This document shows positions 1 to 64,000 of a DNA stretch of 64,000 bases, in pieces. Made by a program: the position numbers and the translations under genes. This stretch comes from Fragilaria crotonensis (lineage: Eukaryota; Bacillariophyta; Fragilariophyceae; Fragilariales; Fragilariaceae): contig JAKSYS010000195.1 of the NCBI GenBank assembly GCA_022925895.1, positions 26,591 to 90,590 on the forward strand, in the 5' to 3' direction. A model generated the notes under the pieces. The model was not told the origin of the DNA, ran no database searches, and saw only the letters and a program-made list of their open reading frames with translations. How positions within the stretch are numbered: position 1 is the stretch's first letter; each line of letters begins with the position of its first letter.

Positions 1-198
1 GCCATGAGCTTAGGTAATGTGGATTTGTCGTCAGTGCTGGTGAGGCGAAAGGCGCTTGCTGAGTGCCCAAACGCCAAGTTCTTTCCTAGTTGCGAGGAAG
101 TTAAGTTCTATCAGGATTGGGTTGTTCTTGAGATGCTGCTTGAAGATTGCAATGCCACATACCGACTGGTTCCGGAAATACTGCTGCTTCACAACTAG
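1..198 (+). CDS. Glycosyltransferase-like protein, C-terminal fragment (cut by window edge)
   Basis: This is the last ~65 codons of a gene that enters from the left. It matches, with a few substitutions (for example AKFFPS against AKYFPS), the end of the complete copy at 33320-34246, so the frame starts at base 1 rather than at the first ATG. The product is probably a Golgi or ER type II membrane glycosyltransferase, as argued for the full copy. It is the left end of segmental-duplication block 1. The frame is open to its stop, so this copy could be functional, but its N-terminus is outside the window. Confidence 0.75.
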   Translation, partial: AMSLGNVDLSSVLVRRKALAECPNAKFFPSCEEVKFYQDWVVLEMLLEDCNATYRLVPEILLLHN

Positions 199-429
199 AA
201 ACCATATATAAATGCAGAGAACGTTTGAAATGTGCGATATGCGACTACTGTGAAACTGTGAGTTAGTTACACTCGGAGAGCTAATGCATACAGGAACTGG
301 GTCGCTTGACGGAGAGTTCGAATGTATATCAGAATGCTTATTGAAGACAACGTACTCTGCCACATAAGTGAAAGGCACCCCGCCTTCCCATGCGATCGAA
401 GGATAAATCCAGTAGTCGCGCCGACTCGT
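199..429. other. 3' flank of the glycosyltransferase gene; no gene seen
   Basis: This segment is almost identical to 34247-34480 in block 2 (one 4-bp length difference near 231). No reading frame with recognisable content was found. It separates the plus-strand glycosyltransferase from the first K-family remnant. Confidence 0.5.
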
Positions 430-1310
430 CAGCTACTTCCATCGTTCCATGGTCACCACGAAATTGAAATGCATCGAAACCTTCCTCAAGCTTCGTTGGT
501 ACACCAAACACAATGCTCATTGACATGTTCTGTGTCCAAGTGCCCAGCAGATTTGACCCTCGACCTACAAACCGCGATGAATCTCAATGTTGGACTCACA
601 TGCAACAACCTTCCGAGCGGATAGAGTTGGACCTGAGGACCTTGTGATAGTTTCACCTCGCGTCATGTGATAATGGCAGCAACAACAGCGGCTGCACTGC
701 TACCGAAGGGCCTGCACAATACTTTGACCACGACTTGGGGGCGACGACCAGAGAGCGCAAGGTAATTCTAGAAATCAAGTATTTGTGGATGAGCGTGATC
801 CTTTTGTTGGTGTCGACCGCAAGTTCGGCCAGGCGACTGTGTGGGAACCATAGGAAGGTGTCGCGACCGACAAGTGACACATCATTCATGGGGCTACCTC
901 ATCGTGGCAACTCGTCCGGCGCGCGGCTACTACCGTCGCCCCAGCTATGTGCACCAACCAAGAACTTCAATGGCATCAAAGCCTTGCTCAAACTTCTCAG
1001 TACACCAAACACAATGCTCATTGAGGTGTTGGTGGTCCGAGTCCAATGGCTTGACTCTCGTCCAACAAACCGTGATGAATCTTAAGTGACTTGAATGAAA
1101 CGAACAATCCGTCAACGTTGGAGAGCAACAAGGCTGGACCCTTAAACCGCACTCCGCAGTACCACGATGGAAGTCATATCTGTCGATTTTGATCGCGCTC
1201 GTAGCTTCGCCAATGCAGATGCGGCGTCCAAGGTGACAGAAGATTTCAGTGAAATGCGCCAAAAGAAGTCGCTAACTTTCGAAAAGCGTTCCGGTATTGT
1301 GCGCCAAACA
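430..1310 (+). pseudogene. K-family gene remnant (K1)
   Basis: This is a decayed copy of the unrecognised plus-strand family seen best at 19170-20835 and 57320-58267. Matching nucleotide segments include the run around 'gctaccgaagggcctgcacaa' type sequence near 695-760 and the C-terminal segment near 1120-1290, which ends in the ATGCGCCAAAAG motif (coiled-coil-like end in better copies). The stretch beginning ACACCAAACACAATGCTCATTGA occurs twice (about 500 and 1000), so this copy carries an internal duplication. Stops and frameshifts interrupt every frame. It converges on ANK gene A. The same remnant, slightly shorter, lies in block 2 at 34480-35270. Function is unknown. Confidence 0.55.
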
Positions 1311-1668
1311 CAATAATCATTAACACGATGTAAAATATGATCAATAACATTGAGAGCGCACTCAAATACGATTCACAGTACCGATCGTGAATGAACATGG
1401 ATCAAGAATCCCAAGGTCGGCTCACGAGCACATTCCGCCCGCGGGACGTAGCCCATTGCTTCGTTTACGTGTGCTTGTTGTCCTACAACATCAACTGATG
1501 GCAATCCTAATACCATCTCGTTGCTACTTCCCATGACAGACGACTCAATCGTTGTGTCTGGATAGTAAAATCCAGCCATCGCTCACTGATTCGGGACTGT
1601 CGGCATGCGATGCGAGTCGAAGCACTATACATCAATGACGATGGGACATCATTTTACCCCTTCGCCGA
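1311..1668. other. Spacer between convergent K1 and ANK gene A, with the shared 3' block
   Basis: The spacer holds the motif AAATCCAGCCATCGCTCA near 1568, followed by a short segment ending in AATGACGATGGGACATCA. The same block lies just downstream of most ANK genes (B, E, F, G, H, I, J), at a similar distance from the stop codon. It is most simply shared 3' untranslated or terminator sequence of the ANK genes. No open frame of interest was found. Confidence 0.5.
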
Positions 1669-3286
1669 CTATTCGCAGCAATCTTTGGCAATTGATCTTT
1701 TATCAGTCTGATAAACGACGCCGCCCTTGTCTCTGCTGTTCAATTCCATACCTTGCCGAAGGATCTTTGCTTCTGACTTACGGCACAGACAAGCCTTGGT
1801 GAATTCCTCGAGACAGTTCGCGATTTCAAACAATTCGCACTTGCGAGCAATATCCAACGCTGTCGATCCTGCTTTATTCCGAACACTCACATCCACCCTG
1901 TCGTCCTCCGAAAGCGCACCAACTAAATCCAGCCGGCCCCTGAGGCAAGCCCAGATAAGGGCTGTGTTGCCATGAGGACCTTGAACATTCACATCCAATT
2001 CGCCGCGTTTCAGCAGCTCGCGAACGACGTCCCATCGATCCTCTATAACAGTGGCCAGGTAAAAGGCTGAGCGACCTTTTCTGTCTCTTATATTCACGTC
2101 CATCTTCTCGACTTTCAACAACTCGCAAACAATTGGCAAATCAAACTCAGGTCTTCGCCCACGTATTGTGGAGAATGCAGCGATGAGAGGTGTGCGTCCT
2201 TCAAAATCTCTGATGTTCGCATCCACCTCCTTGTGTTTCAATAATTTACAAACAATAGCGTATTCAATCTCAGATCTTGGCCTATATCCCGGAGAGCACC
2301 CAGCGATGAGGGGTGTGCGGCCTTCATTATCTCGGATGTTCACATTCACTTCTTCGTGCTTCAGCAACTCGCACACAATATGTAAACTAATCTCAGTCCT
2401 TGGCCCATGTCGCATGGAGCATGCAGCGATGAGAGCTGTGTGGCCAGCATAATCTTGGACATTCGGATCCACCTCCTTGTGCTTTAATAATTCACAAACG
2501 ATAGCGACATCAATCTCAGATCTTGGAGAAAGTCCCCCCCGAGCATGCAGCGATGAGTGGCGTGCTGCCTTCATCATCTTTGATGTTCACGTCCACTTCC
2601 TTGTGTGTCATCAACTCGCACACAATACGTAAATTGATCTCAGATTTTGGCATTGATCTACCCCCACGTACCGTGGCGCATGCAGCGATGAGAGCTGTGT
2701 GGCCATAATTATCTTGGATGTTCGTATCCAACTCCTTGTGCTTCAATAATTCGCCAAAAATAGCGAAATCAATCTCAGATCTTGGCCAAAATCCCGGGGA
2801 GCACACAACGATGAGCGGAGTCCGGCCGCTGCAATCTTTGATGTTCACGTTCACTTCCTTGTGTTTCAACAACTCGGAAACAATCCTTAAATTCATCTCA
2901 GCTCTTTGCATTAATCCCACGTAACATGCAGCAATGAGTGCTGTGCGGCCATCGCCATCTCTGATGTTCACATTCACCTCCTTGTGCTTCAATAATTCGC
3001 AAACAATAAGAAAACTAATCTCAGCCTTCGGCCCCAATCCCGTGGAGCATGCAGCGATGAGAGGAGTTCGTCGTTTATCATCTCGAATGTTCACATTCAC
3101 ATCCTTGTGTTTCAAGAACTCGCATATAGCTCTTTTTATGCATGTTTGCAGTGATTTCAAAAGAAGCTGATGGCAATTGTTATAACATCTCGTTACTACT
3201 CGCATCATGCGTGCAGCGGGCATGCAAATCAGGATGGTTAAATCCAGCCATCGCTCATCACCAATTTGGGAATACTGGCACCCCAT
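1669..3286 (-). pseudogene. Ankyrin-repeat gene A, frameshifted and 5'-truncated
   Basis: Two overlapping minus-strand frames (3286-2516, then 2577-1669) make one ANK protein of ~500 residues. The frame breaks in a C-run near 2534-2540 that has 7 C here and 6 C in the duplicate A', where the frame stays open. Inner repeats are longer than in other array members (~41 rather than 34 residues) because a segment like GLGPKAEISF precedes the second helix. The last three repeats and the cap (VDVSVRNKAGSTALDIARK) match the family. The basic tail is lost: a 1-bp deletion near 1715 gives a different C-terminus ending in KDCCE. The N-terminal cap is missing, and the first ~50 codons come from spacer DNA. 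Gene B follows within 100 bp with no K gene between, which suggests a deletion. Confidence 0.8.
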
Positions 3287-3375
3287 GCGAGTCGACGGAT
3301 ATACATTAATGACGATAGAACATCACCGTACCCCTTCCTCCATCGTCCAGCCAATCTTCGGCATTTGATCTTTCA

Positions 3376-5143
3376 TCAATATGACAAACGACGCCGCTTT
3401 CTTTCTCTGCTGTTCAATTCCACATCCTGCCGAAAGACATTTGTTTCCCACTCGCGACGCAGACAAACCTTGGTGTATTCCTCAAGACAGCGTACGATTT
3501 CAAACGATTGGCGTTTGCGAGCAATGTCCAAAGCTGTCGATCCTGCTTTATTCCGGACGCTCACATCCACCCTGTCGTCACCCAAAAGCTCACAAACCAC
3601 ATCCAACCGATCCCTAAGGGTTGCCCACATAAGGGATGTGTTACCATGAGCACCTTGTACATTCACATCCACATCGCTGTGTTTCAACATCTCGACAACA
3701 ATTTCCCATCGATCATGTAAACTCGCCACGTAAAAGGCTGTGCGACCTTTCTTGTCTCTAAGATTTACATCCACCCCCTCGTGTTTCAACAATTTGCAAA
3801 CAACACCACGCTCCAATTCACTCCGCCCACGATCCACGGAGCACGCAAGGATGAGTGGTGTGCACCCACGGTTATCTTGGGAATTCACATCCACCTCCTT
3901 GCGTTTCAGCAACTCGCGAACGACGTCCAAATGCTTGTTGTAGCTTGCAATGGCGAGTGGTGTGCGGCCGCGCTTGTCGCGGGCATTCGTATCCACCGCC
4001 TTGTGCTTCAACAGTGCGCGAACAATTCCCAAATAGCCCTCTTCGCTTACACTGTAGAGTGCAGTCCAGCCATACTTATCTTGGGCATTCAAATCCACCT
4101 CTTTGCGCTGCAACAACATGCGAACGATTGTCAGATGTCCATTGATACATGCAATCAGGAGTGGCGTACGGCCCTGCACATCTCTGATATTCATTTTCAC
4201 CTTTTCCGACTTGTGGCGCAACAATGCGCGAACAATTGCCGCGTGTCCACGGCCACTAGCAATGCGGAGTGCCGTGTCGGCATGCTTGTTTTGGGCATTC
4301 ACATTGAGCTCCTTGCGTTGCAGCAACTTGCGAACAATGTCCAAAGCTCCATTTTCGCATGCATTAATGAGAGGTGTACGACCATAACAATCTTGGACGT
4401 TCACTTCCACCCCCTCGTGTTTCAATAACTCACAAACAATCCCCACATGGCGAAAGCTGCATGCCGTGGTGAGTGCCGTTCTATTCTGTGCAGTTCTGAT
4501 TTTCACATTCAACTCTTTACGTTTCAATAACTCGCGAACGATCTCCACATTGCCAGAAATGATTGCTGTAGTTAGTGGTGCAAAGCCTGCTGCATCTCTG
4601 ATATTCACGTCCAACTCCTTGTGTTTCAATAACTCGCAAGCAATTCCCACATGTCCATTACGACTTACAACCTCGAGTGCTGTTTGGCCATTCTTATCTT
4701 GGGCATTCAAAGCAACTTCCAAATGTCCAAGGTTGCCTGCTATGATGAGTGCTGTTCGGCTTCTCGTACATCGGGCATTCACATCCACCTCTCTGAGCTT
4801 CAACAACTGGCGAACAATCCCCAAATGTCCAAGGTCGCTTGCAATAATGAGTGCTGTTTTGCCTCTTGCATCTCCGATCTTCAAATCAACCTCCTTGTGC
4901 TTCAACAACTCGCAAACAACTGGTACATGGTCATAATGCACGCCATCATGAGTGCTGTGCTACCGTGTCCACTGCTGCGGTCATTGACCGCCTTGATCAA
5001 CACCTTGTGTTGTAACAACTCGCGAACCATTTCCAAGTCGCCAAGTCCGCTTGCAATGTAAAGGCATGTCCAACTACTAAGGTCACATGGATTCCAGTTC
5101 TTTACGTCAGCCTCCTGTAGAGTTGCACGACAATCGAAGTGTG
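3376..5143 (-). pseudogene. Ankyrin-repeat gene B, 3' part, cut by a Copia insertion
   Basis: A 521-residue open frame (4941-3376) holds about 13 ankyrin repeats, the C-terminal cap and the basic tail (RERKRRRLSY). Upstream of 4941 the coding sequence continues to 5143 but in another frame: relative to B' a G is missing near 4935 (GGTCATAATGC here, GGTCATGAATGC in B'). The N-terminal cap up to about NWDPC is present. The gene is then interrupted by the retrotransposon at 5144-10862 and resumes at 10863-10952. One repeat is shortened (LGHLEVALNAQDKNG), and this is shared with B' and J. The closest relatives are B' and J. Confidence 0.88.
5139..5143. repeat. Target-site duplication GTGTG (left)
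   Basis: GTGTG abuts the left LTR and is repeated at 10863-10867. The uninterrupted gene B' reads ...CGAAGTGTGAATCACC with a single GTGTG, which confirms a 5-bp target duplication, as expected for Copia integrases. Confidence 0.95.
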
Positions 5144-5471
5144 TGTAGAAACCACAATATCAACTCGCAGTACCTACGTGCCAATCAGACAACGGTACAG
5201 TACTGTAGTCGACACTGGGAGATTAAATCGCTTGTAAATCGGAAAATTAAATTAGAATGAGACTATCACTCGTTTCCCAAGCTGGTCCGTTTACAATTGA
5301 CCTTTTCGTTCACACGTGATACGTTCTCAGTCTTGCCGGCACTCAATCGTGACAGCTTCCGTTTCTCCTTAATGTCTTGTTTAGACTCCACGGTTCTCCA
5401 TCCGGTATCCGTTTCGTCTCCGTTCGTCCTCTCACTATGTCCGGTCATTCCGACAGTAATATTATTCAACA
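5144..5471 (-). repeat. 3' LTR of the Copia element
   Basis: This is a 328-bp long terminal repeat, almost identical to 10535-10862. On the coding strand it begins TGTTGAATAATATT and ends GGTTTCTACA. The pol frame runs into this LTR and stops at 5266, so the last ~68 codons of pol are LTR-encoded. The purine-rich stretch just upstream (GCAGGAGTG on the coding strand) may be the polypurine tract. Confidence 0.95.
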
Positions 5472-6048
5472 CACTCCTGCAATCCTGCGATCCATCATCG
5501 TAGGTCGTAGGATTGACGTTCATGATCTCGTCACGGAACTTCATAAATTGCATCCCTTGCAAAGGTTTCGTAAAGAAGTCACCAACCATTTCGTTGGTAG
5601 GACAATGCTCAATTTTGACCTCTCCAGAGGCCACTCGATCCTTGATAAAGAAATAACGGATGTTGATATGTCGAGTTCGCTTTCCACTTGACGCCTTCCC
5701 GTTTTCGGCCAGTAGGATCGTACTTTTATTGTCCTGATAGACAATGGATTCGTTAACTGCGTATCCCTGGGCCTCCAAGAAATATCGGGTCCATAAGGCT
5801 TGTGGAAGAATGTCGTTTACCCCAACCAGTTCGGCCTCAGTTGAACTTTTCGTATTAATCTTTTGGCGAGTGGAAGTGCCGTAGATTGCCCCCTTGCCAA
5901 GCATCATCACGCCACCTGTATGACTTCGCATATCAGGGTGCACCGCAAACGAAGCGTCAACCCACCACTTAACGATGTTACATTCGTCAGCCTCCAAAGT
6001 CAAGGGCATTTTAACCGTGCCTCGCAGGTACATCATAGTCCTGCCCAA
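5266..6048 (-). pseudogene. Copia pol: RNase H domain
   Basis: This 260-codon frame holds a Copia RNase H domain: WWVDASFAV, STEAELVGV, YQDNKSTILLA and GDFFTKPLQG supply the expected acidic residues, with the conserved KRTRHINIRYFFIKD between them. It removes template RNA during reverse transcription. It is out of frame with the RT frame upstream; the break lies near 6030-6045, where TRVK continues in one frame and LGRTMMYLRG in another. The C-terminus is encoded by the 3' LTR. Confidence 0.9.
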
Positions 6049-7888
6049 TTTTTTGTAGTCGTCGACGTCCGGTTCTTTTTACGCGAGTACATAGAAATGC
6101 CACTGCTGTCTGTATGTCCGGCCGTGCGCGCTTGCATAGAAACAGAAGCTTGGCCACGTTGTGATGGAAAAAATCGGACAACTCGGTGTTCAGCTTTTCT
6201 GCATCATCATTCACATCGAATAGATGCGATGATGCCGGTGACCTGACTGTTCCTGACATGTCGGCCGGCAATTCCGTTATCATGTTCTCGATGTAGTCGA
6301 TCATCGTGAACTTAACCTTGCCCTTCACGCTGAAGTCGATCGTCATTCCAAGGTATTCGTGCACCTTTCCTCTTGAGATCGTGAGCGGGGCCTCCTTTCC
6401 AAATTCAGACTTCAGCAGCTCGATCACGTCATCAACGACCTTCGGGTCAACATGGGAGATTTTAAGGTCATCCACATGCCACAAAATGGTACACTGTTTA
6501 CCATTGACAATTTTGTTGGCGACACAGCTGTCATATGGGTTCAGAACAAATCCCCATTTGATTAGTTGCTTGCTTAGCTTTTTCCAAAACAGAAATGCGC
6601 CAGTCAGCGTGCCGTACAGCGCCTTCTCCAGTTCCACATAGAGTACCATTCGCCCGTTTTCCATCTGAATGTACTTCCGATACATTTTGGGATCAATTCG
6701 GACCATGAGCTCTGCCATCTTCCCTTCCAATTTCATGTGGACTGTTCTTTCACCTTTCATCCCGACCTGCATGAATGCAGCTGGGAGGTCAACCACCCCC
6801 ACATCTCTTTCTTCTTTGGCGTCAATTGTGCACGATAGCATGACGGACTCAGTTGCGACTGTTGGTGAACTCGCCTCTTCCTTGGTTGTGTATGGTCGCT
6901 GTTTTCTGCCGTCCGCACAGCCTCTTCCTTTTACCGTGCCATCTCGTTTCTGCTTCAAAAACATCAGGTATTGTAGTGCCGCCTCGCGCTCTTCATCGGT
7001 CATCTCGTCCTTGCCCCTTGGCCTTATGACCTCACGGTCATACAGTTGCGTTAGTTCTTTAAGCACGGCGTCAACGCCGGCCTCGCCGAAAATTCGGAGC
7101 CCTTTTCGGACGCTGTGCTGTGTCATGGCGATGGACTCGAGCGTAGCGTGTAGGTGGCCATAATCCCGCGGCTTGCGGGCCCGAAGATTATATTTCCCCA
7201 GTCTTCTTCCGTATCGCACGTCCATGAGTTCGTCAACTTGCATTGCAGGTCGCGCAGCCTCGACTTGTATTGTTGGCGCGACTGGAGCGATCTCGCCCTC
7301 TCTCGCGACTTCGTTCGCGTCCTCGTTCGCGTCTCTCGCAACTTCGTTTGCTTCTTCGTTCGCGTCTCTCGCGACTTCGTTCGCTACATCGTTCGCTTCT
7401 TCGTTTGCTTCTTCGTTAGCTTCGTCGTCTCTCGCGACTTCGTTCGCTTCTTCGTTCGCGTCTTCGTTTGTTTCTTCGTTAGCTTCGTCGTGGGCGTTTC
7501 TCGCGACCTCGTTCGCTTCTTCTTCACCGGCTTCACCAGCCTCTTCTATCGCGACATCCGGGATGTCTTCGTCGTTTGCATCCTCTTCTATCGCGACACC
7601 CGGGATGTCTTCAGCGTTCTCTTCAACGTTCTCTTCAACAATCTCATCATCCACTCCTGCGATCTGACCGTCGATCCAGTCATCATCATCGTCGTCGTCA
7701 TTAGCTGGGTCGTCGTTCGGATCGAAATCATTATCATCATCATCGTCATCCTCATTCGCATCGTCGTCATCATCGGGGATTAGCACTCCTGCCCGATCGG
7801 AAAACTCAAGGGGAGTTAATTCGAGATCGCGACGCGATAGTTTGTGCACTCGATCAATAACGTCTGCGGGATTGGGAGCTCCGTCCAT
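6011..7888 (-). pseudogene. Copia pol: acidic linker and reverse transcriptase
   Basis: This 625-codon open frame begins with a connection to integrase (PADVIDRVHKLSRRD). Residues ~39-205 are extremely acidic: first D/N-rich, then imperfect repeats of EANEVARD. The RT domain spans roughly residues 230-600, with the first catalytic Asp in VVDLPAAFMQ and the second motif HVDD at residues 471-474 (LWHVDDLKIS). It copies the element's RNA into DNA. The frame is intact within RT but is broken from integrase upstream and from RNase H downstream. Confidence 0.92.
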
Positions 7889-9401
7889 TGTGTGCGGTGC
7901 AAGCGCTTACCAGTTGTAAGGCTGTAGAAATAGTGTCCCCTTGTGCGTTACCCGTTGGGCGGAGCGCAATGGCACCCGTCGTACGCGGTAGCATAGAGTT
8001 ATCGTGGGGTTCATGGGTCTGGACGTAGGCGCCGAACTCGATCTTGCAATGAGTGGCGTAGTCAATCGTCGACCCCACCACGAGCTCGAGGGCTCAACAC
8101 ATCGGAAATGCCTCTTTGGACAGGGAAACTGTTGAGCCAGAACACGACGTAGTGTATGAGCTCGATGACGATCCTTGCGGGCAACTGTTTGAACGGCAGC
8201 ATGCCGACCACACTCCTGGATCTTTCTTTGATGGTCCGGATGTGGCGCTCTATTTCAGGCACATGTTCCTCGGCGGCCACACAATTAATGCTGATTCCCA
8301 GCTCCGCAACGTCACCGACGAGACCGTCCTTGTCGAATTCGCCGTCCATCAATATCACCTCAATGTGAAACCCACGTTTTGCATACGTCTGGTGCACATG
8401 TGTGATGGCCTTAAAGATTGTGTCGGATTTTCGGTTGGTTAGAAACTCAGATGTTGAAAACCGGATATTCCTCGAAATCGTAACGAAAAATGGAAGCTTG
8501 TTTACGAACATGATATCACCGGCCAGAGTTACCTTCCGGTACCGAGACATTATGGTAGCTGGTATATTGGTGTAAGTAGCCTGCACTGCTTTTGGCGTCT
8601 TTCGGACTGTTTTGCCCATGAGCGATCCGACCTCTGGGCCAAATATACGCTCCGCTGCAATAATGTCCTCACGCTTGACAGGACAATTTTGGAACAGGTT
8701 CTTGTCCACAATGCCCAGGAATGTCTTAGTGCTTGGTCTTCCAATAATTTTTGTACCTTTCGGGCCAGTACCGCCTTCGAGTAGTCGCGTTCGGGTACTG
8801 TACGGTTATCCTACCGTATTGATCAGGTTCACGTCATAGTGTCCTGTGTCTTCATGGTCCTGCTCCTTGGTATCGATGTAATACAGCCCCTTCGGGGATT
8901 GCTTGAAAACACGCACCGTGCCGTCATGCTTGGTTAGGTGAAAGGCATTTCCTTCCTCGGTATCAAATGTCACGCGGTACCCACGTTCCTTCGCCTTCGC
9001 GAGAGACAATATGTTCGCAATGCCTGTAGGGTTGTACCATACAGTTCCGTACCCACGGAGCTCGCCGATCAATTTAGTACTGGCAATGCCTGCGTTGCAG
9101 TGAATGTCCATCGAGTTTGAATGCTCGCGAATGTTCGATAGCAGCTTTTGTTGCAAAACACATCAACTGTAGACTGGTTATCAAGGAGGATCCAGTCTCG
9201 CGGAAGCCTGCCGTCGTGCTCGATTTGCATGACAACCCCGTGGTCGGAACCGGCAGCGCCGACGTTAACGAAGGCATAGTTGGCGACCTCATCTTGGTCA
9301 TCAAGGAAGTCGATGTCGTACATGCCACTCGTAAGTAGCGTCGTTCCTGACTGTTTCTTGACTGGTTCAGCTGCTGGCTTCTTCTCATCACCCTCCGCCA
9401 C
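7889..9401 (-). pseudogene. Copia pol: protease, GAG-pre and integrase
   Basis: The segment is split over several frames. In 9401-9069 the protease centre is DWILLDNQSTVDVF, with DNQ where most retropepsins have D-S/T-G. In 9156-8806 a GAG-pre-integrase-like region continues (GTVWYNPTGIANILSL ... GLYYID). In 8709-8062 the integrase core has Asp65 (AGDIMF), Asp122 (LMDGEF) and Glu154 in HVPEIERHIRTIKER; 31 residues separate the last two, fewer than the usual 35. A final frame, 8081-7854, holds TTGAIALRPTGNAQG. At least four frame breaks make it non-functional as written. Confidence 0.85.
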
Positions 9402-10504
9402 ACGTTCACCATCGCACTCGTTTGCGTAGTGTCCTTTCTTCTTGCAGCGGTGACACGTAATGTGTTCTTTACTTCTGGGTTTGGCCTTTTTGTCCCCTTT
9501 CTCGTTGTCGGCGTTTACGAAAGCAATCTCCCTTCACCTCCCACCTCGCGCTGTCCAAGTCGAGGATTGTTCTGGTAGTTGGAGAGCGATGAAACGCATC
9601 GGCCCTGCTGCTGGGATAGCGAGCGTTACCCTCGTTATAATCGTTGTTGATCCCTTCGATGTACTTGCCGAAACGAGCACGGTCGCATGTCAACATGAAC
9701 GCAACTCCAGGATCCTGTCTCTGATTTCGGCCTTCAAGGTACCGAGCTCTGCAGGGGTCATTGTGGCCTTGTCTCTCCCGTTTAGGACGTATCGTTCCAT
9801 TCCGATGTCATCATCGATGTTGCCGCCAGTATGTTCGAGCACATCAACGAGATTGTTGAAAACGGTGAGATGCTCCTTCAGAGTAGTGCTCCCGCTTTGC
9901 ATCAAGTTGAAGTATCGCTTCTTTGCTTCATGAATGGCCCTTCCTGGATAGTTCTGGCTTTGGAACGCGTATGCAATGTTCTTGATTAGGATGAGCAGTT
10001 TCAAGCCGTCGCCGCTTCGCCAGATCTCGTCCCAGCCAGTGCTCGATTCCAGCTTCTGCTGCATCATGTCGGTGCATTGGCCCCATACGAGGGCGTATAA
10101 CTTCTTGACGTTTTCGTTGAAGCCTGCCATCTGCTTTCCGACCATTGTGACTGCGTCTCCCCACAGCTTCTGCTGACCAGCAGTTGCCGTTGGCGGTAGG
10201 TCATCTGGTAAAAAACGTTGGTGCTTCGAGTGTCGATAGCGAGGCGAATGTCGCCGCCATGCTTGAAAGTCCTACCGCAATAAGCGGATAACTCCTTCTT
10301 GGTTCTGACGAACGTGTCGGCCATTTTCGATTCAGAACAATCAAAGATAGCTCCGTTCAGCTCGTCACATTTTCCTTCAAACTTCTTCGATGCGACACGA
10401 TGACCCTTGTTGAAGTTGTAGCCTCTCTTCTTGGCTTCACCTTCTTCCTTGTCCTTCTGTCCTGCATCATTGTTTCGCTCGGTCCTTTCCTTGGCCTCTG
10501 CCAT
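9402..10504 (-). pseudogene. Copia gag, frameshifted
   Basis: Gag starts at 10504 (MAEAKERTER). The first frame gives way near 10150-10190 to a second one (10145-9690) carrying the capsid-like core (LYALVWGQCTDMMQ, EHLTVFNNLVDVL). A third (9696-9469) takes over at 9692, and the second frame then resumes near 9490 with the zinc knuckle CHRCKKKGHYANEC (CX2CX4HX4C, about 9415-9456). Gag would form the virus-like particle. There is no stop between the zinc knuckle and protease, so gag and pol look like a single polyprotein, as in many Copia elements. Confidence 0.85.
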
Positions 10505-10534
10505 GATTAGGACTTGAGTTTTCTAATTTAATTT

Positions 10535-10862
10535 TGTTGAAACCACAATATCAACTCGCAGTACCTACGTGCCAATCAGACAACGGTACAGTACTGTAGT
10601 CGACACTGGGAGATTAAATCGCTTGTAAATCGGAAAATTAAATTAGAATGAGACTATCACTCGTTTCCCAAGCTGGTCCGTTTACAATTGACCTTTTCGT
10701 TCACACGTGATACGTTCTCAGTCTTGCCGGCACTCAATCGTGACAGCTTCCGTTTCTCCTTAATGTCTTGTTTAGACTCCACGGTTCTCCATCCGGTATC
10801 CGTTTCGTCTCCGTTCGTCCTCTCACTATGTCCGGTCATTCCGACAGTAATATTATTCAACA
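10535..10862 (-). repeat. 5' LTR of the Copia element
   Basis: This is the 328-bp partner of the LTR at 5144-5471. It should hold the element's promoter on the minus strand. It is followed directly by GTGTG and the displaced 5' end of ANK gene B. Confidence 0.95.
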
Positions 10863-10952
10863 GTGTGAATCACCGGGTGCACCGTAGAGCGACCTGATCT
10901 TCTTCCAGAACCTCCTTTCCTGTTCAGAGGAGGAATCCAAAGATGACACCAT
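10863..10952 (-). pseudogene. Ankyrin-repeat gene B, displaced 5' end
   Basis: Translated on the minus strand from the ATG at 10952, this gives MVSSLDSSSEQERRFWKKI... up to GAPGDSH. It is the N-terminal cap shared by ANK genes B', C, E and others, and it joins precisely to 5143 once the Copia element and one GTGTG are ignored. The start codon agrees with the ATG used by its relatives (MSSLD...). Confidence 0.9.
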
Positions 10953-11379
10953 TGTGCTATTGGCCCTTGAGCTTCGACTCGTTCGAATCCTCAATGGTCG
11001 TTTGCAAAGGAGGACGGGGGTTGTCGTTACTATCAGGCGGAACTCTAGAGTAGTGGAATGCGATCATGGAATGGCGGCGTATTATTATCGATCTATTCAG
11101 ATATATATATATATTTTACCATGTTCCTACTGCCGGTAGGGTCTACTACCACCAGTATCATATGTTGCCATCAGTGTAGTAGAATGGTGACTGTCTTACA
11201 TTTATTTTGTATGATACTGTCGTACAGTGAATACTGAAGCAGATGTGGGAATCAGAATCATATTCGAGTTGGCGGTAATTCTTTATTCTGCCACGGTACT
11301 GGTACGTCAAACATCATACTGCAGGTTCATCTCCCGAATCACATATACACTGTGTACGGAAGACACCCCTTTTGGTCTG
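10953..11379. promoter_or_regulatory. Divergent intergenic region between ANK gene B and K2
   Basis: This is the region upstream of both ANK B (minus) and the K2 remnant (plus). It contains an AT-rich run (ATATATATATATATT near 11099-11115). The first ~150 bp match the B' upstream region (39182-39330). Placement as a bidirectional promoter is inferred from gene orientation only; no specific element is proven. Confidence 0.35.
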
Positions 11380-12431
11380 AGGAATGCCGAAGCTACCAGA
11401 ACCACCTGTAGAGATCCATGTATGCATATGGGCTTTCTTCCCAGTCTGCAGCACTGCAGCAGTAGGAGATACTCGCAGACGAGGAAGACAGTGGCGATCC
11501 TTGCCCCTACCCAGCACCTTATGTCTTTCCATCTGAGACCCCATACATCGATGTCTCCATCTTCTATAATGGAGTTTGAAGAAATGTCCCCAGTCTTTAC
11601 ACTGTCAATACCTTTTGGGTATCCGACAGCCCCAGCACCACTCCGGTCCTGGCAAGATGTTCAATGTGTCACGCCGCGTTGAAACAAATATTCAATTTCG
11701 CACCTGCTGATAGCACCCTGGAGTAGCGACAAAATTTTAATCGCAAGGATTTTGGACATGAAAGACCGTGTCACCAGTGTCGAGCAATTTCTGCCAGAAA
11801 GTGTGGGAACATTGGACGGTGTCGCGACCGACAAGTGACAACTAATCATGATGGTATGGATGACTCCAGAATCGATCCGAAATGATTATCGGTACTTCGA
11901 GATCATTGAATATGCGGTTCGGCACCGGTTGCTCTGGTTCTGTCTGAAATCTACGCTTTCCACAAACGTTGAGGTGACGATCGGGTCGGCAGGGGTTGAT
12001 ATCGTCGCTTCCCGTGTCGTCGAGTGACATCAAGTAGAGCAGGCGCGTCGAGAACCCAACCGACATTCGCAATAAATAACTACAATATGCACAAGTAGTA
12101 GCAAATGCTGTTGCACGCTGTAGGGCAGTTGAAACTTGGTTGCCTCTTGAAACCTTGTGTGCTTACAAGGCACCCTCAGAATGCACGTTGAGACCTACAG
12201 AACGAAGATGCAACCCATGCGATTGAAAGTAAGCATAACATCGCGTCAACGGACTTGGATGAAACGAATGGGCTGGACCCAGCTACTGCGGGAGTCACAT
12301 CGGAAGATTTGTTGGTCGCGGAGAGCATGCAAGAAGTCAGCCAACGCAACACCGACGCAGCCGCCAAGGTGACGAACGATTTGAATCAAATGCTCCAGAA
12401 GGTCAATGACCTTCGAAAAGCATTCCTGTAG
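11380..12431 (+). pseudogene. K-family gene remnant (K2)
   Basis: Fragments in several plus-strand frames match the K family. Near 11440-11690 they encode parts equivalent to DDEDSGDP, SLSPSSTTEFKE and RSWQDVQCVTP of the better K4 copy; near 12225-12430 they encode the C-terminal end (GLDPATAGVTSEDL-like, then KVTNDLNQM and KVNDLRKAF before the stop). The middle part includes the GCGACCGACAAGTGACA stretch also seen in K1. Frameshifts and stops make it a pseudogene. A related remnant is at 39600-40825. Confidence 0.55.
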
Positions 12432-12515
12432 TGTCAGCCAAATGTACGAATCCCCTATAAGCACGGAATAAAAAAAGATCAACAGTTTTTAGATCGCATT
12501 ATCTAGAATCGCAAG

Positions 12516-12617
12516 CAGCCCTGCTCACGAACGCAGTCAGCCTGCGGCTGGTTTGCCATTGCTCTTCAGCCCTGCTCACGAACGCAGTCAGCCTGCGGCT
12601 GGTTTGCCATTGCTCTT
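12516..12617. repeat. 51-bp perfect tandem duplication
   Basis: A 51-bp unit starting CAGCCCTGCTCACGAACG and ending CCATTGCTCTT occurs twice in immediate succession. Block 2 has a single copy (about 40907-40958), so the duplication arose in block 1 after the segmental duplication. It lies in the spacer between K2 and ANK C. Confidence 0.9.
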
Positions 12618-12870
12618 TTCATATGTGATAGTCGTGCTTTTCAAAAGATATCAATGGAAATCCTTGTGCCTTCACGTTGAATCATTTCATCCATTCTGCG
12701 TGAAGCGGGCATGCAGTTAAGTCGGACCAAGCCAGCTATCACTCATCACCAATTAGGAAATACTGGCACCCATGCGAGTCGAATGACATGACAAGAATGG
12801 CGATCGGAGCATCACTGTATCCCTTAACCATCATCAACGGCAATCCTCGGCAACAAATCTGTCAGCAGTC

Positions 12871-14850
12871 TCATAAACGACGCCGCTTTCTTTCTCTACT
12901 GTTCAATTCCTCATCTTGCCGAAAGACATTTGCTTCCCACTCGCAACGCTGACAAACTTTGGAATGTTCCTCAAGACGGCTTGCGATATCAAACAATCCG
13001 CATTTGCGAGCAATATCCAACGCCGTCGATCCTGCTCTATTTCGAACACTCACATCCACCCTGTCGTCGTCCAAAAGCTCACAAACCACATCCAAACGAT
13101 CCCTAAAGGTGGCCCACATAAGGGCTGTGTTGCCATGAGCACCTCGTGCATTCACATCCAACTTGTCATGCTTCAACAACTCGAGAACAATTTCCCATCG
13201 ATCCTCTGCACTGGCCAAGTAAAAGGCTGTGCGACCTTTCCTGTCTTGGAGATTCACATCGACCCCCTTGTGTTTCAACAATTCGCAAACAATGAGTGAA
13301 TCACGCTTTATTTCACTTCGCCAATGTTTCATAGAGCATGCAAGGATGAGTGGTGTGCAGCCTTGAATATCTTGGGCATTCACATCCACCTCCTTGCGTT
13401 TCAGCAAGTCGCAAACAATGTCCAATTCTTTTTTGTAGCTTGCAATGGCGAGTGGTGTGCGGCCGCGATTGTCGTGAGCATTCACATCCACCTCCTTGTG
13501 CTTCAACAGCGCGCGAACAATTACCAAGTAGCCATTTTCACTTGCACTGATGAGTGGTGTACAGCCTTCTTTATCTTGGGCATTCACATTCACCTCTTGG
13601 CGCCCCAACAACAAGCGAACAATTCCCTTTCTTTCCCTAGAGCATGCAACGAGGAGTGGTGTTCTGTCATCCTTATCTTGGGCGTTCACATCCACCGCAT
13701 GATGCTGCAACAACGCGCGAACGATTCTCAGGCGTCCTTCGACACATGCAATCATAAGTGGTGTGCGGCCGTGCCTATCTCTGATATTCACATCCATATC
13801 TTTGCGCTGCAACAACGTGCCAACAATCGCCGCGTGTCCCCGGCCACTAGCAATGCGGAGTGCCGTGTCGGCATACTTGTTTTGGGCATTCACATCGAGC
13901 TCCTTGCGCTGCAACAACTTGCGAACAATGTCCAAATCTCCCTTTTGGCATGCAATCATGAGTGGTGAACTGCCACTGCTATTGTCGGCGTTTACTGCCA
14001 CCTCCGTGTGTTTCAGCAACTCGCAAACAATCCCAACATGGCCAAACTTGCATGCAAGAATGAGTGCTGTGTTACCGCTTGCACCTCTGATATTCACATC
14101 CAACTTCTCGTGTTGTAACAACTCGCGAACAATCCCAACATGGCCAGAAATGGTTGCAGTACTGAGTGCTGTTGAATTGTGTTTATTTCTCATATTCACG
14201 TCCAACTCCTTGTGTTTCAATAACTCACAAACCATTCCAACATGTCCATTATGACTTGTAGCCCTGAGTGCTGTTCGGCCATACTCATCTTGGGCGTTCA
14301 CATCCACCTCTTCGCGCGTCAACAACTCAGACGCGATTTCCAAATGTCCAAGGTCGGCTGCAATGATAAGTGGTGTTCGGCCTTTCATACATCGGGCATT
14401 CACATCCACATCGCTGCGTTTCAACAACTCGCAAGCAATCCCAAAATGTCCGCATTCGATTGCAATGATGAGCGCTGTGCGACCTCTTACATCTCCGATA
14501 TTCAAATCAACCTCCTTATGCTTCAACAACTCGCAAACAACTGGCAAATGGTCATACAAGCATGCCATCATGAGTGCTGTGCAACGGTGCATGCGACTGC
14601 GGCCATTCACCTCCATCACCTTCTTGTGTTGCAACAACTCGCGAACCATTTCCAAGTCGCCAAGTCCACTTGCAATATAAAGACATGTCCAACTAGTACG
14701 GTCACGCGGTTCCCACTTCTTTACATCACTCTCTTGTAGAATTTGCCGGTGGGCATCAAGAGCAGTGTATGAATAGCTGGGTTCGCATTCGAGCGAATTG
14801 ATCTTGTTCCAGAATCTCCTTTCCTGTACAGAGAAATCCAAAGATGACAT
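12871..14850 (-). CDS. Ankyrin-repeat protein C
   Basis: This is a single-exon gene of 659 residues, starting at the ATG at 14850 (MSSLDFSVQERRFWNKI); the open frame extends a little further upstream but without ATG. The order is an N-terminal cap (to about residue 75, including RDRTSWTCLYIASGLGDLEMV), 16 ankyrin repeats of ~34 residues with consensus KEVDVNAQDKxGxTPLxxA, one longer repeat (SMKHWRSEIKRDS insert), the conserved cap VDVSVRNRAGSTALDIARK and a basic tail RERKRRRL that could be a nuclear localisation signal. Ankyrin repeats bind other proteins; the partner is unknown. No catalytic domain, signal peptide or membrane segment is visible. The convergent neighbour is K2. C' at 41204 is its counterpart in block 2, with many substitutions. 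Confidence 0.93.
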   Translation of the reverse strand: MSSLDFSVQERRFWNKINSLECEPSYSYTALDAHRQILQESDVKKWEPRDRTSWTCLYIASGLGDLEMVRELLQHKKVMEVNGRSRMHRCTALMMACLYDHLPVVCELLKHKEVDLNIGDVRGRTALIIAIECGHFGIACELLKRSDVDVNARCMKGRTPLIIAADLGHLEIASELLTREEVDVNAQDEYGRTALRATSHNGHVGMVCELLKHKELDVNMRNKHNSTALSTATISGHVGIVRELLQHEKLDVNIRGASGNTALILACKFGHVGIVCELLKHTEVAVNADNSSGSSPLMIACQKGDLDIVRKLLQRKELDVNAQNKYADTALRIASGRGHAAIVGTLLQRKDMDVNIRDRHGRTPLMIACVEGRLRIVRALLQHHAVDVNAQDKDDRTPLLVACSRERKGIVRLLLGRQEVNVNAQDKEGCTPLISASENGYLVIVRALLKHKEVDVNAHDNRGRTPLAIASYKKELDIVCDLLKRKEVDVNAQDIQGCTPLILACSMKHWRSEIKRDSLIVCELLKHKGVDVNLQDRKGRTAFYLASAEDRWEIVLELLKHDKLDVNARGAHGNTALMWATFRDRLDVVCELLDDDRVDVSVRNRAGSTALDIARKCGLFDIASRLEEHSKVCQRCEWEANVFRQDEELNSRERKRRRL

Positions 14851-15639
14851 TGTGCTATTGGCGGGTTGGGTACTGGACGGTCTTATACTCAATGGTATGC
14901 GAATGACGGGTTGTGATGAGAATCAAGACAACCTGTGCATGCGACGTGTTAGCGGTGCTTGATGTAAAAAAAATGTTCTAGTGGTACGTTTACTCTCTAC
15001 TCATATTCTAGTAACATATGCTAGTAGAAGGTGAAACATGCAGCACGTCTCGTGAACTTGCGGGAATCAGAATCTCTGATGGTGAAACTGAACCGCTGTT
15101 TATCATTTTCTAGTTTTTAACAACAAAAGAACAAAAGCTCTCATAAATGACTCTTTTTCGGGTTTCAATGCAGTTAATCTTAATCTTTCTTCTGAGAACA
15201 AATTCACATGCTACCGTTCGTAGCCTCCAACGGACTGTTCTAGGAGGGCTACTGTACTGTCAACCATGTGAACTACCGCCGGTATTAACATTTCACAGAA
15301 AATGTTTCATTCTTCCCCACGTATAGTGGCCAAGACGGCAAGAGAGAACCAAAGACAACAACATGACTCTTGTGGTGTCAGGCGTCTCAGGCTTCAGCAA
15401 ACACACACAACAGAAGGGAACATTTAAACTTTTAATGGCTGTCAGTGTTGTCAACAGATTTATGCGACGGTGAACGATCAGAAAAGTGAGGACATGGTCA
15501 GTCATCGAAACGATGGTGATGCGAGTCGTGCTCCGGTCCAGGCGATACATTTTTCTAGGTTCGCCTATATAGTGATAGTACATAGTATAGTACACAACAT
15601 CCAGCGACCCCTGCGATCATGAAGAGTATTTGGAAAGGT
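14851..15639. promoter_or_regulatory. Divergent region between ANK C and K3, with blocks shared by C' and H
   Basis: Three blocks recur upstream of C, C' and H: one right after the ATG (TCTTATACTCAATGGTATGC), one near 15085-15180 (GTTTATCATTTTCTAG... through GACTCTTTTTCGGGTTTC) and one near 15300-15500 (GGCGTCTCAGGCTTCAGC, then GCTGTCAGTG and a GTCAACAGATTTATGCG segment). Part of the last also occurs upstream of K4 and K7, so it may be K-gene 5' sequence. No intact open frame is present. A role as bidirectional promoter is inferred. Confidence 0.4.
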
Positions 15640-16090
15640 TCTACAATTCAGATATTCGCGACGGACGAAGGACGACATCACCTAAGACACTGACGATTAG
15701 GAAGACAGTCGGGTTGGTAGGTTGTGCTACGACTTCGACTCTGGATGTTTGGAGTTGCTATCGTCGTTACTGGTGTCTTCGAGTGAGATTACATTCAATG
15801 AATGCGACGTCCTTCGCTCCAGTCCTTTCACCCCAAGTGTTCCGAGTCATATTTGGCGCGCCAGATCGGCTCTCGAAGGACGTATCTTGTTGAAACTCGA
15901 CGAGGGCCTCAAATGCAACATCGAACATCAATGCGTCATTTTGGAACAAATTGGACTGGACCCGCAGGACGTATTCCGCAGTGCCACGACAGAAGTCACA
16001 TTGGAAGATTTGGTCGCGGTGCGCATGCTAGGAATTCGGCAACGAAGAACGGATGCATGGATGACTTTCGAACCCCCCTTGAAAGTGTAA
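15640..16090 (+). pseudogene. K-family gene remnant (K3), C-terminal half
   Basis: The clearest frame (15722-16090) contains ARSALEGRILLKLDEGLKC, CVILEQIGLDPQDVFRSAT and TLEDLVAVRMLGIRQRRTDA, equivalent to EKIGLDPQTAL and TSEDLVAERMQEIRQRSTDA of the better K7 end. The final KVTNDLSQMRQKVDDFRKAF part is missing or scrambled. The duplicate K3' is at 44213-44700. The family is unrecognised. It converges on ANK D. Confidence 0.6.
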
Positions 16091-16451
16091 GACATAGAAT
16101 GTACTGCTCACCAGCAACGTATGAAAAAAACAATAGTGCCCGACAGTTTCGTTTTGTTTTGTTTATGGATCTAGATTATAGAGGCCATCGCCGAACCAAG
16201 CTAGTCCAGTCTGCGGCAGTGCGGCTCGTAGTCCTTTGATCTATTCATTCCTGTTGTTTTTTCATTTACAACGCTGGTGAAAAATAAAGCACTTGCCGTC
16301 CTGTTTACGTCATTCGGGAATACCTGCGCGGGACGAGTTGAAGCATAACAACGCATAATCGACAATGGATCAGAAACATTGCCAACTAGACATCTCAAAG
16401 AAGGAAATCCCTCACCGCTTCACCCGCCACCCAACCGCAATTGTTGGCAAT
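16091..16451. other. Spacer between K3 and ANK D; no gene seen
   Basis: This spacer is closely matched by 44701-45076 in block 2. It lacks the CCAGCCATCGCTCA block found downstream of most other ANK genes, in line with D-type genes being a separate subfamily. It contains GTTTCGTTTTGTTTTGTTTATGG runs and short AT-rich stretches only. Confidence 0.45.
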
Positions 16452-17717
16452 TCATCTGTCATCTATTTGATTACGAGGCCGCTTCGTTTCTCTGCAGTTC
16501 ACCTCCATGCCTTTCGAAAGGATCTCTACTTCCGACTCGCGAAGCAGACAAGTGTTGGTACTATGCTCCTCAAGACAGCCAACAATTTCAAATACCTCAC
16601 ATTTGCGAGCAATGTCCAACGCTGTCGATCCTGCTTTATTCCTCACACTCGCGTCAACCCTAACATCCTTCAAAAGCTCGCAAACCATGTCCAGCCTTCC
16701 CCTCAGGCAAGCCCAGATCACAGCTGTGTTTCCATGAGGACCTTGAACATTCACATCCATTACGCCGTGATTCAACAACTCAAGAACAACATCCCATCGA
16801 TTCTCTGCACTGGCCCAGTAAAAGGCTGTGCGCCCTTTATTATCTTGGGCATTCACATCAACGTCCCGGTGTTTCAACAACTCTTGAACAATTTCCAAGT
16901 TATCCTTGGTGCATGCAACGATGAGTGGTGTGCGGCCGTACGCATCTTTGGCATTGACATCCACCCCCTTGTGCTTCAACAACTCGCACACAACTTCCAT
17001 GTGACCGTAACCGCATGCAGTGATAAGTGCAGTATAATGGTGTGCATGAAGTTTGGCATTCACATCAATATCCTTGTATTTCAACAACTCGCAAACAATG
17101 CCCAAACTTCCCTTGGCACAGGCAATTATGAGTGGTGTGTGGCCCAAGTTGCAGCTTATATTCGGTTGCAATTCCTTGCGTTTCATCAACTCGCAAACAA
17201 TTTCCAGACTTCCTTCCATGCACGCGGCAATGAGTGGCGTACGGCCACAAGCATCTTGGATATTCACATCAATGCTCTTGTGTTTCAAAAACTCGCAAAC
17301 AATGTCAACTTTATTTTCGAAGCATGCATAGATGAGTGGTGTGCGGCCATCATCGTCATCATCTCTCACATTCACATCCAAGTCCTTGTGTTTCAAGAGC
17401 TCGCGAATAATGTCTAAATTTCCCTTGGCACATGCAATAATGAGTGGTGTGGAGCCGACACTGCTGTCGCGAATGTTGACATTGACTCCATCGTGTTTCA
17501 CGAGCTCGCGAACAATTCTCAAATGATCGTAGGCACATGCAATGAGAAGAGATGTGAAACCCCATGAATTCTGGAAATTCACGTCGTTTCCCTGTATGCA
17601 CAGCTCCAGACCACTGCGAACCTCAAATGTCAGACCGGGTGTGCTGCGTATGATTGACTTTATCTTCTTCCTGAACCTTTCCTGCTGTTCTGCTGGTGAG
17701 CAATGCAGAGATGTCAT
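16452..17717 (-). CDS. Ankyrin-repeat protein D (divergent subfamily)
   Basis: This single-exon gene has 421 residues, with the start chosen at the ATG at 17717 (MTSLHCSPAEQQERFRKKI). D has its own N-terminus instead of the RRFWNKI/NWDPRDRTSW cap, about 10 ankyrin repeats (one with a DDDDDG insertion in the hairpin, near NVRDDDDDGRTPL), the shared C-terminal cap (VDASVRNKAGSTALDIARK) and a different tail (CRETKRPRNQIDDR). It is a probable intracellular binding protein with unknown partner. Its frame is fully open, unlike D' which carries a compensated frameshift. The antisense strand is also open for ~350 codons, an effect of the repeat codon pattern. Confidence 0.92.
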   Translation of the reverse strand: MTSLHCSPAEQQERFRKKIKSIIRSTPGLTFEVRSGLELCIQGNDVNFQNSWGFTSLLIACAYDHLRIVRELVKHDGVNVNIRDSSVGSTPLIIACAKGNLDIIRELLKHKDLDVNVRDDDDDGRTPLIYACFENKVDIVCEFLKHKSIDVNIQDACGRTPLIAACMEGSLEIVCELMKRKELQPNISCNLGHTPLIIACAKGSLGIVCELLKYKDIDVNAKLHAHHYTALITACGYGHMEVVCELLKHKGVDVNAKDAYGRTPLIVACTKDNLEIVQELLKHRDVDVNAQDNKGRTAFYWASAENRWDVVLELLNHGVMDVNVQGPHGNTAVIWACLRGRLDMVCELLKDVRVDASVRNKAGSTALDIARKCEVFEIVGCLEEHSTNTCLLRESEVEILSKGMEVNCRETKRPRNQIDDR

Positions 17718-18204
17718 TGTAGTAAAAAGGCACTTTCTTTTCGTGTCAGTGTTCCAAAGCAAGGGAGGCGATGTGAACCTGGTGCTGAAATGATGTCGAG
17801 AACAACCAGGCAGCTCCAAGATGGTGGCCCTTTAATTTGTTGTGATTTATCGATAGAGTAGCTAGTCGATAGACACTGTGCTTCGAAAGAGACACTTGCT
17901 GATGAATGAAACAACAACAATGAGTTGGTGCTGAGCTCATTTCATTGGGACTCGAATCATCTTGACTCTTGACGCAAGGTCCGGCAAAGGACGGTTTCAC
18001 CACACAGCCCAAAGCCAATGCACTATGATAACAAGGATTATCAGATATTCAAGAGATATTAATAAAGCTGTATATAGTTATACACATATAGATGTATCAT
18101 ATGCCATATATGATAGTATGATTGATGATTGATGATTGATCCAAGGGTTTCATAAACCCGAATATCAAATCTCAAGACCCTCGTGACGTCATAGAGCAGT
18201 ACGC
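17718..18204. other. Upstream region of ANK D, with the empty site of the piggyBac-like transposon
   Basis: This region matches block 2 sequence on both sides of the transposon there: 46322-46431 and 50843-51139. The uninterrupted sequence here reads GGCCCTTTAATTTG near 17826-17839, including a TTAA at 17832-17835. It also contains three copies of TGATTGA (18118-18141). No gene was found. Confidence 0.5.
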
Positions 18205-18212
18205 GGAGTATT
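18205..18212. repeat. Target-site duplication GGAGTATT (left)
   Basis: The 8-bp sequence is repeated at 18823-18830 on the other side of the MITE. Block 2 has it only once, at 51140-51147. Confidence 0.92.
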
Positions 18213-18822
18213 TATCGTTGTGTTTTAAACAAATTCAGATTTTGAATTTGTTTTAAACAGTTTAAAACTGTTTAAAACAACTTTGTTTAAAACAGCAACA
18301 GTTCACAGTAGTAAGTACTACAGTACTCCAAGTAGTCAAGTACTCGGAGTAGACCACCAATCAATACGGTTCAAAGCCTTGAGAACAAGACAACAAGGAT
18401 AACCAAGACAGAAAGGAGCCCTAAGGACTAATCAGCATGAACTTATAATTGCACTTATGCCTGACAATACTCTGCCTTGTTGCATGCAGGTATCCCACCA
18501 ACTGAATGGTATGGATCCCCTATAAGTGTCCACTGATAACATCCTTTGTCTCACCATTCTTCTTGAATCAAAATGTATTGAATTGTCTGACATGCATCAC
18601 TTAACTGATGTTCTGCATTTTGATGCTGTTTCAACCTATAAACAGTATAGTTATGTGATGAGCAATGAGCCTTGTCGATGAAAAAACCGCATCATAACCG
18701 TAAAACCTTAACCCTAACCTAGATTTCAATTAAACAAATTGTTTTTTTGAAAGAAAAAAGTTGTTTTAAACAGCTGTTTAAAACAGGGTGTTTTAAACAG
18801 CAATTAAACAAACACAACGATA
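18213..18822. mobile_element. Non-autonomous DNA transposon (MITE) with 8-bp target duplication
   Basis: The element is 610 bp with perfect 13-bp terminal inverted repeats (TATCGTTGTGTTT), flanked by GGAGTATT on both sides; the empty site is present in block 2. Both ends carry clustered palindromes of the type TGTTTTAAAC/GTTTAAAACA (18232-18297 and 18765-18800). It has no transposase. An 8-bp target duplication is typical of hAT and some other superfamilies; the terminal sequence is not a hAT end that I recognise, so the superfamily is left open. Confidence 0.88.
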
Positions 18823-18830
18823 GGAGTATT

Positions 18831-19169
18831 GCATCCAAAGCTCGTCCCGTTTGCAATTTGCAATCCACCGATCCCAACATGGATGCTGAGGATCCGGATC
18901 TCACGTTAGGCTCATTCCTTCGTTACATTTTAGTATGTATGACATAGATGTATGTATGCCATTCAGTCTACCAGAGTAGAGAGATGGGGAAGAACAACGA
19001 ATCACTCTTGTGGTGTAAGGCGTCTCAGGCGTCAACATACGACAAAAGGGAACAGGTAACTTCGTACATTGTCTTTGGTGTCAAGTGTCAACAGATATGC
19101 GAAGGCGAACAATCAGAGAGAGAGAGAGTGAAGTCGTGTTCACTATTTCGATTTTCCATAAATTTGCGA
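18831..19169. other. Upstream region of K4
   Basis: The first part (to about 18990) matches block 2 at 51148-51310, where the homology ends. The remainder contains the GGCGTCTCAGGCGTCAAC segment shared with the sequence upstream of K3 and K7, and an AGAGAGAGAGAG run (19118-19129). No gene was found. Confidence 0.4.
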
Positions 19170-20835
19170 GTTGTTCAAAGATAACATAAAAGCATCCACA
19201 TTGAGACAGGGAATGAGCACGAGAACAGAACTTCAAAGTGCTGAACGGATTACTAATCTGGAGGGGGTGTATGCGTTGTTATTGTCAATGAACAAGACTT
19301 CATCAGATTCTTTCAAGTCCATAAATGAGAGGCTGTCGTGTATAGACGACAGACTTTCAAAATTTAGTGAGTGATGCAATAGCTAGAGATCCATTTATGG
19401 GCCCTGCCTCTGCAGCAGCAGTAATCACGGACGACGAAGACAGTGGCGATCCGTACCGTTACCAGCACCTTGCGTCGTCTATCCCTTACCCCAAATCATT
19501 GTCTCCATCTTCTACAACGGAGTTTAAGGAATGTCTCCAGTCCTTCTTGCTACAACGCCTTTGGGGTATCCGACAGCCCACCACTCCGGTCCTGGCTAGA
19601 TATTCAATGTGTCACGCCGCATTGAAACAGATATTCAATTTGGAACCAGATGATCGGACCTTGGAGAAGCTACAAGATTTATATCGCAAGGAATGGGACA
19701 TTGAAAAGCAACATGAATCCTACAAGGCACTGTTCCTGAACGAAGGCGAGGAAAGGGAGTGGGTATTTTCGGGATTGCGATTGCTTCAAAACTACGTCGA
19801 ATTAGAAGATCCGCGCCAAATTGCAAGTCCAAATCCGGTCAAACGAGTCGTCGTCAAGATCGTGACGCGAGTCGTGCTGCTTCCGGGTGGGACAATACAC
19901 TTCTCGTCCGCGGTATTGTGGATCACCTAGACAACGTTTAGAACCCCTGCGATTACAAAACAGGAGAAGCTCCGCAGTTCAAATACTCGCAAAGGGTCAA
20001 CCAACAAATCACCAAGGAAATGTTCTTTCAGCTAAAAGCATACGCTCTCTTGCTGCGCGAATCCAATTCTGAATGGATGAAGGTGGATCTCAGGACCTTG
20101 CGATTGTTTTACCTCTCGTCACAACATGATAATGCCAGCGACAACGTTGGTTGTACTGCTACCAAAGGGCGTGCACAATATTTTGACTACGACTTGGGAG
20201 CGACAGCCAAAGAGCGCCATGCAATTCTGTATGACATTTACAAAACGGTGGCCGACACGTGGACGCAGATTCGGGCTTTCGTGGAGACGCAAGATCCATT
20301 GCAGTTTCGTGGATGCAATCGATCCTTTTGTTGGTGTCACTAGTGTCGACCGCATGTTCTGCCAGGACTTGTGTGGGAACCATAGGAAGGTGCACTCCTC
20401 TACCTATGAACACCACTGAATATATGCAGTTCGGGGCGCGTCGCTGTGCTTCTGTCTGGATCTACGCTTTCCACAAACATTACAGCGACGATCAGGTTTG
20501 CAGGGTTGTGCTATACAAGTATAACTGTGAATGTGGGCATTGCTATGAATGCTAATCGTGTCATCGAGTGACATTTCGTACAATGTATGAGCCGACTGTC
20601 AAGCAGTTCAGGTGTATCAGGAGTACAAGCGTCATTCGCAACAGACAACCGGAATGCTCAAACAATTGCACCTGCTGTTGTGCGCTTTTCCACAGCAGGA
20701 GTCACTTTTGCCGATTTGATCGCGGACAACATGCATAGAATTCGTCAACGCAGAACCGATGCGGCGTCCGAGCGGACGAAAGATTTGAGCTAAATACGCC
20801 AAAAGGTCGACGACTTTCGAAAATCGTTCCGCTAA
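19170..20835 (+). pseudogene. K-family gene (K4), best-preserved copy
   Basis: Successive plus-strand frames give: a helical N-terminal part (19171-19374, INERLSCIDDRLSKF); an acidic and aromatic middle (19367-19930, with ITDDEDSGDPYRYQHLASS, LEKLQDLYRKEWDIEKQHES and NYVELEDPRQ); a further part (20020-20343, LKAYALLLRESNSEW, FDYDLGATAKERHAILYD); and a C-terminal part (20587-20793, GVTFADLIADNMHRIRQRRTDA) before a stop near 20791. Frame changes near 19367, 19930-20020 and 20320-20590 could be frameshifts or introns. I recognise no known domain; the ends look like coiled coil. It converges on ANK E. All copies in the window look damaged, so whether any K gene is functional is unclear. Confidence 0.55.
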
Positions 20836-21385
20836 AGCATAGGAATCATAAAGAAGTCATAAAATAAACAATATTGAGAGTTCGATTAAAACTGCATAGC
20901 ATAAAAAGCACATGTATATGGATCTGAAATAGAGCCTAGCTCATGAACAAAGTCCAGTCTGTGACTCGTAGTCCACCAGTCCATTGATGCCAGGTTTCCA
21001 GAGGTCCACGGGTAAGTGAATGCAAACACACAGTGCGAGTCAAAGGTCTATCCATGAATGACAATGGGAAATCATGTTGCCCAAGGTCTGGTTTCGGCAT
21101 TTTTATGTATCTAGAATCGCAAGCCCCGCTTAGAAACACAGTATGTCTGCGGCAGGCAGGTATCCCAGTTCTTTATTCATGAATTTTCGTTGTATTCTTC
21201 AAAAGAAACTCATGGCAATCCTTGTGACATCTCGTTGATGCTTTGGATAGTACGTGAAATGGGCGTGCAACCAGGATGAAGAAATCCAGCCATCGCTCAC
21301 TAACAATCCGGGAAAACCGGCACCAGACACGAGTCGAGTTTCCCCCTTGGCCACCATCGAAGGGCTACTTTTGGCAATTCATCTG
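20836..21385. other. Spacer between K4 and ANK E, with the shared 3' block
   Basis: It contains the sequences common to the 3' side of the ANK genes: ATCTAGAATCGCAAGCCCCGC, then AAAAGAAACTCATGGCAATCC, and AAATCCAGCCATCGCTCA near 21283-21300. No open frame of interest was found. Confidence 0.45.
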
Positions 21386-22978
21386 TCAACAGACCAATAA
21401 ACGACGTCGCTTTCTCGTTCTGATTTTCAATTCTTCATCTTGTCGAAGCACCTTTACTTCCCACTCGCGACGCTGACAAACTTTGGAATGTTCCTCAAGA
21501 CAGCTCGCAATTTCTAACAATTCACATTTGCGAGCAATGTCCAAAGCTGTCGACCCTGCCTTATTCCGAACACTCACATCCACCCTGTCGTCATCCAAAA
21601 GCTCACAAACTAAATCCAGCCGGCCCCTGAGGCAAGCCCACATAAGGACTGTGTTGCCATGAGCACCCTGTACATTCACATCCGATTCGTCATGCTTCAA
21701 CAACTCGAGAACAATTTCCCATCGATCCTCTACACTGACCATGTAAAAGGCTGTGCGACCTTTCTTGTCTCGGAGATTCACATCGATCCCCTTGTGTTTC
21801 AACAATTCGCAAACAACAGGTAAAGCACGCTTCATATCACTCCACCAGTGTTCCAAGGAGCACGCAAGGATGAGTGGTGTGCAGCCTTGGTTGTCTTGGG
21901 CATTCACATCCACCTCCTTGCGTTTCAGCAACTCACAAACCATGTCCAAATTTTTTTGGTAGCTTGCAATGGCGAGTGGTGTGCGGCCCCGGTTGTCGTG
22001 GGCATTCGTATCAATCTTCTTGTGTTTCAACAGCGCGCGAGCAATTCCCAAGTGGCCATTTTCACTTGCTCTGATGAGTGGTGTGCAGCCAAACTTATCT
22101 TGGGCATTCACATCCACCTCATGATGCTGCAACAATGCGCAAACGATCAGCAGGCGTCCTTTGTCGCATGCAATGTTAAGTGGTGTGCGGCCATCCACAT
22201 CTCTGATATTCATTATCACCTTTTCTGACTTGTGCTCCAACAACGCGCAAACAATTGCCGAATGTCCCTTGCCGCTTGCAATGCCGAGTGGTGTGTCGGC
22301 ATTCTTGTCTAGGGCATTCACATTCACCTCCTTGTGCCTCAACAACTCGCGAACAATGTCCGAATCTCCGTTTTGGCATGCAATGATGAGTGGTGTACGA
22401 CCTTCATGATCTTGGACATTCACTTCCACCTCCGTGCGTTTTAACAACTCACAAGCAATCCTCGAATGGCCAAGCTCGACTGCAATAAAGAGTGCTGTTC
22501 TGCCTTTGGGACATCGGGAATTGACATTCACCTCTCTGCGTTTCAACAACTCGCAAACAATCCCCAGATGACCGTACATGTATGCAATGATGAGTGCTGT
22601 GTGACCATTTGCATCTCCGATATTCAAATCCACCTCCTTGTGCGTTAACAACTCGCATACAATTGGCAGATGGCAATACAAGCATGCCATCATGAGTGCT
22701 GTGAAACCGTGTACACTGCTGCGGTCGTTCACCATCTCGATCACCTTCTTGTGTTGTAACAACTCGCGAACCAGTTCCAAATCGCCACGTCCGCTTGCAA
22801 TGTAAAGACATGTCCAACTAGTACGGGCACGTGGATCCCAGTTCTTCACATCAGCCCCCTTTAGAATTTGCTCATGTTTACAATGATCAGAGAATGTACA
22901 TCTGGGTGCGCAATTGAGCAAATTGATCTCGTTCCAAAATGTTGTTTCCTGTTCTGAGGAGGAATGCAAAGACGACAT
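21386..22978 (-). CDS. Ankyrin-repeat protein E
   Basis: This is a single exon of 530 residues from the ATG at 22978 (MSSLHSSSEQETTFWNEI). It has the N-terminal cap with NWDPRARTSWTCLYIASG, then 12 full repeats. One contains KSEKVIMNIRD, a longer linker shared with B and F; another has the EHWWSDMKRALP insert. It ends with the VDVSVRNKAGSTALDIARK cap and basic TRKRRRLLVC. A soluble protein-binding role is likely. It has four repeats fewer than C, consistent with repeat loss by recombination within the array. The convergent neighbour is K4. Confidence 0.93.
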   Translation of the reverse strand: MSSLHSSSEQETTFWNEINLLNCAPRCTFSDHCKHEQILKGADVKNWDPRARTSWTCLYIASGRGDLELVRELLQHKKVIEMVNDRSSVHGFTALMMACLYCHLPIVCELLTHKEVDLNIGDANGHTALIIAYMYGHLGIVCELLKRREVNVNSRCPKGRTALFIAVELGHSRIACELLKRTEVEVNVQDHEGRTPLIIACQNGDSDIVRELLRHKEVNVNALDKNADTPLGIASGKGHSAIVCALLEHKSEKVIMNIRDVDGRTPLNIACDKGRLLIVCALLQHHEVDVNAQDKFGCTPLIRASENGHLGIARALLKHKKIDTNAHDNRGRTPLAIASYQKNLDMVCELLKRKEVDVNAQDNQGCTPLILACSLEHWWSDMKRALPVVCELLKHKGIDVNLRDKKGRTAFYMVSVEDRWEIVLELLKHDESDVNVQGAHGNTVLMWACLRGRLDLVCELLDDDRVDVSVRNKAGSTALDIARKCELLEIASCLEEHSKVCQRREWEVKVLRQDEELKIRTRKRRRLLVC

Positions 22979-24189
22979 TGTTCTTTAAGCCCTTTAGTTG
23001 CCAGAGGAGGTCAAATACTCAATGATATGCTACTAGCAAGGGAGGGGTGTGGTGAAAAAAGAGACTGTGCTACTGCTCCAAACGTGTAGTATCTTGTGTA
23101 TTTTCCCGAAATCCATATCTACTACTACTACCGTAGTAGCTACCGGTAGTAGTACATAACGAATCTGAAGGATCCGGTGAAACGTCATTATTTTCGAGTT
23201 TTCGACAACAAAACAAACGAAAGCTCGAAAATTACGACGTTTCCAAAAGGGGAATTTCATTGTAAGTGCTGAGAGGACTCTTAAAATAGTCAGACTTTTC
23301 TTCAAGATCTTTCCCCGTGGTACGTATCATAATACGAAGTATTAGTACGAGTCTACGAGTGTAGCATTATGCTGGTATGTCCGTATTTTAAAATCATGTA
23401 ACCTCACGGAGATATGCTACATACCGGTAGAAGCTTAGATTTGACGATTTGACACCGTAATTTGAAAAAGATGTCCTCATTTTATGAATCGATAAAGCAT
23501 ATTTTATTGTATTCATTACACATGTGACTTCGGCTTGGCTTTGCTTGGCTGCTCCCCATGATCCCATGATCTACAAATCTACAGACCATAGAGCATGAGA
23601 TCCCTCTCTCTCCGAATGCATTTGTTTTTCTCTCCTTCTTGAGTGGATCGTTCATAGTGAATCCAACTTGCAACCGAGATTCATCGTTCCTCTTGTCTTC
23701 CAAAAAATTGCTCAAACTCCATGTGGTTTCGAGCATAACAGAGCCGATATCCAGGGATCTTCACAACAATGTCATTCTCTTCCAACATGTGTCGGCTCAA
23801 AGTCTTGAATACTCCATCAAGCACGCCTCCACACCAGGTGTTTCAAAGACCCTCATTTTAGAGTCAAGCAGTCTCCTTTTTTCAAGTACGCTCTCGGCAG
23901 TAATCTACCGGTACTTCAAGGAAACATCGGCGATTGGGGGGAAAAAAGTACTCCTTCATCATCCTCGTAACTAGTCGAAATGACGGTTCGAGTCGCCGAC
24001 GTCCGAGTCTTCCTCTTGATATAGCGATTAAGAAGATTTTGTGCTTGTTGCTGCCTCCATAAAGGATATGACTTTCGGCAGGACAGAGATGCGATGAGGC
24101 CTTTGCAAGTTCTGGTTCTTCCGCGTCTGGAATCATTCGCGTGGTCCTCCTCAAAATCTTGGCGTTGCTCGTGATCCGCCTCCCATTAC
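22979..24189. other. Upstream region of ANK E; no gene seen
   Basis: This stretch is about 1.2 kb. The first 300 bp share short blocks with other ANK upstream regions (TCATTATTTTCGAGTTTTCGACAACAAAAC-like). The CTACTACTACTACCGTAGTAGC stretch near 23120 is a short palindromic microsatellite. Between 23480 and 24180 no homology to the rest of the window and no credible gene was recognised. It includes the divergent start region of K5. Confidence 0.4.
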
Positions 24190-24870
24190 GAGCGGACGGA
24201 GTTGGGCCTGGCGATTATTTCACCGGTCACGTCACGTGATCATGACAACGACAACAATGTTTGTACTGCTACCGAAGGGCCTGCAACGTACTTGGACTAC
24301 GGCTTGGGGGCGACGTCCAAAGAACGCAATGCAATTCTGTATGACACTTACAAAACAGTGACCGAATTGTGGGCGCCGAGTCGGGTTTTTGTGGAGATGC
24401 ATTTCATGGATGCGATCGATCCTTGTGTTGGTGTCACCAGTGTCGACCGCGATTACTGCCAGGAAGTGTGTGGGATCCATACTATCATGGTATGGGTTAC
24501 TCCTCTACCCATGAATACCACTGAATTTATGCTGTTCAGTACAACACTGAATGATGGTATTGCCGTCATTGCTACTCCTGTCATCGAGTGGCATTACGTA
24601 CAATGAACGAGCCGACTGTCCAGCAGCGCAGGCGCGTCGGGAGCACAAGCGCCATTTGCAAAAGACAACCAGAAATGCTCCGACAGTTGTACATACTGTT
24701 GAACGCCTTTCCACAGCAGAAGTCACATTGGAAGATTGGGTCACGGAGCGCATGCATACAATTTACCAATGCAGTACAGATGTGGCGCCCAAGGGGACGA
24801 ACGATTTGAGATATTGCCGCCAAATGTCGATGACTGCCAAAAAGCATTACGATAGTGTGAGCCAAGTATA
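24190..24870 (+). pseudogene. K-family gene remnant (K5), C-terminal half
   Basis: The frame 24202-24606 gives YLDYGLGATSKERNAILYD, TYKTVTEL and AIDPCVGVTSVDRDYCQE, matching K4 (FDYDLGATAKERHAILYD). The next frame contains TVERLSTAEVTLEDWVTERMH and ends near the usual C-terminus. The N-terminal half is missing. It converges on ANK F. Stops and frame changes make it a pseudogene. Confidence 0.55.
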
Positions 24871-25276
24871 TAAATCCTTAACTCGGAATAGAATACGATC
24901 AACAATATTCAGAGTCCATTGAGACGATGTTTCACACTAATGAAAGTTAATGTTTATGTATCTAGAATCGCAAGCTCCGCCTACAGACCCAGTCTGCCTG
25001 CGGCAGGTATCCCAGTGCTTTATTCATGAATGTTGTTGTGTTTTTCCAAAGAAACTGATGGCAATGCTTGCCACATCTCGTTGATGCTTTGGATAGTACG
25101 TGAAGGGGGCATGCCATCAGGATGAAGAAATCAAGCCATCGCTCAATACCAATTCGGGAAAAGCGGCACCAGCCAGACACGAGTCAAACGCCCATACACG
25201 AATGACCATGGGACATCACACATCAGTTTTCTCCTCAGGCAGCAGGCAAGGGCTACTTCGGCAATTCATCTTGTCA
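24871..25276. other. Spacer between K5 and ANK F, with the shared 3' block
   Basis: It contains ATCTAGAATCGCAAGC, GAAACTGATGGCAATGC, the GATGAAGAAATCAAGCCATCG version of the shared block near 25120-25145 and CGAATGACCATGGGACATCAC. No gene was found. Confidence 0.45.
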
Positions 25277-26866
25277 TCAGTCTGATAGACGACGCCGCTT
25301 TCTTTCTCTGTTGTTCAACTCCTCAGGTTGGCGAAGCACCTTCGCTTTCCACTCGCAACGCCGACAAACTTTGTAATAATCCTCGAGACGGCGTACAATT
25401 TCAAACAATTCGCATTTGCGTGCAACGTCCAAAGCTGTCGATCCTGCTTTATTCCGAACACTCACATCCACCCTGGCGTCATCCAATAGCTCACAAACCA
25501 CATCCAAGCGGCCCCGAAGGGTAGCCCAGATTAGGGCTGTGTTGCCATGAGCACCTTGTACATTCACATCCAATTCGCCATGCTCCAACAACTCGAGAAC
25601 GATTTCCCTTCGATCATCTACACTCGCCAAGTAAAAGGCTGTACGACCCTTTTTGTCTCGGCGATTCACATCGATCCCCTCTTTTTTCAACAACTCCCTA
25701 GCAATAAGTAAAGCACGCTTCATATCACTCCACCAGTGTTCCATGGAGCATGCAAGGATGAGTGGTGTGAGGCCTTGGTTATCTTGGGCATTCACATCTA
25801 CCTCGTTGCGTTTCAGCAACTCGCAAACGATGTCCAAATGTTTTTTGTAGCTTGCAATGGCGAGTGGTGTTCGGCCACGATTGTCGTGGGCGTTCGCATC
25901 CAACTTCTTGTGTTTCAACAGCTCGCGAACAATACCCAGATGGACATTTTCACTTGCACTGAGGATTGGTGTACGGCCGTACTTATCTTGGGCATTCACA
26001 TCCACCTCACGATGCTGCAACAATGCGTTGACGATTCTCACGAGTCCTTCGGCGCATGCCATCATGAGTGGCGTGCGGCCATCCACATCTCTGATATTCA
26101 CCATCACCTTTTCCGACTTGTGGTGCAACAACACGCGAACGATTCCCGCATGTCCACCCCTGCATGCAATTTGGAGTGGTGTGTCGGCATACTTGTCTTG
26201 GGCATTTACATTCACCTCCTTGCGCCTCAACAACTCGCGAACAATATCCAAACTTCCATTTTTGCATGCAATGATGAGTGGTGTACGACCGTCATAGTCT
26301 TGGACATTCACTTCCACCTCCACGTGATTTAACCACTCAGAAACAATCCCCGCATGGCCAAACGTGCTTGCAATGGTGAGTCCTGTTTCACCGCTTGCAT
26401 CTCTGATCTTCACATCCAACTCTTTGCGTTTCAATAACTCGCGAACTATCCCCACATGGCCAGAGATGATTGCACCAGTGAGTGCTGTCATATTGTTTGC
26501 ACCTCTGATATTCAAATTAACCTCCTTGTGCTTCAACAACTCGCAAACGATTGGGAGATGGCCAAACAAGCATGCCATCATGAGTGCTGTAATGCCGTGT
26601 ACACAGCTGCGGCCATTCACCGCCTTGATCACCTCCTTGTGTTGTAACAACTCGCGAACCATTTCCAAATCGCCGAGTCCGCTTGCAATATAAAGACACG
26701 TCCAACTAGTACGTTCACATGGATCCCAGTTCTTCACGTCAGCCTCCCGTCGAATTTGAAGGTGTTCAAGACGATCCCAGTATGGATAGCCGGGTGGATG
26801 TACGAGCGACTTGATCTTGTTCCAGAACCTTGTTTTCTGTCCCGAGGAGGAATCCGAAGACGACAT
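25277..26866 (-). CDS. Ankyrin-repeat protein F
   Basis: This is a single exon of 529 residues from the ATG at 26866 (MSSSDSSSGQKTRFWNKI). It has the cap NWDPCERTSWTCLYIASG, 12 repeats including the KSEKVMVNIRD linker and the EHWWSDMKRALL insert, the VDVSVRNKAGSTALDVARK cap and basic RERKRRRLSD. It is the same length as E and similar in repeat order, but repeats 2-3 (TALTGAIISGHVGIV, KELDVKIRDASG) resemble those of B and J, so the gene is mosaic. A protein-binding role is likely, partner unknown. Confidence 0.93.
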   Translation of the reverse strand: MSSSDSSSGQKTRFWNKIKSLVHPPGYPYWDRLEHLQIRREADVKNWDPCERTSWTCLYIASGLGDLEMVRELLQHKEVIKAVNGRSCVHGITALMMACLFGHLPIVCELLKHKEVNLNIRGANNMTALTGAIISGHVGIVRELLKRKELDVKIRDASGETGLTIASTFGHAGIVSEWLNHVEVEVNVQDYDGRTPLIIACKNGSLDIVRELLRRKEVNVNAQDKYADTPLQIACRGGHAGIVRVLLHHKSEKVMVNIRDVDGRTPLMMACAEGLVRIVNALLQHREVDVNAQDKYGRTPILSASENVHLGIVRELLKHKKLDANAHDNRGRTPLAIASYKKHLDIVCELLKRNEVDVNAQDNQGLTPLILACSMEHWWSDMKRALLIARELLKKEGIDVNRRDKKGRTAFYLASVDDRREIVLELLEHGELDVNVQGAHGNTALIWATLRGRLDVVCELLDDARVDVSVRNKAGSTALDVARKCELFEIVRRLEDYYKVCRRCEWKAKVLRQPEELNNRERKRRRLSD

Positions 26867-27744
26867 TGCTCTATTGGTCCTTTAGTTGCCAGAGTAGGTC
26901 AACCGGTAGCACTCAATGATATGATAGCCTAGTAGGAGGGGTTGTGGTGACTGGTGACTATCAAGAACGTGTGTCTTATGCGCTTATGCGCCTCTTAGAT
27001 TGTGTGAAAGTTTCTACTACTGTACCTGGGACATGCGGCATTCCTTCTTAAACTTTGTCAGCAGTCAATTCGGGAGTTATTGGATGCATAGAACGGCTAT
27101 TACAACGTTATTAAATAACGTCTTGAAGGTAATCTTGCGTACCCAGAATCCAATCGAGCTCGCCAGTCACACCCCAACAACTTTCTGAGAGACAACAATC
27201 TTCAACACGCTTCCAGCGAAGAGGACGATTTGCAAAACATCTTCGGACGAAGAAGACATGCGAAGAAGGTTTTGCAGTGACACACGCAAAAACATTCTAC
27301 GTTGGTTCAGTGTGCAACATATACCAGACCTGACTTGTATGTGAACACCTTCTTCGACGACTTAAGTAGAAAACGACATCCAACGAAGAAGGTTTCTTCA
27401 CACGAAGAAGATTTGGAAGCAGGCTTCTTCGGGCGAAGATGGTCCTTTCAACATTCTTCGTTCATAAGAAGGTTTCGGAAACGCGCAAGCCAAGCTCACG
27501 AGCGCGAGTCTGACATTTTCGGTATGCTCAAAAATATTTTGCCGTTATCCATCATTGGTTTTAAAAACAGTCAACGGCAAAAGACGGTTATTCTTTCCGT
27601 ATTGAGAAGAATTTCCGCATGTCCCTGGTATATGGTGTATGTCATAGTACCGGTATAAAGCTACCTCTACTAGCTACCATGCATGCTTGTAGAGAGCATA
27701 AAGACTACCGGTAGAAACCTGCGCTTTTACTGAATACTCCAGTA
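26867..27744. other. Upstream region of ANK F; GAAGAAG-rich stretch
   Basis: The array ends here on the left of a ~6-kb transposon-rich gap. From about 27215 to 27485 the sequence is rich in GAAGAAG and CTTCTTC motifs spaced irregularly. Nothing resembling a K gene is present. No credible gene was found. Confidence 0.45.
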
Positions 27745-28101
27745 CTAGTACTTGATTCGGCGAGTTCCAAAGATGAATCGCCCATCGGCTATGGTACGAC
27801 GACCGTAGGACTCGTTCATATCTCTGATGTCCTTCTCGTTCAAACTGATAAGGTCTTCAAAGGTTCCGAATCCTTCTTGCTGGATCCGCTCACGCATTGC
27901 CGCGTTCGTAAATCCAATCCACTGCAATGCAGTGTCCATCAGGTTCTCAAGTGCTGGTACCTCCTCAGGAGGCACATCGACGTTGACGTCGTCAGCTGCA
28001 GGTCCGATGATATCCATGGTTCGTTGATAGTCTGTGGACACAACGTTGAAATTAGTAAGCTGCAATAGCGACCACAAGGGCCATCGACACTTCTGTCGCA
28101 T
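27745..28101 (-). pseudogene. Retrotransposon gag-like N-terminal fragment (SAM-like)
   Basis: This short frame encodes ALQWIGFTNAAMRERIQQ, GFGTFEDLISLNEKDIRDM and SYGRRTIADGRFIFGTRR. The pattern of a helical bundle with EKDIRD and a basic end is one I associate with gag-like N-terminal proteins common in diatom retrotransposons; this is from memory and not tested. No polymerase follows, so it is a fragment. A hypothetical small cellular protein with a SAM-like fold is an alternative. Confidence 0.5.
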
Positions 28102-28616
28102 GTCTCAGGCGTGACGAATACGCTCTACCTCGGAGTGAGTGATCAGCTCTCTCTTATTGCCTCATAGCCAAACTGACATACATCAGTTCAACCTTTCATG
28201 TGTACGTCGGTGATTGTTCGTCTACGATCCCATCAGAACATCACACATGCACTCTTCTCATTTCGTCACCAATGCACCATTCATAGGCTACTATTGGGTC
28301 TGATAAACCATGTAAAGTAAGCGGGTAGCAACGTTCCCTTATCATTGTAGACTAACTTCGAGATTAAACGATAAAGCGTTCTCGATAAAAGAGTGAGCTA
28401 AACATTGCAATGAATTGCAATGTCTTGCCATTAGGGACTCAGTCATACCACGACCTGGGACATCCGGAATTCTTTCTTATTCGGTTGTAGGGTTACACAG
28501 ATATATAGTACGTAAATAATATGTGAAATTTTATTATAATATGAAACTGCTGTATATGTTCATGTTTATGTCGGAAGAGTATTGGCTAGCGTGCGAGCCA
28601 GCATGGCATCGTGGCG
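28102..28616. other. Intergenic; no gene seen
   Basis: The stretch is AT-rich with no recognisable coding or repeat structure apart from short repeats of GAATTGCAATG (near 28410). Confidence 0.4.
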
Positions 28617-28660
28617 AACTTATTTACGAGAAGAAATCTTCTCGTGAACTTATTTCTGGG
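28617..28660. repeat. Palindromic minisatellite unit, left of the RVT-like ORF
   Basis: It holds ACTTATTTACGAGAAGAAATCTTCTCGTGAACTTATTT, the same unit that is repeated at 29630-29875 beyond the ORF. TTCTCGT and ACGAGAA flank GAACTTATTT as a small inverted repeat. Confidence 0.6.
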
Positions 28661-28677
28661 AATCACATGCCAAGGCC

Positions 28678-29496
28678 ATGAAACGATCTATTCATCGTCG
28701 CATCCATCTTTCGAAACTCGTACATGATTGTCTTCCAACGAATAGTATGAGAAACCGCATGGATTCCGGTAAACGAACGTGCCCATTATGCTCGTGTGAC
28801 AGTGAAACAAGGGATCATATTATTCGATGCCAGGCGGCGGCTCGGTCACATTGGCGCACTGCATTGCAGACACGATTACAATCCTTTCACGATCAAGCAC
28901 AGACAAGCCCTCTCCTTCGACACCTCCTTCAAGAGGCATTGCAACAATGGTTTCAGACGGACGACGATATAGTAGTATCGCCGATATTCTATCCCGTGGA
29001 GCTTCGGGAAATTATTCGTCAGCAGAACGATATTGGGTGGCGTCAAATATTTAATGGGAGATTTAGTAAAGAATGGAGTATTGCGCAGGACGCATATTAT
29101 CGACGAGTGTTACCTAAACCCGGTGGTACACTGGCTCGGCGATCTGGAGCTCGTTGGCAGCGTCAACTTATTTTGGCTGTATGGGACTGGTGGTTCGAAC
29201 TCTGGAAATCTCGCAACGAGGATGTTCACGGAGCAGATCAGCGCACGCAGGCCGAAGCTCAGCGTCGAGAAGTGACTCGCAGACTAGGGGAAATATATGA
29301 TCAACGGTCACAATTGGAGCCTCAGGTTCAGCAATTGTTGCTACCCACCCTTCAGGATCATATTCAACGACCCACTTGGGTTAATCACAACTGGCTCGCA
29401 GTTAACGCCAACATTTTCCGAGAGAGCATGCGCCGAGCTAGATCAAGAGCAATCCAAGGGGTCAGGTCAATTCGCACATACTTCACTCCCGTGTGA
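28678..29496 (+). CDS. Reverse-transcriptase-associated zinc-binding (zf-RVT-like) protein, retrotransposon C-terminal part
   Basis: This 272-residue open frame starts at an ATG. Residues ~10-55 (KLVHDCLPTNSMRN, then CPLCSCDSETRDHIIRC) fit the CX2C...HX4C pattern of the zinc-binding domain that follows the RT of non-LTR retrotransposons. The rest is rich in Trp and basic residues (WDWWFELWKSRNEDVHG), as in the C-terminal region of such elements. No RT catalytic domain lies upstream, so it is either a 5'-truncated insertion or a domesticated stand-alone ORF. It is flanked on both sides by the same palindromic minisatellite unit. A K-gene or ANK relationship is not seen. Confidence 0.55.
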   Translation: MKRSIHRRIHLSKLVHDCLPTNSMRNRMDSGKRTCPLCSCDSETRDHIIRCQAAARSHWRTALQTRLQSFHDQAQTSPLLRHLLQEALQQWFQTDDDIVVSPIFYPVELREIIRQQNDIGWRQIFNGRFSKEWSIAQDAYYRRVLPKPGGTLARRSGARWQRQLILAVWDWWFELWKSRNEDVHGADQRTQAEAQRREVTRRLGEIYDQRSQLEPQVQQLLLPTLQDHIQRPTWVNHNWLAVNANIFRESMRRARSRAIQGVRSIRTYFTPV

Positions 29497-29629
29497 CTGG
29501 AGTGTCTTTTTCTTTTTTGAGACACACTTTTTATTGGACGGTACCCTCGCAGAGTATTGTTCAATCGTGTGAGTCGAGTCTTCTAGTCAGCGAGGATAGC
29601 GGCAGCACGTTAAATGATTTTAGGTTTTT

Positions 29630-29875
29630 TTTTTCTCGTGAACTTATTTACGAGAAGAATTCTTCTCGTGAACTTATTCGTAGGAAGAAATCTTCTTATG
29701 AACTTATTTAGGAGAAGATTTCATCTTATCAATACACATTCTTGTAGAAGTCTTACTTAAAAACAAGAAGGTATCTAATCGTGAACTTATCTACGAGAAG
29801 AAATCTTCTCATCAACTTATTCATGAGGAGCTTTCTAATCGTGGACTTATTTAGGAGAAGAAATTACCTCCGAGC
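29630..29875. repeat. Palindromic minisatellite (TTCTCGTGAACTTATTTACGAGAA type)
   Basis: About six imperfect, irregularly spaced units of CGTGAACTTATTTACGAGAAGAA and its variants (CTTATGAACTTATTTAGGAG and similar). Each unit can form a small hairpin. One to two further units lie at 28617-28660, left of the zinc-binding ORF. Confidence 0.75.
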
Positions 29876-31050
29876 CTGCCAAGCCCCCATTTGCAGTCAT
29901 GACGTCAGCCAGCCTCCAACTAGCTACGTTCATTAATTTAACGGTCGTGTGTTCACGTGACTCGATTTGATAGCCCTAAAATCTCTCGGTAAAGTGAGGG
30001 TCAAGAAGGAATTCCGGATGTCCCTGATGACCCGTACTATATGATAGTCACCCATGAATCACGGTAACCATACGTCCCCGTACAGTGTCTTTTCTTCGGA
30101 AAAATCTGATCAGAACCTGCGACGTGTGTATCCACTGCAGCGTCGAAACCAGTATGCCTACGTTCTTGCCCTGCTGAGTTTTGTCACCCCGTGGCCGACC
30201 CCACTCAGTCTTGGGCTAATTTGTGGTGTACGGGAGTACTTGCTATTTGAGACTGTTTGTTTGGCGTTGCTGGGCTTGCTCCCCAGCTGTAATCTTGCAC
30301 CATGTCCCCGGGTTTTTTGTTTCCCGAGGGGTGGGCGGGTGGTATTTTAGAACTTAGTTATCACTAGGCTGCGGCGATGATGGTTTGCACGATTTCACTT
30401 GTTCAGTAAAATTGTGAGAGGCCTGTATTTCGGTACAGGGCTCCAACTTCATCTCCCTTCGTTATCGGGTGGTTGGGGGTGACTGGCCGATTCGGTCCGT
30501 CACGATCGTGTCGTTTTAGGTCGGGGCCAAAACTGCTGCCGTAGTACGGCGTCTTCCCCCATTCTCCTGGATTCCTAGCTTGCTGTTTCCCACTGTACGG
30601 TATTTTGTACCGTTCCCGAGGTCGATTCCGTTGTAGGACTGTACCGCCTCATCGCGCTGCCACTTCTTCAGACCTTGTTAGGCTGTTAGGCCCGTTCCAA
30701 CCGTCGCAGAATCGGCCGCAAATTCAGCCGCAATTTTTATTCGAACGAGTCAAAATTTTCTGCCGCTAAATAAATAGCGCTGCGGCTGAATAACCTCCTG
30801 GCTGTTTGGGGGGAGGTTTTTCAGCCGCAGAAATCCGGGTTTTCTAAAATCAGCCGCAGGAATCCGGGTTTTCTTATATAACTTGACGAAGGAATTAGGA
30901 GGAGGTTGTGTACTGTGTACGAGATGCGTTGCTACGGCTTACAGACTTACAGTACCACACCACACCGCTCCTCCCTTCAGCATAACGTTTGATTTGCAGT
31001 TCACTCTTCGTCTTGTTCGTATGCATACATAGTGCTGGTACACGAGCAAT
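29876..31050. other. Intergenic transposon-like debris; no gene seen
   Basis: The region contains a GC-richer stretch (30180-30660) without a credible ORF. The motif CAGCCGCAGAAATCCGGGTTTTCT is present in two near copies (30825-30870), and GCTGCGGCTGAA palindromes lie near 30779. Possible remnants of other elements, unidentified. Confidence 0.35.
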
Positions 31051-31528
31051 GGGGTTGCGGGAAACACCGATTTTTCAATACAGTTCCCTCAACCCCGAAA
31101 AATTCCGGCGTGATACAGTTCAGTACTGGTATCAGTATAGACTGAAATAAAGAGTATGAATAAGAATATAGCAACAGTATATATATTCAACTACGTATAA
31201 AATGAAATAATATATTTGATTGCGTGTGCTGATTCCTCCAAAAACCCAGCATTGTACTCTGTAATACACTATGAATAGAGAACACCGTTTCCCGGCTTCG
31301 TAACGGCGTCTTGGATTGCTTCCATTCGAACTGCTCGTATAGCGTATGATCGTGTATGATATATATGATATATGCATACGTGTCATACCTATGAGCATGT
31401 ACGAAACGCGACGGACAAAGCCGGCAGCGTTTTTAGGGGATGCGGGAAACAGCTGGTATCGATTTGTTGTTTCGCACTATTATCGAAAAACGCAGCTCGA
31501 CAAAAATGGCGTCTGTCAGAGAATTTTC

Positions 31529-31600
31529 GAGTTGTCCGGAGGATTTTTGAGTTGTCCGGAGGATTTTTGAGTTGTCCTGAGGATTTTTGAGTTGTCCTAC
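31529..31600. repeat. 20-bp tandem repeat (GAGTTGTCCGGAGGATTTTT)
   Basis: Three full and one partial copy lie in direct tandem inside the foldback element; later copies read GTCCTGAGG instead of GTCCGGAGG. Confidence 0.9.
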
Positions 31601-31827
31601 TGGATCACTTCTTAACCCTATTTTTTGTAGCTTCTCGTATAAGTCTACAGGGATTATAAAGAAGTGATCCCAATTCCGGATCACTCATTTCTTGAAATGA
31701 CTTTTCGGAGCGATTTGACTTTTTGAAACTCGTTTCAGAGCATGAAATAACTTTTACATGGACCACTCGCCTACTGACACTCCTACACACCCTAGTACTC
31801 AGTACCGCAATGCATTAGGGATACGCT

Positions 31828-31905
31828 CTCGGACAACTGCTCGGATCACTCGGACAACTTCTCGGATCACTCGGACAACTTCTCGGATCACTCGGACAAC
31901 TTCGT
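31828..31905. repeat. 21-bp tandem repeat (core CTCGGACAACTTCTCGGATC)
   Basis: Nearly four copies in tandem in the same foldback element. The core CGGACAACT is the reverse complement of AGTTGTCCG in the array at 31529, so the element centre is itself roughly symmetrical. Confidence 0.85.
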
Positions 31906-32354
31906 ATATGCATCTCGAATCCGTGTCGAGTTCTCTCTGACGCAATAGCGTGACATCAGAGAATCAATTCCAGCCGGTTCCCGCAACCCCTAAAAATGCT
32001 GCCGGCTTTGTCTTCGCGTTTCTTACATGCTCATCCTAGGTATGACATATACGCATATATCATACGATCATACACTATACGAGCTATCCCATGGACGAGA
32101 TCAAAGACGCCGTTACGAAGCCGGGACAACGGTGTTCTCTACTAGCGTAGAGTACACTACTTGCACTGGGTTTTTGGAGGAAGCAGCACACGTAATCAAG
32201 TATATATTATTTCATTTTATACGTAACTACGTAACTAGTGGGTACTAGTTACTAGTACCTCCCAATTGGTCGGACTTTTGGAATACGTGTACGGTATGGG
32301 TTGTGCACGGTTGTGTGTACTGTTTGTACAGTTCAGTACTATACGCAAGTAGTG

Positions 32355-32583
32355 CAGTACCCCAGAGTGGTCACACTCCGTAACAGACGCACGCACTGAC
32401 GCAACTACGTATATGCAAATCTTACCGACATCGCTTACGGAGTACTCCAGTATGCATGTATGACATATATGCTCCGAGTATGAGACAGTATTCATTTGAT
32501 CCAGTACCCCAGAGTGGTCATACTCCGTAACAGACGGACTCACGCACGCACACACACAATTAATTTATAATATAGTAGGATGC
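32355..32583. repeat. Dispersed repeat, two copies (CAGTACCCCAGAGTGGTCA)
   Basis: Two copies of a unit starting CAGTACCCCAGAGTGGTCA and leading to CTCCGTAACAGACG lie at 32355 and 32502. The second continues through an ACGCAC-rich tract to AATTTATAATATAGTAGGAT. The longer form (32482-32583) recurs at 43440-43555 upstream of ANK C'. Confidence 0.8.
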
Positions 32584-32724
32584 ATGTAAATCCATTGTTG
32601 CTATACTCTTAAACATACTCTGTATTCCAGTACTCTCTACTGATACCAGTACTGAACTGTACGCCGGAATTTTTCGGGGTTTCGGGAACCGTATTGAAAA
32701 ATCGGTGTTTCCCGCAACCCCAAT

Positions 32725-33218
32725 GGTACCTCGAATCTCTCGTACCAGTATCATAATCATTCTGGTACTACAGTACCCATACGTACGATGATTTTGTGTC
32801 GTTGTGATTACGGGAATTCGCGATCCCAGATCCCAGCTGAAGAATACCACGTACTGCACCCTGGTACACACTTCATCTATTCATGCTTTCATGCTCATTC
32901 ATCAGTATGACAACTGGTTGGTATTCACTGCGGCAGTACCAGGTACAAGTACTGCTACCGTTCTAAAATACTCGCGTACTGTAAGGTTTTATTTGTTGGT
33001 TTGGCAGAAGAGAACCGAGAATCCGGTGCACATCTGAATCCGATTCTGCGGCATAATCTTCCAAAGGCCTTCCAACCGTCATGCGCGAATCAGACGCAAA
33101 AAAGGCGTGCGAAGCGTGCGGATGCGGCCGATGCTGCGACCGTTGAACGGGCCTCAATCCGAACACCCCGGAATTGCAGTACAATACTTCGGAGCACACA
33201 ACAGGAAGCAGCAAGAGC
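32725..33218. other. Upstream region of the glycosyltransferase gene; no gene seen
   Basis: The region is mixed AT- and GC-rich with no convincing open frame. It holds the promoter of the glycosyltransferase by position, but no element could be identified. Confidence 0.35.
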
Positions 33219-33259
33219 ACCCACGACCCCACGACCCCACGACCCCACGACCCCACGAC
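33219..33259. repeat. 8-bp tandem repeat (CCCACGAC)n
   Basis: Five copies of CCCACGAC in direct tandem, about 60 bp before the glycosyltransferase start codon. Confidence 0.9.
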
Positions 33260-33319
33260 GCATCTCTTCACTACCTGTTACTTTGTGTGTTTGAACTCGC
33301 TACGCGTTAGAGCGTCATC

Positions 33320-34246
33320 ATGCGAATCTCAGCTCGTCGGTCAGTAATGCTCTTTGCATTCCTGCTAATGACAATTGTTTACCATTTCGCTTTCATTCGA
33401 TCTGAATCTCTCATGGTCAGGAGCGTCGACGATGGAGCTAAGCAGAACGATGCTGCAACAACGAAGGTGTCCCAACCGTTTAGTGACCTTGTGGATCTGA
33501 TACCTGAAAAGAAACATAACAACACAGCTGGAGTATGTGTGGCAGTTCGAACGTACTATAATCATGGTACAGCTTTGACGTCTCTGCTGTTGAGCCTACG
33601 AGAAGCGGCATCGAAAGTCGAACCGGGACGAATGTCGCTGTTTGTGTTCATTGTCGATACGGAGGGGCAGAAGCAGAATGAAGTTGACAACTTCGTGAGT
33701 GATTCCATTTACGTGGCGCGGATGGTTCATGCTCACGAACAGCGGAAACACGGAGAACAATCATCACATGATGTTTTCTTCGAGCAGACTTTGAAGGAAT
33801 TCAACCACACTTGCATGACGGATTACGGGTATCAGGCAACCCAAGAAATCATTGATGTTTTGGTGGACAATGACAATTGTGATTGGATTGTCACCACGAA
33901 TGGAGATAACTTGTTTGGTCCTCGTTTCTTTGAGAGGACTGGAGTTTTTGACGAGGAGTCAGTCAGCATCGTAGGAGTTGACTTTGCCACTCATCACCTT
34001 CGAAATGCTCGCGACGGACAAGTGCGCATGTACCAGCACGTACCGGTAGCCATGAGCTTAGGTTATGTGGATTTGTCGTCAGTGCTGGTGAGGCGAAAGG
34101 CGCTTGCTGAGTGCCCAAACGCCAAGTACTTTCCTAGTTGCGAGGAAGTTAAGTTCCATCAGGATTGGGTTGTTCTTGAGATTCTGCTTGAAGGTTGCAA
34201 TGCCACATACCGACTGGTTCCGGAAATACTGCTATTTCACAACTAG
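33320..34246 (+). CDS. Putative type II membrane glycosyltransferase (GT-A-like)
   Basis: This is an intact 308-residue protein. Residues ~8-26 (SVMLFAFLLMTIVYHFAF) form a hydrophobic signal anchor after a short basic N-terminus (MRISARRS), as in Golgi or ER type II proteins. The lumenal part begins near residue 65 with GVCVAVRTYYNHGTALTSLL, a layout typical of GT-A nucleotide-sugar enzymes. The central IVTTNGDNLFGPRFFE may take the place of the metal-binding DXD motif. N-glycosylation sequons (NNT, NHT, NAT) are present. The sugar and acceptor are unknown. A second copy, truncated by the window, lies at 1-198 and marks the left end of the duplicated block. No introns are evident. Confidence 0.75.
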   Translation: MRISARRSVMLFAFLLMTIVYHFAFIRSESLMVRSVDDGAKQNDAATTKVSQPFSDLVDLIPEKKHNNTAGVCVAVRTYYNHGTALTSLLLSLREAASKVEPGRMSLFVFIVDTEGQKQNEVDNFVSDSIYVARMVHAHEQRKHGEQSSHDVFFEQTLKEFNHTCMTDYGYQATQEIIDVLVDNDNCDWIVTTNGDNLFGPRFFERTGVFDEESVSIVGVDFATHHLRNARDGQVRMYQHVPVAMSLGYVDLSSVLVRRKALAECPNAKYFPSCEEVKFHQDWVVLEILLEGCNATYRLVPEILLFHN

Positions 34247-34479
34247 AAACCATATATAAATGCAGAGAACGTTTGAAATGTGTGTGCGATATGCGACTAC
34301 TGTGAAACTGTGAGTTAGTTACACTCGGAGAGCTAATGCATACAGGAACTGGGTCGCTTGACGGAGAGTTCGAATGTATATCAGAATGCTTATTGAAGAC
34401 AACGTACTCTGCCACATAAGTGAAAGGCACCCCGCCTTCCCATGCGATCGAAGGATAAATCCAGTAGTCGCGCCGACTC

Positions 34480-35270
34480 GTCAGCTACTTCCATCGTTCC
34501 ATGGTCACCACGAAATTGAAATGCATCGAAACCTTCCTCAAGCTTCGTTGGTACACCAAACACAATGCTCATTGACATGTTCAGTGTCCAAGTGCCCAGC
34601 AGATTTGACCCTCGACCTACAAACCGCGATGAATCTCAATGTTGGACTCACATGCAACAACCTTCCGAGCGGATAGAGTTGGACCTGAGGACCTTGTGAT
34701 AGTTTCACCTCGCGTCATGTGATAATGGCAGCAACAACAGCGGCTGCACTGCTACCGAAGGGCCTGCACAGTACTTTGACCACGACTTGGGGGCGACGAC
34801 CAGAGAGCGCAAGGTAATTCTAGAAATCAAGTATTTGTGGATGAGCGTGATCCTTTTGTTGGTGTCGACCGCAAGTTCGGCCAGGCGACTGTGTGGGAAC
34901 CATAGGAAGGTATGTGCACCAACCAAGAACTTCAATGGCATCAAAGCCTTGCTCAAACTTCTCAGTACACCAAACACAATGCTCATTGAGGTGTTGGTGG
35001 TCCGAGTCCAATGGCTTGACTCCAACAAACCGTGATGAATCTTAAGTGACTTGAATGAAACGAACAATCCGTCAACGTTGGAGAGCAACAAGGCTGGACC
35101 CTTAAACCGCACTCCGCAGTACCACGATGGAAGTCATATCTGTCGATTTTGATCGCGCTCGTAGCTTCGCCAATGCAGATGCGGCGTCAAGGTGACAGAA
35201 GATTTCAGTGAAATGCGCCAAAAGAAGTCGCTAACTTTCGAAAAGCGTTCCGGTATTGTGCGCCAAACAC
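34480..35270 (+). pseudogene. K-family gene remnant (K1')
   Basis: This is the block 2 copy of K1, nearly identical except for a ~56-bp deletion near 34912 (relative to 859-948 of block 1) and a small deletion near 35023. It contains the same internal duplication and stops. It converges on ANK A'. Confidence 0.55.
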
Positions 35271-35627
35271 AATAATCATTAACACGATGTAAAATATGAT
35301 CAATAACATTGAGAGCGCACTCAAATACGATTCACAGTACCGATCGTGAATGAACATGGATCAAGAATCCCAAGGTCGGCTCACGAGCACATTCCGCCCG
35401 CGGGACGTAGCCCATTGCTTCGTTTACGTGTGCTTGTTGTCCTACAACATCAACTGATGGCAATCCTAATACCATCTCGTTGCTACTTCCCATGACAGAC
35501 GACTCAATCGTTGTGTCTGGATAGTAAAATCCAGCCATCGCTCACTGATTCGGGACTGTCGGCATGCGATGCGAGTCGAAGCACTATACATCAATGACGA
35601 TGGGACATCATTTTACCCCTTCGCCGA
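35271..35627. other. Spacer between K1' and ANK A', with the shared 3' block
   Basis: It matches 1311-1668 almost base for base, including AAATCCAGCCATCGCTCA near 35527. No gene was found. Confidence 0.45.
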
Positions 35628-37131
35628 CTATTCGCAGCAATCTTTGGCAATTGATCTTTTATCAGTCTGATAAACGACGCCGCCCTTGTCTCTGCTGTTC
35701 AATTCCATACCTTGCCGAAGGATCTTTGCTTCTGACTTACGGCACAGACAAGCCTTGGTGAATTCCTCGAGACAGTTCGCGATTTCAAACAATTCGCACT
35801 TGCGAGCAATATCCAACGCTGTCGATCCTGCTTTATTCCGAACACTCACATCCACCCTGTCGTCCTCCGAAAGCGCACCAACTAAATCCAGCCGGCCCCT
35901 GAGGCAAGCCCAGATAAGGGCTGTGTTGCCATGAGGACCTTGAACATTCACATCCAATTCGCCGCGTTTCAGCAGCTCGCGAACGACGTCCCATCGATCC
36001 TCTATAACAGTGGCCAGGTAAAAGGCTGAGCGACCTTTTCTGTCTCTTATATTCACGTCCATCTTCTCGACTTTCAACAACTCGCAAACAATTGGCAAAT
36101 CAAACTCAGGTCTTCGCCCACGTATTGTGGAGAATGCAGCGATGAGAGGTGTGCGTCCTTCAAAATCTCTGATGTTCGCATCCACCTCCTTGTGTTTCAA
36201 TAATTTACAAACAATAGCGTATTCAATCTCAGATCTTGGCCTATATCCCGGAGAGCACCCAGCGATGAGGGTGTGCGGCCTTCATTATCTCGGATGTTCA
36301 CATTCACTTCTTCGTGCTTCAGCAACTCGCACACAATATGTAAACTAATCTCAGTCCTTGGCCCATGTCGCATGGAGCATGCAGCGATGAGAGCTGTGTG
36401 GCCAGCATAATCTTGGACATTCGGATCCACCTCCTTGTGCTTTAATAATTCACAAACGATAGCGACATCAATCTCAGATCTTGGAGAAAGTCCCCCCGAG
36501 CATGCAGCGATGAGTGGCGTGCTGCCTTCATCATCTTTGATGTTCACGTCCACTTCCTTGTGTGTCATCAACTCGCACACAATACGTAAATTGATCTCAG
36601 ATTTTGGCATTGATCTACCCCCACGTACCGTGGCGCATGCAGCGATGAGAGCTGTGTGGCCATAATTATCTTGGATGTTCGTATCCAACTCCTTGTGCTT
36701 CAATAATTCGCCAAAAATAGCGAAATCAATCTCAGATCTTGGCCAAAATCCCGGGGAGCACACACGATGAGCGGAGTCCGGCCGCTGCAATCTTTGATGT
36801 TCACGTTCACTTCCTTGTGTTTCAACAACTCGGAAACAATCCTTAAATTCATCTCAGCTCTTTGCATTAATCCCACGTAACAAGCAGCAATGAGTGCTGT
36901 GCGGCCATCGCCATCTCTGATGTTCACATTCACCTCCTTGTGCTTCAATAATTCGCAAACAATAAGAAAACTAATCTCAGCCTTTGGCCCCAATCCCGTG
37001 GAGCATGCAGCGATGAGAGGAGTTCGTCGTTTATCATCTCGAATGTTCACATTCACATCCTTGTGTTTCAACAACTCGCATATAGCTCTTTTATGCATGT
37101 TTGCAGTGATTTCAAAAGAAGCTGATGGCAA
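35628..37131 (-). pseudogene. Ankyrin-repeat gene A', frameshifted copy of A
   Basis: Three minus-strand frames (37131-36700, 36790-36197, 36200-35628) together encode the same long-repeat ANK protein as A. Breaks are a G-run near 36268-36270 (GGG here, GGGG in A) and a lost A near 36762 (CACACGATG here, CACAACGATG in A). The frame is open at the C-run where A is broken. The 5' end is the same truncated form joined to spacer DNA, and the C-terminal tail shows the same 1-bp loss (ends KDCCE), so those two changes predate the duplication. Confidence 0.8.
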
Positions 37132-37330
37132 TTGTTATAACATCTCGTTACTACTCGCATCATGCGTGCAGCGGGCATGCAAATCAGGATGGTTAAATCC
37201 AGCCATCGCTCATCACCAATTTGGGAATACTGGCACCCCATGCGAGTCGACGGATATACATTAATGACGATAGAACATCACCGTACCCCTTCCTCCATCG
37301 TCCAGCCAATCTTCGGCATTTGATCTTTCA

Positions 37331-39181
37331 TCAATATGACAAACGACGCCGCTTTCTTTCTCTGCTGTTCAATTCCACATCCTGCCGAAAGACATTTGTT
37401 TCCCACTCGCGACGCAGACAAACCTTGGTGTATTCCTCAAGACAGCGTACGATTTCAAACGATTGGCGTTTGCGAGCAATGTCCAAAGCTGTCGATCCTG
37501 CTTTATTCCGGACGCTCACATCCACCCTGTCGTCACCCAAAAGCTCACAAACCACATCCAACCGATCCCTAAGGGTTGCCCACATAAGGGATGTGTTACC
37601 ATGAGCACCTTGTACATTCACATCCACATCGCTGTGTTTCAACATCTCGACAACAATTTCCCATCGATCATGTAAACTCGCCACGTAAAAGGCTGTGCGA
37701 CCTTTCTTGTCTCTAAGATTTACATCCACCCCCTCGTGTTTCAACAATTTGCAAACAACACCACGCTCCAATTCACTCCGCCCACGATCCACGGAGCACG
37801 CAAGGATGAGTGGTGTGCACCCACGGTTATCTTGGGAATTCACATCCACCTCGTTGCGTTTCAGCAACTCGCGAACGACGTCCAAATGCTTGTTGTAGCT
37901 TGCAATGGCGAGTGGTGTGCGGCCGCGCTTGTCGCGGGCATTCGTATCCACCGCCTTGTGCTTCAACAGTGCGCGAACAATTCCCAAATAGCCCTCTTCG
38001 CTTACACTGTAGAGTGCAGTCCAGCCATACTTATCTTGGGCATTCAAATCCACCTCTTTGCGCTGCAACAACATGCGAACGATTGTCAGATGTCCTCTGA
38101 TACATGCAATCAGGAGTGGCGTACGGCCCTGCACATCTCTGATATTCATTTCCACCTTTTCCGACTTGTGGCGCAACAATGCGCGAACAATTGCCGCGTG
38201 TCCACGGCCACTAGCAATGCGGAGTGCCGTGTCGGCATGCTTGTTTTGGGCATTCACATTGAGCTCCTTGCGTTGCAGCAACTTGCGAACAATGTCCAAA
38301 GCTCCATTTTCGCATGCATTAATGAGAGGTGTACGACCATAACAATCTTGGACGTTCACTTCCACCCCCTCGTGTTTCAATAACTCACAAACAATCCCCA
38401 CATGGCGAAAGCTGCATGCCGTGGTGAGTGCCGTTCTATTCTGTGCAGTTCTGATTTTCACATTCAACTCTTTACGTTTCAATAACTCGCGAACGATCTC
38501 CACATTGCCAGAAATGATTGCTGTAGTTAGTGGTGCAAAGCCTGCTGCATCTCTGATATTCACGTCCAACTCCTTGTGTTTCAATAACTCGCAAGCAATT
38601 CCCACATGTCCATTACGACTTACAACCTCGAGTGCTGTTTGGCCATTCTTATCTTGGGCATTCAAAGCAACTTCCGAATGTCCAAGGTTGCCTGCTATGA
38701 TGAGTGCTGTTCGGCTTCTCGTACATCGGGCATTCACATCCACCTCTCTGAGCTTCAACAACTGGCGAAAAATCCCCAAATGTCCAAGTTCGCTTGCAAT
38801 GATGAGTGCGGTTTTGCCTCTTGCATCTCCGATCTTCAAATCAACCTCCTTGTGCTTCAACAACTCGCAAACAACTGGTACATGGTCATGAATGCACGCC
38901 ATCATGAGTGCTGTGCTACCGTGTCCACTGCTGCGGTCATTGACCGCCTTGATCACCACCTTGTGTTGTTACAACTCGCGAACCATTTCCAAGTCGCCAA
39001 GTCCGCTTGCAATGTAAAGGCATGTCCAACTAGTACGGTCACATGGATCCCAGTTCTTCACGTCAGCCTCCTGTAGAACTGAACGACAATCGAAGTGTGA
39101 ATCACCAGGGGCACCGTTGAGCGACGTGATCTTCTTCCAGAACCTCCTTTCCTCTTCAGAGAAGGAATCCAAAGATGACAT
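37331..39181 (-). pseudogene. Ankyrin-repeat gene B', one premature stop
   Basis: The full-length single-exon gene starts at the ATG at 39181 (MSSLDSFSEEERRFWKKI). It carries the N-terminal cap, about 14 repeats (including the shortened LGHSEVALNAQDKNG repeat), the C-terminal cap and RERKRRRLSY. The frame is the same throughout, but a TAA at 38971-38969 replaces the TTA (Leu) found in relatives at REL-L-QH, ending the protein after the cap. A restart at a downstream ATG would give a protein without the cap. It is the uninterrupted partner of B and proves the Copia empty site (CGAAGTGTGAATCACC near 39097). Confidence 0.9.
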
Positions 39182-39599
39182 TGTGCAATTGGCCCTTGAG
39201 CTTCGAGTCGTTCGAATACTCAATGGTCGCTTGCAAGGGAGGACAGGGGGTTGTGGTTACTATCAGGCGGAACTTGTGGAATGCGATCATGGAATGGCGG
39301 CGTATCGATCTATTCTCACATATCTATTGTACCATGTTCCAAGTACCAGTAGGGTCTACTAGTACCGATACTCAGTGTAGTAGAATGTACTCTGAATACT
39401 GAAGCAGATGTGGGAATCAGAATCACATTCGAGTTGGCGGTATGGTACAAGTACTTGTAATTCGTCATTCTGCGACCATACACATTCATACATAACGTAC
39501 GGAGTACAACATCACAGTCCGTAATCTCATGTATTGTACTGTGTACGTATGAAAAGACAACCTTTTAGTTTGTCGTTCATGTGTGATGGACTATGAACA
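39182..39599. promoter_or_regulatory. Divergent region between ANK B' and K2'
   Basis: The first ~150 bp match the B upstream region (10953-11100). It is a possible bidirectional promoter by position; no element was identified and no gene seen. Confidence 0.35.
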
Positions 39600-40825
39600 A
39601 GACTTCTTCAGCTTTTTTCAAAGCCATGAGTAATGCCGAAGCTACCACCACCTGTAGAGATCCATGTATGCATATGGGCCTTCTTCACAGTCTGCAGCAC
39701 TGCAGCAGTAAGAGATAATCACAGACGAGGAAGACAGTGGCGATCCTTGGCCCTTCCCAGCACCTTACGTCTTTCCATCATTGTCACCATCTTCTAAAAT
39801 GGAGTTTGAAGAAATGTCCCCAGTCCTTCCACTGTCAATGCCTTTTGGGTATCCGGCAGCCCCAGCACCACTCCGGTCCTAGCTAGATATTCAATGTGCC
39901 CCGCCGCGTTGAACCAAATATTCAATTTCGCACCTGCTGATCGGAACTTGGAGTAGCGACAAAACTTAAATCGCAAGGATTTGGACATGAAAGAGCCATA
40001 GAATCCCGTACTCAATGGACTGTTTCGGAACGAAAGCGAGGAAAGGGAATGGATACTTTTTGGGATTGCGATTGCTTCAAAGCTTTAGCGGAGACGCAAG
40101 ATTCAAAGCAAGTATTGTTGGATAAGCGTGATCCTTTTGTTGGTGTCAACATGTCACCAGTATCGACCACAATTTCTGCCAGAAAGTGTGGGAACATTGG
40201 ACGGTGTCGCCACCGACAAGTGACAACTAGTCATGATGGTATGGATGACTCCAGCATCGATCCGAAATGACTATCGGTACTTCGAGATCATTGAATATGT
40301 GGTTCGGCACCGGTTGCGCTGAATCTTTCTGAAATCTACGCTTTCCACAAACGTTAAGGTGACGATCGGGTCGGCAGGGGTTGATATCGTCGCTTCTCGT
40401 GTCGTCGAGTGACATCAAGCAGCACAGGCGCTTCGAGAACCCAACCGATATTCGCAATAAACAACTACAATATTGGTGCAGTTGAAACTTGGTTGCCTCT
40501 TGAAACCTTGTGTGCTTACAAGGCACCCTGAGAATGCACGTTGAAACCTACACAAGGAAGGAGCAACCCATGCGATTGAAGATAAGCTAACATCGCGTCA
40601 ACGGACTTGAATGAAACGAACTAGCCGTCAAGTTGGAACAAAATGGGCTGGACCCAGCTACTGCGGGAGTCATATCGGAAGATTCGGTCGCGAACAGCAT
40701 GAAGTCAGCCAACACAACATCGACGCAGCCGCCAAGGTGACGAACGATTTGAATCAAATGCGCCAGAAGGTCAATGACCTTCGCAAAGCATTCCTGCAGT
40801 GTCAGCCAAATGTACGAACCCCCCA
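39600..40825 (+). pseudogene. K-family gene remnant (K2')
   Basis: This is the block 2 counterpart of K2 and is slightly more complete in its middle. Near 40018-40180 it has GRNESEEREWILFGIAIASK-like content in broken frames and the GTGATCCTTTTGTTGGTGTC stretch seen in K1 and K4. The C-terminal end near 40740-40800 encodes KVTNDLNQMRQKVNDLRKAFL before the stop. Frameshifts elsewhere. It converges on ANK C'. Confidence 0.55.
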
Positions 40826-41203
40826 GAAGCACGGAACAACGAATCCCGTATTAACACGGAATAAAAAATGATCTACAATATTGAGCACGTTATCTAGAAT
40901 CGCAAGCAGCCCTTCTCACGAACACAGTCAGCCTGTGGCTGGTTTGCCATTGCTCTTTTCATATGTGATAATCGTGTTTTTCAAAAGATATCAATGGAAA
41001 TCCTTGTGCCTTCTCGTTTAATCTTTCCATTGTGCGTGAAGCGGGCATGCAGTTAAGTCGGACCAAGGCAGCCATCGCCCATCACCAATAAGGAAATACT
41101 GGCACCCCATGCTAGTCGAAGGACATTACAAGAATGGCGATCAGAACATGTATCCCAAAACCATCATCAACGGCAATCCTCGGCAACAAATCTGTCAGCA
41201 GTC
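40826..41203. other. Spacer between K2' and ANK C'; no gene seen
   Basis: It matches 12432-12870 but has a single copy of the 51-bp unit duplicated there. It contains a diverged form of the shared 3' block (GGCAGCCATCGCCCATCACC near 41066). Confidence 0.45.
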
Positions 41204-43159
41204 TCATAAACGACGCCGCTTTCTTTCTCTGCTGTTCAACTCCTCATCTCGGCGAAGCACAACTTTGAAATGCTCCTCAAGACGGCTTGCGATTTCAAAC
41301 AATTCGCATTTGCGAGCAATGTCCAACGCTGTCGATCCTGCTCTATTCCGAACACTCACATCCACCCTGTCGTCATCCAATAGCTCACAAACCGCATCCA
41401 ACCGACCCCTAACGGTCGCCCACATAAGGACTGTGTTGCCATGAGCACCTCTAACATTCACATCCAACTCGCCGTGTTTCAACAATTCTAGAACAACTTC
41501 CCTTCGATCCTCTACACTGGCCAAGTAATAGGCAGTGCGACCTGTTTTGTCGCCAAGATTCACATCGATCCCCTCGTGCCTTAACAATTCGCAAACAATC
41601 TGTAAATCACGCTTTACTTCACTTCGCCGATGTTTCATAGAGCATGCAAGGATGAGTGGTGTGCAGCCTTGATTATCTTGGGCATTTACATCCACCTCCT
41701 TGCGTTTCAGCAACTCGCGAACAATACCCAATTCTTTTGTGTAGCTTGCAATGGCGAGTGATGTGCGGCCGCGATTGTCGCGGGCATTCGTATCCACCGC
41801 CTTGTGCTTCAACAGGTCGCGAATAACTACGAAACACATATTTTCGCTCGCTCTGATGAGTGGAGTGCAGCCATCTTTATCTCGGGCATTCACATTCACC
41901 TCTTTGCGCCGCAACAACATGCGAACAATTCCCTTTCTTTCCTTTGAGCATGCAACGAGGAGTGGTGTTCTGTCATCCTTATCTTGGGCGTTCACATCCA
42001 CCGCATGATGCTGCAACAACGCGTGAACGATTTTCAGACGTCCTTTGTCAAATGCAATCATTAGTGGAGTGCGGCCATGCTTATCTCTGCTATTCACGTC
42101 CACGTCTTTGTGCTCCAACAACGCGCCAACAATACCCAAATGCCCACCGCCGCTTGCAATGCCGAGTGGTGTGTCGGCATACTTGTCTTGGGCATTCACA
42201 TCTATCTCCTGATGTTTCAACAACTCGCGAACCATGCCCAAATCTCCGTTTTGGCATGCAATTATGAGCGGTGTTCTATCAAGAAAATCTTGGAGATTCA
42301 CTTCCACCCTCGTGTGTTTCAACAACTCGCAAACGATCCCCACATGGCCAAATCTGCTTGCCGTTGTGAGTGCTGTGTCATTGCTTAGTAGATCTCTGAT
42401 ATTCACATCCAACTTCTTGTGTTGTAACAACTCGCGAACAATCGCAACATGGCCAGAAATGATTGCACTACTGAGTGCTGTTATATTGTGTTCATCTCCA
42501 ATATTCGCATCCAACTCCTTGTGTTTCAATAACTTGCAAACGATTTCCTTATGTCCAGTACAACTTGCCGCCCTGAGTGCCGTTCCGCTATACTTATCTT
42601 GGGCGTTCACATCCACCTCTTCGCGCGTCAACAACTCACACGCGATTTCCAAATGTCCAAGGTCGGCTGCAATGATGAGTGGTGTTCGGCCTTGCATACA
42701 TCGGGCATTCACATCCACATCGCTGTGCTTCAACAATTCGCAAACAATCCCAAAATGTCCACATTCGGTTGCAATGATGAGTGCTGTGTGACCACTTACA
42801 TCTCCGATCTTCAAATCAACCTCCTTGTGCTTAATTAACTCGCAAACGATTGGCAGATGGCCATACAAGCAAGCCATCATGAGTGCTGTATAGCCGTCTA
42901 CACTGCTGCGGACATTCACCACTTGGATCACCTCCTTTTTCTGCAATAACTCGCAAACCATTTCCAAGTCCCCAAGTCCACTTGCAATATAAAGACATGT
43001 CCAACTATTACGGTCACGTGGTTCCCAGTTCTTCACATCAGCATCTTGTAGAATTTGCCGGTGGGCATCAAGAGCACCGGATGAATAGCTGGGTGGTCGG
43101 AGCGAATTGATCTTGTTCCAGAACCTCCTTTCCTGTTCAGAGGAATCCAAGGATGACAT
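41204..43159 (-). CDS. Ankyrin-repeat protein C'
   Basis: This is a single exon of 651 residues from the ATG at 43159 (MSSLDSSEQERRFWNKI); the frame extends further but without ATG. It has the N-terminal cap (NWEPRDRNSWTCLYIASG), about 16 repeats, one longer repeat (KHRRSEVKRDLQ), the C-terminal cap and RERKRRRL. It corresponds to C in position, but the two differ at many residues, while A/A', B/B' and D/D' are nearly identical; C' shares its first repeat (KKEVIQVVNVRSSVDGYT) with H. Gene conversion with another array member is a likely cause. Confidence 0.93.
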   Translation of the reverse strand: MSSLDSSEQERRFWNKINSLRPPSYSSGALDAHRQILQDADVKNWEPRDRNSWTCLYIASGLGDLEMVCELLQKKEVIQVVNVRSSVDGYTALMMACLYGHLPIVCELIKHKEVDLKIGDVSGHTALIIATECGHFGIVCELLKHSDVDVNARCMQGRTPLIIAADLGHLEIACELLTREEVDVNAQDKYSGTALRAASCTGHKEIVCKLLKHKELDANIGDEHNITALSSAIISGHVAIVRELLQHKKLDVNIRDLLSNDTALTTASRFGHVGIVCELLKHTRVEVNLQDFLDRTPLIIACQNGDLGMVRELLKHQEIDVNAQDKYADTPLGIASGGGHLGIVGALLEHKDVDVNSRDKHGRTPLMIAFDKGRLKIVHALLQHHAVDVNAQDKDDRTPLLVACSKERKGIVRMLLRRKEVNVNARDKDGCTPLIRASENMCFVVIRDLLKHKAVDTNARDNRGRTSLAIASYTKELGIVRELLKRKEVDVNAQDNQGCTPLILACSMKHRRSEVKRDLQIVCELLRHEGIDVNLGDKTGRTAYYLASVEDRREVVLELLKHGELDVNVRGAHGNTVLMWATVRGRLDAVCELLDDDRVDVSVRNRAGSTALDIARKCELFEIASRLEEHFKVVLRRDEELNSRERKRRRL

Positions 43160-44209
43160 GGCTCTATTGGCGGGATAGGTACTAGACGGTCTTATACTCA
43201 ATGGTATGCGAATGACGGGTTGTGATGAGAATCAAGAGAACCTGTGCTTTCGACGATGTGTGCTTGATGCTGTGTAATACGTTCTTATATATATATACTA
43301 GTGGGTACCTCACATTTGATCGGAGTGTCTACTACAGGAAACTGGACGTACAGTACCCCCAACCTGGTCGTACTCCGTACCACTACTTTTACTGTTACTG
43401 TTTACTTTCAGTACTCAACCCCGGCGAAGTGAAAAAATTCAGACAGTATTCATTTCATCCAGTACCCCAGAGTGGTCATACTCCGTAACAGACGCACGCA
43501 CGCACGCACACACGCACGCACACAATTAATTTATAATATAGTAGGATATATATATGATAAGCTGTAGTCGTACTTGTACTCTCGACTCTCTACTGATAGT
43601 ACCTGGTAGTACGATAGCAGAAGATGAAGGATGCGCGTCTCCTGAGAAGCACTTGCGGGAATCAGAATCTCTGGTGAAACTGAACCGCTGTTTATCATTT
43701 TCTAGTTTTGAAAAACAAAAGAACAAAAGCTCTGACATAATGACTCCTTTTCGGGTTTCAATGCATTTAATCATTCTTCTGAGAACAAATTCACATGCTA
43801 CCGTTCGTAGCCTCCAACAGACTGTTCTACGAGTACTTGTACTACTGTACTGTCATCCAACTGAAGTATTAAGCACATTTTGCCAAAAATGTTTCATTCT
43901 TCCCCACGTGTATTGGCCAAGACGGCGAGAGAGCTACGAAGACAACAACTTGACTCTTACGGTGTCAGGCGTCTCAGGCTTCAGCAAACACACACACACA
44001 CACACAACAGATGGGAACATTTAAACTTTTTATGGCTGTCAGTGGTGTCAAAAGATTTATGCGACGGCGAACGATCAGAAAAGTGAGGACCTGGTCGGTC
44101 GTCGAAACGATGGCGACGCGAGTCGTACTTCCGGTCCGGGCGATACCATTTTCTCGGTTCGCCTATAGCATAGTAGACAACATCCAGCACCCCCTGCGAT
44201 CGTGAAGAG
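43160..44209. promoter_or_regulatory. Divergent region between ANK C' and K3'
   Basis: It shares with the C and H upstream regions the TCTTATACTCAATGGTATGC block (43189-43208), the GTTTATCATTTTCTAG block (43690) and the GGCGTCTCAGGCTTCAGC block (43968). It also carries the 43440-43555 dispersed repeat and CA-rich microsatellites (43494-43525 and 43985-44006). No intact gene was found. Confidence 0.4.
43440..43555. repeat. Dispersed repeat copy, with ACGCAC microsatellite
   Basis: AGACAGTATTCATTTCATCC, then AGTACCCCAGAGTGGTCATA, an ACGCACGCAC-rich run and AATTTATAATATAGTAGGAT. It matches 32482-32583 inside the foldback element, with a longer ACGC tract here. It is absent from the block 1 equivalent upstream of C, so it inserted or was lost after the duplication. 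Confidence 0.8.
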
Positions 44210-44700
44210 TATTTGGAAAGGTCCTACAATTCAAATATTCGCGAAGGACGAAGGACGACATCACCTAAGACACTGACGATTATAAAGACAGTCGGGTTGG
44301 TAGGTTGTGCTACGACTACAACTCTGGATGTTTGGAGTTGCTATCGTCGTTACTGGTGTCGTCGAGTGAGATTACGTTCAATGAATGCGACGTCCTTCGC
44401 TCCAGTCCTTTCACCCCAAGTGTTCCGAGTCATATTTGGCGCGCCAGATCGGCTCTCGAAGGACGTATCTTGTTGAAACTCGACGAGGGCCTCAAATGCA
44501 ACATCGAACATCAATGCGTCATTTTGGAACAAATTGGACTGGACCCGCAGGACGTATTCCGCAGTGCCACGACAGGAGTCACATTGGAAGATTTGGTCGC
44601 GGTGCGAAGGCTAGGAATTCGGCAACGACGAATGGATGCAGTGATCATGGTGCGACGAACGAATGACTTGTCAATAGTGCACGCATAGATGACTTTCGAA
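44210..44700 (+). pseudogene. K-family gene remnant (K3')
   Basis: This nearly identical copy of K3 has the frame 44305-44688 with LEGRILLKLDEGLKC, CVILEQIGLDPQDVF and TLEDLVAVRRLGIRQRRMDA. A stop follows a short altered C-terminus. It converges on ANK D'. Confidence 0.6.
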
Positions 44701-45076
44701 CCCCCCGTGAAGCGTAAGACAAAGAATAGACGGCTCACCAACAGAGTATGAAAAAATCAAAAGTGCCCGACAGTTTCGTTTTGTTTTGTTTATGGATCTA
44801 GAATATAGAGGCCATCGCCGAACCAAGATAGTCCAGTCTGCGGCACTGCGGCTCGTAGTCCTTTCATCTATTCATTCGTGTTATATTTTCATTTGCAACG
44901 CTGGTGAAAGATAAAGCACTTGCCGTCCTGTCTACGTCATAAGGGAATACCTGCGCGGTGCGAGTTGAAAAAAAGACGCATAATCGACTATGGATCAGAA
45001 ACATTGCCAACTAGACATCTCAAAGAAGGAAATTCCTCACCGCTTCACCCGCCAGCAAACCGCAATTGTTGGCAAT
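44701..45076. other. Spacer between K3' and ANK D'; no gene seen
   Basis: It matches 16091-16451 with small indels, including the GTTTCGTTTTGTTTTGTTTATGG run near 44775. No shared CCAGCCATCGCTCA block is present. Confidence 0.4.
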
Positions 45077-46321
45077 TTATCTGTCATCTGTTTGATTACG
45101 AGGCCGCTTCTTTTCTCTGCAGTTCAACTCCATTTCTTTCGAAAGGATCTCTACTTCCGACTCGCGAAGCAGACAAGCCTTGGTATGTTCCTCAAGACAG
45201 CCTACAATTTCAAATACCTCACATTTGCGAGCAATGTCCAATGCTGTCGATCCTGCTTTATTCCGAACACTCGCGTCCACCCTAGCGTCCTTCAACAGTT
45301 CGCGAACCATGTCCAGCCTTCCCCTGAGGCAAGCCCAGATCACAGCTGTGTTGCCATGAGGACCTTGAACATTCACATCCATTATGCCGTGATTCAACAA
45401 CTCAAGAGCAACATCCCATCGATCCTCTGCACTGGCCCAGTAAAAGGCTGTGCGCCCTTTATTATCTTGAGCATTCACATCCACGTCCCGGTGTTTCAGC
45501 AACTCTTGAACAATTTCCAAGTTATCAGTGGTGTGCGGCCGTACGCATCTTTGGCATTGACATCCACCCCCCTTGTGCTTCAACAACTCGCACACAACTT
45601 CCATGTGACCGTAACCGCATGCAGTGATAAATGCAGTATAATGGTGTGCATGAAGTTTGGCATTCACATCAATATCCTTATATTTCAACAACTCGCGAAC
45701 AATGCCCAAACTTCCCTTGGCACACGCAATTATGAGTGGTGTGTGGCCCAAGTTGCAGCTTATATTCGGTTCCAATTCCTTGCGTTTCATCAACTCGCAA
45801 ACAATTTCCAGACTTCCTTCCATGCACGCGGCAATGAGTGGCGTACGGCCACAAGCATCTTGGATATTCACATCAATGCTCTTGTGCTTCAAGAACTCGC
45901 AAACAATGTCAACTTTTCTCTCGAAGCATGCATAGATGAGTGGTGTGCGGCCATCATCGTCATCATCTCTCACATTCACATCCAAGTCCTTGTGTTTCAA
46001 GAGCTCGCGAATAATGTCTAAATTTCCCTTGGCACATGCAATAATGAGTGGTGTGGAGCCGACACTGCTGTGTCGAATGTTGACATTGACTCCATCGTGT
46101 TTCAACAACTCGCGAACAATTCTCACATTGTCGTAGGCACATGCAATGAGAAGAGATGTGAAACCCCATGAATTCTGGAAATTCACGTCGTTCCCCTGTA
46201 TGCATAGCTCCAGACCACTGCGAACCTCAAATGTCAGACCGGGTGTGCTGCGTATGATTGATTTAATCTTCTTCCTGAACCTTTCCTGCTGTTCTGCTGG
46301 TGAGCAATCCAGAGATGTCAT
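45077..46321 (-). CDS. Ankyrin-repeat protein D' (frame rescued by a second indel)
   Basis: This is a single exon of 414 residues from the ATG at 46321 (MTSLDCSPAEQQERFRKKI), nearly identical to D. Compared with D it lacks 19 bp near 45527 (CTTGGTGCATGCAACGATG is absent) and gains one C near 45567-45572 (6 C here, 5 in D). The net loss of 18 bp restores the frame, so a short segment reads GGGCQCQRCVRPHT instead of the normal repeat, and the following repeats are normal. Cap and tail (CREKKRPRNQTDDR) are kept. One repeat is therefore destroyed while the rest of the protein is preserved. Confidence 0.88.
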   Translation of the reverse strand: MTSLDCSPAEQQERFRKKIKSIIRSTPGLTFEVRSGLELCIQGNDVNFQNSWGFTSLLIACAYDNVRIVRELLKHDGVNVNIRHSSVGSTPLIIACAKGNLDIIRELLKHKDLDVNVRDDDDDGRTPLIYACFERKVDIVCEFLKHKSIDVNIQDACGRTPLIAACMEGSLEIVCELMKRKELEPNISCNLGHTPLIIACAKGSLGIVRELLKYKDIDVNAKLHAHHYTAFITACGYGHMEVVCELLKHKGGGCQCQRCVRPHTTDNLEIVQELLKHRDVDVNAQDNKGRTAFYWASAEDRWDVALELLNHGIMDVNVQGPHGNTAVIWACLRGRLDMVRELLKDARVDASVRNKAGSTALDIARKCEVFEIVGCLEEHTKACLLRESEVEILSKEMELNCREKKRPRNQTDDR

Positions 46322-46454
46322 TGTTGCAAAAAGCACTTTCTTGGCGTGTCAGTGTTCCAAAGAAGGGAGGCGATGTGAACCTGGTGCTGAAATGATGTCG
46401 AGAACAACCAGGCAGCTCAAGATGGTGGCCCTTCCCCCGACAGGAAAACTCAAT

Positions 46455-46477
46455 TTTGTCCTACCGGGTAGGACAAA
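46455..46477. repeat. Subterminal hairpin TTTGTCCTAC-CGG-GTAGGACAAA
   Basis: A perfect 10-bp stem with a 3-base loop near the left end of the piggyBac-like transposon. It is likely to be a transposase-binding or regulatory site. Confidence 0.85.
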
Positions 46478-46494
46478 CAAAAAATTAAAAAAAA

Positions 46495-46534
46495 AGATTT
46501 TGTCCTTCCAAGTTTGAGTGGAAGGACAAAATCT
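46495..46534. repeat. Subterminal hairpin, 16-bp stem (AGATTTTGTCCTTCCA)
   Basis: AGATTTTGTCCTTCCA at 46495-46510 is the exact complement of 46519-46534, with an 8-base loop. Related ATTTTGTCCTTCCA occurs at the right end (about 50593-50606). It is a candidate binding site for the transposase or a terminator-like structure. Confidence 0.9.
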
Positions 46535-46806
46535 AACCTTATAACCGCGGGTTAATGAAACTTAACACGGCGATAACCTTGTTAACACTGATCTCCACAC
46601 CTCAATCTGCTCGGCTTAGTCGCTGAACCTCACGGATCGCACTGAATGTGCCAACAGTACCTTTGGGGCAGTCTTGTGTATGCCTCTGCATGACGGATTT
46701 AACGTCAGAGCACTGGTTCCAACAAAATTTCGATTAGATCGCATTGCCGTTGGGTCAATTTTTGGCGATACAGACGACCAAAAATGTGTAACAAGACTTG
46801 TCCTCC

Positions 46807-49800
46807 ATGACACTCCACAATCGCGTCAGCATTATATCAGATGAATCGATGACAATGGACGATCTTGAGGAGCCGCAGGAGATGGAGGAGGACGATCCAA
46901 ATTATGTTGGAGGTACTGATGATATTGATAACAAGATGATGGAGTCCCTGTTTGATTTGAGTGCGTATGCAAGCAACGATGACGGCGGAAATGATGATGA
47001 AAGTGATAGTAGCAGTGCTGGCCAATCATCGTCATCAAGTCAGGGCTGGACTTATCTTGTTGGGAACAAAGCGCCTGCTGTTTCCATTTCCATTGATGGT
47101 GTTGACCTTCGGTTGCTGGAAAAGGCTCGTGATGAAGTCCCGACGGTGCTTGATAACATAAAACGGAAAGTCTTTGGCAGTAAGCAATATCGTGATATGA
47201 GTAAGGTTTCCCCTGGCGACTTCTTGAAGGCGTTCATGGATCCCCAACTCTTGGGGTATCTCAAGACCTTTATTAACGCTAACATGACAAGCGATCCAGT
47301 TTCCAGTTCGGACATAATTGCTTTCATTCGTGTTGAATTGATGTTGTCATTCTACAAGGTAAGAACAAAGTGAAAGCCGCTGTCGCAGCTGTGTGCTATA
47401 CAGTCAGCATTCATTGAACTCATCATCCTTCTTTTTCTTGCATTGATCCAGGTGTCACCTTTAATGTACTTTAATCCAGCCAACGTTGCGAACTTTCCTT
47501 CTTCAACATGTGGTATGAGCCATGCGAGATACAGATGTATTCTACAAGCACTCAATTCGAAGGGCAACACACCGGCACAACTTCCACATCTAGTGTGTGG
47601 CACCACTTCACGACGCCACATTCCTTCAGCAACCTCTACTGGAATCTGGAAGCCCCCCATGTCCCACAATCGGGAATTAGCAACTGCTATGGCCCTCGTA
47701 CGACGAATTTGTGCCGAAGTTGCCTTCATACCAGGCACAACTGATATCGGACTGGATGATGACTTACTTCGTCTCCGTTCTAGGAGAGTTGTCCTTGAAG
47801 GTATTCTCACACTAACAATCCAAACAAGGGGTTGGGGTCGTACACCATGGAGCTGTGTCGAACTGCACTTCGCTGTACTGTGGTGGACACGTTGCATCTC
47901 GCAATGAGTCCACGCTTGACTGCGTGAAAATCCTACTTCTCTCCTTGTCAGGGCATCAATCGAATCACAGATTCGTCTCAATAGGACAAACTTCTTCTGG
48001 GATCGAGGTTATGGGGGTATTGAAGGTGATGTCAACTCGTTCGCAATGGCAAAGGAGCTGTTCTAGTGGGAACATCTCGGAGAATGAAGTCGTTTCCTTT
48101 TACGTTTGATCAGCGCCCTGGTACTTCGCGTCGCCTTATCCAAGAGAAAGGTACCATGGCAGCATACTGGGCTGTCAAAGGAACAGGATGTCAAACCCAG
48201 TATGCCTTGGCACACAGGAGTGGGATGGGGCGTGTCGTGTTGATGCACACAACCGATGAAGCCTTAGGGCCTGGGCGATACACTCTCATTACACGTGATG
48301 GAAAAAATGCAACGATTAAGTACACACGAGTTGACGATGTTGTGATCCCATACCTGCTGCAGTCGTCTTCACCACCAGGCGTCATTATGTTGACGGAAAG
48401 CCAACGCACTCCAGAATGGTTCTTACTGCGAAAGTTCCGGATAACGGGAACAGGTGCATATGGTATTTGGAAATTTATTAGTAGTACTATGAACGATGAT
48501 CTTCTTGATGAGAATATGAACGCAGTGATACAAATCCTCAGCATGCGAAGTAATGACAACAACCTGGTTGAGCCGCCAGAAGAAGACAACCAATCTTACG
48601 AACGTGAAGCTTTGAATACATTGCTGTTGCCGGATCTTCGGAGGATCTGCCGAAACAAGAAGCTACCAGTCTCGGGGTCAAAAGGGATACTCATCGATAG
48701 AATCTTATCATGGACGTCACAGCAGGACGAGCCTTCAAGAAGACCGGCAGCACAGAACAGCATTTTGTCGATACTAATGAAATCATGGTTCATGGCTCCA
48801 TTCAAGTCTAGGGCTTGTCGCGAAGGAACTCTGAATGAGCCATTCATCTTTGCTAACTTTCCTCGGTTTGTTTCTCAGAAAAGTGCAAAGGAGGGTCCTG
48901 ATGGGCAGCGGAGGACAGTAATTGAGAGTATTCACGAATTTGGACTGATGTGTAACGCGGACGACACGAACGCAGCCTTCTCACCTGATGCCATAGCAGG
49001 AATTGCGGATGTTTTGCCTGATGGTACTTCAACTTCTGTTGTTGCGCTGGTGGAAATGAAGTCGAAATGCTCACAGGCGACACTGTCAGCGGAGATGGAG
49101 TTGATAACTTTGTATGGAGAGTATCAGGAAATCAATGCGGAGGAGGATCCAATAAGTTTCAAATCATCAATCCCAGATACGTCTTACCGATGCCAATTGC
49201 TTCACGGAATGGCATCAGGTAATCTTGATAATGCCTTTTTTGTTGTGGCTTCACTGAGAAAAATTATTCGTGTTGTTCGTGTTCGAATCAGCAGTCAGAT
49301 ACGAGGACAGTACATGTCGGCAATTGCTCATTTGGGTCGGCAGCATCTGCGGTGGATTGTCGATGGAGGAGTTGTCCCGGAGATGGAGTTTGAGACAGGG
49401 TCACATGCTGTCGATCAGCATAGTGTGCAGACAACATTTGACCTGTGGCAAGCTATGTGCAACCTCATAATTGATGAGCGAGGGCGCCCTCTTCCAGCAG
49501 GGAAGCATCTTCTACCAGAGGTGGTTGCAACATGGAACAGGGGCAAGGGACCGATTGATGTGTACAGTCGCTTTCAAAAAAACATCAAGTCGGTGCATTC
49601 ACGTCTCGGCCCAGTTGCTGCAATTTGGATGCGTTTGGTAATGACAACTGTGTACAATGCATATCATTCCTTCAATCTAAGCCGTGCAGCCGCATTCCTT
49701 GCCAGCGATGAATGTAAATCATTCAAGGACTTTCAGAGAATTCGGGCTCGTCAATGCTCATTTCGTCAGTTTTGTCAACTTCTTGCGAACGATCTAACAG

Positions 49801-50276
49801 TTGAAGTTGCTTCAGAATTGAATTACACGGCCAGCAGCAGCGAGGACGAAGAGGCGATGCCAAACGATGAAGAAGCAAGTGTACAGGAAGTGATTCTCTA
49901 CAATAAACGGGAGGCTTTCTTCTCCAGGCCAAAACTTATTTCAAAAAGACGAAGTCGAAGACTTGTACATGTTCCGTGTTCTGCTGGAAAGCAATCCAGT
50001 TGTGTCTGGTGTTGTCGTCTGGACCATTCACCAGGTTTTCAAAAGCATAGCCGACATGGCAGGAAAACAACCTGGTTATGCTCTACCTGCGATGTCCCTC
50101 TATGCAAAGTGAAAAGGTACAGCGAACGGAGCTGCTTTGATCTATTCCACGAAGCTGATTCATTGTTTGACCCCTGTTGTGCCGCTGCTCAAGAGGCAGT
50201 GCATGTCCGCGCACACCAACCGAACACTCCCGCCATCTCGCCGTCGTGTCGCCACTGCAAGTTCCGGCCTTGGTGA
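46807..50276 (+). pseudogene. piggyBac-like transposase with internal YqaJ nuclease and SAP domain (frameshifted)
   Basis: Exon 1 (ATG 46807-47358) has an acidic N-terminus, then the start of the DDE domain (SSDIIAFIRVELMLSFYK). A phase-0 GT-AG intron (47359-47451) leads to exon 2 (VSPLMYFNPANVANF ... GLDDDLLRLRSR, probable first Asp). After frame breaks near 47805, 47978 and 48050 come RTNFFWDRGYGG (second Asp region) and VLVGTSRRMKSFPF, typical of piggyBac. In the frame from 48066: residues 114-138 RTPEW...RITGTGAYGIW (YqaJ start), 184-215 a SAP motif (LLLPDLRRICRNKKLPVSG), 308-332 SPDAI...ALVEMKSK (nuclease D...ExK), 490-500 NRGKGPIDVYS (third Asp, 498), and 646-695 the Cys-rich zinc domain (CVWCC, CSTCDVPLC, SCFDLFH). 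It cuts and pastes the element; the added nuclease role is unknown. Confidence 0.8.
47359..47451 (+). other. GT-AG intron in the transposase gene
   Basis: GTAAGAACAAAG at the 5' end and TTGATCCAG at the 3' end, 93 bp, phase 0 (AAG | GTG). Removing it joins ...LSFYK to VSPLMYF in frame, matching the continuous piggyBac pattern. This is the only spliceosomal intron I can support well in the window. Confidence 0.8.
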
Positions 50277-50590
50277 TATCTCTGAAGGAACAAGTTCTGA
50301 TGAAGATGCGGCATCATGTGACTCAGAAGAGGAGAAGAAGTCAATTCCAGGAAATTCAAGTAGCGACGACGCTGACAAAGTGCGATGCGTCCTGCCATTC
50401 GACGCCGGACTGCAACAAAGGCTATTGCAATATCCAGAAGGAGAACAAGACAGAGTTATTTGATATGATCAAAAATGGTGTTGTCGGTTAATTCAGAGTT
50501 AGCAGCCATGATCATGATGATGATCAAGTTTAACAAGTGCATTTAGTACGTGAAATCTTTGAATATTAAATTTGCACGGGCAATTTCGAT
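50277..50590. other. 3' flank of the transposase; possible alternative frame
   Basis: Overlapping the transposase end, a second frame (to 50463) encodes an acidic Ser-rich segment (SDEDAASCDSEEEKKS). This could be the true C-terminus if a frameshift lies near 50150-50180. Otherwise no gene was found. Confidence 0.35.
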
Positions 50591-50830
50591 GAATTTTGTC
50601 CTTCCACTGGTTTTTCCCTCTAGGACAAACAACAAAATGAGCGTGAAAAAATCACCTATCTTTGTGGCATCGTATCTCCACCAAAACAAGACCGTATTTC
50701 AAAAGTAGGACAGATTTAGAAAGGTAATGTACTCAGGAGCAATTTGTACGCCTCAGTTTGTCCTAGTCTAAGAAATTGGAGGTTAGCGGTGATAGCCAAA
50801 ATTTGTCCTCTTTTTTGTCCTAAAAAAATT
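50591..50830. repeat. Right subterminal region with TTTGTCCT motifs
   Basis: TTTGTCCT or its complement occurs near 50595, 50632, 50757, 50802 and 50814. The motif matches the hairpins of the left end and supports these as the element's binding sites. Confidence 0.7.
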
Positions 50831-50842
50831 TCCGTCGGGGAA

Positions 50843-51310
50843 TATAGTAGCTATAGTCGATAGACACTGTGCTTCGAAAGTTCATTTGGACTCGAATCAT
50901 CTTGACGCAAGGTCCGGCAAAGGACGGTTTCACCTCACAGCCCATAGCCAATGTACTAATTGTAAGGATTATCATATACTAATATAGCGTATAGGATATA
51001 TGACAAAGCCGTATGTAAGTATTTATGCCATATAGACATATATAGCTAAACATAGATGTATGATGGTTGATTGATCCAAGGGTTTCAGAAACCCGGATAT
51101 AAAATCACAAGACCGTCGTGACGTCATAGAGCAGTACTCGGAGTATTGCATCCAAAGCGCCCCTTTGCAATTTGCAATCCACCGATCCCAACATGGATGC
51201 GGAGGATCCGGATCGCAGGTTAGGTTCATTCCTTCGTTACATCTTGATACGTATGACATAGATGTATGTATGTCATTCATTCTACTAGAGTATAGAGATG
51301 GGGAAGAAGA
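50843..51310. other. Continuation of block 2 past the transposon; empty site of the MITE
   Basis: It matches block 1 from about 17860 to 18205 and 18831 to 18995. GGAGTATT at 51140-51147 is the single copy of the site where block 1 carries the MITE. Homology to block 1 ends near 51310, where the sequence jumps to the shared 3' block of gene G; the K4-type gene of block 1 is absent. Confidence 0.6.
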
Positions 51311-51522
51311 ACGAATCTATTTGATGCTTTGCATTCTGCGTGTAGGAGGCATGCCGTCAGGATGAAGAAATCCAGCCATCGCTCACTACCAATTCGGGAA
51401 AAGCGACACCAGCCAAACACGAGAAAAACGACCATATACGAATGACGATGGGGCATCACACATCAGTTTTCTCCTCGGGCACCAGCCAAGGGCTACTTTT
51501 GGCGATTCATCTGTCAAGAGAC
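51311..51522. other. 3' flank of ANK G, with the shared block
   Basis: It contains GATGAAGAAATCCAGCCATC near 51361 and CGAATGACGATGGGGCATCAC. No K gene precedes it, which makes G the only ANK gene besides B and B' without an adjacent convergent K remnant. Confidence 0.45.
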
Positions 51523-52650
51523 TCATAAACGACGTCGCTTTCTTTCTCTGCTGTTCAACTCCTCAGCTTGCCAAAGCACCGTTGCATCCCACTCACGACG
51601 CTGACAAACTTTGGAATGCTCCTCAAGACAGCTTGCGATTTCAAACAATTCGCATTTGCGAGCAATGTCCAACGCTGTCGATCCTGCTTTGTTCCGAACA
51701 CTCACATCCACCCTACTGTCCTCCAAAAGCTCACAAACAACATCCAACCGGCCCCTAAGGGTCGCCCAGATAAGGGCCGTGTTGCCGTGAGCACCTTGGC
51801 TATTCATATCCACCTCGGTGTGATTCGACAACTGGAGAACAATTTCCCATCGATCCTGTCTCACGGCCGAGTAAAGGGCTGTGTGGCCTCTTCTGTCTCT
51901 GAGATTCACCTTGAGGCTCGGATCTCTCAACAAGAAACGAACAAGAGGTACATCATACTCCAATCTATTCGGCCAACGAATCTTGGAGCTTGCGATAATT
52001 AGTGGTGTTTGGCCATACATATCTTGGGCATTAACATCCATCTCCCTTGATTTCAGCAGCAACTTGCGCACGATGTCCAAGCTTCCTCCGAAGCATGCGT
52101 GCATGAGTGTTGTTTGTCCATACATATCTTGGGTGTTCACATCTACGTCATGATGCCGCAACAACTCGGAAACAATTCTCTGACGTCCCTTCTTGCATGT
52201 AATCATGAGTGGTGTGACGCCATACACATCTCTGATATTCACATTCACCTGTTTGTCCTGCAACAACTTGAAAACAGTTGTCTCCTCTCCATCGTCGCTT
52301 GCAATGAAGAGTGGTGTGCGGCCCCTTCTGCTCTGGACGTTCACATCCACCCCCTTGTGATGGAGCAACCTCCAAACAATGGCCCAACATCTCCTGACGC
52401 ATGCAATGATTAGTGCTGGTTCAACGAATTCATCTCTGAAATTCACATCAACCTCGTCGTGCTCCAACAACTCGCAAACAACTCCAAAATAGCCGTGCAG
52501 GCACGCCAGCATGAGGGCCGTGTGTCCGTCCGCGTCTCTGCCATTCACGTTCACTTCCTCATCGTTCAGCAATTCGCGAACCTTGGCAAAGTCACCATCT
52601 TTGCTTGCATTGTACAGACATTCCTGTTTGGAGCAACTCAAATTTGCCAT
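51523..52650 (-). CDS. Ankyrin-repeat protein G (short divergent member)
   Basis: This is a single exon of 375 residues from the ATG at 52650 (MANLSCSKQECLYNASK). It lacks the RRFWNKI/NWDPRDRTSW cap and begins directly with a repeat (FAKVRELLNDEEVNVNGRD). There are about 10 repeats, whose inner ones differ most from the rest of the array (HDVDVNTQDMYGQTTL, and an insert IRWPNRLEYDV). The last two repeats, the VDVSVRNKAGSTALDIARK cap and RERKRRRL are of the common type, as if the 3' end had been homogenised by gene conversion. It is a probable protein-binding protein. Confidence 0.92.
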   Translation of the reverse strand: MANLSCSKQECLYNASKDGDFAKVRELLNDEEVNVNGRDADGHTALMLACLHGYFGVVCELLEHDEVDVNFRDEFVEPALIIACVRRCWAIVWRLLHHKGVDVNVQSRRGRTPLFIASDDGEETTVFKLLQDKQVNVNIRDVYGVTPLMITCKKGRQRIVSELLRHHDVDVNTQDMYGQTTLMHACFGGSLDIVRKLLLKSREMDVNAQDMYGQTPLIIASSKIRWPNRLEYDVPLVRFLLRDPSLKVNLRDRRGHTALYSAVRQDRWEIVLQLSNHTEVDMNSQGAHGNTALIWATLRGRLDVVCELLEDSRVDVSVRNKAGSTALDIARKCELFEIASCLEEHSKVCQRREWDATVLWQAEELNSRERKRRRL

Positions 52651-53159
52651 CGTGCCGCTTTAGCCAGCCTGTCACAATGGGACGTCAAGGGAGAGATGTT
52701 GTGGGCGAAAAATATCACGCTCTGTTCGAGATAGAGTAAATATCCTCAAAGTAGACAATCCTGAAAGGTCAGGGGGAGATGAAGGATAAAGAAACCGCTG
52801 CCGGATAGATCAGGGCTTTCCTGGTTGATGAAATGAGAACACCGAAAGTGTAAATGTATAGAATGAGATGACAGATCGTTTCAAGTGACCTTCATATCAC
52901 ACACATTTTCACCTTGACACCTCCTTCCACCGAAATCTTGAAATTCGTTCGTCGTACTGTATGGAATTCTTCAGTATGTGAAGAGAACATAATCCAGTGA
53001 TGTACTCATCCGTGCTACCACTATGCAAGACTCAGATCTTATACGATGATGGTGGCCGATGAACTGAGGACGTACATTCGGCGCGTATAGTCACTTATCT
53101 AAGGTAGACTACGTTATGGGCACTGCCATTACCGTATAGGGAAGGCAATTCCTCGTAAC
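52651..53159. other. Upstream region of ANK G; no gene seen
   Basis: This is unique sequence without the blocks shared by the upstream regions of C, C' and H, in line with G having its own 5' end. No credible ORF was found. Confidence 0.4.
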
Positions 53160-53966
53160 CCGTACAGTATGCGCAAGTCCTTGGAGCTCAAAAAGCAAGT
53201 TGTGCTCATAGCCAAGACTTGGTTCGTGATAACAATCGAACACCGGCGTTCAAAGTTCGTATCGATATGTCGGCCCAGCAAGAGCATTACCACAACGTTG
53301 CTGCAAAATGCGTCTTTCTGGCCTCACGCACCGCCTCCAAGGCGTTCTCAAGACCATGGCTGATATCAACTGGGCTACATTCGACAGGGGAGGCGAGGAG
53401 ACATGTGCGCCTGATTCAAATGGAATATGTTCGTCACTTCCCTTCCGTCCGAGGACTTGTTCCTGGGTGTACCACTCTACAATAATTCGCCTGAAACGGA
53501 TTGCTGAGATGGCGACCCAGCAACTCTTGCAGGACGCCTATCATCTCAAGACGGCAATGTTGGAGCTGCAACACGTTGCCCTTAGGGGCCCGCCTTATAC
53601 ACCAAATGGTGACCAATAAGTTTAAACGCATCGAAACGTTGCTCAAGCTTGTTGGTAAACCAAATAAAATGTTGTGTTCCGAGACCAATGGCCCGGCTGA
53701 TCGGCACTTGACCTACAAACCATGATGAATCTCAAGGGGCTCAAACGCACCCAAGTTGCCGTCATGTTGGAACAAATAGGGCTAGATCAGCAGACCTCAC
53801 TCCGCGCAGTACCACGGCAGGAGTCAGATTTCAAGATTTGGTCGCGGAGCACATGCGTGAAATTTGCCAACACAGTACCGACAAAGCGGCCAAGGTGACG
53901 AATGATTTGAGTCGAATGCGCGAAAGGTCGATGACTATCGACATCAATTACGATAGTGTGAGCCAA
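53160..53966 (+). pseudogene. K-family gene remnant (K6), C-terminal half
   Basis: Broken frames encode parts equivalent to the late K segments: ARLIHQMVTNKFKRIETLLKL, NKMLCSETNGPADRHLTY, then VMLEQIGLDQQTSLRA-like sequence and AEHMREICQHSTDKAAKVTND before the C-terminus. The part from 53170 to 53600 (PLRPRTCSWVYHSTIIR and QQLLQDAYHLKTAMLELQHV) is not seen in other copies and may be another K segment. It converges on ANK H. Confidence 0.5.
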
Positions 53967-54401
53967 GTTTATAAATCCTCAAGTCGGAATAGAAGACGAT
54001 CAACGATCTTGAGAGTCCATTGACACTCTGTTTCACACAACTGAATATTTTTATTCAAATATCTAGAATCGCAAGCCCCACTAACAAACCCAGTCTGCCT
54101 GCGGCAGGAATCCAAGTGCATTATTCATGAGTGTTTGTTGTGTTTTTCAAAAGAAACTGATGGCAACCCTTGTAACGTCTCGTTCATGCTTTACATAGTT
54201 CGTGTAGGGGGCATGCCGTCAGGATGAAGAAATCCAGCCATCGCTCACTACCAATTCGGGAAAGCCAGCAGCAGCCGGACACGACTCGAACGACCATACA
54301 CGAATGACGATGGGAGATCACATATCAGTTTTCTCCTCAGGCATCAGCCCTATACACGAATGACGATCAGCCAAGGGCTACTTTGGCAACTCATCCTGTC
54401 A
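53967..54401. other. Spacer between K6 and ANK H, with the shared 3' block
   Basis: It contains ATCTAGAATCGCAAGCCCCAC, AAGAAACTGATGGCAACCC, GAAATCCAGCCATCGCTCAC (54228) and two copies of ACACGAATGACGAT (54297 and 54356). No gene was found. Confidence 0.45.
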
Positions 54402-56599
54402 TCAGTCTGATAAACGACGCCGCTTTCTTTCTCTACTGTTCAATTCTTCACCTCGCCAAAGCACCTTTGCTTCCCACTCGCGACGCAGACTAAATTTGGA
54501 CTGCTCCTCAAGACGGCTTGCGATTTCAACCAATTCGCATTTGCGAGCAATGTCCAACGCTGTCGATCCTGCTTTATTCCGAACGCTCACATCCACGCTG
54601 CTGTCTTCCAAAAGCTCAAAAACGACATCCAACCGGCCCCTCAGGATCGCCCACATAAGGACTGTGTTGCCATGGGCACCCTGTACATTCACATCCAATT
54701 CGCAATGCTTCAACAACTCGAGAACAATTTCCCTTCGATCATCAACACTCGCCAAGTAAAAGGCTGTGCGACCTTTTTTGTCGCGGAGATTCACATCGAT
54801 CCCCTCTTTTTCCAACATTTTCCTAACAATAAGTAAAGCACGCTTCATATCACTCCACCTGTGTTCCATGGAGCATGCAAGGAAGAGTGGTGTGCGGCCT
54901 TGATTATCTTGGGCATTCACATCCACCTCCTTGCGTTTCAGCACCTCGCAAACAATGTCCAATTTTTTTTTGTAGCTTGCAATGGCGAGTGGTGTGCGGC
55001 CGCGATTGTCGTGAGCATTCACATCCACCTCCTTGTGCTTCAACAGCGCGCGAACAATTACCAAGTAGCCATCTTCAGTTGCACTGATGAGTGGTGTACA
55101 TCCATCTTTATCCTGGGCATTCACATTCACCTCTTTGCGCCGCAACAACAAGCGAACAATTCCCTTTCTTTCCCTTGAGCATGCAACGAGGAGTGGTGTT
55201 TTGTCATCCTTATCTTGGGCGTTCACATCCACCGCATGATGTTGCAACAACGCGCGAACGATTCTCAGGCGTCCTTCGACACATGCAATCATAAGTGGAG
55301 TGCGGCCACGCTTATCTCTGATATTCACAGCCACATCTGTGTGCTCCAACAACGCGCTAACAATTGCCACATGTCCCTCGCCGCTTGCGATGCCGAGTGG
55401 TGTGTCGGCATACTTTTCTTGGGCATTCACACTTACCTCGTTGTGCTTCAACAACTCGCAAACAATGCCCAAAGCTCCCTTTTGGCATGCAAATATGAGT
55501 GGTGTACTGCCACTGTTATCGTGGGCATTTACTTCCACATCTGTGCGTTTTAACAACTCGCAAACAATCCGCAAATGTCCGTACATACATGCAAGAATGA
55601 GAGCTGTGTGACCGCTTGTACTTCTGATATTCACATCCAACTTCTTGTGTTGTAACAACTCGCGAACAATCGCAACATGGCCAGAAATGGTTGCACTACT
55701 GAGTGCTGTTATATTGTGTTCATCTCTAACATTCGCATCCAACTCCTTGTGTTTCAATAACTCGCAAACGATTCCAACATGTCCATTTTGACTTGCAGCC
55801 CTAAGTGCTGTTCGGCCATCCTTATTTTGGGCATTCACATCCACCTCATCAAGCTTCAACAACTCACAAGCAATTTCCAAATGTCCAAGGTCGCTTGCAA
55901 TGATGAGTGGTGTTTGGCCGCTGTTACATCGGGCGTTCACATCCACATCGCTGCGTTTCAACAACTCGCAAACAATCCCAAAATGTCCGCATTCGGTTGC
56001 AATGATGAGTGCTGTTTGACCACTTACATCTCCGATCTTCAAGTCGACCTCCTTGTGCTTCAACAACTCGCAAACAATTGGCAGATGGTCATACACGCAT
56101 GCCATCATGAGTGCTGTGTTACCGAGTACGCTGCTTCCATTCACCTCCATCACCTCCTTGTGTTTCAACAACTCGCAAACAATCTCCAAATGTTCGTATA
56201 TGCATGCAATAATGAGTGCTGTGTGACCAGTTACATCTCCGATTTTTAAATCAACCTCTTTGTGCTTTAACAACTCGCAAGCGATTGGCAGATGGCCATA
56301 CAAGCATGCCATCATGAGTGCTGTATATCCGTCTACACTGCTGCGGACATTCACCACTTGGATCACCTCTTTTTTTCTGCAATAACTCGCAAAACCATTT
56401 CCAAGTCGCCAAGTCCACTTGCAATATAAAGACATGTCCAACTATTGCGATCACGTGGATCCCAGTTTTTCACATCAGCATCTTGTAGAATTTGCCGGTG
56501 GGCATCAAGATCAGCGGAGGAATAGGTGGGTGCATGTTCGAGCGAATTGATCTTGTTCCAGAACCTCCTTTCCCGTTCAGAGAAATCCAAAGATGCCAT
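54402..56599 (-). pseudogene. Ankyrin-repeat gene H, longest member, frameshifted near its 5' end
   Basis: The gene starts at the ATG at 56599 (MASLDFSERERRFWNKI) with the normal cap. The frame breaks near 56390-56400 through two single-base gains in homopolymers (AAAA where C' has AAA; seven T where C' has five plus CC), then stays open to 54402. It has about 18 repeats, the most in the window: the first pair (KEVIQVVNVRSSVDG / KEVDLKIGDVTG) is followed by a second similar pair (KEVMEVNGSSVLG / KEVDLKIGDVSG), a likely two-repeat duplication. The cap and RERKRRRLSD are present. If the frameshifts are assembly errors it is a functional gene of ~730 residues. Confidence 0.88.
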
Positions 56600-57319
56600 T
56601 GTGCTGTTGGCGGGATGGGTACTAGACGGTCTTATACTCAATGGTATGCGAATGACGGGTTTGATGAGAATCAAGAGAACCTGTGCATGCGAGATGTGCT
56701 TTGCTCGATGTAAATGTTCTTATTAGCTGTAGTCGTGCTTGTACTCTCGACTCTCTACTACTAGTAGTACTGGTAGCATAGTAGAAGATGAAAGATGCTG
56801 GTTTTTGGAAGCACTTTGCTGCTTGCCGGAATCAGAATCTGGTTGAACTGAAACCCTGTTTATCATTTTCTAGAGTTTTTAAGAACAAGAGAACAAAAGC
56901 TCTCACATATAATGACTCTTTTTCAGGTTTCAATGGATTTCATCTTAATTATTCTGAGAACGCATTCACATCCTACTGTACCGGTACAACAGTATCCTCC
57001 AAGGGACTGTCCTAGGTGTTCTACTGTACTGTCGTCCATGTCACGAATTATTAACATTTTACAAAAAAGGTTTCATTCTTCCCCACGAATATTGGCGCCC
57101 AAGATGGCAAGAGAGCAACGAAGACAATAACATCACTTGTGTGGTGTCAGGCGTCTCAGGCTTCAGCAAACACACACACAACAGAGGGGAACATCTTAAC
57201 AATTTATGGCTGTCAGTGGTGTCAACAGATGTATGCGACAGCGAGCAATCAGAAAGTGACGACATGTTCACAAAATTCAACAACAACAATATCAAATCGT
57301 CCACAGTTTGAGACAGGGA
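56600..57319. promoter_or_regulatory. Divergent region between ANK H and K7
   Basis: It shares blocks with C and C' upstream regions: TCTTATACTCAATGGTATGC (56632), GTTTATCATTTTCTAG (56858) and GGCGTCTCAGGCTTCAGC (57149). It is a possible bidirectional promoter or K-gene 5' sequence. No intact gene was found. Confidence 0.4.
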
Positions 57320-58267
57320 ATAAAAAGGGAAACAAGACTTTTGAGTGCGAAGAGGGTTACTCTGGAAAATGAGTGCGTCTTATTGTCGTTATGTATGATC
57401 AAGACTGCATCAGCTTCTTTCAAATCCATGAATGAGAGGCTGTCCAGTATTGACGACAGTCTTTCAAAAGTTGTGAGTGATTCCGAAACCAGCAGAGTGT
57501 ATCCACATACGGGCTTTGTGTGACAGTCTGAAGCAGTATTATCACAGATGAGGAAGGCAGCGGCGATCCTATCCGCCACCTTTGTCTCCATATCCTCTTT
57601 TTTCAAATACCTCTCTTGGGGTATCCGACAGCCCCAGCACTCCGGTCCTGGCTAGATATTCGATTTGGAATCTGCTGATCGGATCCTGGAGACGCGTCGA
57701 AGTCATGGGACATTGAAAAGCAAGAAGTGTCCTACCAGGCAATGTTTCGGAACGAAGGCGAGGAAAGGGAGCGGGTACTTTCGGGACTTCAAAACTATAG
57801 TGTTGGCTTTGGAGGATCCGCGCCAAGTTACACGCGCAAGTCCGAATCCCGTTGAACGGAAAGGATGGGAGAATTGGGGCAACTTTGAGCCATGTACACC
57901 AAAATGGTTACAAAATACTTTTAACTCATCGAAACCTTATTCAAGCTTGTTGGAACACCAAATACAATGTTCATTGACGTGTTCCGAGTCAAGTGTCCCG
58001 GCGGATTGGCTCTCGACCTACCACCCGTGATGAACCTCAAGGGACTCAAACGCAACGAACAGGCCGTCATGTTGGAAAAGATTGGGCTGGACCCGCAGAC
58101 CGCACTCCGCGCTCCGCGGTGCCATGGCAGGCGTCACATCGGAAGATTTGGTTGCGGAGCGCATGCAAGAAATTCGCCAACGCAGCACCGACGCTGCGGC
58201 CAAGGTGACGAACGATTTGAGTCAAATGCGCCAAAAGGTCGATGACTTTCGAAAAGCGTTCCGATAG
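57320..58267 (+). pseudogene. K-family gene (K7), good C-terminus
   Basis: The N-terminal part (57308-57523) has SAKRVTLENECVLLSL and SFKSMNERLSSIDDSLSKVV, matching K4. The middle is shortened. The C-terminal part gives NEQAVMLEKIGLDPQTALRA and, in another frame, GVTSEDLVAERMQEIRQRST, DAAAKVTNDLSQMRQKVDDF and RKAFR before the stop at 58265-58267. This heptad-like end is the best-preserved piece of the family and looks like a coiled coil. A duplicated GCTCCGCG near 58110 causes one frame break. It converges on ANK I. Confidence 0.6.
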
Positions 58268-58677
58268 TGTGAGACAAATATACGAATCCATAAACGGAAT
58301 TCAATACGACCAACAGTCTTGAGAGTACACTAAAAATACGATTATAAATGTATTGAACGTGCACGTATATGGATCTAGAATCGCAAGCCCCGATCACGAA
58401 CACTGTTGGCCTGCGGCTCGTTGCCCATTGATCTATTCATGTATGTTTGTTGTGTCAACAGAAACTGATGGCAGTCCTTGAATCATCTCGATGCTCGTTT
58501 GCATATGGCATAATTAGGCGTGCGCCTGTCAGAATGGTCAAATCCAGCCATCGCTCATCACTAATTAGTAATTCGGGAATACTGGCACCCGATAATAGTC
58601 GAAGAACCATACATGAATGACGATGGAACATCACTTTCCGCCTGGAGCACCACCCAAGGGCAACTTTTGGTAATTCA
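58268..58677. other. Spacer between K7 and ANK I, with the shared 3' block
   Basis: It contains ATCTAGAATCGCAAGCCCCG, CAAATCCAGCCATCGCTCATC (58539) and CATGAATGACGATGGAACATC. No gene was found. Confidence 0.45.
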
Positions 58678-60313
58678 TTAGTCTGATAAACGACGCCGCT
58701 TTCTTTCTCTGTTGTTCAATTCCTCATCTCGCCGAAGCACCTTTGCTTCCCACTCGCGACGCTGACAAACTTTGGAATGTTTCTCAAGACAGCTTGCGAT
58801 TTCAAACAACTCGCATTTGCGAGCAATGTCCAATGCCGTCGATCCTGCCTTATTCCTAAGATTAACGTCCACCTTGCCGTTTTCCAAAAGCTCACAAACC
58901 ACATCTAACCGGCCCCTAAGGGTCGCCCAGATAAGGGCTGTGTTCCCTTGAGGACCTTGAATATTCACGTCCACCTTGTCGTGCTTCAACAACTCGAGAA
59001 CGATTTCCCATCGGTTATGTACACTCGACACGTACAATGCTGTGCGAGCTTGTTTGTCTCCGAGGTTCACATCACCCTCCTTGCGTTTCAACAGCGCGCG
59101 AACAATTGCCAAATAGCCATTTTTACTTGCAATGATAAGTGGCGTACAGCCATCTTTATCTTGAGCATTCACATTCACCTCTTTGCGTCCCAACAGCAAG
59201 CGAACAATTCCCTTTCTTTTCTTTGAGCATGCAACGAGGAGTGGTGTTCTGTCATCCTTATCTTGGGCGTTCACATCCACCTCAAGATGCTGCAACAACG
59301 CGGGAACAATATTCAGGCGTCCTTCGACGCATGCAATCATAAGTGGTGTGCGGCCATTTACCTCTGATATTCACATCCATATCTTTGTGCTGCAACAATG
59401 CGCTAACAATTGCCAAATGTCCACCGCCGCTTGCAATGAAGAGTGCTGTTTTAACGCTTGCATCTCCGATATTAACATTCACCCTCTTGTGTTTTAATAA
59501 CTCGCAAACAATCCCTACATGTCCCACTTTCGCTTGTAGCGATGAGCGCTGTTTCACCGCATGCAGATCCCATATTGACATCCACCTCCTTGTGCTTCAA
59601 CAACTCGCAAACAACTTCAAAATGACCAAGGACGATTGCAGCCTTTAGTGGTGTTCGGTCGTACTTATCCTTGGCATTCACATCCACCTCCTTGCGTTTC
59701 AGCAACGCGCAAACGATGTCCAAACTTCCTGAGCATGCGCCGATGAGTGGTGTACACCCGGCAGAATTTTTTACATTCACATTGACCTCTTCGTGCTTCA
59801 TCAATTCACAAACAACTGGTAAACGCTTATAAAGGCATGCCATCATGAGTGCTGTGTTACCGTCTGCACTGCTTCCGTTCACCTCCATCACCTCCTTGTG
59901 TTTCAACAACTTGCAAACAATCCCCATATGTCCGTACATGCATGCAATAATGAGTGCTGTGTGACCTCTTGCATTTCCGATATTCAAATCAACCTCCTTG
60001 CGCTTCAATAACTCGCAAACAACTGGTAAATGGTCATGAATGCACGCCATCATGAGTGCTGTGCACTGCTGTGGACATTCACCTCCATCACCTTCTTGTG
60101 TTGCAACAACTCGCGAACCATTTCCAAATCACCGAGTCCGCTTGCAATATAAAGACATGTCCAACTATTACGGTCACGTGGATCCCAGTTCTTCATATCA
60201 GCCTCGTGTAGAATTGCACGACAATCATGGAATGAATCGCTGGGTGCATGTTTGAGCGACTTGATCTTGTTCCAGAGCCTCCTTTCCTGTTCAGAGGTAT
60301 GCAAAGATGACAT
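58678..60313 (-). pseudogene. Ankyrin-repeat gene I, multiply frameshifted
   Basis: It starts at the ATG at 60313 (MSSLHTSEQERRLWNKI) with the cap NWDPRDRNSWTCLYIASG. Four successive frames follow, with breaks near 60055-60065 (deletion of about 10 bp after GTGCTGTG), 59530 and 59355 (GGCCATTTACCTCTG where relatives have GGCCATGCTTATCTCTG). About 12-13 repeats remain. Several inner repeats are missing between KEGDVNLGDKQ and the preceding one, consistent with unequal recombination. The C-terminal cap (VDVNLRNKAGSTALDIARK) and RERKRRRLSD are intact. It has the most breaks of any ANK gene here, so it is probably a true pseudogene. Confidence 0.85.
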
Positions 60314-60661
60314 GTCTCTATTGGCACTTTACTTGCTAGAGTAGGGCTTATACCCAATGATATTACGCAAAGGACGGATTGTGTGTTAACGATGGACCTG
60401 TGTGTGTCATGCGCTTGATGTGTATTTTTCTGTATGATACATATAATACATGATACATGAAGGATGCGCGTCTCCTCTCTCCAGTCTCCAGTCTCCAGTC
60501 TCTAGCAAAGCACCCGCGGGAATCAGAATCCCGTTTTGATGACAAAACGAGCAAAAGCTCACGAAACTGATGACATTTTGATTTCAAAGCATATATTTTT
60601 TCAGTTTTCAATTCTGATTCCGCATTTCATCAAGCAGTATTCACGCAGAGTACAGTACTCG
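60314..60661. other. Upstream region of ANK I; no gene seen
   Basis: It contains CTCCAGTCTCCAGTCTCC (a 7-bp repeat related to the array at 60662) near 60478-60502 and an ATACATATAATACATGATACATG stretch. No gene was found. Confidence 0.4.
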
Positions 60662-60788
60662 CCAGTCCCCAGTCCCCAGTCCCCAGTCCCCAGTCCCCAG
60701 TCCCCAGTCCCCAGTCCCCAGTCCCCAGTCCCCAGTCCCCAGTCCCCAGTCCCCAGTCCCCAGTCCCCAGTCCCCAGTCCCCAGTCCC
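60662..60788. repeat. 7-bp tandem repeat (CCAGTCC)n, about 18 copies
   Basis: Perfect or near-perfect heptamers over 127 bp. Because 7 x 3 = 21 keeps all frames free of stops, several long but meaningless open frames cross it. Related copies with T for C (CCAGTCT) lie at 60478-60502, suggesting an older seed of the array. Confidence 0.95.
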
Positions 60789-60879
60789 ACAAGAAGAAAA
60801 TTGACGACATGCTTTTTCTTGTACTGTACGAGGTACATGTAACTCATACCCAGAGAGCCGCGGCCACATATCATACCTG

Positions 60880-61880
60880 ACAGTCTGGCCATCCGCAGCA
60901 ACATTATCACAGACGAGGAAGAATCCATCAGTGGCGATCGGCATGCGCTTACCAGCACCTTACTACGTCTTCCATTGGAGACCCCTACCAATGCCGCCAT
61001 GTCCCCACCTCCTTCTAATCACAAATACCTTTCTAGGGGTATCCGACAGCTCCACCACTCCGATCCTGGCTAGATATTCGATTTGGAATCTGCTGATCAG
61101 ACCTTCGAGAAGATACAAAATCCTTGTCGCTAGGAATTGGACATTGACAAAGAATAAGAGCCCTACGAGTCAATGTTCCTGAACGCTCCTATTGAAACCA
61201 CCTGGGAATTGGAAGATCCGCACCAAATCACACAAGTCTAAGGGAACGATCAAGGCAAATTTGAATGAAACCGGTCGTCATCAAGATCGTGACATGAGTC
61301 GTGCTGCCTCTGAACCGGTCGATACATTTTCTCGCTCGCGGTATTTTTGTGGCTCGCCTATAGTATAGTACACAACATCCAGCACTCCCCGCGACGATGA
61401 AGAGTATTTGGAAAGGTTCCACATTTCAAATATTCGCGAAGGACGAACGACAAAATCAGCCAAGGCACTGACGAGTTCTTTCAGATAAAAATGCATGATC
61501 TTCCCATCGGACTGAGTTGGACCTGAGGATCTTGCGATTGTTATATCTCACATCACATGATCATGGCAATGACAACCATAGTTGTTCTGCAACCGAAGAG
61601 ACTGCACAATACTTTGACTTCGACATGGGGGCGACGGCAGAAGAGCTGACTGCAATATAACGTGAGGTTCGTTGGAACAAAATGGGCTCGACCCGCCGAC
61701 TGCGGGAGTCACATCGGAAGAGTTGGTCGCGAAGCGAATGCAAGACATTCTCCAACGCAGTACCGATGAAGCTGCCAAGGTGAACAACGATCTGAGTCAA
61801 ATGCGCCAAAAGGTCAATGACCTTCAAAAAGCATTCCGGATGTTTGGGCCAAGTATACAAATCATTAACTCGGAATGAAA
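60880..61880 (+). pseudogene. K-family gene remnant (K8)
   Basis: Near 60900-61060 are pieces equivalent to the DEDSGD/HQHLTT-like segment of K4, and TPILARYSIW lies near 61050. Near 61510-61640 are WTRILRLLYLTSHDHGNDN-like pieces in broken frames. The C-terminal end (61672-61878) encodes NGLDPPTAGVTSEELVAKRM, QDILQRSTDEAAKVNNDLSQ and MRQKVNDLQKAFR, an intact coiled-coil-like end. It converges on ANK J. Confidence 0.55.
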
Positions 61881-62191
61881 AACGATCAACAGCATTGAGA
61901 GCACAAGCCCCGCTAACGAACACAGCCCACCTGCAACGAGTTTGTCCATATAGCTCTTTTTATGCATGTTTGTTGTAAGAAACTAACGGCAATCATTATA
62001 ACATCTCGTTACTACTCGCATCATACGTGAAGCGGGCATGCAAATCAGGATGGTCAAATCCAGCCATCGCTCATCATCAATTCGAAAATACAGGCACCCA
62101 TGTGAGTCGACGGATATACTTGAATGACGATAGAAAATCACCGTACCCCTTTGTCCATCATCCACGCCAATCTTCGGCAATCGATCTTTCA
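61881..62191. other. Spacer between K8 and ANK J, with the shared 3' block
   Basis: It contains CATATAGCTCTTTTTATGCATG (61947), which is the exact sequence fused to the 5' end of ANK gene A at 3123, and CAAATCCAGCCATCGCTCATC (62056). It therefore shows what the A-B spacer looked like before the deletion that truncated A. Confidence 0.55.
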
Positions 62192-64000
62192 TCAGTCTGA
62201 TAAACGACGTCGCTTTCTTTCTCTGCTGTTCAATTCCACATCCTGCCGAAAGACACTTGCTTCCCACTCGCGACGCAGACAAACCTTGGTGTATTCCTCA
62301 AGACAGCGTACGATTTCAAACGATTCGCGTTTACGAGCAATGTCCAAAGCTGTCGATCCTGCTTTATTACGGACACTCACATCCACCCTGTCATCCCCCA
62401 CAAGCTCACAAACCACATCCAACCGGCCCCTGAGGGTTGCCCAGATAAGGGCTGTGTTGCCATGAGCACCTTGTACATTCACATCCACATCGCTGTGCTT
62501 CAACATCTCGAGAACAATTTCCCATCGATCTTCTACACAGGCCACGTAAAAGGCTGTGCGACCTTTCTTGTCTCTAAGGTTTACATCCACCCCCTCGTGT
62601 TTCAACAATTCGCAAACAACAGGCAAACCACGCTCCAATTCACTCCGCTGTTCCACGGAGCAAGCAAGGATGAGTGGTGTGCACCCATGGGTATCTTGGG
62701 CATTCACATCCACCTCCTTGCGTTTCAGCAACTCGCGAACGATGTCCAAATGATTTTTGTAGCTTGCAATGGCGAGTGATGTGCGGCCGCGCTTGTCGCG
62801 GGCATTCGTATCCACCGCCTTATGTTTCAAGAGTGCGCGAACAATTCCCAAATAGCCATCTTCGCTTGCACTGTAAAGTGCAGTCCAGCAATACCTATCC
62901 TGTGCATTCAAATCCACCTCTTTGCGCTGCAACAACATGCGAACGATTGTCAGATGTCCATTGATACATGCAATCAGGAGTGGCGTACGGCCCTGCACAT
63001 CTCTGATATTCATTTTCACCTTTTCCGACTTGTGGCGCAACAATGCGCGAACAATTGCCGCGTGTCCGCGGCCACTAGCAATGCGGAGTGCCGTGTCGGC
63101 ATACTTGTTATGGGCATTCACATCGAGCTCCTTGCGCTGCAACAACTTGCGAACAATGTTCAAATCTCCATTTTTGCATGCAATGATGAGAGGTGTACGA
63201 CCATAACAATCTTTGGCATTCACTTCCACCCCCTCGTGTTTCAATAACTCACAAACAATCCCCACATGGCGAAAGCTGCTGGCCGTGGTGAGTGCCGTTC
63301 TATTCTGTGCACTTCTGATTTTCACATTCAACTCTTTACGTTTCAATAACTCGCGAACGATCTCCGCATTGCCAGAAATGATTGCTGTAGTTAGTGGCAC
63401 TAAACCTGCTGCATCTCTGATATTCACGTCCAACTCCTTGTGTTTCAATAACTCGCAAGCAATTCCCACATGTCCATTACGACTTACAACCTCGAGTGCT
63501 GTTTGGCCATTCTTATCTTGGGCATTCAAAGCAATTTCCAAATGTCCAAGGTTGCCTGCTATGACGAGTGCTGTTCGGCTTCTCGTACATCGGGCATTCA
63601 CATCCACCTCTCTGAGCTTCAACAACTGGCGAACAATCCCCAAATGTTTGCACATGCATGCAAGAATGAGTGCTGTTTTACCTCTTGCATCTCCGATCTT
63701 CAAATCAACCTCCTTGTGCTTCAAGAACTCGCAAACAACTGGTACATGGTCATGAATGCACGCCATCATGAGTGCTGTGCTACCGTGTCCACTGCTGCGG
63801 TCATTGACCGCCTCGATCATCTCCTTGTGTTGCAACAACTCGCGAAGCATTTCCAAGTCGCCAAGTCCGCTTGCAATATAAAGACATGTCCAACTAGTAC
63901 GGTCACATGGATCCCAGTTCTTCACATCAGCCTCCTGTAGAACTGAACGACAATCGAAGTGTGAATCACCGGGGCACCGTTGAGCGACTTGATCTTCTTC
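62192..64000 (-). CDS. Ankyrin-repeat gene J (5' end outside window)
   Basis: An open frame of 577 codons runs from 63925 (MKNWDPCDRTSWTC, an internal Met of the cap) to 62192. The gene continues rightward: the remaining bases encode KKIKSLNGAP of the N-terminal cap, but a base is missing near 63970 (GCCCCGGTGATT here, GCCCCTGGTGATT in B'), putting the cap out of frame. It has about 15 repeats including the shortened LGHLEIALNAQDKNG repeat of B and B', the KSEKVKMNIRD linker, the cap and RERKRRRLSD. It is the third B-type gene in the window and is preceded by a K remnant (K8), unlike B and B'. Confidence 0.88.
   Translation of the reverse strand, partial: EEDQVAQRCPGDSHFDCRSVLQEADVKNWDPCDRTSWTCLYIASGLGDLEMLRELLQHKEMIEAVNDRSSGHGSTALMMACIHDHVPVVCEFLKHKEVDLKIGDARGKTALILACMCKHLGIVRQLLKLREVDVNARCTRSRTALVIAGNLGHLEIALNAQDKNGQTALEVVSRNGHVGIACELLKHKELDVNIRDAAGLVPLTTAIISGNAEIVRELLKRKELNVKIRSAQNRTALTTASSFRHVGIVCELLKHEGVEVNAKDCYGRTPLIIACKNGDLNIVRKLLQRKELDVNAHNKYADTALRIASGRGHAAIVRALLRHKSEKVKMNIRDVQGRTPLLIACINGHLTIVRMLLQRKEVDLNAQDRYCWTALYSASEDGYLGIVRALLKHKAVDTNARDKRGRTSLAIASYKNHLDIVRELLKRKEVDVNAQDTHGCTPLILACSVEQRSELERGLPVVCELLKHEGVDVNLRDKKGRTAFYVACVEDRWEIVLEMLKHSDVDVNVQGAHGNTALIWATLRGRLDVVCELVGDDRVDVSVRNKAGSTALDIARKRESFEIVRCLEEYTKVCLRREWEASVFRQDVELNSRERKRRRLSD

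Follow-up and report, generated by a model that had tools for sequence, protein, structure and literature searches.

The piggyBac transposon is a common tool in genome engineering because its excision is scarless, and its termini begin with CCC. The literature describes for piggyBac (T. ni) and Pokey (Daphnia) an N-terminal DDE_Tnp_1_7 region, a C-terminal zf-Tnp_2-like zinc domain, an interruption between the second and third catalytic Asp (Asp2 and Asp3), an aromatic-Asn-x3-G-x-x-Asp context at Asp3 (Y439-N440-x3-G444-G445-x-D447 in piggyBac; PMC7351741) and 4-bp TTAA-type duplications (PMC7351741, PMC3849761), with TTAT, ATAA and CTAA also used as targets by Pokey (PMC3849761). The family described here shares this organisation, whereas the piggyBac insertion domain, of ca. 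60 residues, corresponds here to ca. 370 residues with a nuclease and a SAP domain. TTAA accounts for 5 of 14 identical duplications in this family, compared with 88% in Pokey (PMC3849761). The nearest precedent in the literature searched is ISL2EU (PHIS/Harbinger-like), also a DDE transposon with a YqaJ exonuclease (PMC4482050, PMC9179366). In ISL2EU, however, YqaJ is a second, separate ORF, whereas here one frame holds both; moreover, ISL2EU has 2-bp AT duplications, usually GG termini and a THAP domain, and is reported from animals. KolobokP likewise combines a DDE transposon with an extra nuclease of proposed recombination role (PMC9587614), but this is a homing endonuclease of the His-Me finger type whose coding sequence follows that of the transposase and is not nested in it, and Kolobok termini are 5'-RR. 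Lambda exonuclease, LHK-Exo and mimivirus R354 share the ordered catalytic motifs and the fold with our insert; they are stand-alone proteins, whereas the insert is nested in a transposase, split by SAP and unmatched by PF09588. Among the matches listed in the literature searched (subscription papers, Repbase and UniProt being beyond reach), no description of a piggyBac-YqaJ or transposase-YqaJ-SAP fusion was found.

The element in the window (the whole stretch of 64,000 nucleotides analysed here) belongs to a family whose single protein is a piggyBac-type transposase with a nuclease inside its DDE region and a SAP domain inside the nuclease (Table 1). The DDE catalytic region is split between Asp2 and Asp3 by a predicted lambda-exonuclease/YqaJ-like nuclease of ca. 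330 residues, which is interrupted near its own start by the SAP DNA-binding domain. Every motif quoted in the sequence-only reading is present in the window in the order given there, and the three-way nesting that it proposed is borne out by relatives, in which the nuclease lies within exons of 1041 codons (L013, C52) and 999 codons (L014, C509) spanning Asp1 through the Cys-rich part. Both exons are uninterrupted and in the same genome. The C52 copy consists of a 174-codon exon, one GT-AG intron and the 1041-codon exon, and its protein runs in the order piggyBac N-terminal region, Asp1, Asp2, nuclease, SAP, nuclease, Asp3, Cys-rich domain. The earlier three-exon model was not upheld: it is lesions of this copy (or assembly errors), not introns, that shift the frame between Asp1 and VLVGTS. 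The relatives have one intron, precisely missing in subgroup B, where ..FYRVSPSLYF.. is unbroken. In the window, a frame of 748 codons is open from before VLVGTS to 50276; thus, the nuclease and the Asp3 part are in one frame even in this copy. The start codon of its exon 1 is uncertain.

Table 1. Features of the mobile element and of a paralogous empty site, in positions of the window.
Feature	Position	Strand	Basis or remark
Whole mobile element	46434..50840 (4407 bp)	+	Same two ends in L022 (C27) and L021 (C50)
Left terminal inverted repeat, CCCCCGACAGGAAA	46434..46447	+	
Right terminal inverted repeat, ending ..TTTCCGTCGGGG	50827..50840	-	
Exon 1, encoding the acidic N-terminus and the beginning of the DDE_Tnp_1_7-like region	46807..47358	+	tblastn to L013 exon 1, alignment
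Intron, GT..AG	47359..47451	+	Sequence; absent in subgroup B
Exon 2, first part, with Asp1 and Asp2; frameshifted here	47452..48083	+	
Asp1 motif, GLDDDLLR	47749-47772	+	
Asp2 motif, FFWDRGYGG	47992-48018	+	
VLVGTSRR	48060-48083	+	
Pre-nuclease segment, putatively in the position of the insertion domain of piggyBac	48084..48398	+	Alignment to relatives; comparison with PMC7351741
Lambda-exonuclease/YqaJ-like nuclease (predicted)	48399..49377	+	Alignment with 16 viral-contig YqaJ proteins, model, fold match
Nuclease start motif, RTPEWFLLRKFRITGTG	from 48405	+	
SAP motif, LLLPDLRRICRNKKLPVSG	48621-48677	+	
SAP domain within nuclease	48627..48713	+	Pfam SAP, 4e-05
Nuclease motif SPDAI	from 48981	+	
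Nuclease motif VEMKSK	from 49050	+	
Predicted nuclease catalytic E, D, E	48837-48839, 48987-48989, 49053-49055	+	By alignment
Predicted nuclease catalytic K, Q	49059-49061, 49194-49196	+	By alignment
Asp3 motif, NRGKGPIDVYSR	49536-49571	+	
W-N-R-G-K-G-P-I-D-V-Y-S-R, with predicted third catalytic Asp at 49557-49559	49533..49571	+	Conservation, piggyBac spacing
C-terminal Cys-rich zinc domain, zf-Tnp_2-like	~49983..50150	+	18.2-21.7 bits, under cut-off 24
Charged C-terminal tail, in a different frame in the window copy	50210..50463 (approximate)	+	Tails of L016, L021, L022
Paralogous empty site, TTAA at insertion point	17720..18020	+	

At least 31 places of this family occur in the genome. Counts being lower bounds, 22 of the 31 hold at least half of each of three parts (the segment following Asp2, the nuclease, and the part with Asp3 and the zinc domain), and none has both flanking transposase parts with < 20% of the nuclease. 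Between L013 and L014, pS was 0.76–0.86 (near saturation) and pN 0.19–0.25 over all three parts, with nonsynonymous change of 0.25 in the nuclease versus 0.19 and 0.22 in the others. Because 22 of 31 places keep the three parts and nonsynonymous differences in this pair are far below synonymous ones, the fusion pattern, judged from the sequences, is more than chance. Nonsynonymous change in the nuclease exceeded that in the Asp1–Asp2 part in several pairs (L014–L024, 0.48 vs. 0.28; L014–L020, 0.40 vs. 0.32, partly from out-of-frame letters), and dN/dS in the nuclease was 0.80 for L014–L023. Searches of IMG/VR with L014 or profile A3, of prokaryotic genomes with profile A3 and with L032 as query found no relative outside this genome in these non-eukaryotic collections.

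The piggyBac-type matches claimed on either side of the nuclease were recovered in sequences of the relatives, DDE_Tnp_1_7 upstream and zf-Tnp_2 downstream. The spliced N-terminal part of L013 matched DDE_Tnp_1_7 (PF13843) at 38.9 bits (8.6e-10; cut-off 22.4), L015 at 27.8 bits, and ten places of other subgroups exceeded the cut-off; the match covers profile positions ca. 1–99 of 349, the catalytic core lying outside. The window exons and L014 exon 2, each scanned separately, gave no match to this profile. For zf-Tnp_2 (PF13842), the five best matches of the genome all belong to the family, with 24.0 (C191) and 24.8 bits (C83), with neighbours, and 21.7 bits in the window copy against a cut-off of 24; L013, L014 and the C-terminal part of L015 gave no match. 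In rows with letters, Asp1 and Asp2 are each kept in 13 of 13 and Asp3 in 14 of 14. Asp1 and Asp2 are separated by 82 positions, and Asp3 stands in N-x3-G-x-x-D, whose N, G and D are identical in all 14 rows. This conservation, together with how the residues are spaced and the W-N-x3-G-P-[IV]-D motif around Asp3, suggests that Asp1–3 form the catalytic triad. Profiles of the three Asp segments did not score above shuffled columns against nine ordinary DDE_Tnp_1_7 transposases from this genome, nor did an ungapped block test of Asp1–Asp3 exceed shuffled sequences. Neither a profile of the DDE part nor a phmmer search with L014 exon 2 matched the PDB, and a single-sequence fold of the 748-residue frame (no alignment) reached pLDDT 34, with no usable RNase H model. 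Within the piggyBac-superfamily assignment, the RNase H core is predicted from the conserved Asp residues, their spacing and the Asp3 context.

The proposed YqaJ identity held for motif order and fold, but not for the Pfam YqaJ model. In an alignment with 16 viral-contig YqaJ proteins (A6), selected from 400 random trials for a register in which D, E and Q lined up, R, T, G, E, P-D, E-x-K and Y-x-x-Q are invariant, and the ordered YqaJ/lambda-exonuclease motifs R..T[GA][ST], G..xE, PD, ExK and Y..Q are all present. One-pair hhalign searches gave 93% for motif I and 92% for motif Q, and hhalign of the nuclease core alone gave no match. An AlphaFold model of the nuclease had pLDDT of 68–92 over model residues 151–230 and 271–320 and of ca. 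40–50 in the SAP part. Its best Foldseek match was lambda exonuclease (4.6e-05), as by VIA (Z 15.2, rmsd 3.9, 186 residues), a result that is partly circular because the model alignment was built with phage YqaJ rows and a preselected register. PF09588 was over its cut-off in all seven YqaJ proteins tested (six of the 16 and L061's group); the window copy, L013 and L014 gave no match, C120 being the sole place in the genome. The insert is hence named lambda-exonuclease/YqaJ-like rather than a PF09588 member. PHROGs yielded one weak match of unknown function (0.13), the NCBIfam lambda-exonuclease family model gave 0.027 over 21 residues, well under its cut-off, and lambda exonuclease as a single sequence did not match profile A2; a search of viral contigs with this profile listed at least one YqaJ protein among its matches. 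Taken together, motif order and the AlphaFold model point to a nuclease of this kind. Its candidate catalytic residues are kept in 12 of 13 (E), 13 of 14 (D), 12 of 14 (E), 13 of 14 (K) and 13 of 14 (Q) rows with letters and are intact in both uninterrupted frames (L013, L014); L023 has a genuine E to K change in E-x-K. We consider the nuclease probably active. The SAP domain was substantiated by L013 (29.6 bits) and L014 (25.2 bits), which exceed the Pfam cut-off of 23.9 (PF02037), the window copy falling just under it (4e-05, 22.4–23.6 bits), and SAP chains of the PDB were matched from 0.002. SAP domains bind DNA.

The window element is 98.8%–99.0% identical to L022 (C27) and L021 (C50), whose flanks differ. 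CCCC inverted termini were found in all 18 copies picked for two readable ends. Identical 4-bp duplications flank 14 of these copies (TTAA 5, TTAG 3, CTAA 2, TTAT 2, ATAA 2), nine being TTAA with one outer base altered; the duplications are unequal in the other four, three of which (C603, C27, C114) have TTAA-like ends. Outside the 18 are the window copy and C247 (no clean duplication pair), C49 and C509 (right end gone or neither end clear), C416 and C339 (damage at the left end), C822, C786 and C616 (at a contig start) and C184 (left end beyond the piece); damaged termini were seen in C416, C247 and C509. The paralogous empty site carries TTAA at the insertion point, and no empty sites were found for the C52 and C23 copies. 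The family thus comprises cut-and-paste transposons, assigned to the piggyBac superfamily, with autonomous and non-autonomous members; it shows a single-frame architecture, several subgroups, inverted CCCC termini, TTAA-like 4-bp duplications and recent mobility. We regard the nested architecture and the mobile nature of the family as almost certain.

A broken copy could mimic a fusion if two genes were adjacent or a nuclease gene had been inserted in a transposase pseudogene, and the window copy is indeed frameshifted upstream of the nuclease. Nevertheless, the 999- and 1041-codon exons run unbroken through all parts, 22 of 31 places keep the three parts with none lacking the nuclease alone, and the post-nuclease part is still constrained, which leaves this explanation scarcely credible. 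A different DDE superfamily with TTAA-like targets, such as Kolobok, might instead carry the nuclease: DDE_Tnp_1_7 covers the N-terminal part only, the catalytic blocks have no statistical alignment to the ordinary piggyBac-type proteins of the genome, and Kolobok likewise makes TTAA duplications (PMC9587614). However, the same paper gives 5'-RR termini for Kolobok versus 5'-CCCC here, DDE_Tnp_1_7 and zf-Tnp_2 cut-offs are reached or exceeded by spliced L013 and by two relatives, respectively, and Asp3 lies in a context with piggyBac spacing; we therefore consider another superfamily very unlikely. A piggyBac-superfamily transposon with a nested nuclease is very probably the right explanation.

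Regarding that role, the DDE core would cut and join as piggyBac does, and the nuclease would take the position of the piggyBac insertion domain, which lines the hairpin/target DNA channel, acting on 5'-phosphorylated ends that arise at excision or integration while SAP holds AT-rich DNA close to the ends. Hairpin or flank processing by the nuclease is plausible. As the first choice, the nuclease would resect the donor break and lead to repair from a homologous copy, which would restore the element at the donor and raise copy number; we put this resection role forward tentatively. That an exonuclease in the transposase's own active-site channel, coupled in cis to excision, forces homology-directed donor repair and so multiplies the element seems rather doubtful. 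As the second choice, the nuclease might act at the target once strands have been transferred, trimming the 4-nt flaps that come from the donor, with duplications remade by fill-in from the target, which would release the element from strict TTAA targets. Nine of the 14 identical duplications are non-TTAA, compared with 12% in Pokey (PMC3849761), and in piggyBac the element retains a TTAA overhang once the hairpin is opened (PMC7351741). Flap trimming should, however, prevent the unequal TTAA-like ends of C603, C27 and C114, and two ordinary DDE_Tnp_1_7 elements without the nuclease (L089/L090) show identical ATAC and AAAA duplications by eye, which weakens the case for nuclease-caused relaxation of targets; this role appears unlikely. 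The nuclease could alternatively be catalytically silent, a structural or DNA-binding module that, with SAP, replaces the insertion domain. In piggyBac, a small insertion domain of three strands suffices in the corresponding position (PMC7351741), SAP could supply DNA binding, and L023 has lost the E of E-x-K to K. In contrast, the catalytic positions are kept in L013, L014 and nearly all other rows, and the L013–L014 nonsynonymous value of the nuclease is close to those elsewhere in the protein, making a silent module unlikely.

If resection does occur, a resecting exonuclease in cis would depart from the seamless, footprint-free excision known of piggyBac. A piggyBac relative with a built-in exonuclease at the hairpin/target-DNA site could allow coupling between excision and the choice of repair pathway to be tested. 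For the YqaJ of ISL2EU, so far unexplained, it adds another case of such an enzyme linked to a DDE transposase, this time as a fusion, so that a single protein and mutants of its catalytic residues could serve to test the idea that some transposons require a nuclease of this kind.

Weak matches of C108 and C237 to the DDE part were rejected as chance similarity to another frame, which we take to be release-factor-like. The mobile element in the window extends beyond the interval originally noted (46807-50276), and its right end is one G short relative to the other copies.

The window lies on contig C110 of the 62.1-Mb host genome. Every motif of the nested transposase named in the sequence-only reading is present there, in the order described. 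The mobile unit extends beyond the limits given for it (46807-50276), the longer stretch being common to copies on C27 and C50 at 98.8%-99.0% identity, with the sequences diverging beyond it. The first coding half of the window copy contains frame shifts that render it degenerate, and is followed by a single open frame of 748 codons. Immediately adjoining the element is a 423-codon frame, presumably ankyrin-repeat-like from its repeat pattern.

A tblastn search of the genome with the 748-residue frame gave at least 81 matches (60 of 92 candidates scored), which were grouped into 31 places. Among these listed matches, 22 of the 31 places keep at least half of each of the post-Asp2 segment, the nuclease and the Asp3/zinc part (Asp1-Asp3 denoting the presumed catalytic aspartates), and nine are partial; none of the 31 has both transposase segments with < 20% of the nuclease. 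In the uninterrupted relative on C52 (L013), a GT-AG intron lies between exon 1 (174 codons, with a presumed start codon) and exon 2 (1041 codons), and the joined exons encode 1215 residues without a stop. The relative on C509 (L014) has 999 open codons in exon 2 and a frameshifted exon 1. The splice sites are supported by a second subgroup (C658, C616, C483, C23 and C114; 98.8%-99.5% identical across ca. 4.0 kb), from which the intron is exactly absent. These five copies are frameshifted, which is decay or assembly error. In the left flank of L013, a stretch of ca. 80 bases recurs at some 30 places with 89%-100% identity among the matches listed.

After splicing, the N-terminal portion of the L013 protein matched DDE_Tnp_1_7 (8.6e-10, 38.9 bits; cut-off 22.4 bits), which strengthens the transposase side of the nested protein. 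L015, another relative, scored 27.8, and in a genome scan the cut-off was passed at ten places belonging to the intron-less subgroup and a third one; all matches in the family reach only profile positions ca. 1-99 of 349. On the C-terminal side of the nuclease, the five best zf-Tnp_2 matches in the genome search belonged to the nuclease-bearing family, with C191 and C83 at or over the cut-off, and neither L013 nor L014 matched when scanned. Thus, piggyBac-family models match on both sides of the nuclease, in different members. The alignment rows with letters at the sites share the same residues at Asp1 (GLDDD, 13), Asp2 (FFWDRGYGG, 13) and Asp3 (WNRxKGP[IV]D, 14), the 14 rows representing about five lineages with several 99% alike. 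Asp2 lies 82 positions after the middle Asp of GLDDD, and the residues around Asp3 are spaced like Y439, N440, G444, G445 and D447 in the available text on piggyBac (PMC7351741). In column-shuffle tests against nine ordinary DDE_Tnp_1_7 proteins of the same genome (60 shuffles), the real score was reached by no shuffle for the N-terminal region (0/60) or zinc domain (0/60), but by 46/60, 59/60 and 22/60 for the Asp1, Asp2 and Asp3 blocks, respectively; ungapped block tests of Asp1-Asp3 against such proteins were also negative. The catalytic core assignment stands on weaker ground than those of the N-terminal region and zinc domain.

The insert is located between VLVGTS and Asp3. SAP exceeded its cut-off in L013 and L014 and lies after the first nuclease motif and before the G..E motif; the nuclease is therefore split, as had been proposed. 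The insert aligned with 16 viral-contig YqaJ proteins at R, T, G, E, P-D, E-x-K and Y-x-x-Q, and all seven of the 16 that were scanned (L037, L043, L048, L050, L055, L061 and L062) matched PF09588 at 66-91 bits. The register of this alignment is a selected one, because it was picked from 400 random subset trials, in which 1232 (D), 2080 (E), 3197 (Q) and, by a crude pattern, 412 (G..E) of 3749 rows were in register. With YqaJ rows in its alignment, the nuclease model matched lambda exonuclease (4.6e-05; VIA Z 15.2), LHK-Exo (14.8) and mimivirus R354 (12.2) in the PDB. Its mean pLDDT was 59 and pTM 0.58, with blocks of 68-92 at residues 151-230 and 271-320 and ca. 40-50 in the SAP part. Without YqaJ rows, the profile from transposon copies alone found SAP chains from 0.002 and R354 across the D..ExK region (E 1.2), and the NCBIfam lambda-exonuclease model gave 0.027. 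One-pair hhalign searches against 25 viral-contig YqaJ proteins reached 93% for the first motif and 92% for the Y..Q motif, with no match for the nuclease core alone; the Pfam YqaJ model did not match the nuclease. Exceptions at nuclease residues were out-of-frame readings in three copies (L017, L019 and L024) and, in L023, which is also frameshifted, a genuine E-to-K substitution within E-x-K. Separately, the only PF09588 match reported for the genome fell in a frame on C120.

Between L013 and L014, pS was near saturation (Asp1-Asp2 0.76, nuclease plus SAP 0.77, Asp3 plus zinc 0.86) and pN was low (0.19, 0.25 and 0.22, respectively); the window and L013 nucleases gave 0.72 and 0.23. Less favourable pairs, with some out-of-frame letters, were L014-L024 (pN 0.48 in the nuclease versus 0.28 in the first part) and L014-L020 (0.40 versus 0.32). 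The nuclease dN/dS was 0.80 in L014-L023, a recent, partly dead pair.

Lambda-type exonucleases degrade the 5'-phosphorylated strands of duplex ends, and resection of the donor break would therefore be our first choice for the role of the nuclease; such resection would favour homologous repair and thereby copy gain. Trimming of flaps at the target or a purely structural role are the rival explanations. Hairpin and target DNA occupy a channel lined by the insertion domain that follows the fifth strand, according to the available text on piggyBac (PMC7351741). A nuclease in this position would meet the DNA ends of both excision and integration. Known systems differ, as far as the available texts go: YqaJ is a separate ORF of unknown function in ISL2EU transposons (PMC4482050, PMC9179366), and the His-Me nuclease of KolobokP is downstream (PMC9587614). 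The literature searched, outside Repbase, UniProt and most papers under subscription, gave no account of a piggyBac transposase in which a YqaJ-like nuclease with SAP is nested; databases may well contain such proteins without comment.

Termini in the window's subgroup comprise CCCC inverted repeats followed by TTTGTCCT repeats. Eighteen copies were selected for their readable ends; identical 4-bp duplications occurred in 14 (TTAA 5, TTAG 3, CTAA 2, TTAT 2, ATAA 2), and four had unequal ends: C603 (CTAA/TTAA), C27 (ATAA/TTAA), C50 (CTAA/TTTG) and C114 (TAAA/TTAA). Pokey, a piggyBac element, uses the same alternative sites but with 88% TTAA in the available text (PMC3849761). No clean duplication pair was present in the window copy (CTTC/AATA) or in C247. 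The window-copy flanks also have a paralogous, element-free version, with extra segments and 70% identity over the flanks once joined; its insertion point reads TTAA. Non-autonomous derivatives are represented by ten stretches (1.0-1.1 kb) that carry both family ends or end regions, none of them among the protein matches listed by tblastn.

Locations of the element, its relatives and neighbouring features
Feature	Sequence	Positions	Strand
Mobile unit	window	46434-50840	
Single open frame	window	48030-50276	
Adjoining 423-codon frame	window	45077-46348	minus
Element-free paralogue of flanks	window	17720-18020	
Left flank of L013 with recurring stretch	C52	32081-32175	
Frame with PF09588 match (L032)	C120	L032:3-1379	
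Stretches with family end regions	C18, C49, C764, C197, C416, C284, C131, C339, C157, C822		

Ordinary DDE_Tnp_1_7 elements were also seen in this genome. One pair, 98% identical (C442 and C592; L085 and L086), had ends TAGTGTCTAAAG..CTTTAGACACTA and no clear target duplication. Two others (C162 and C2; L089 and L090) had CGG..CCG ends and, as read by eye, 4-bp duplications of ATAC and AAAA in place of TTAA.
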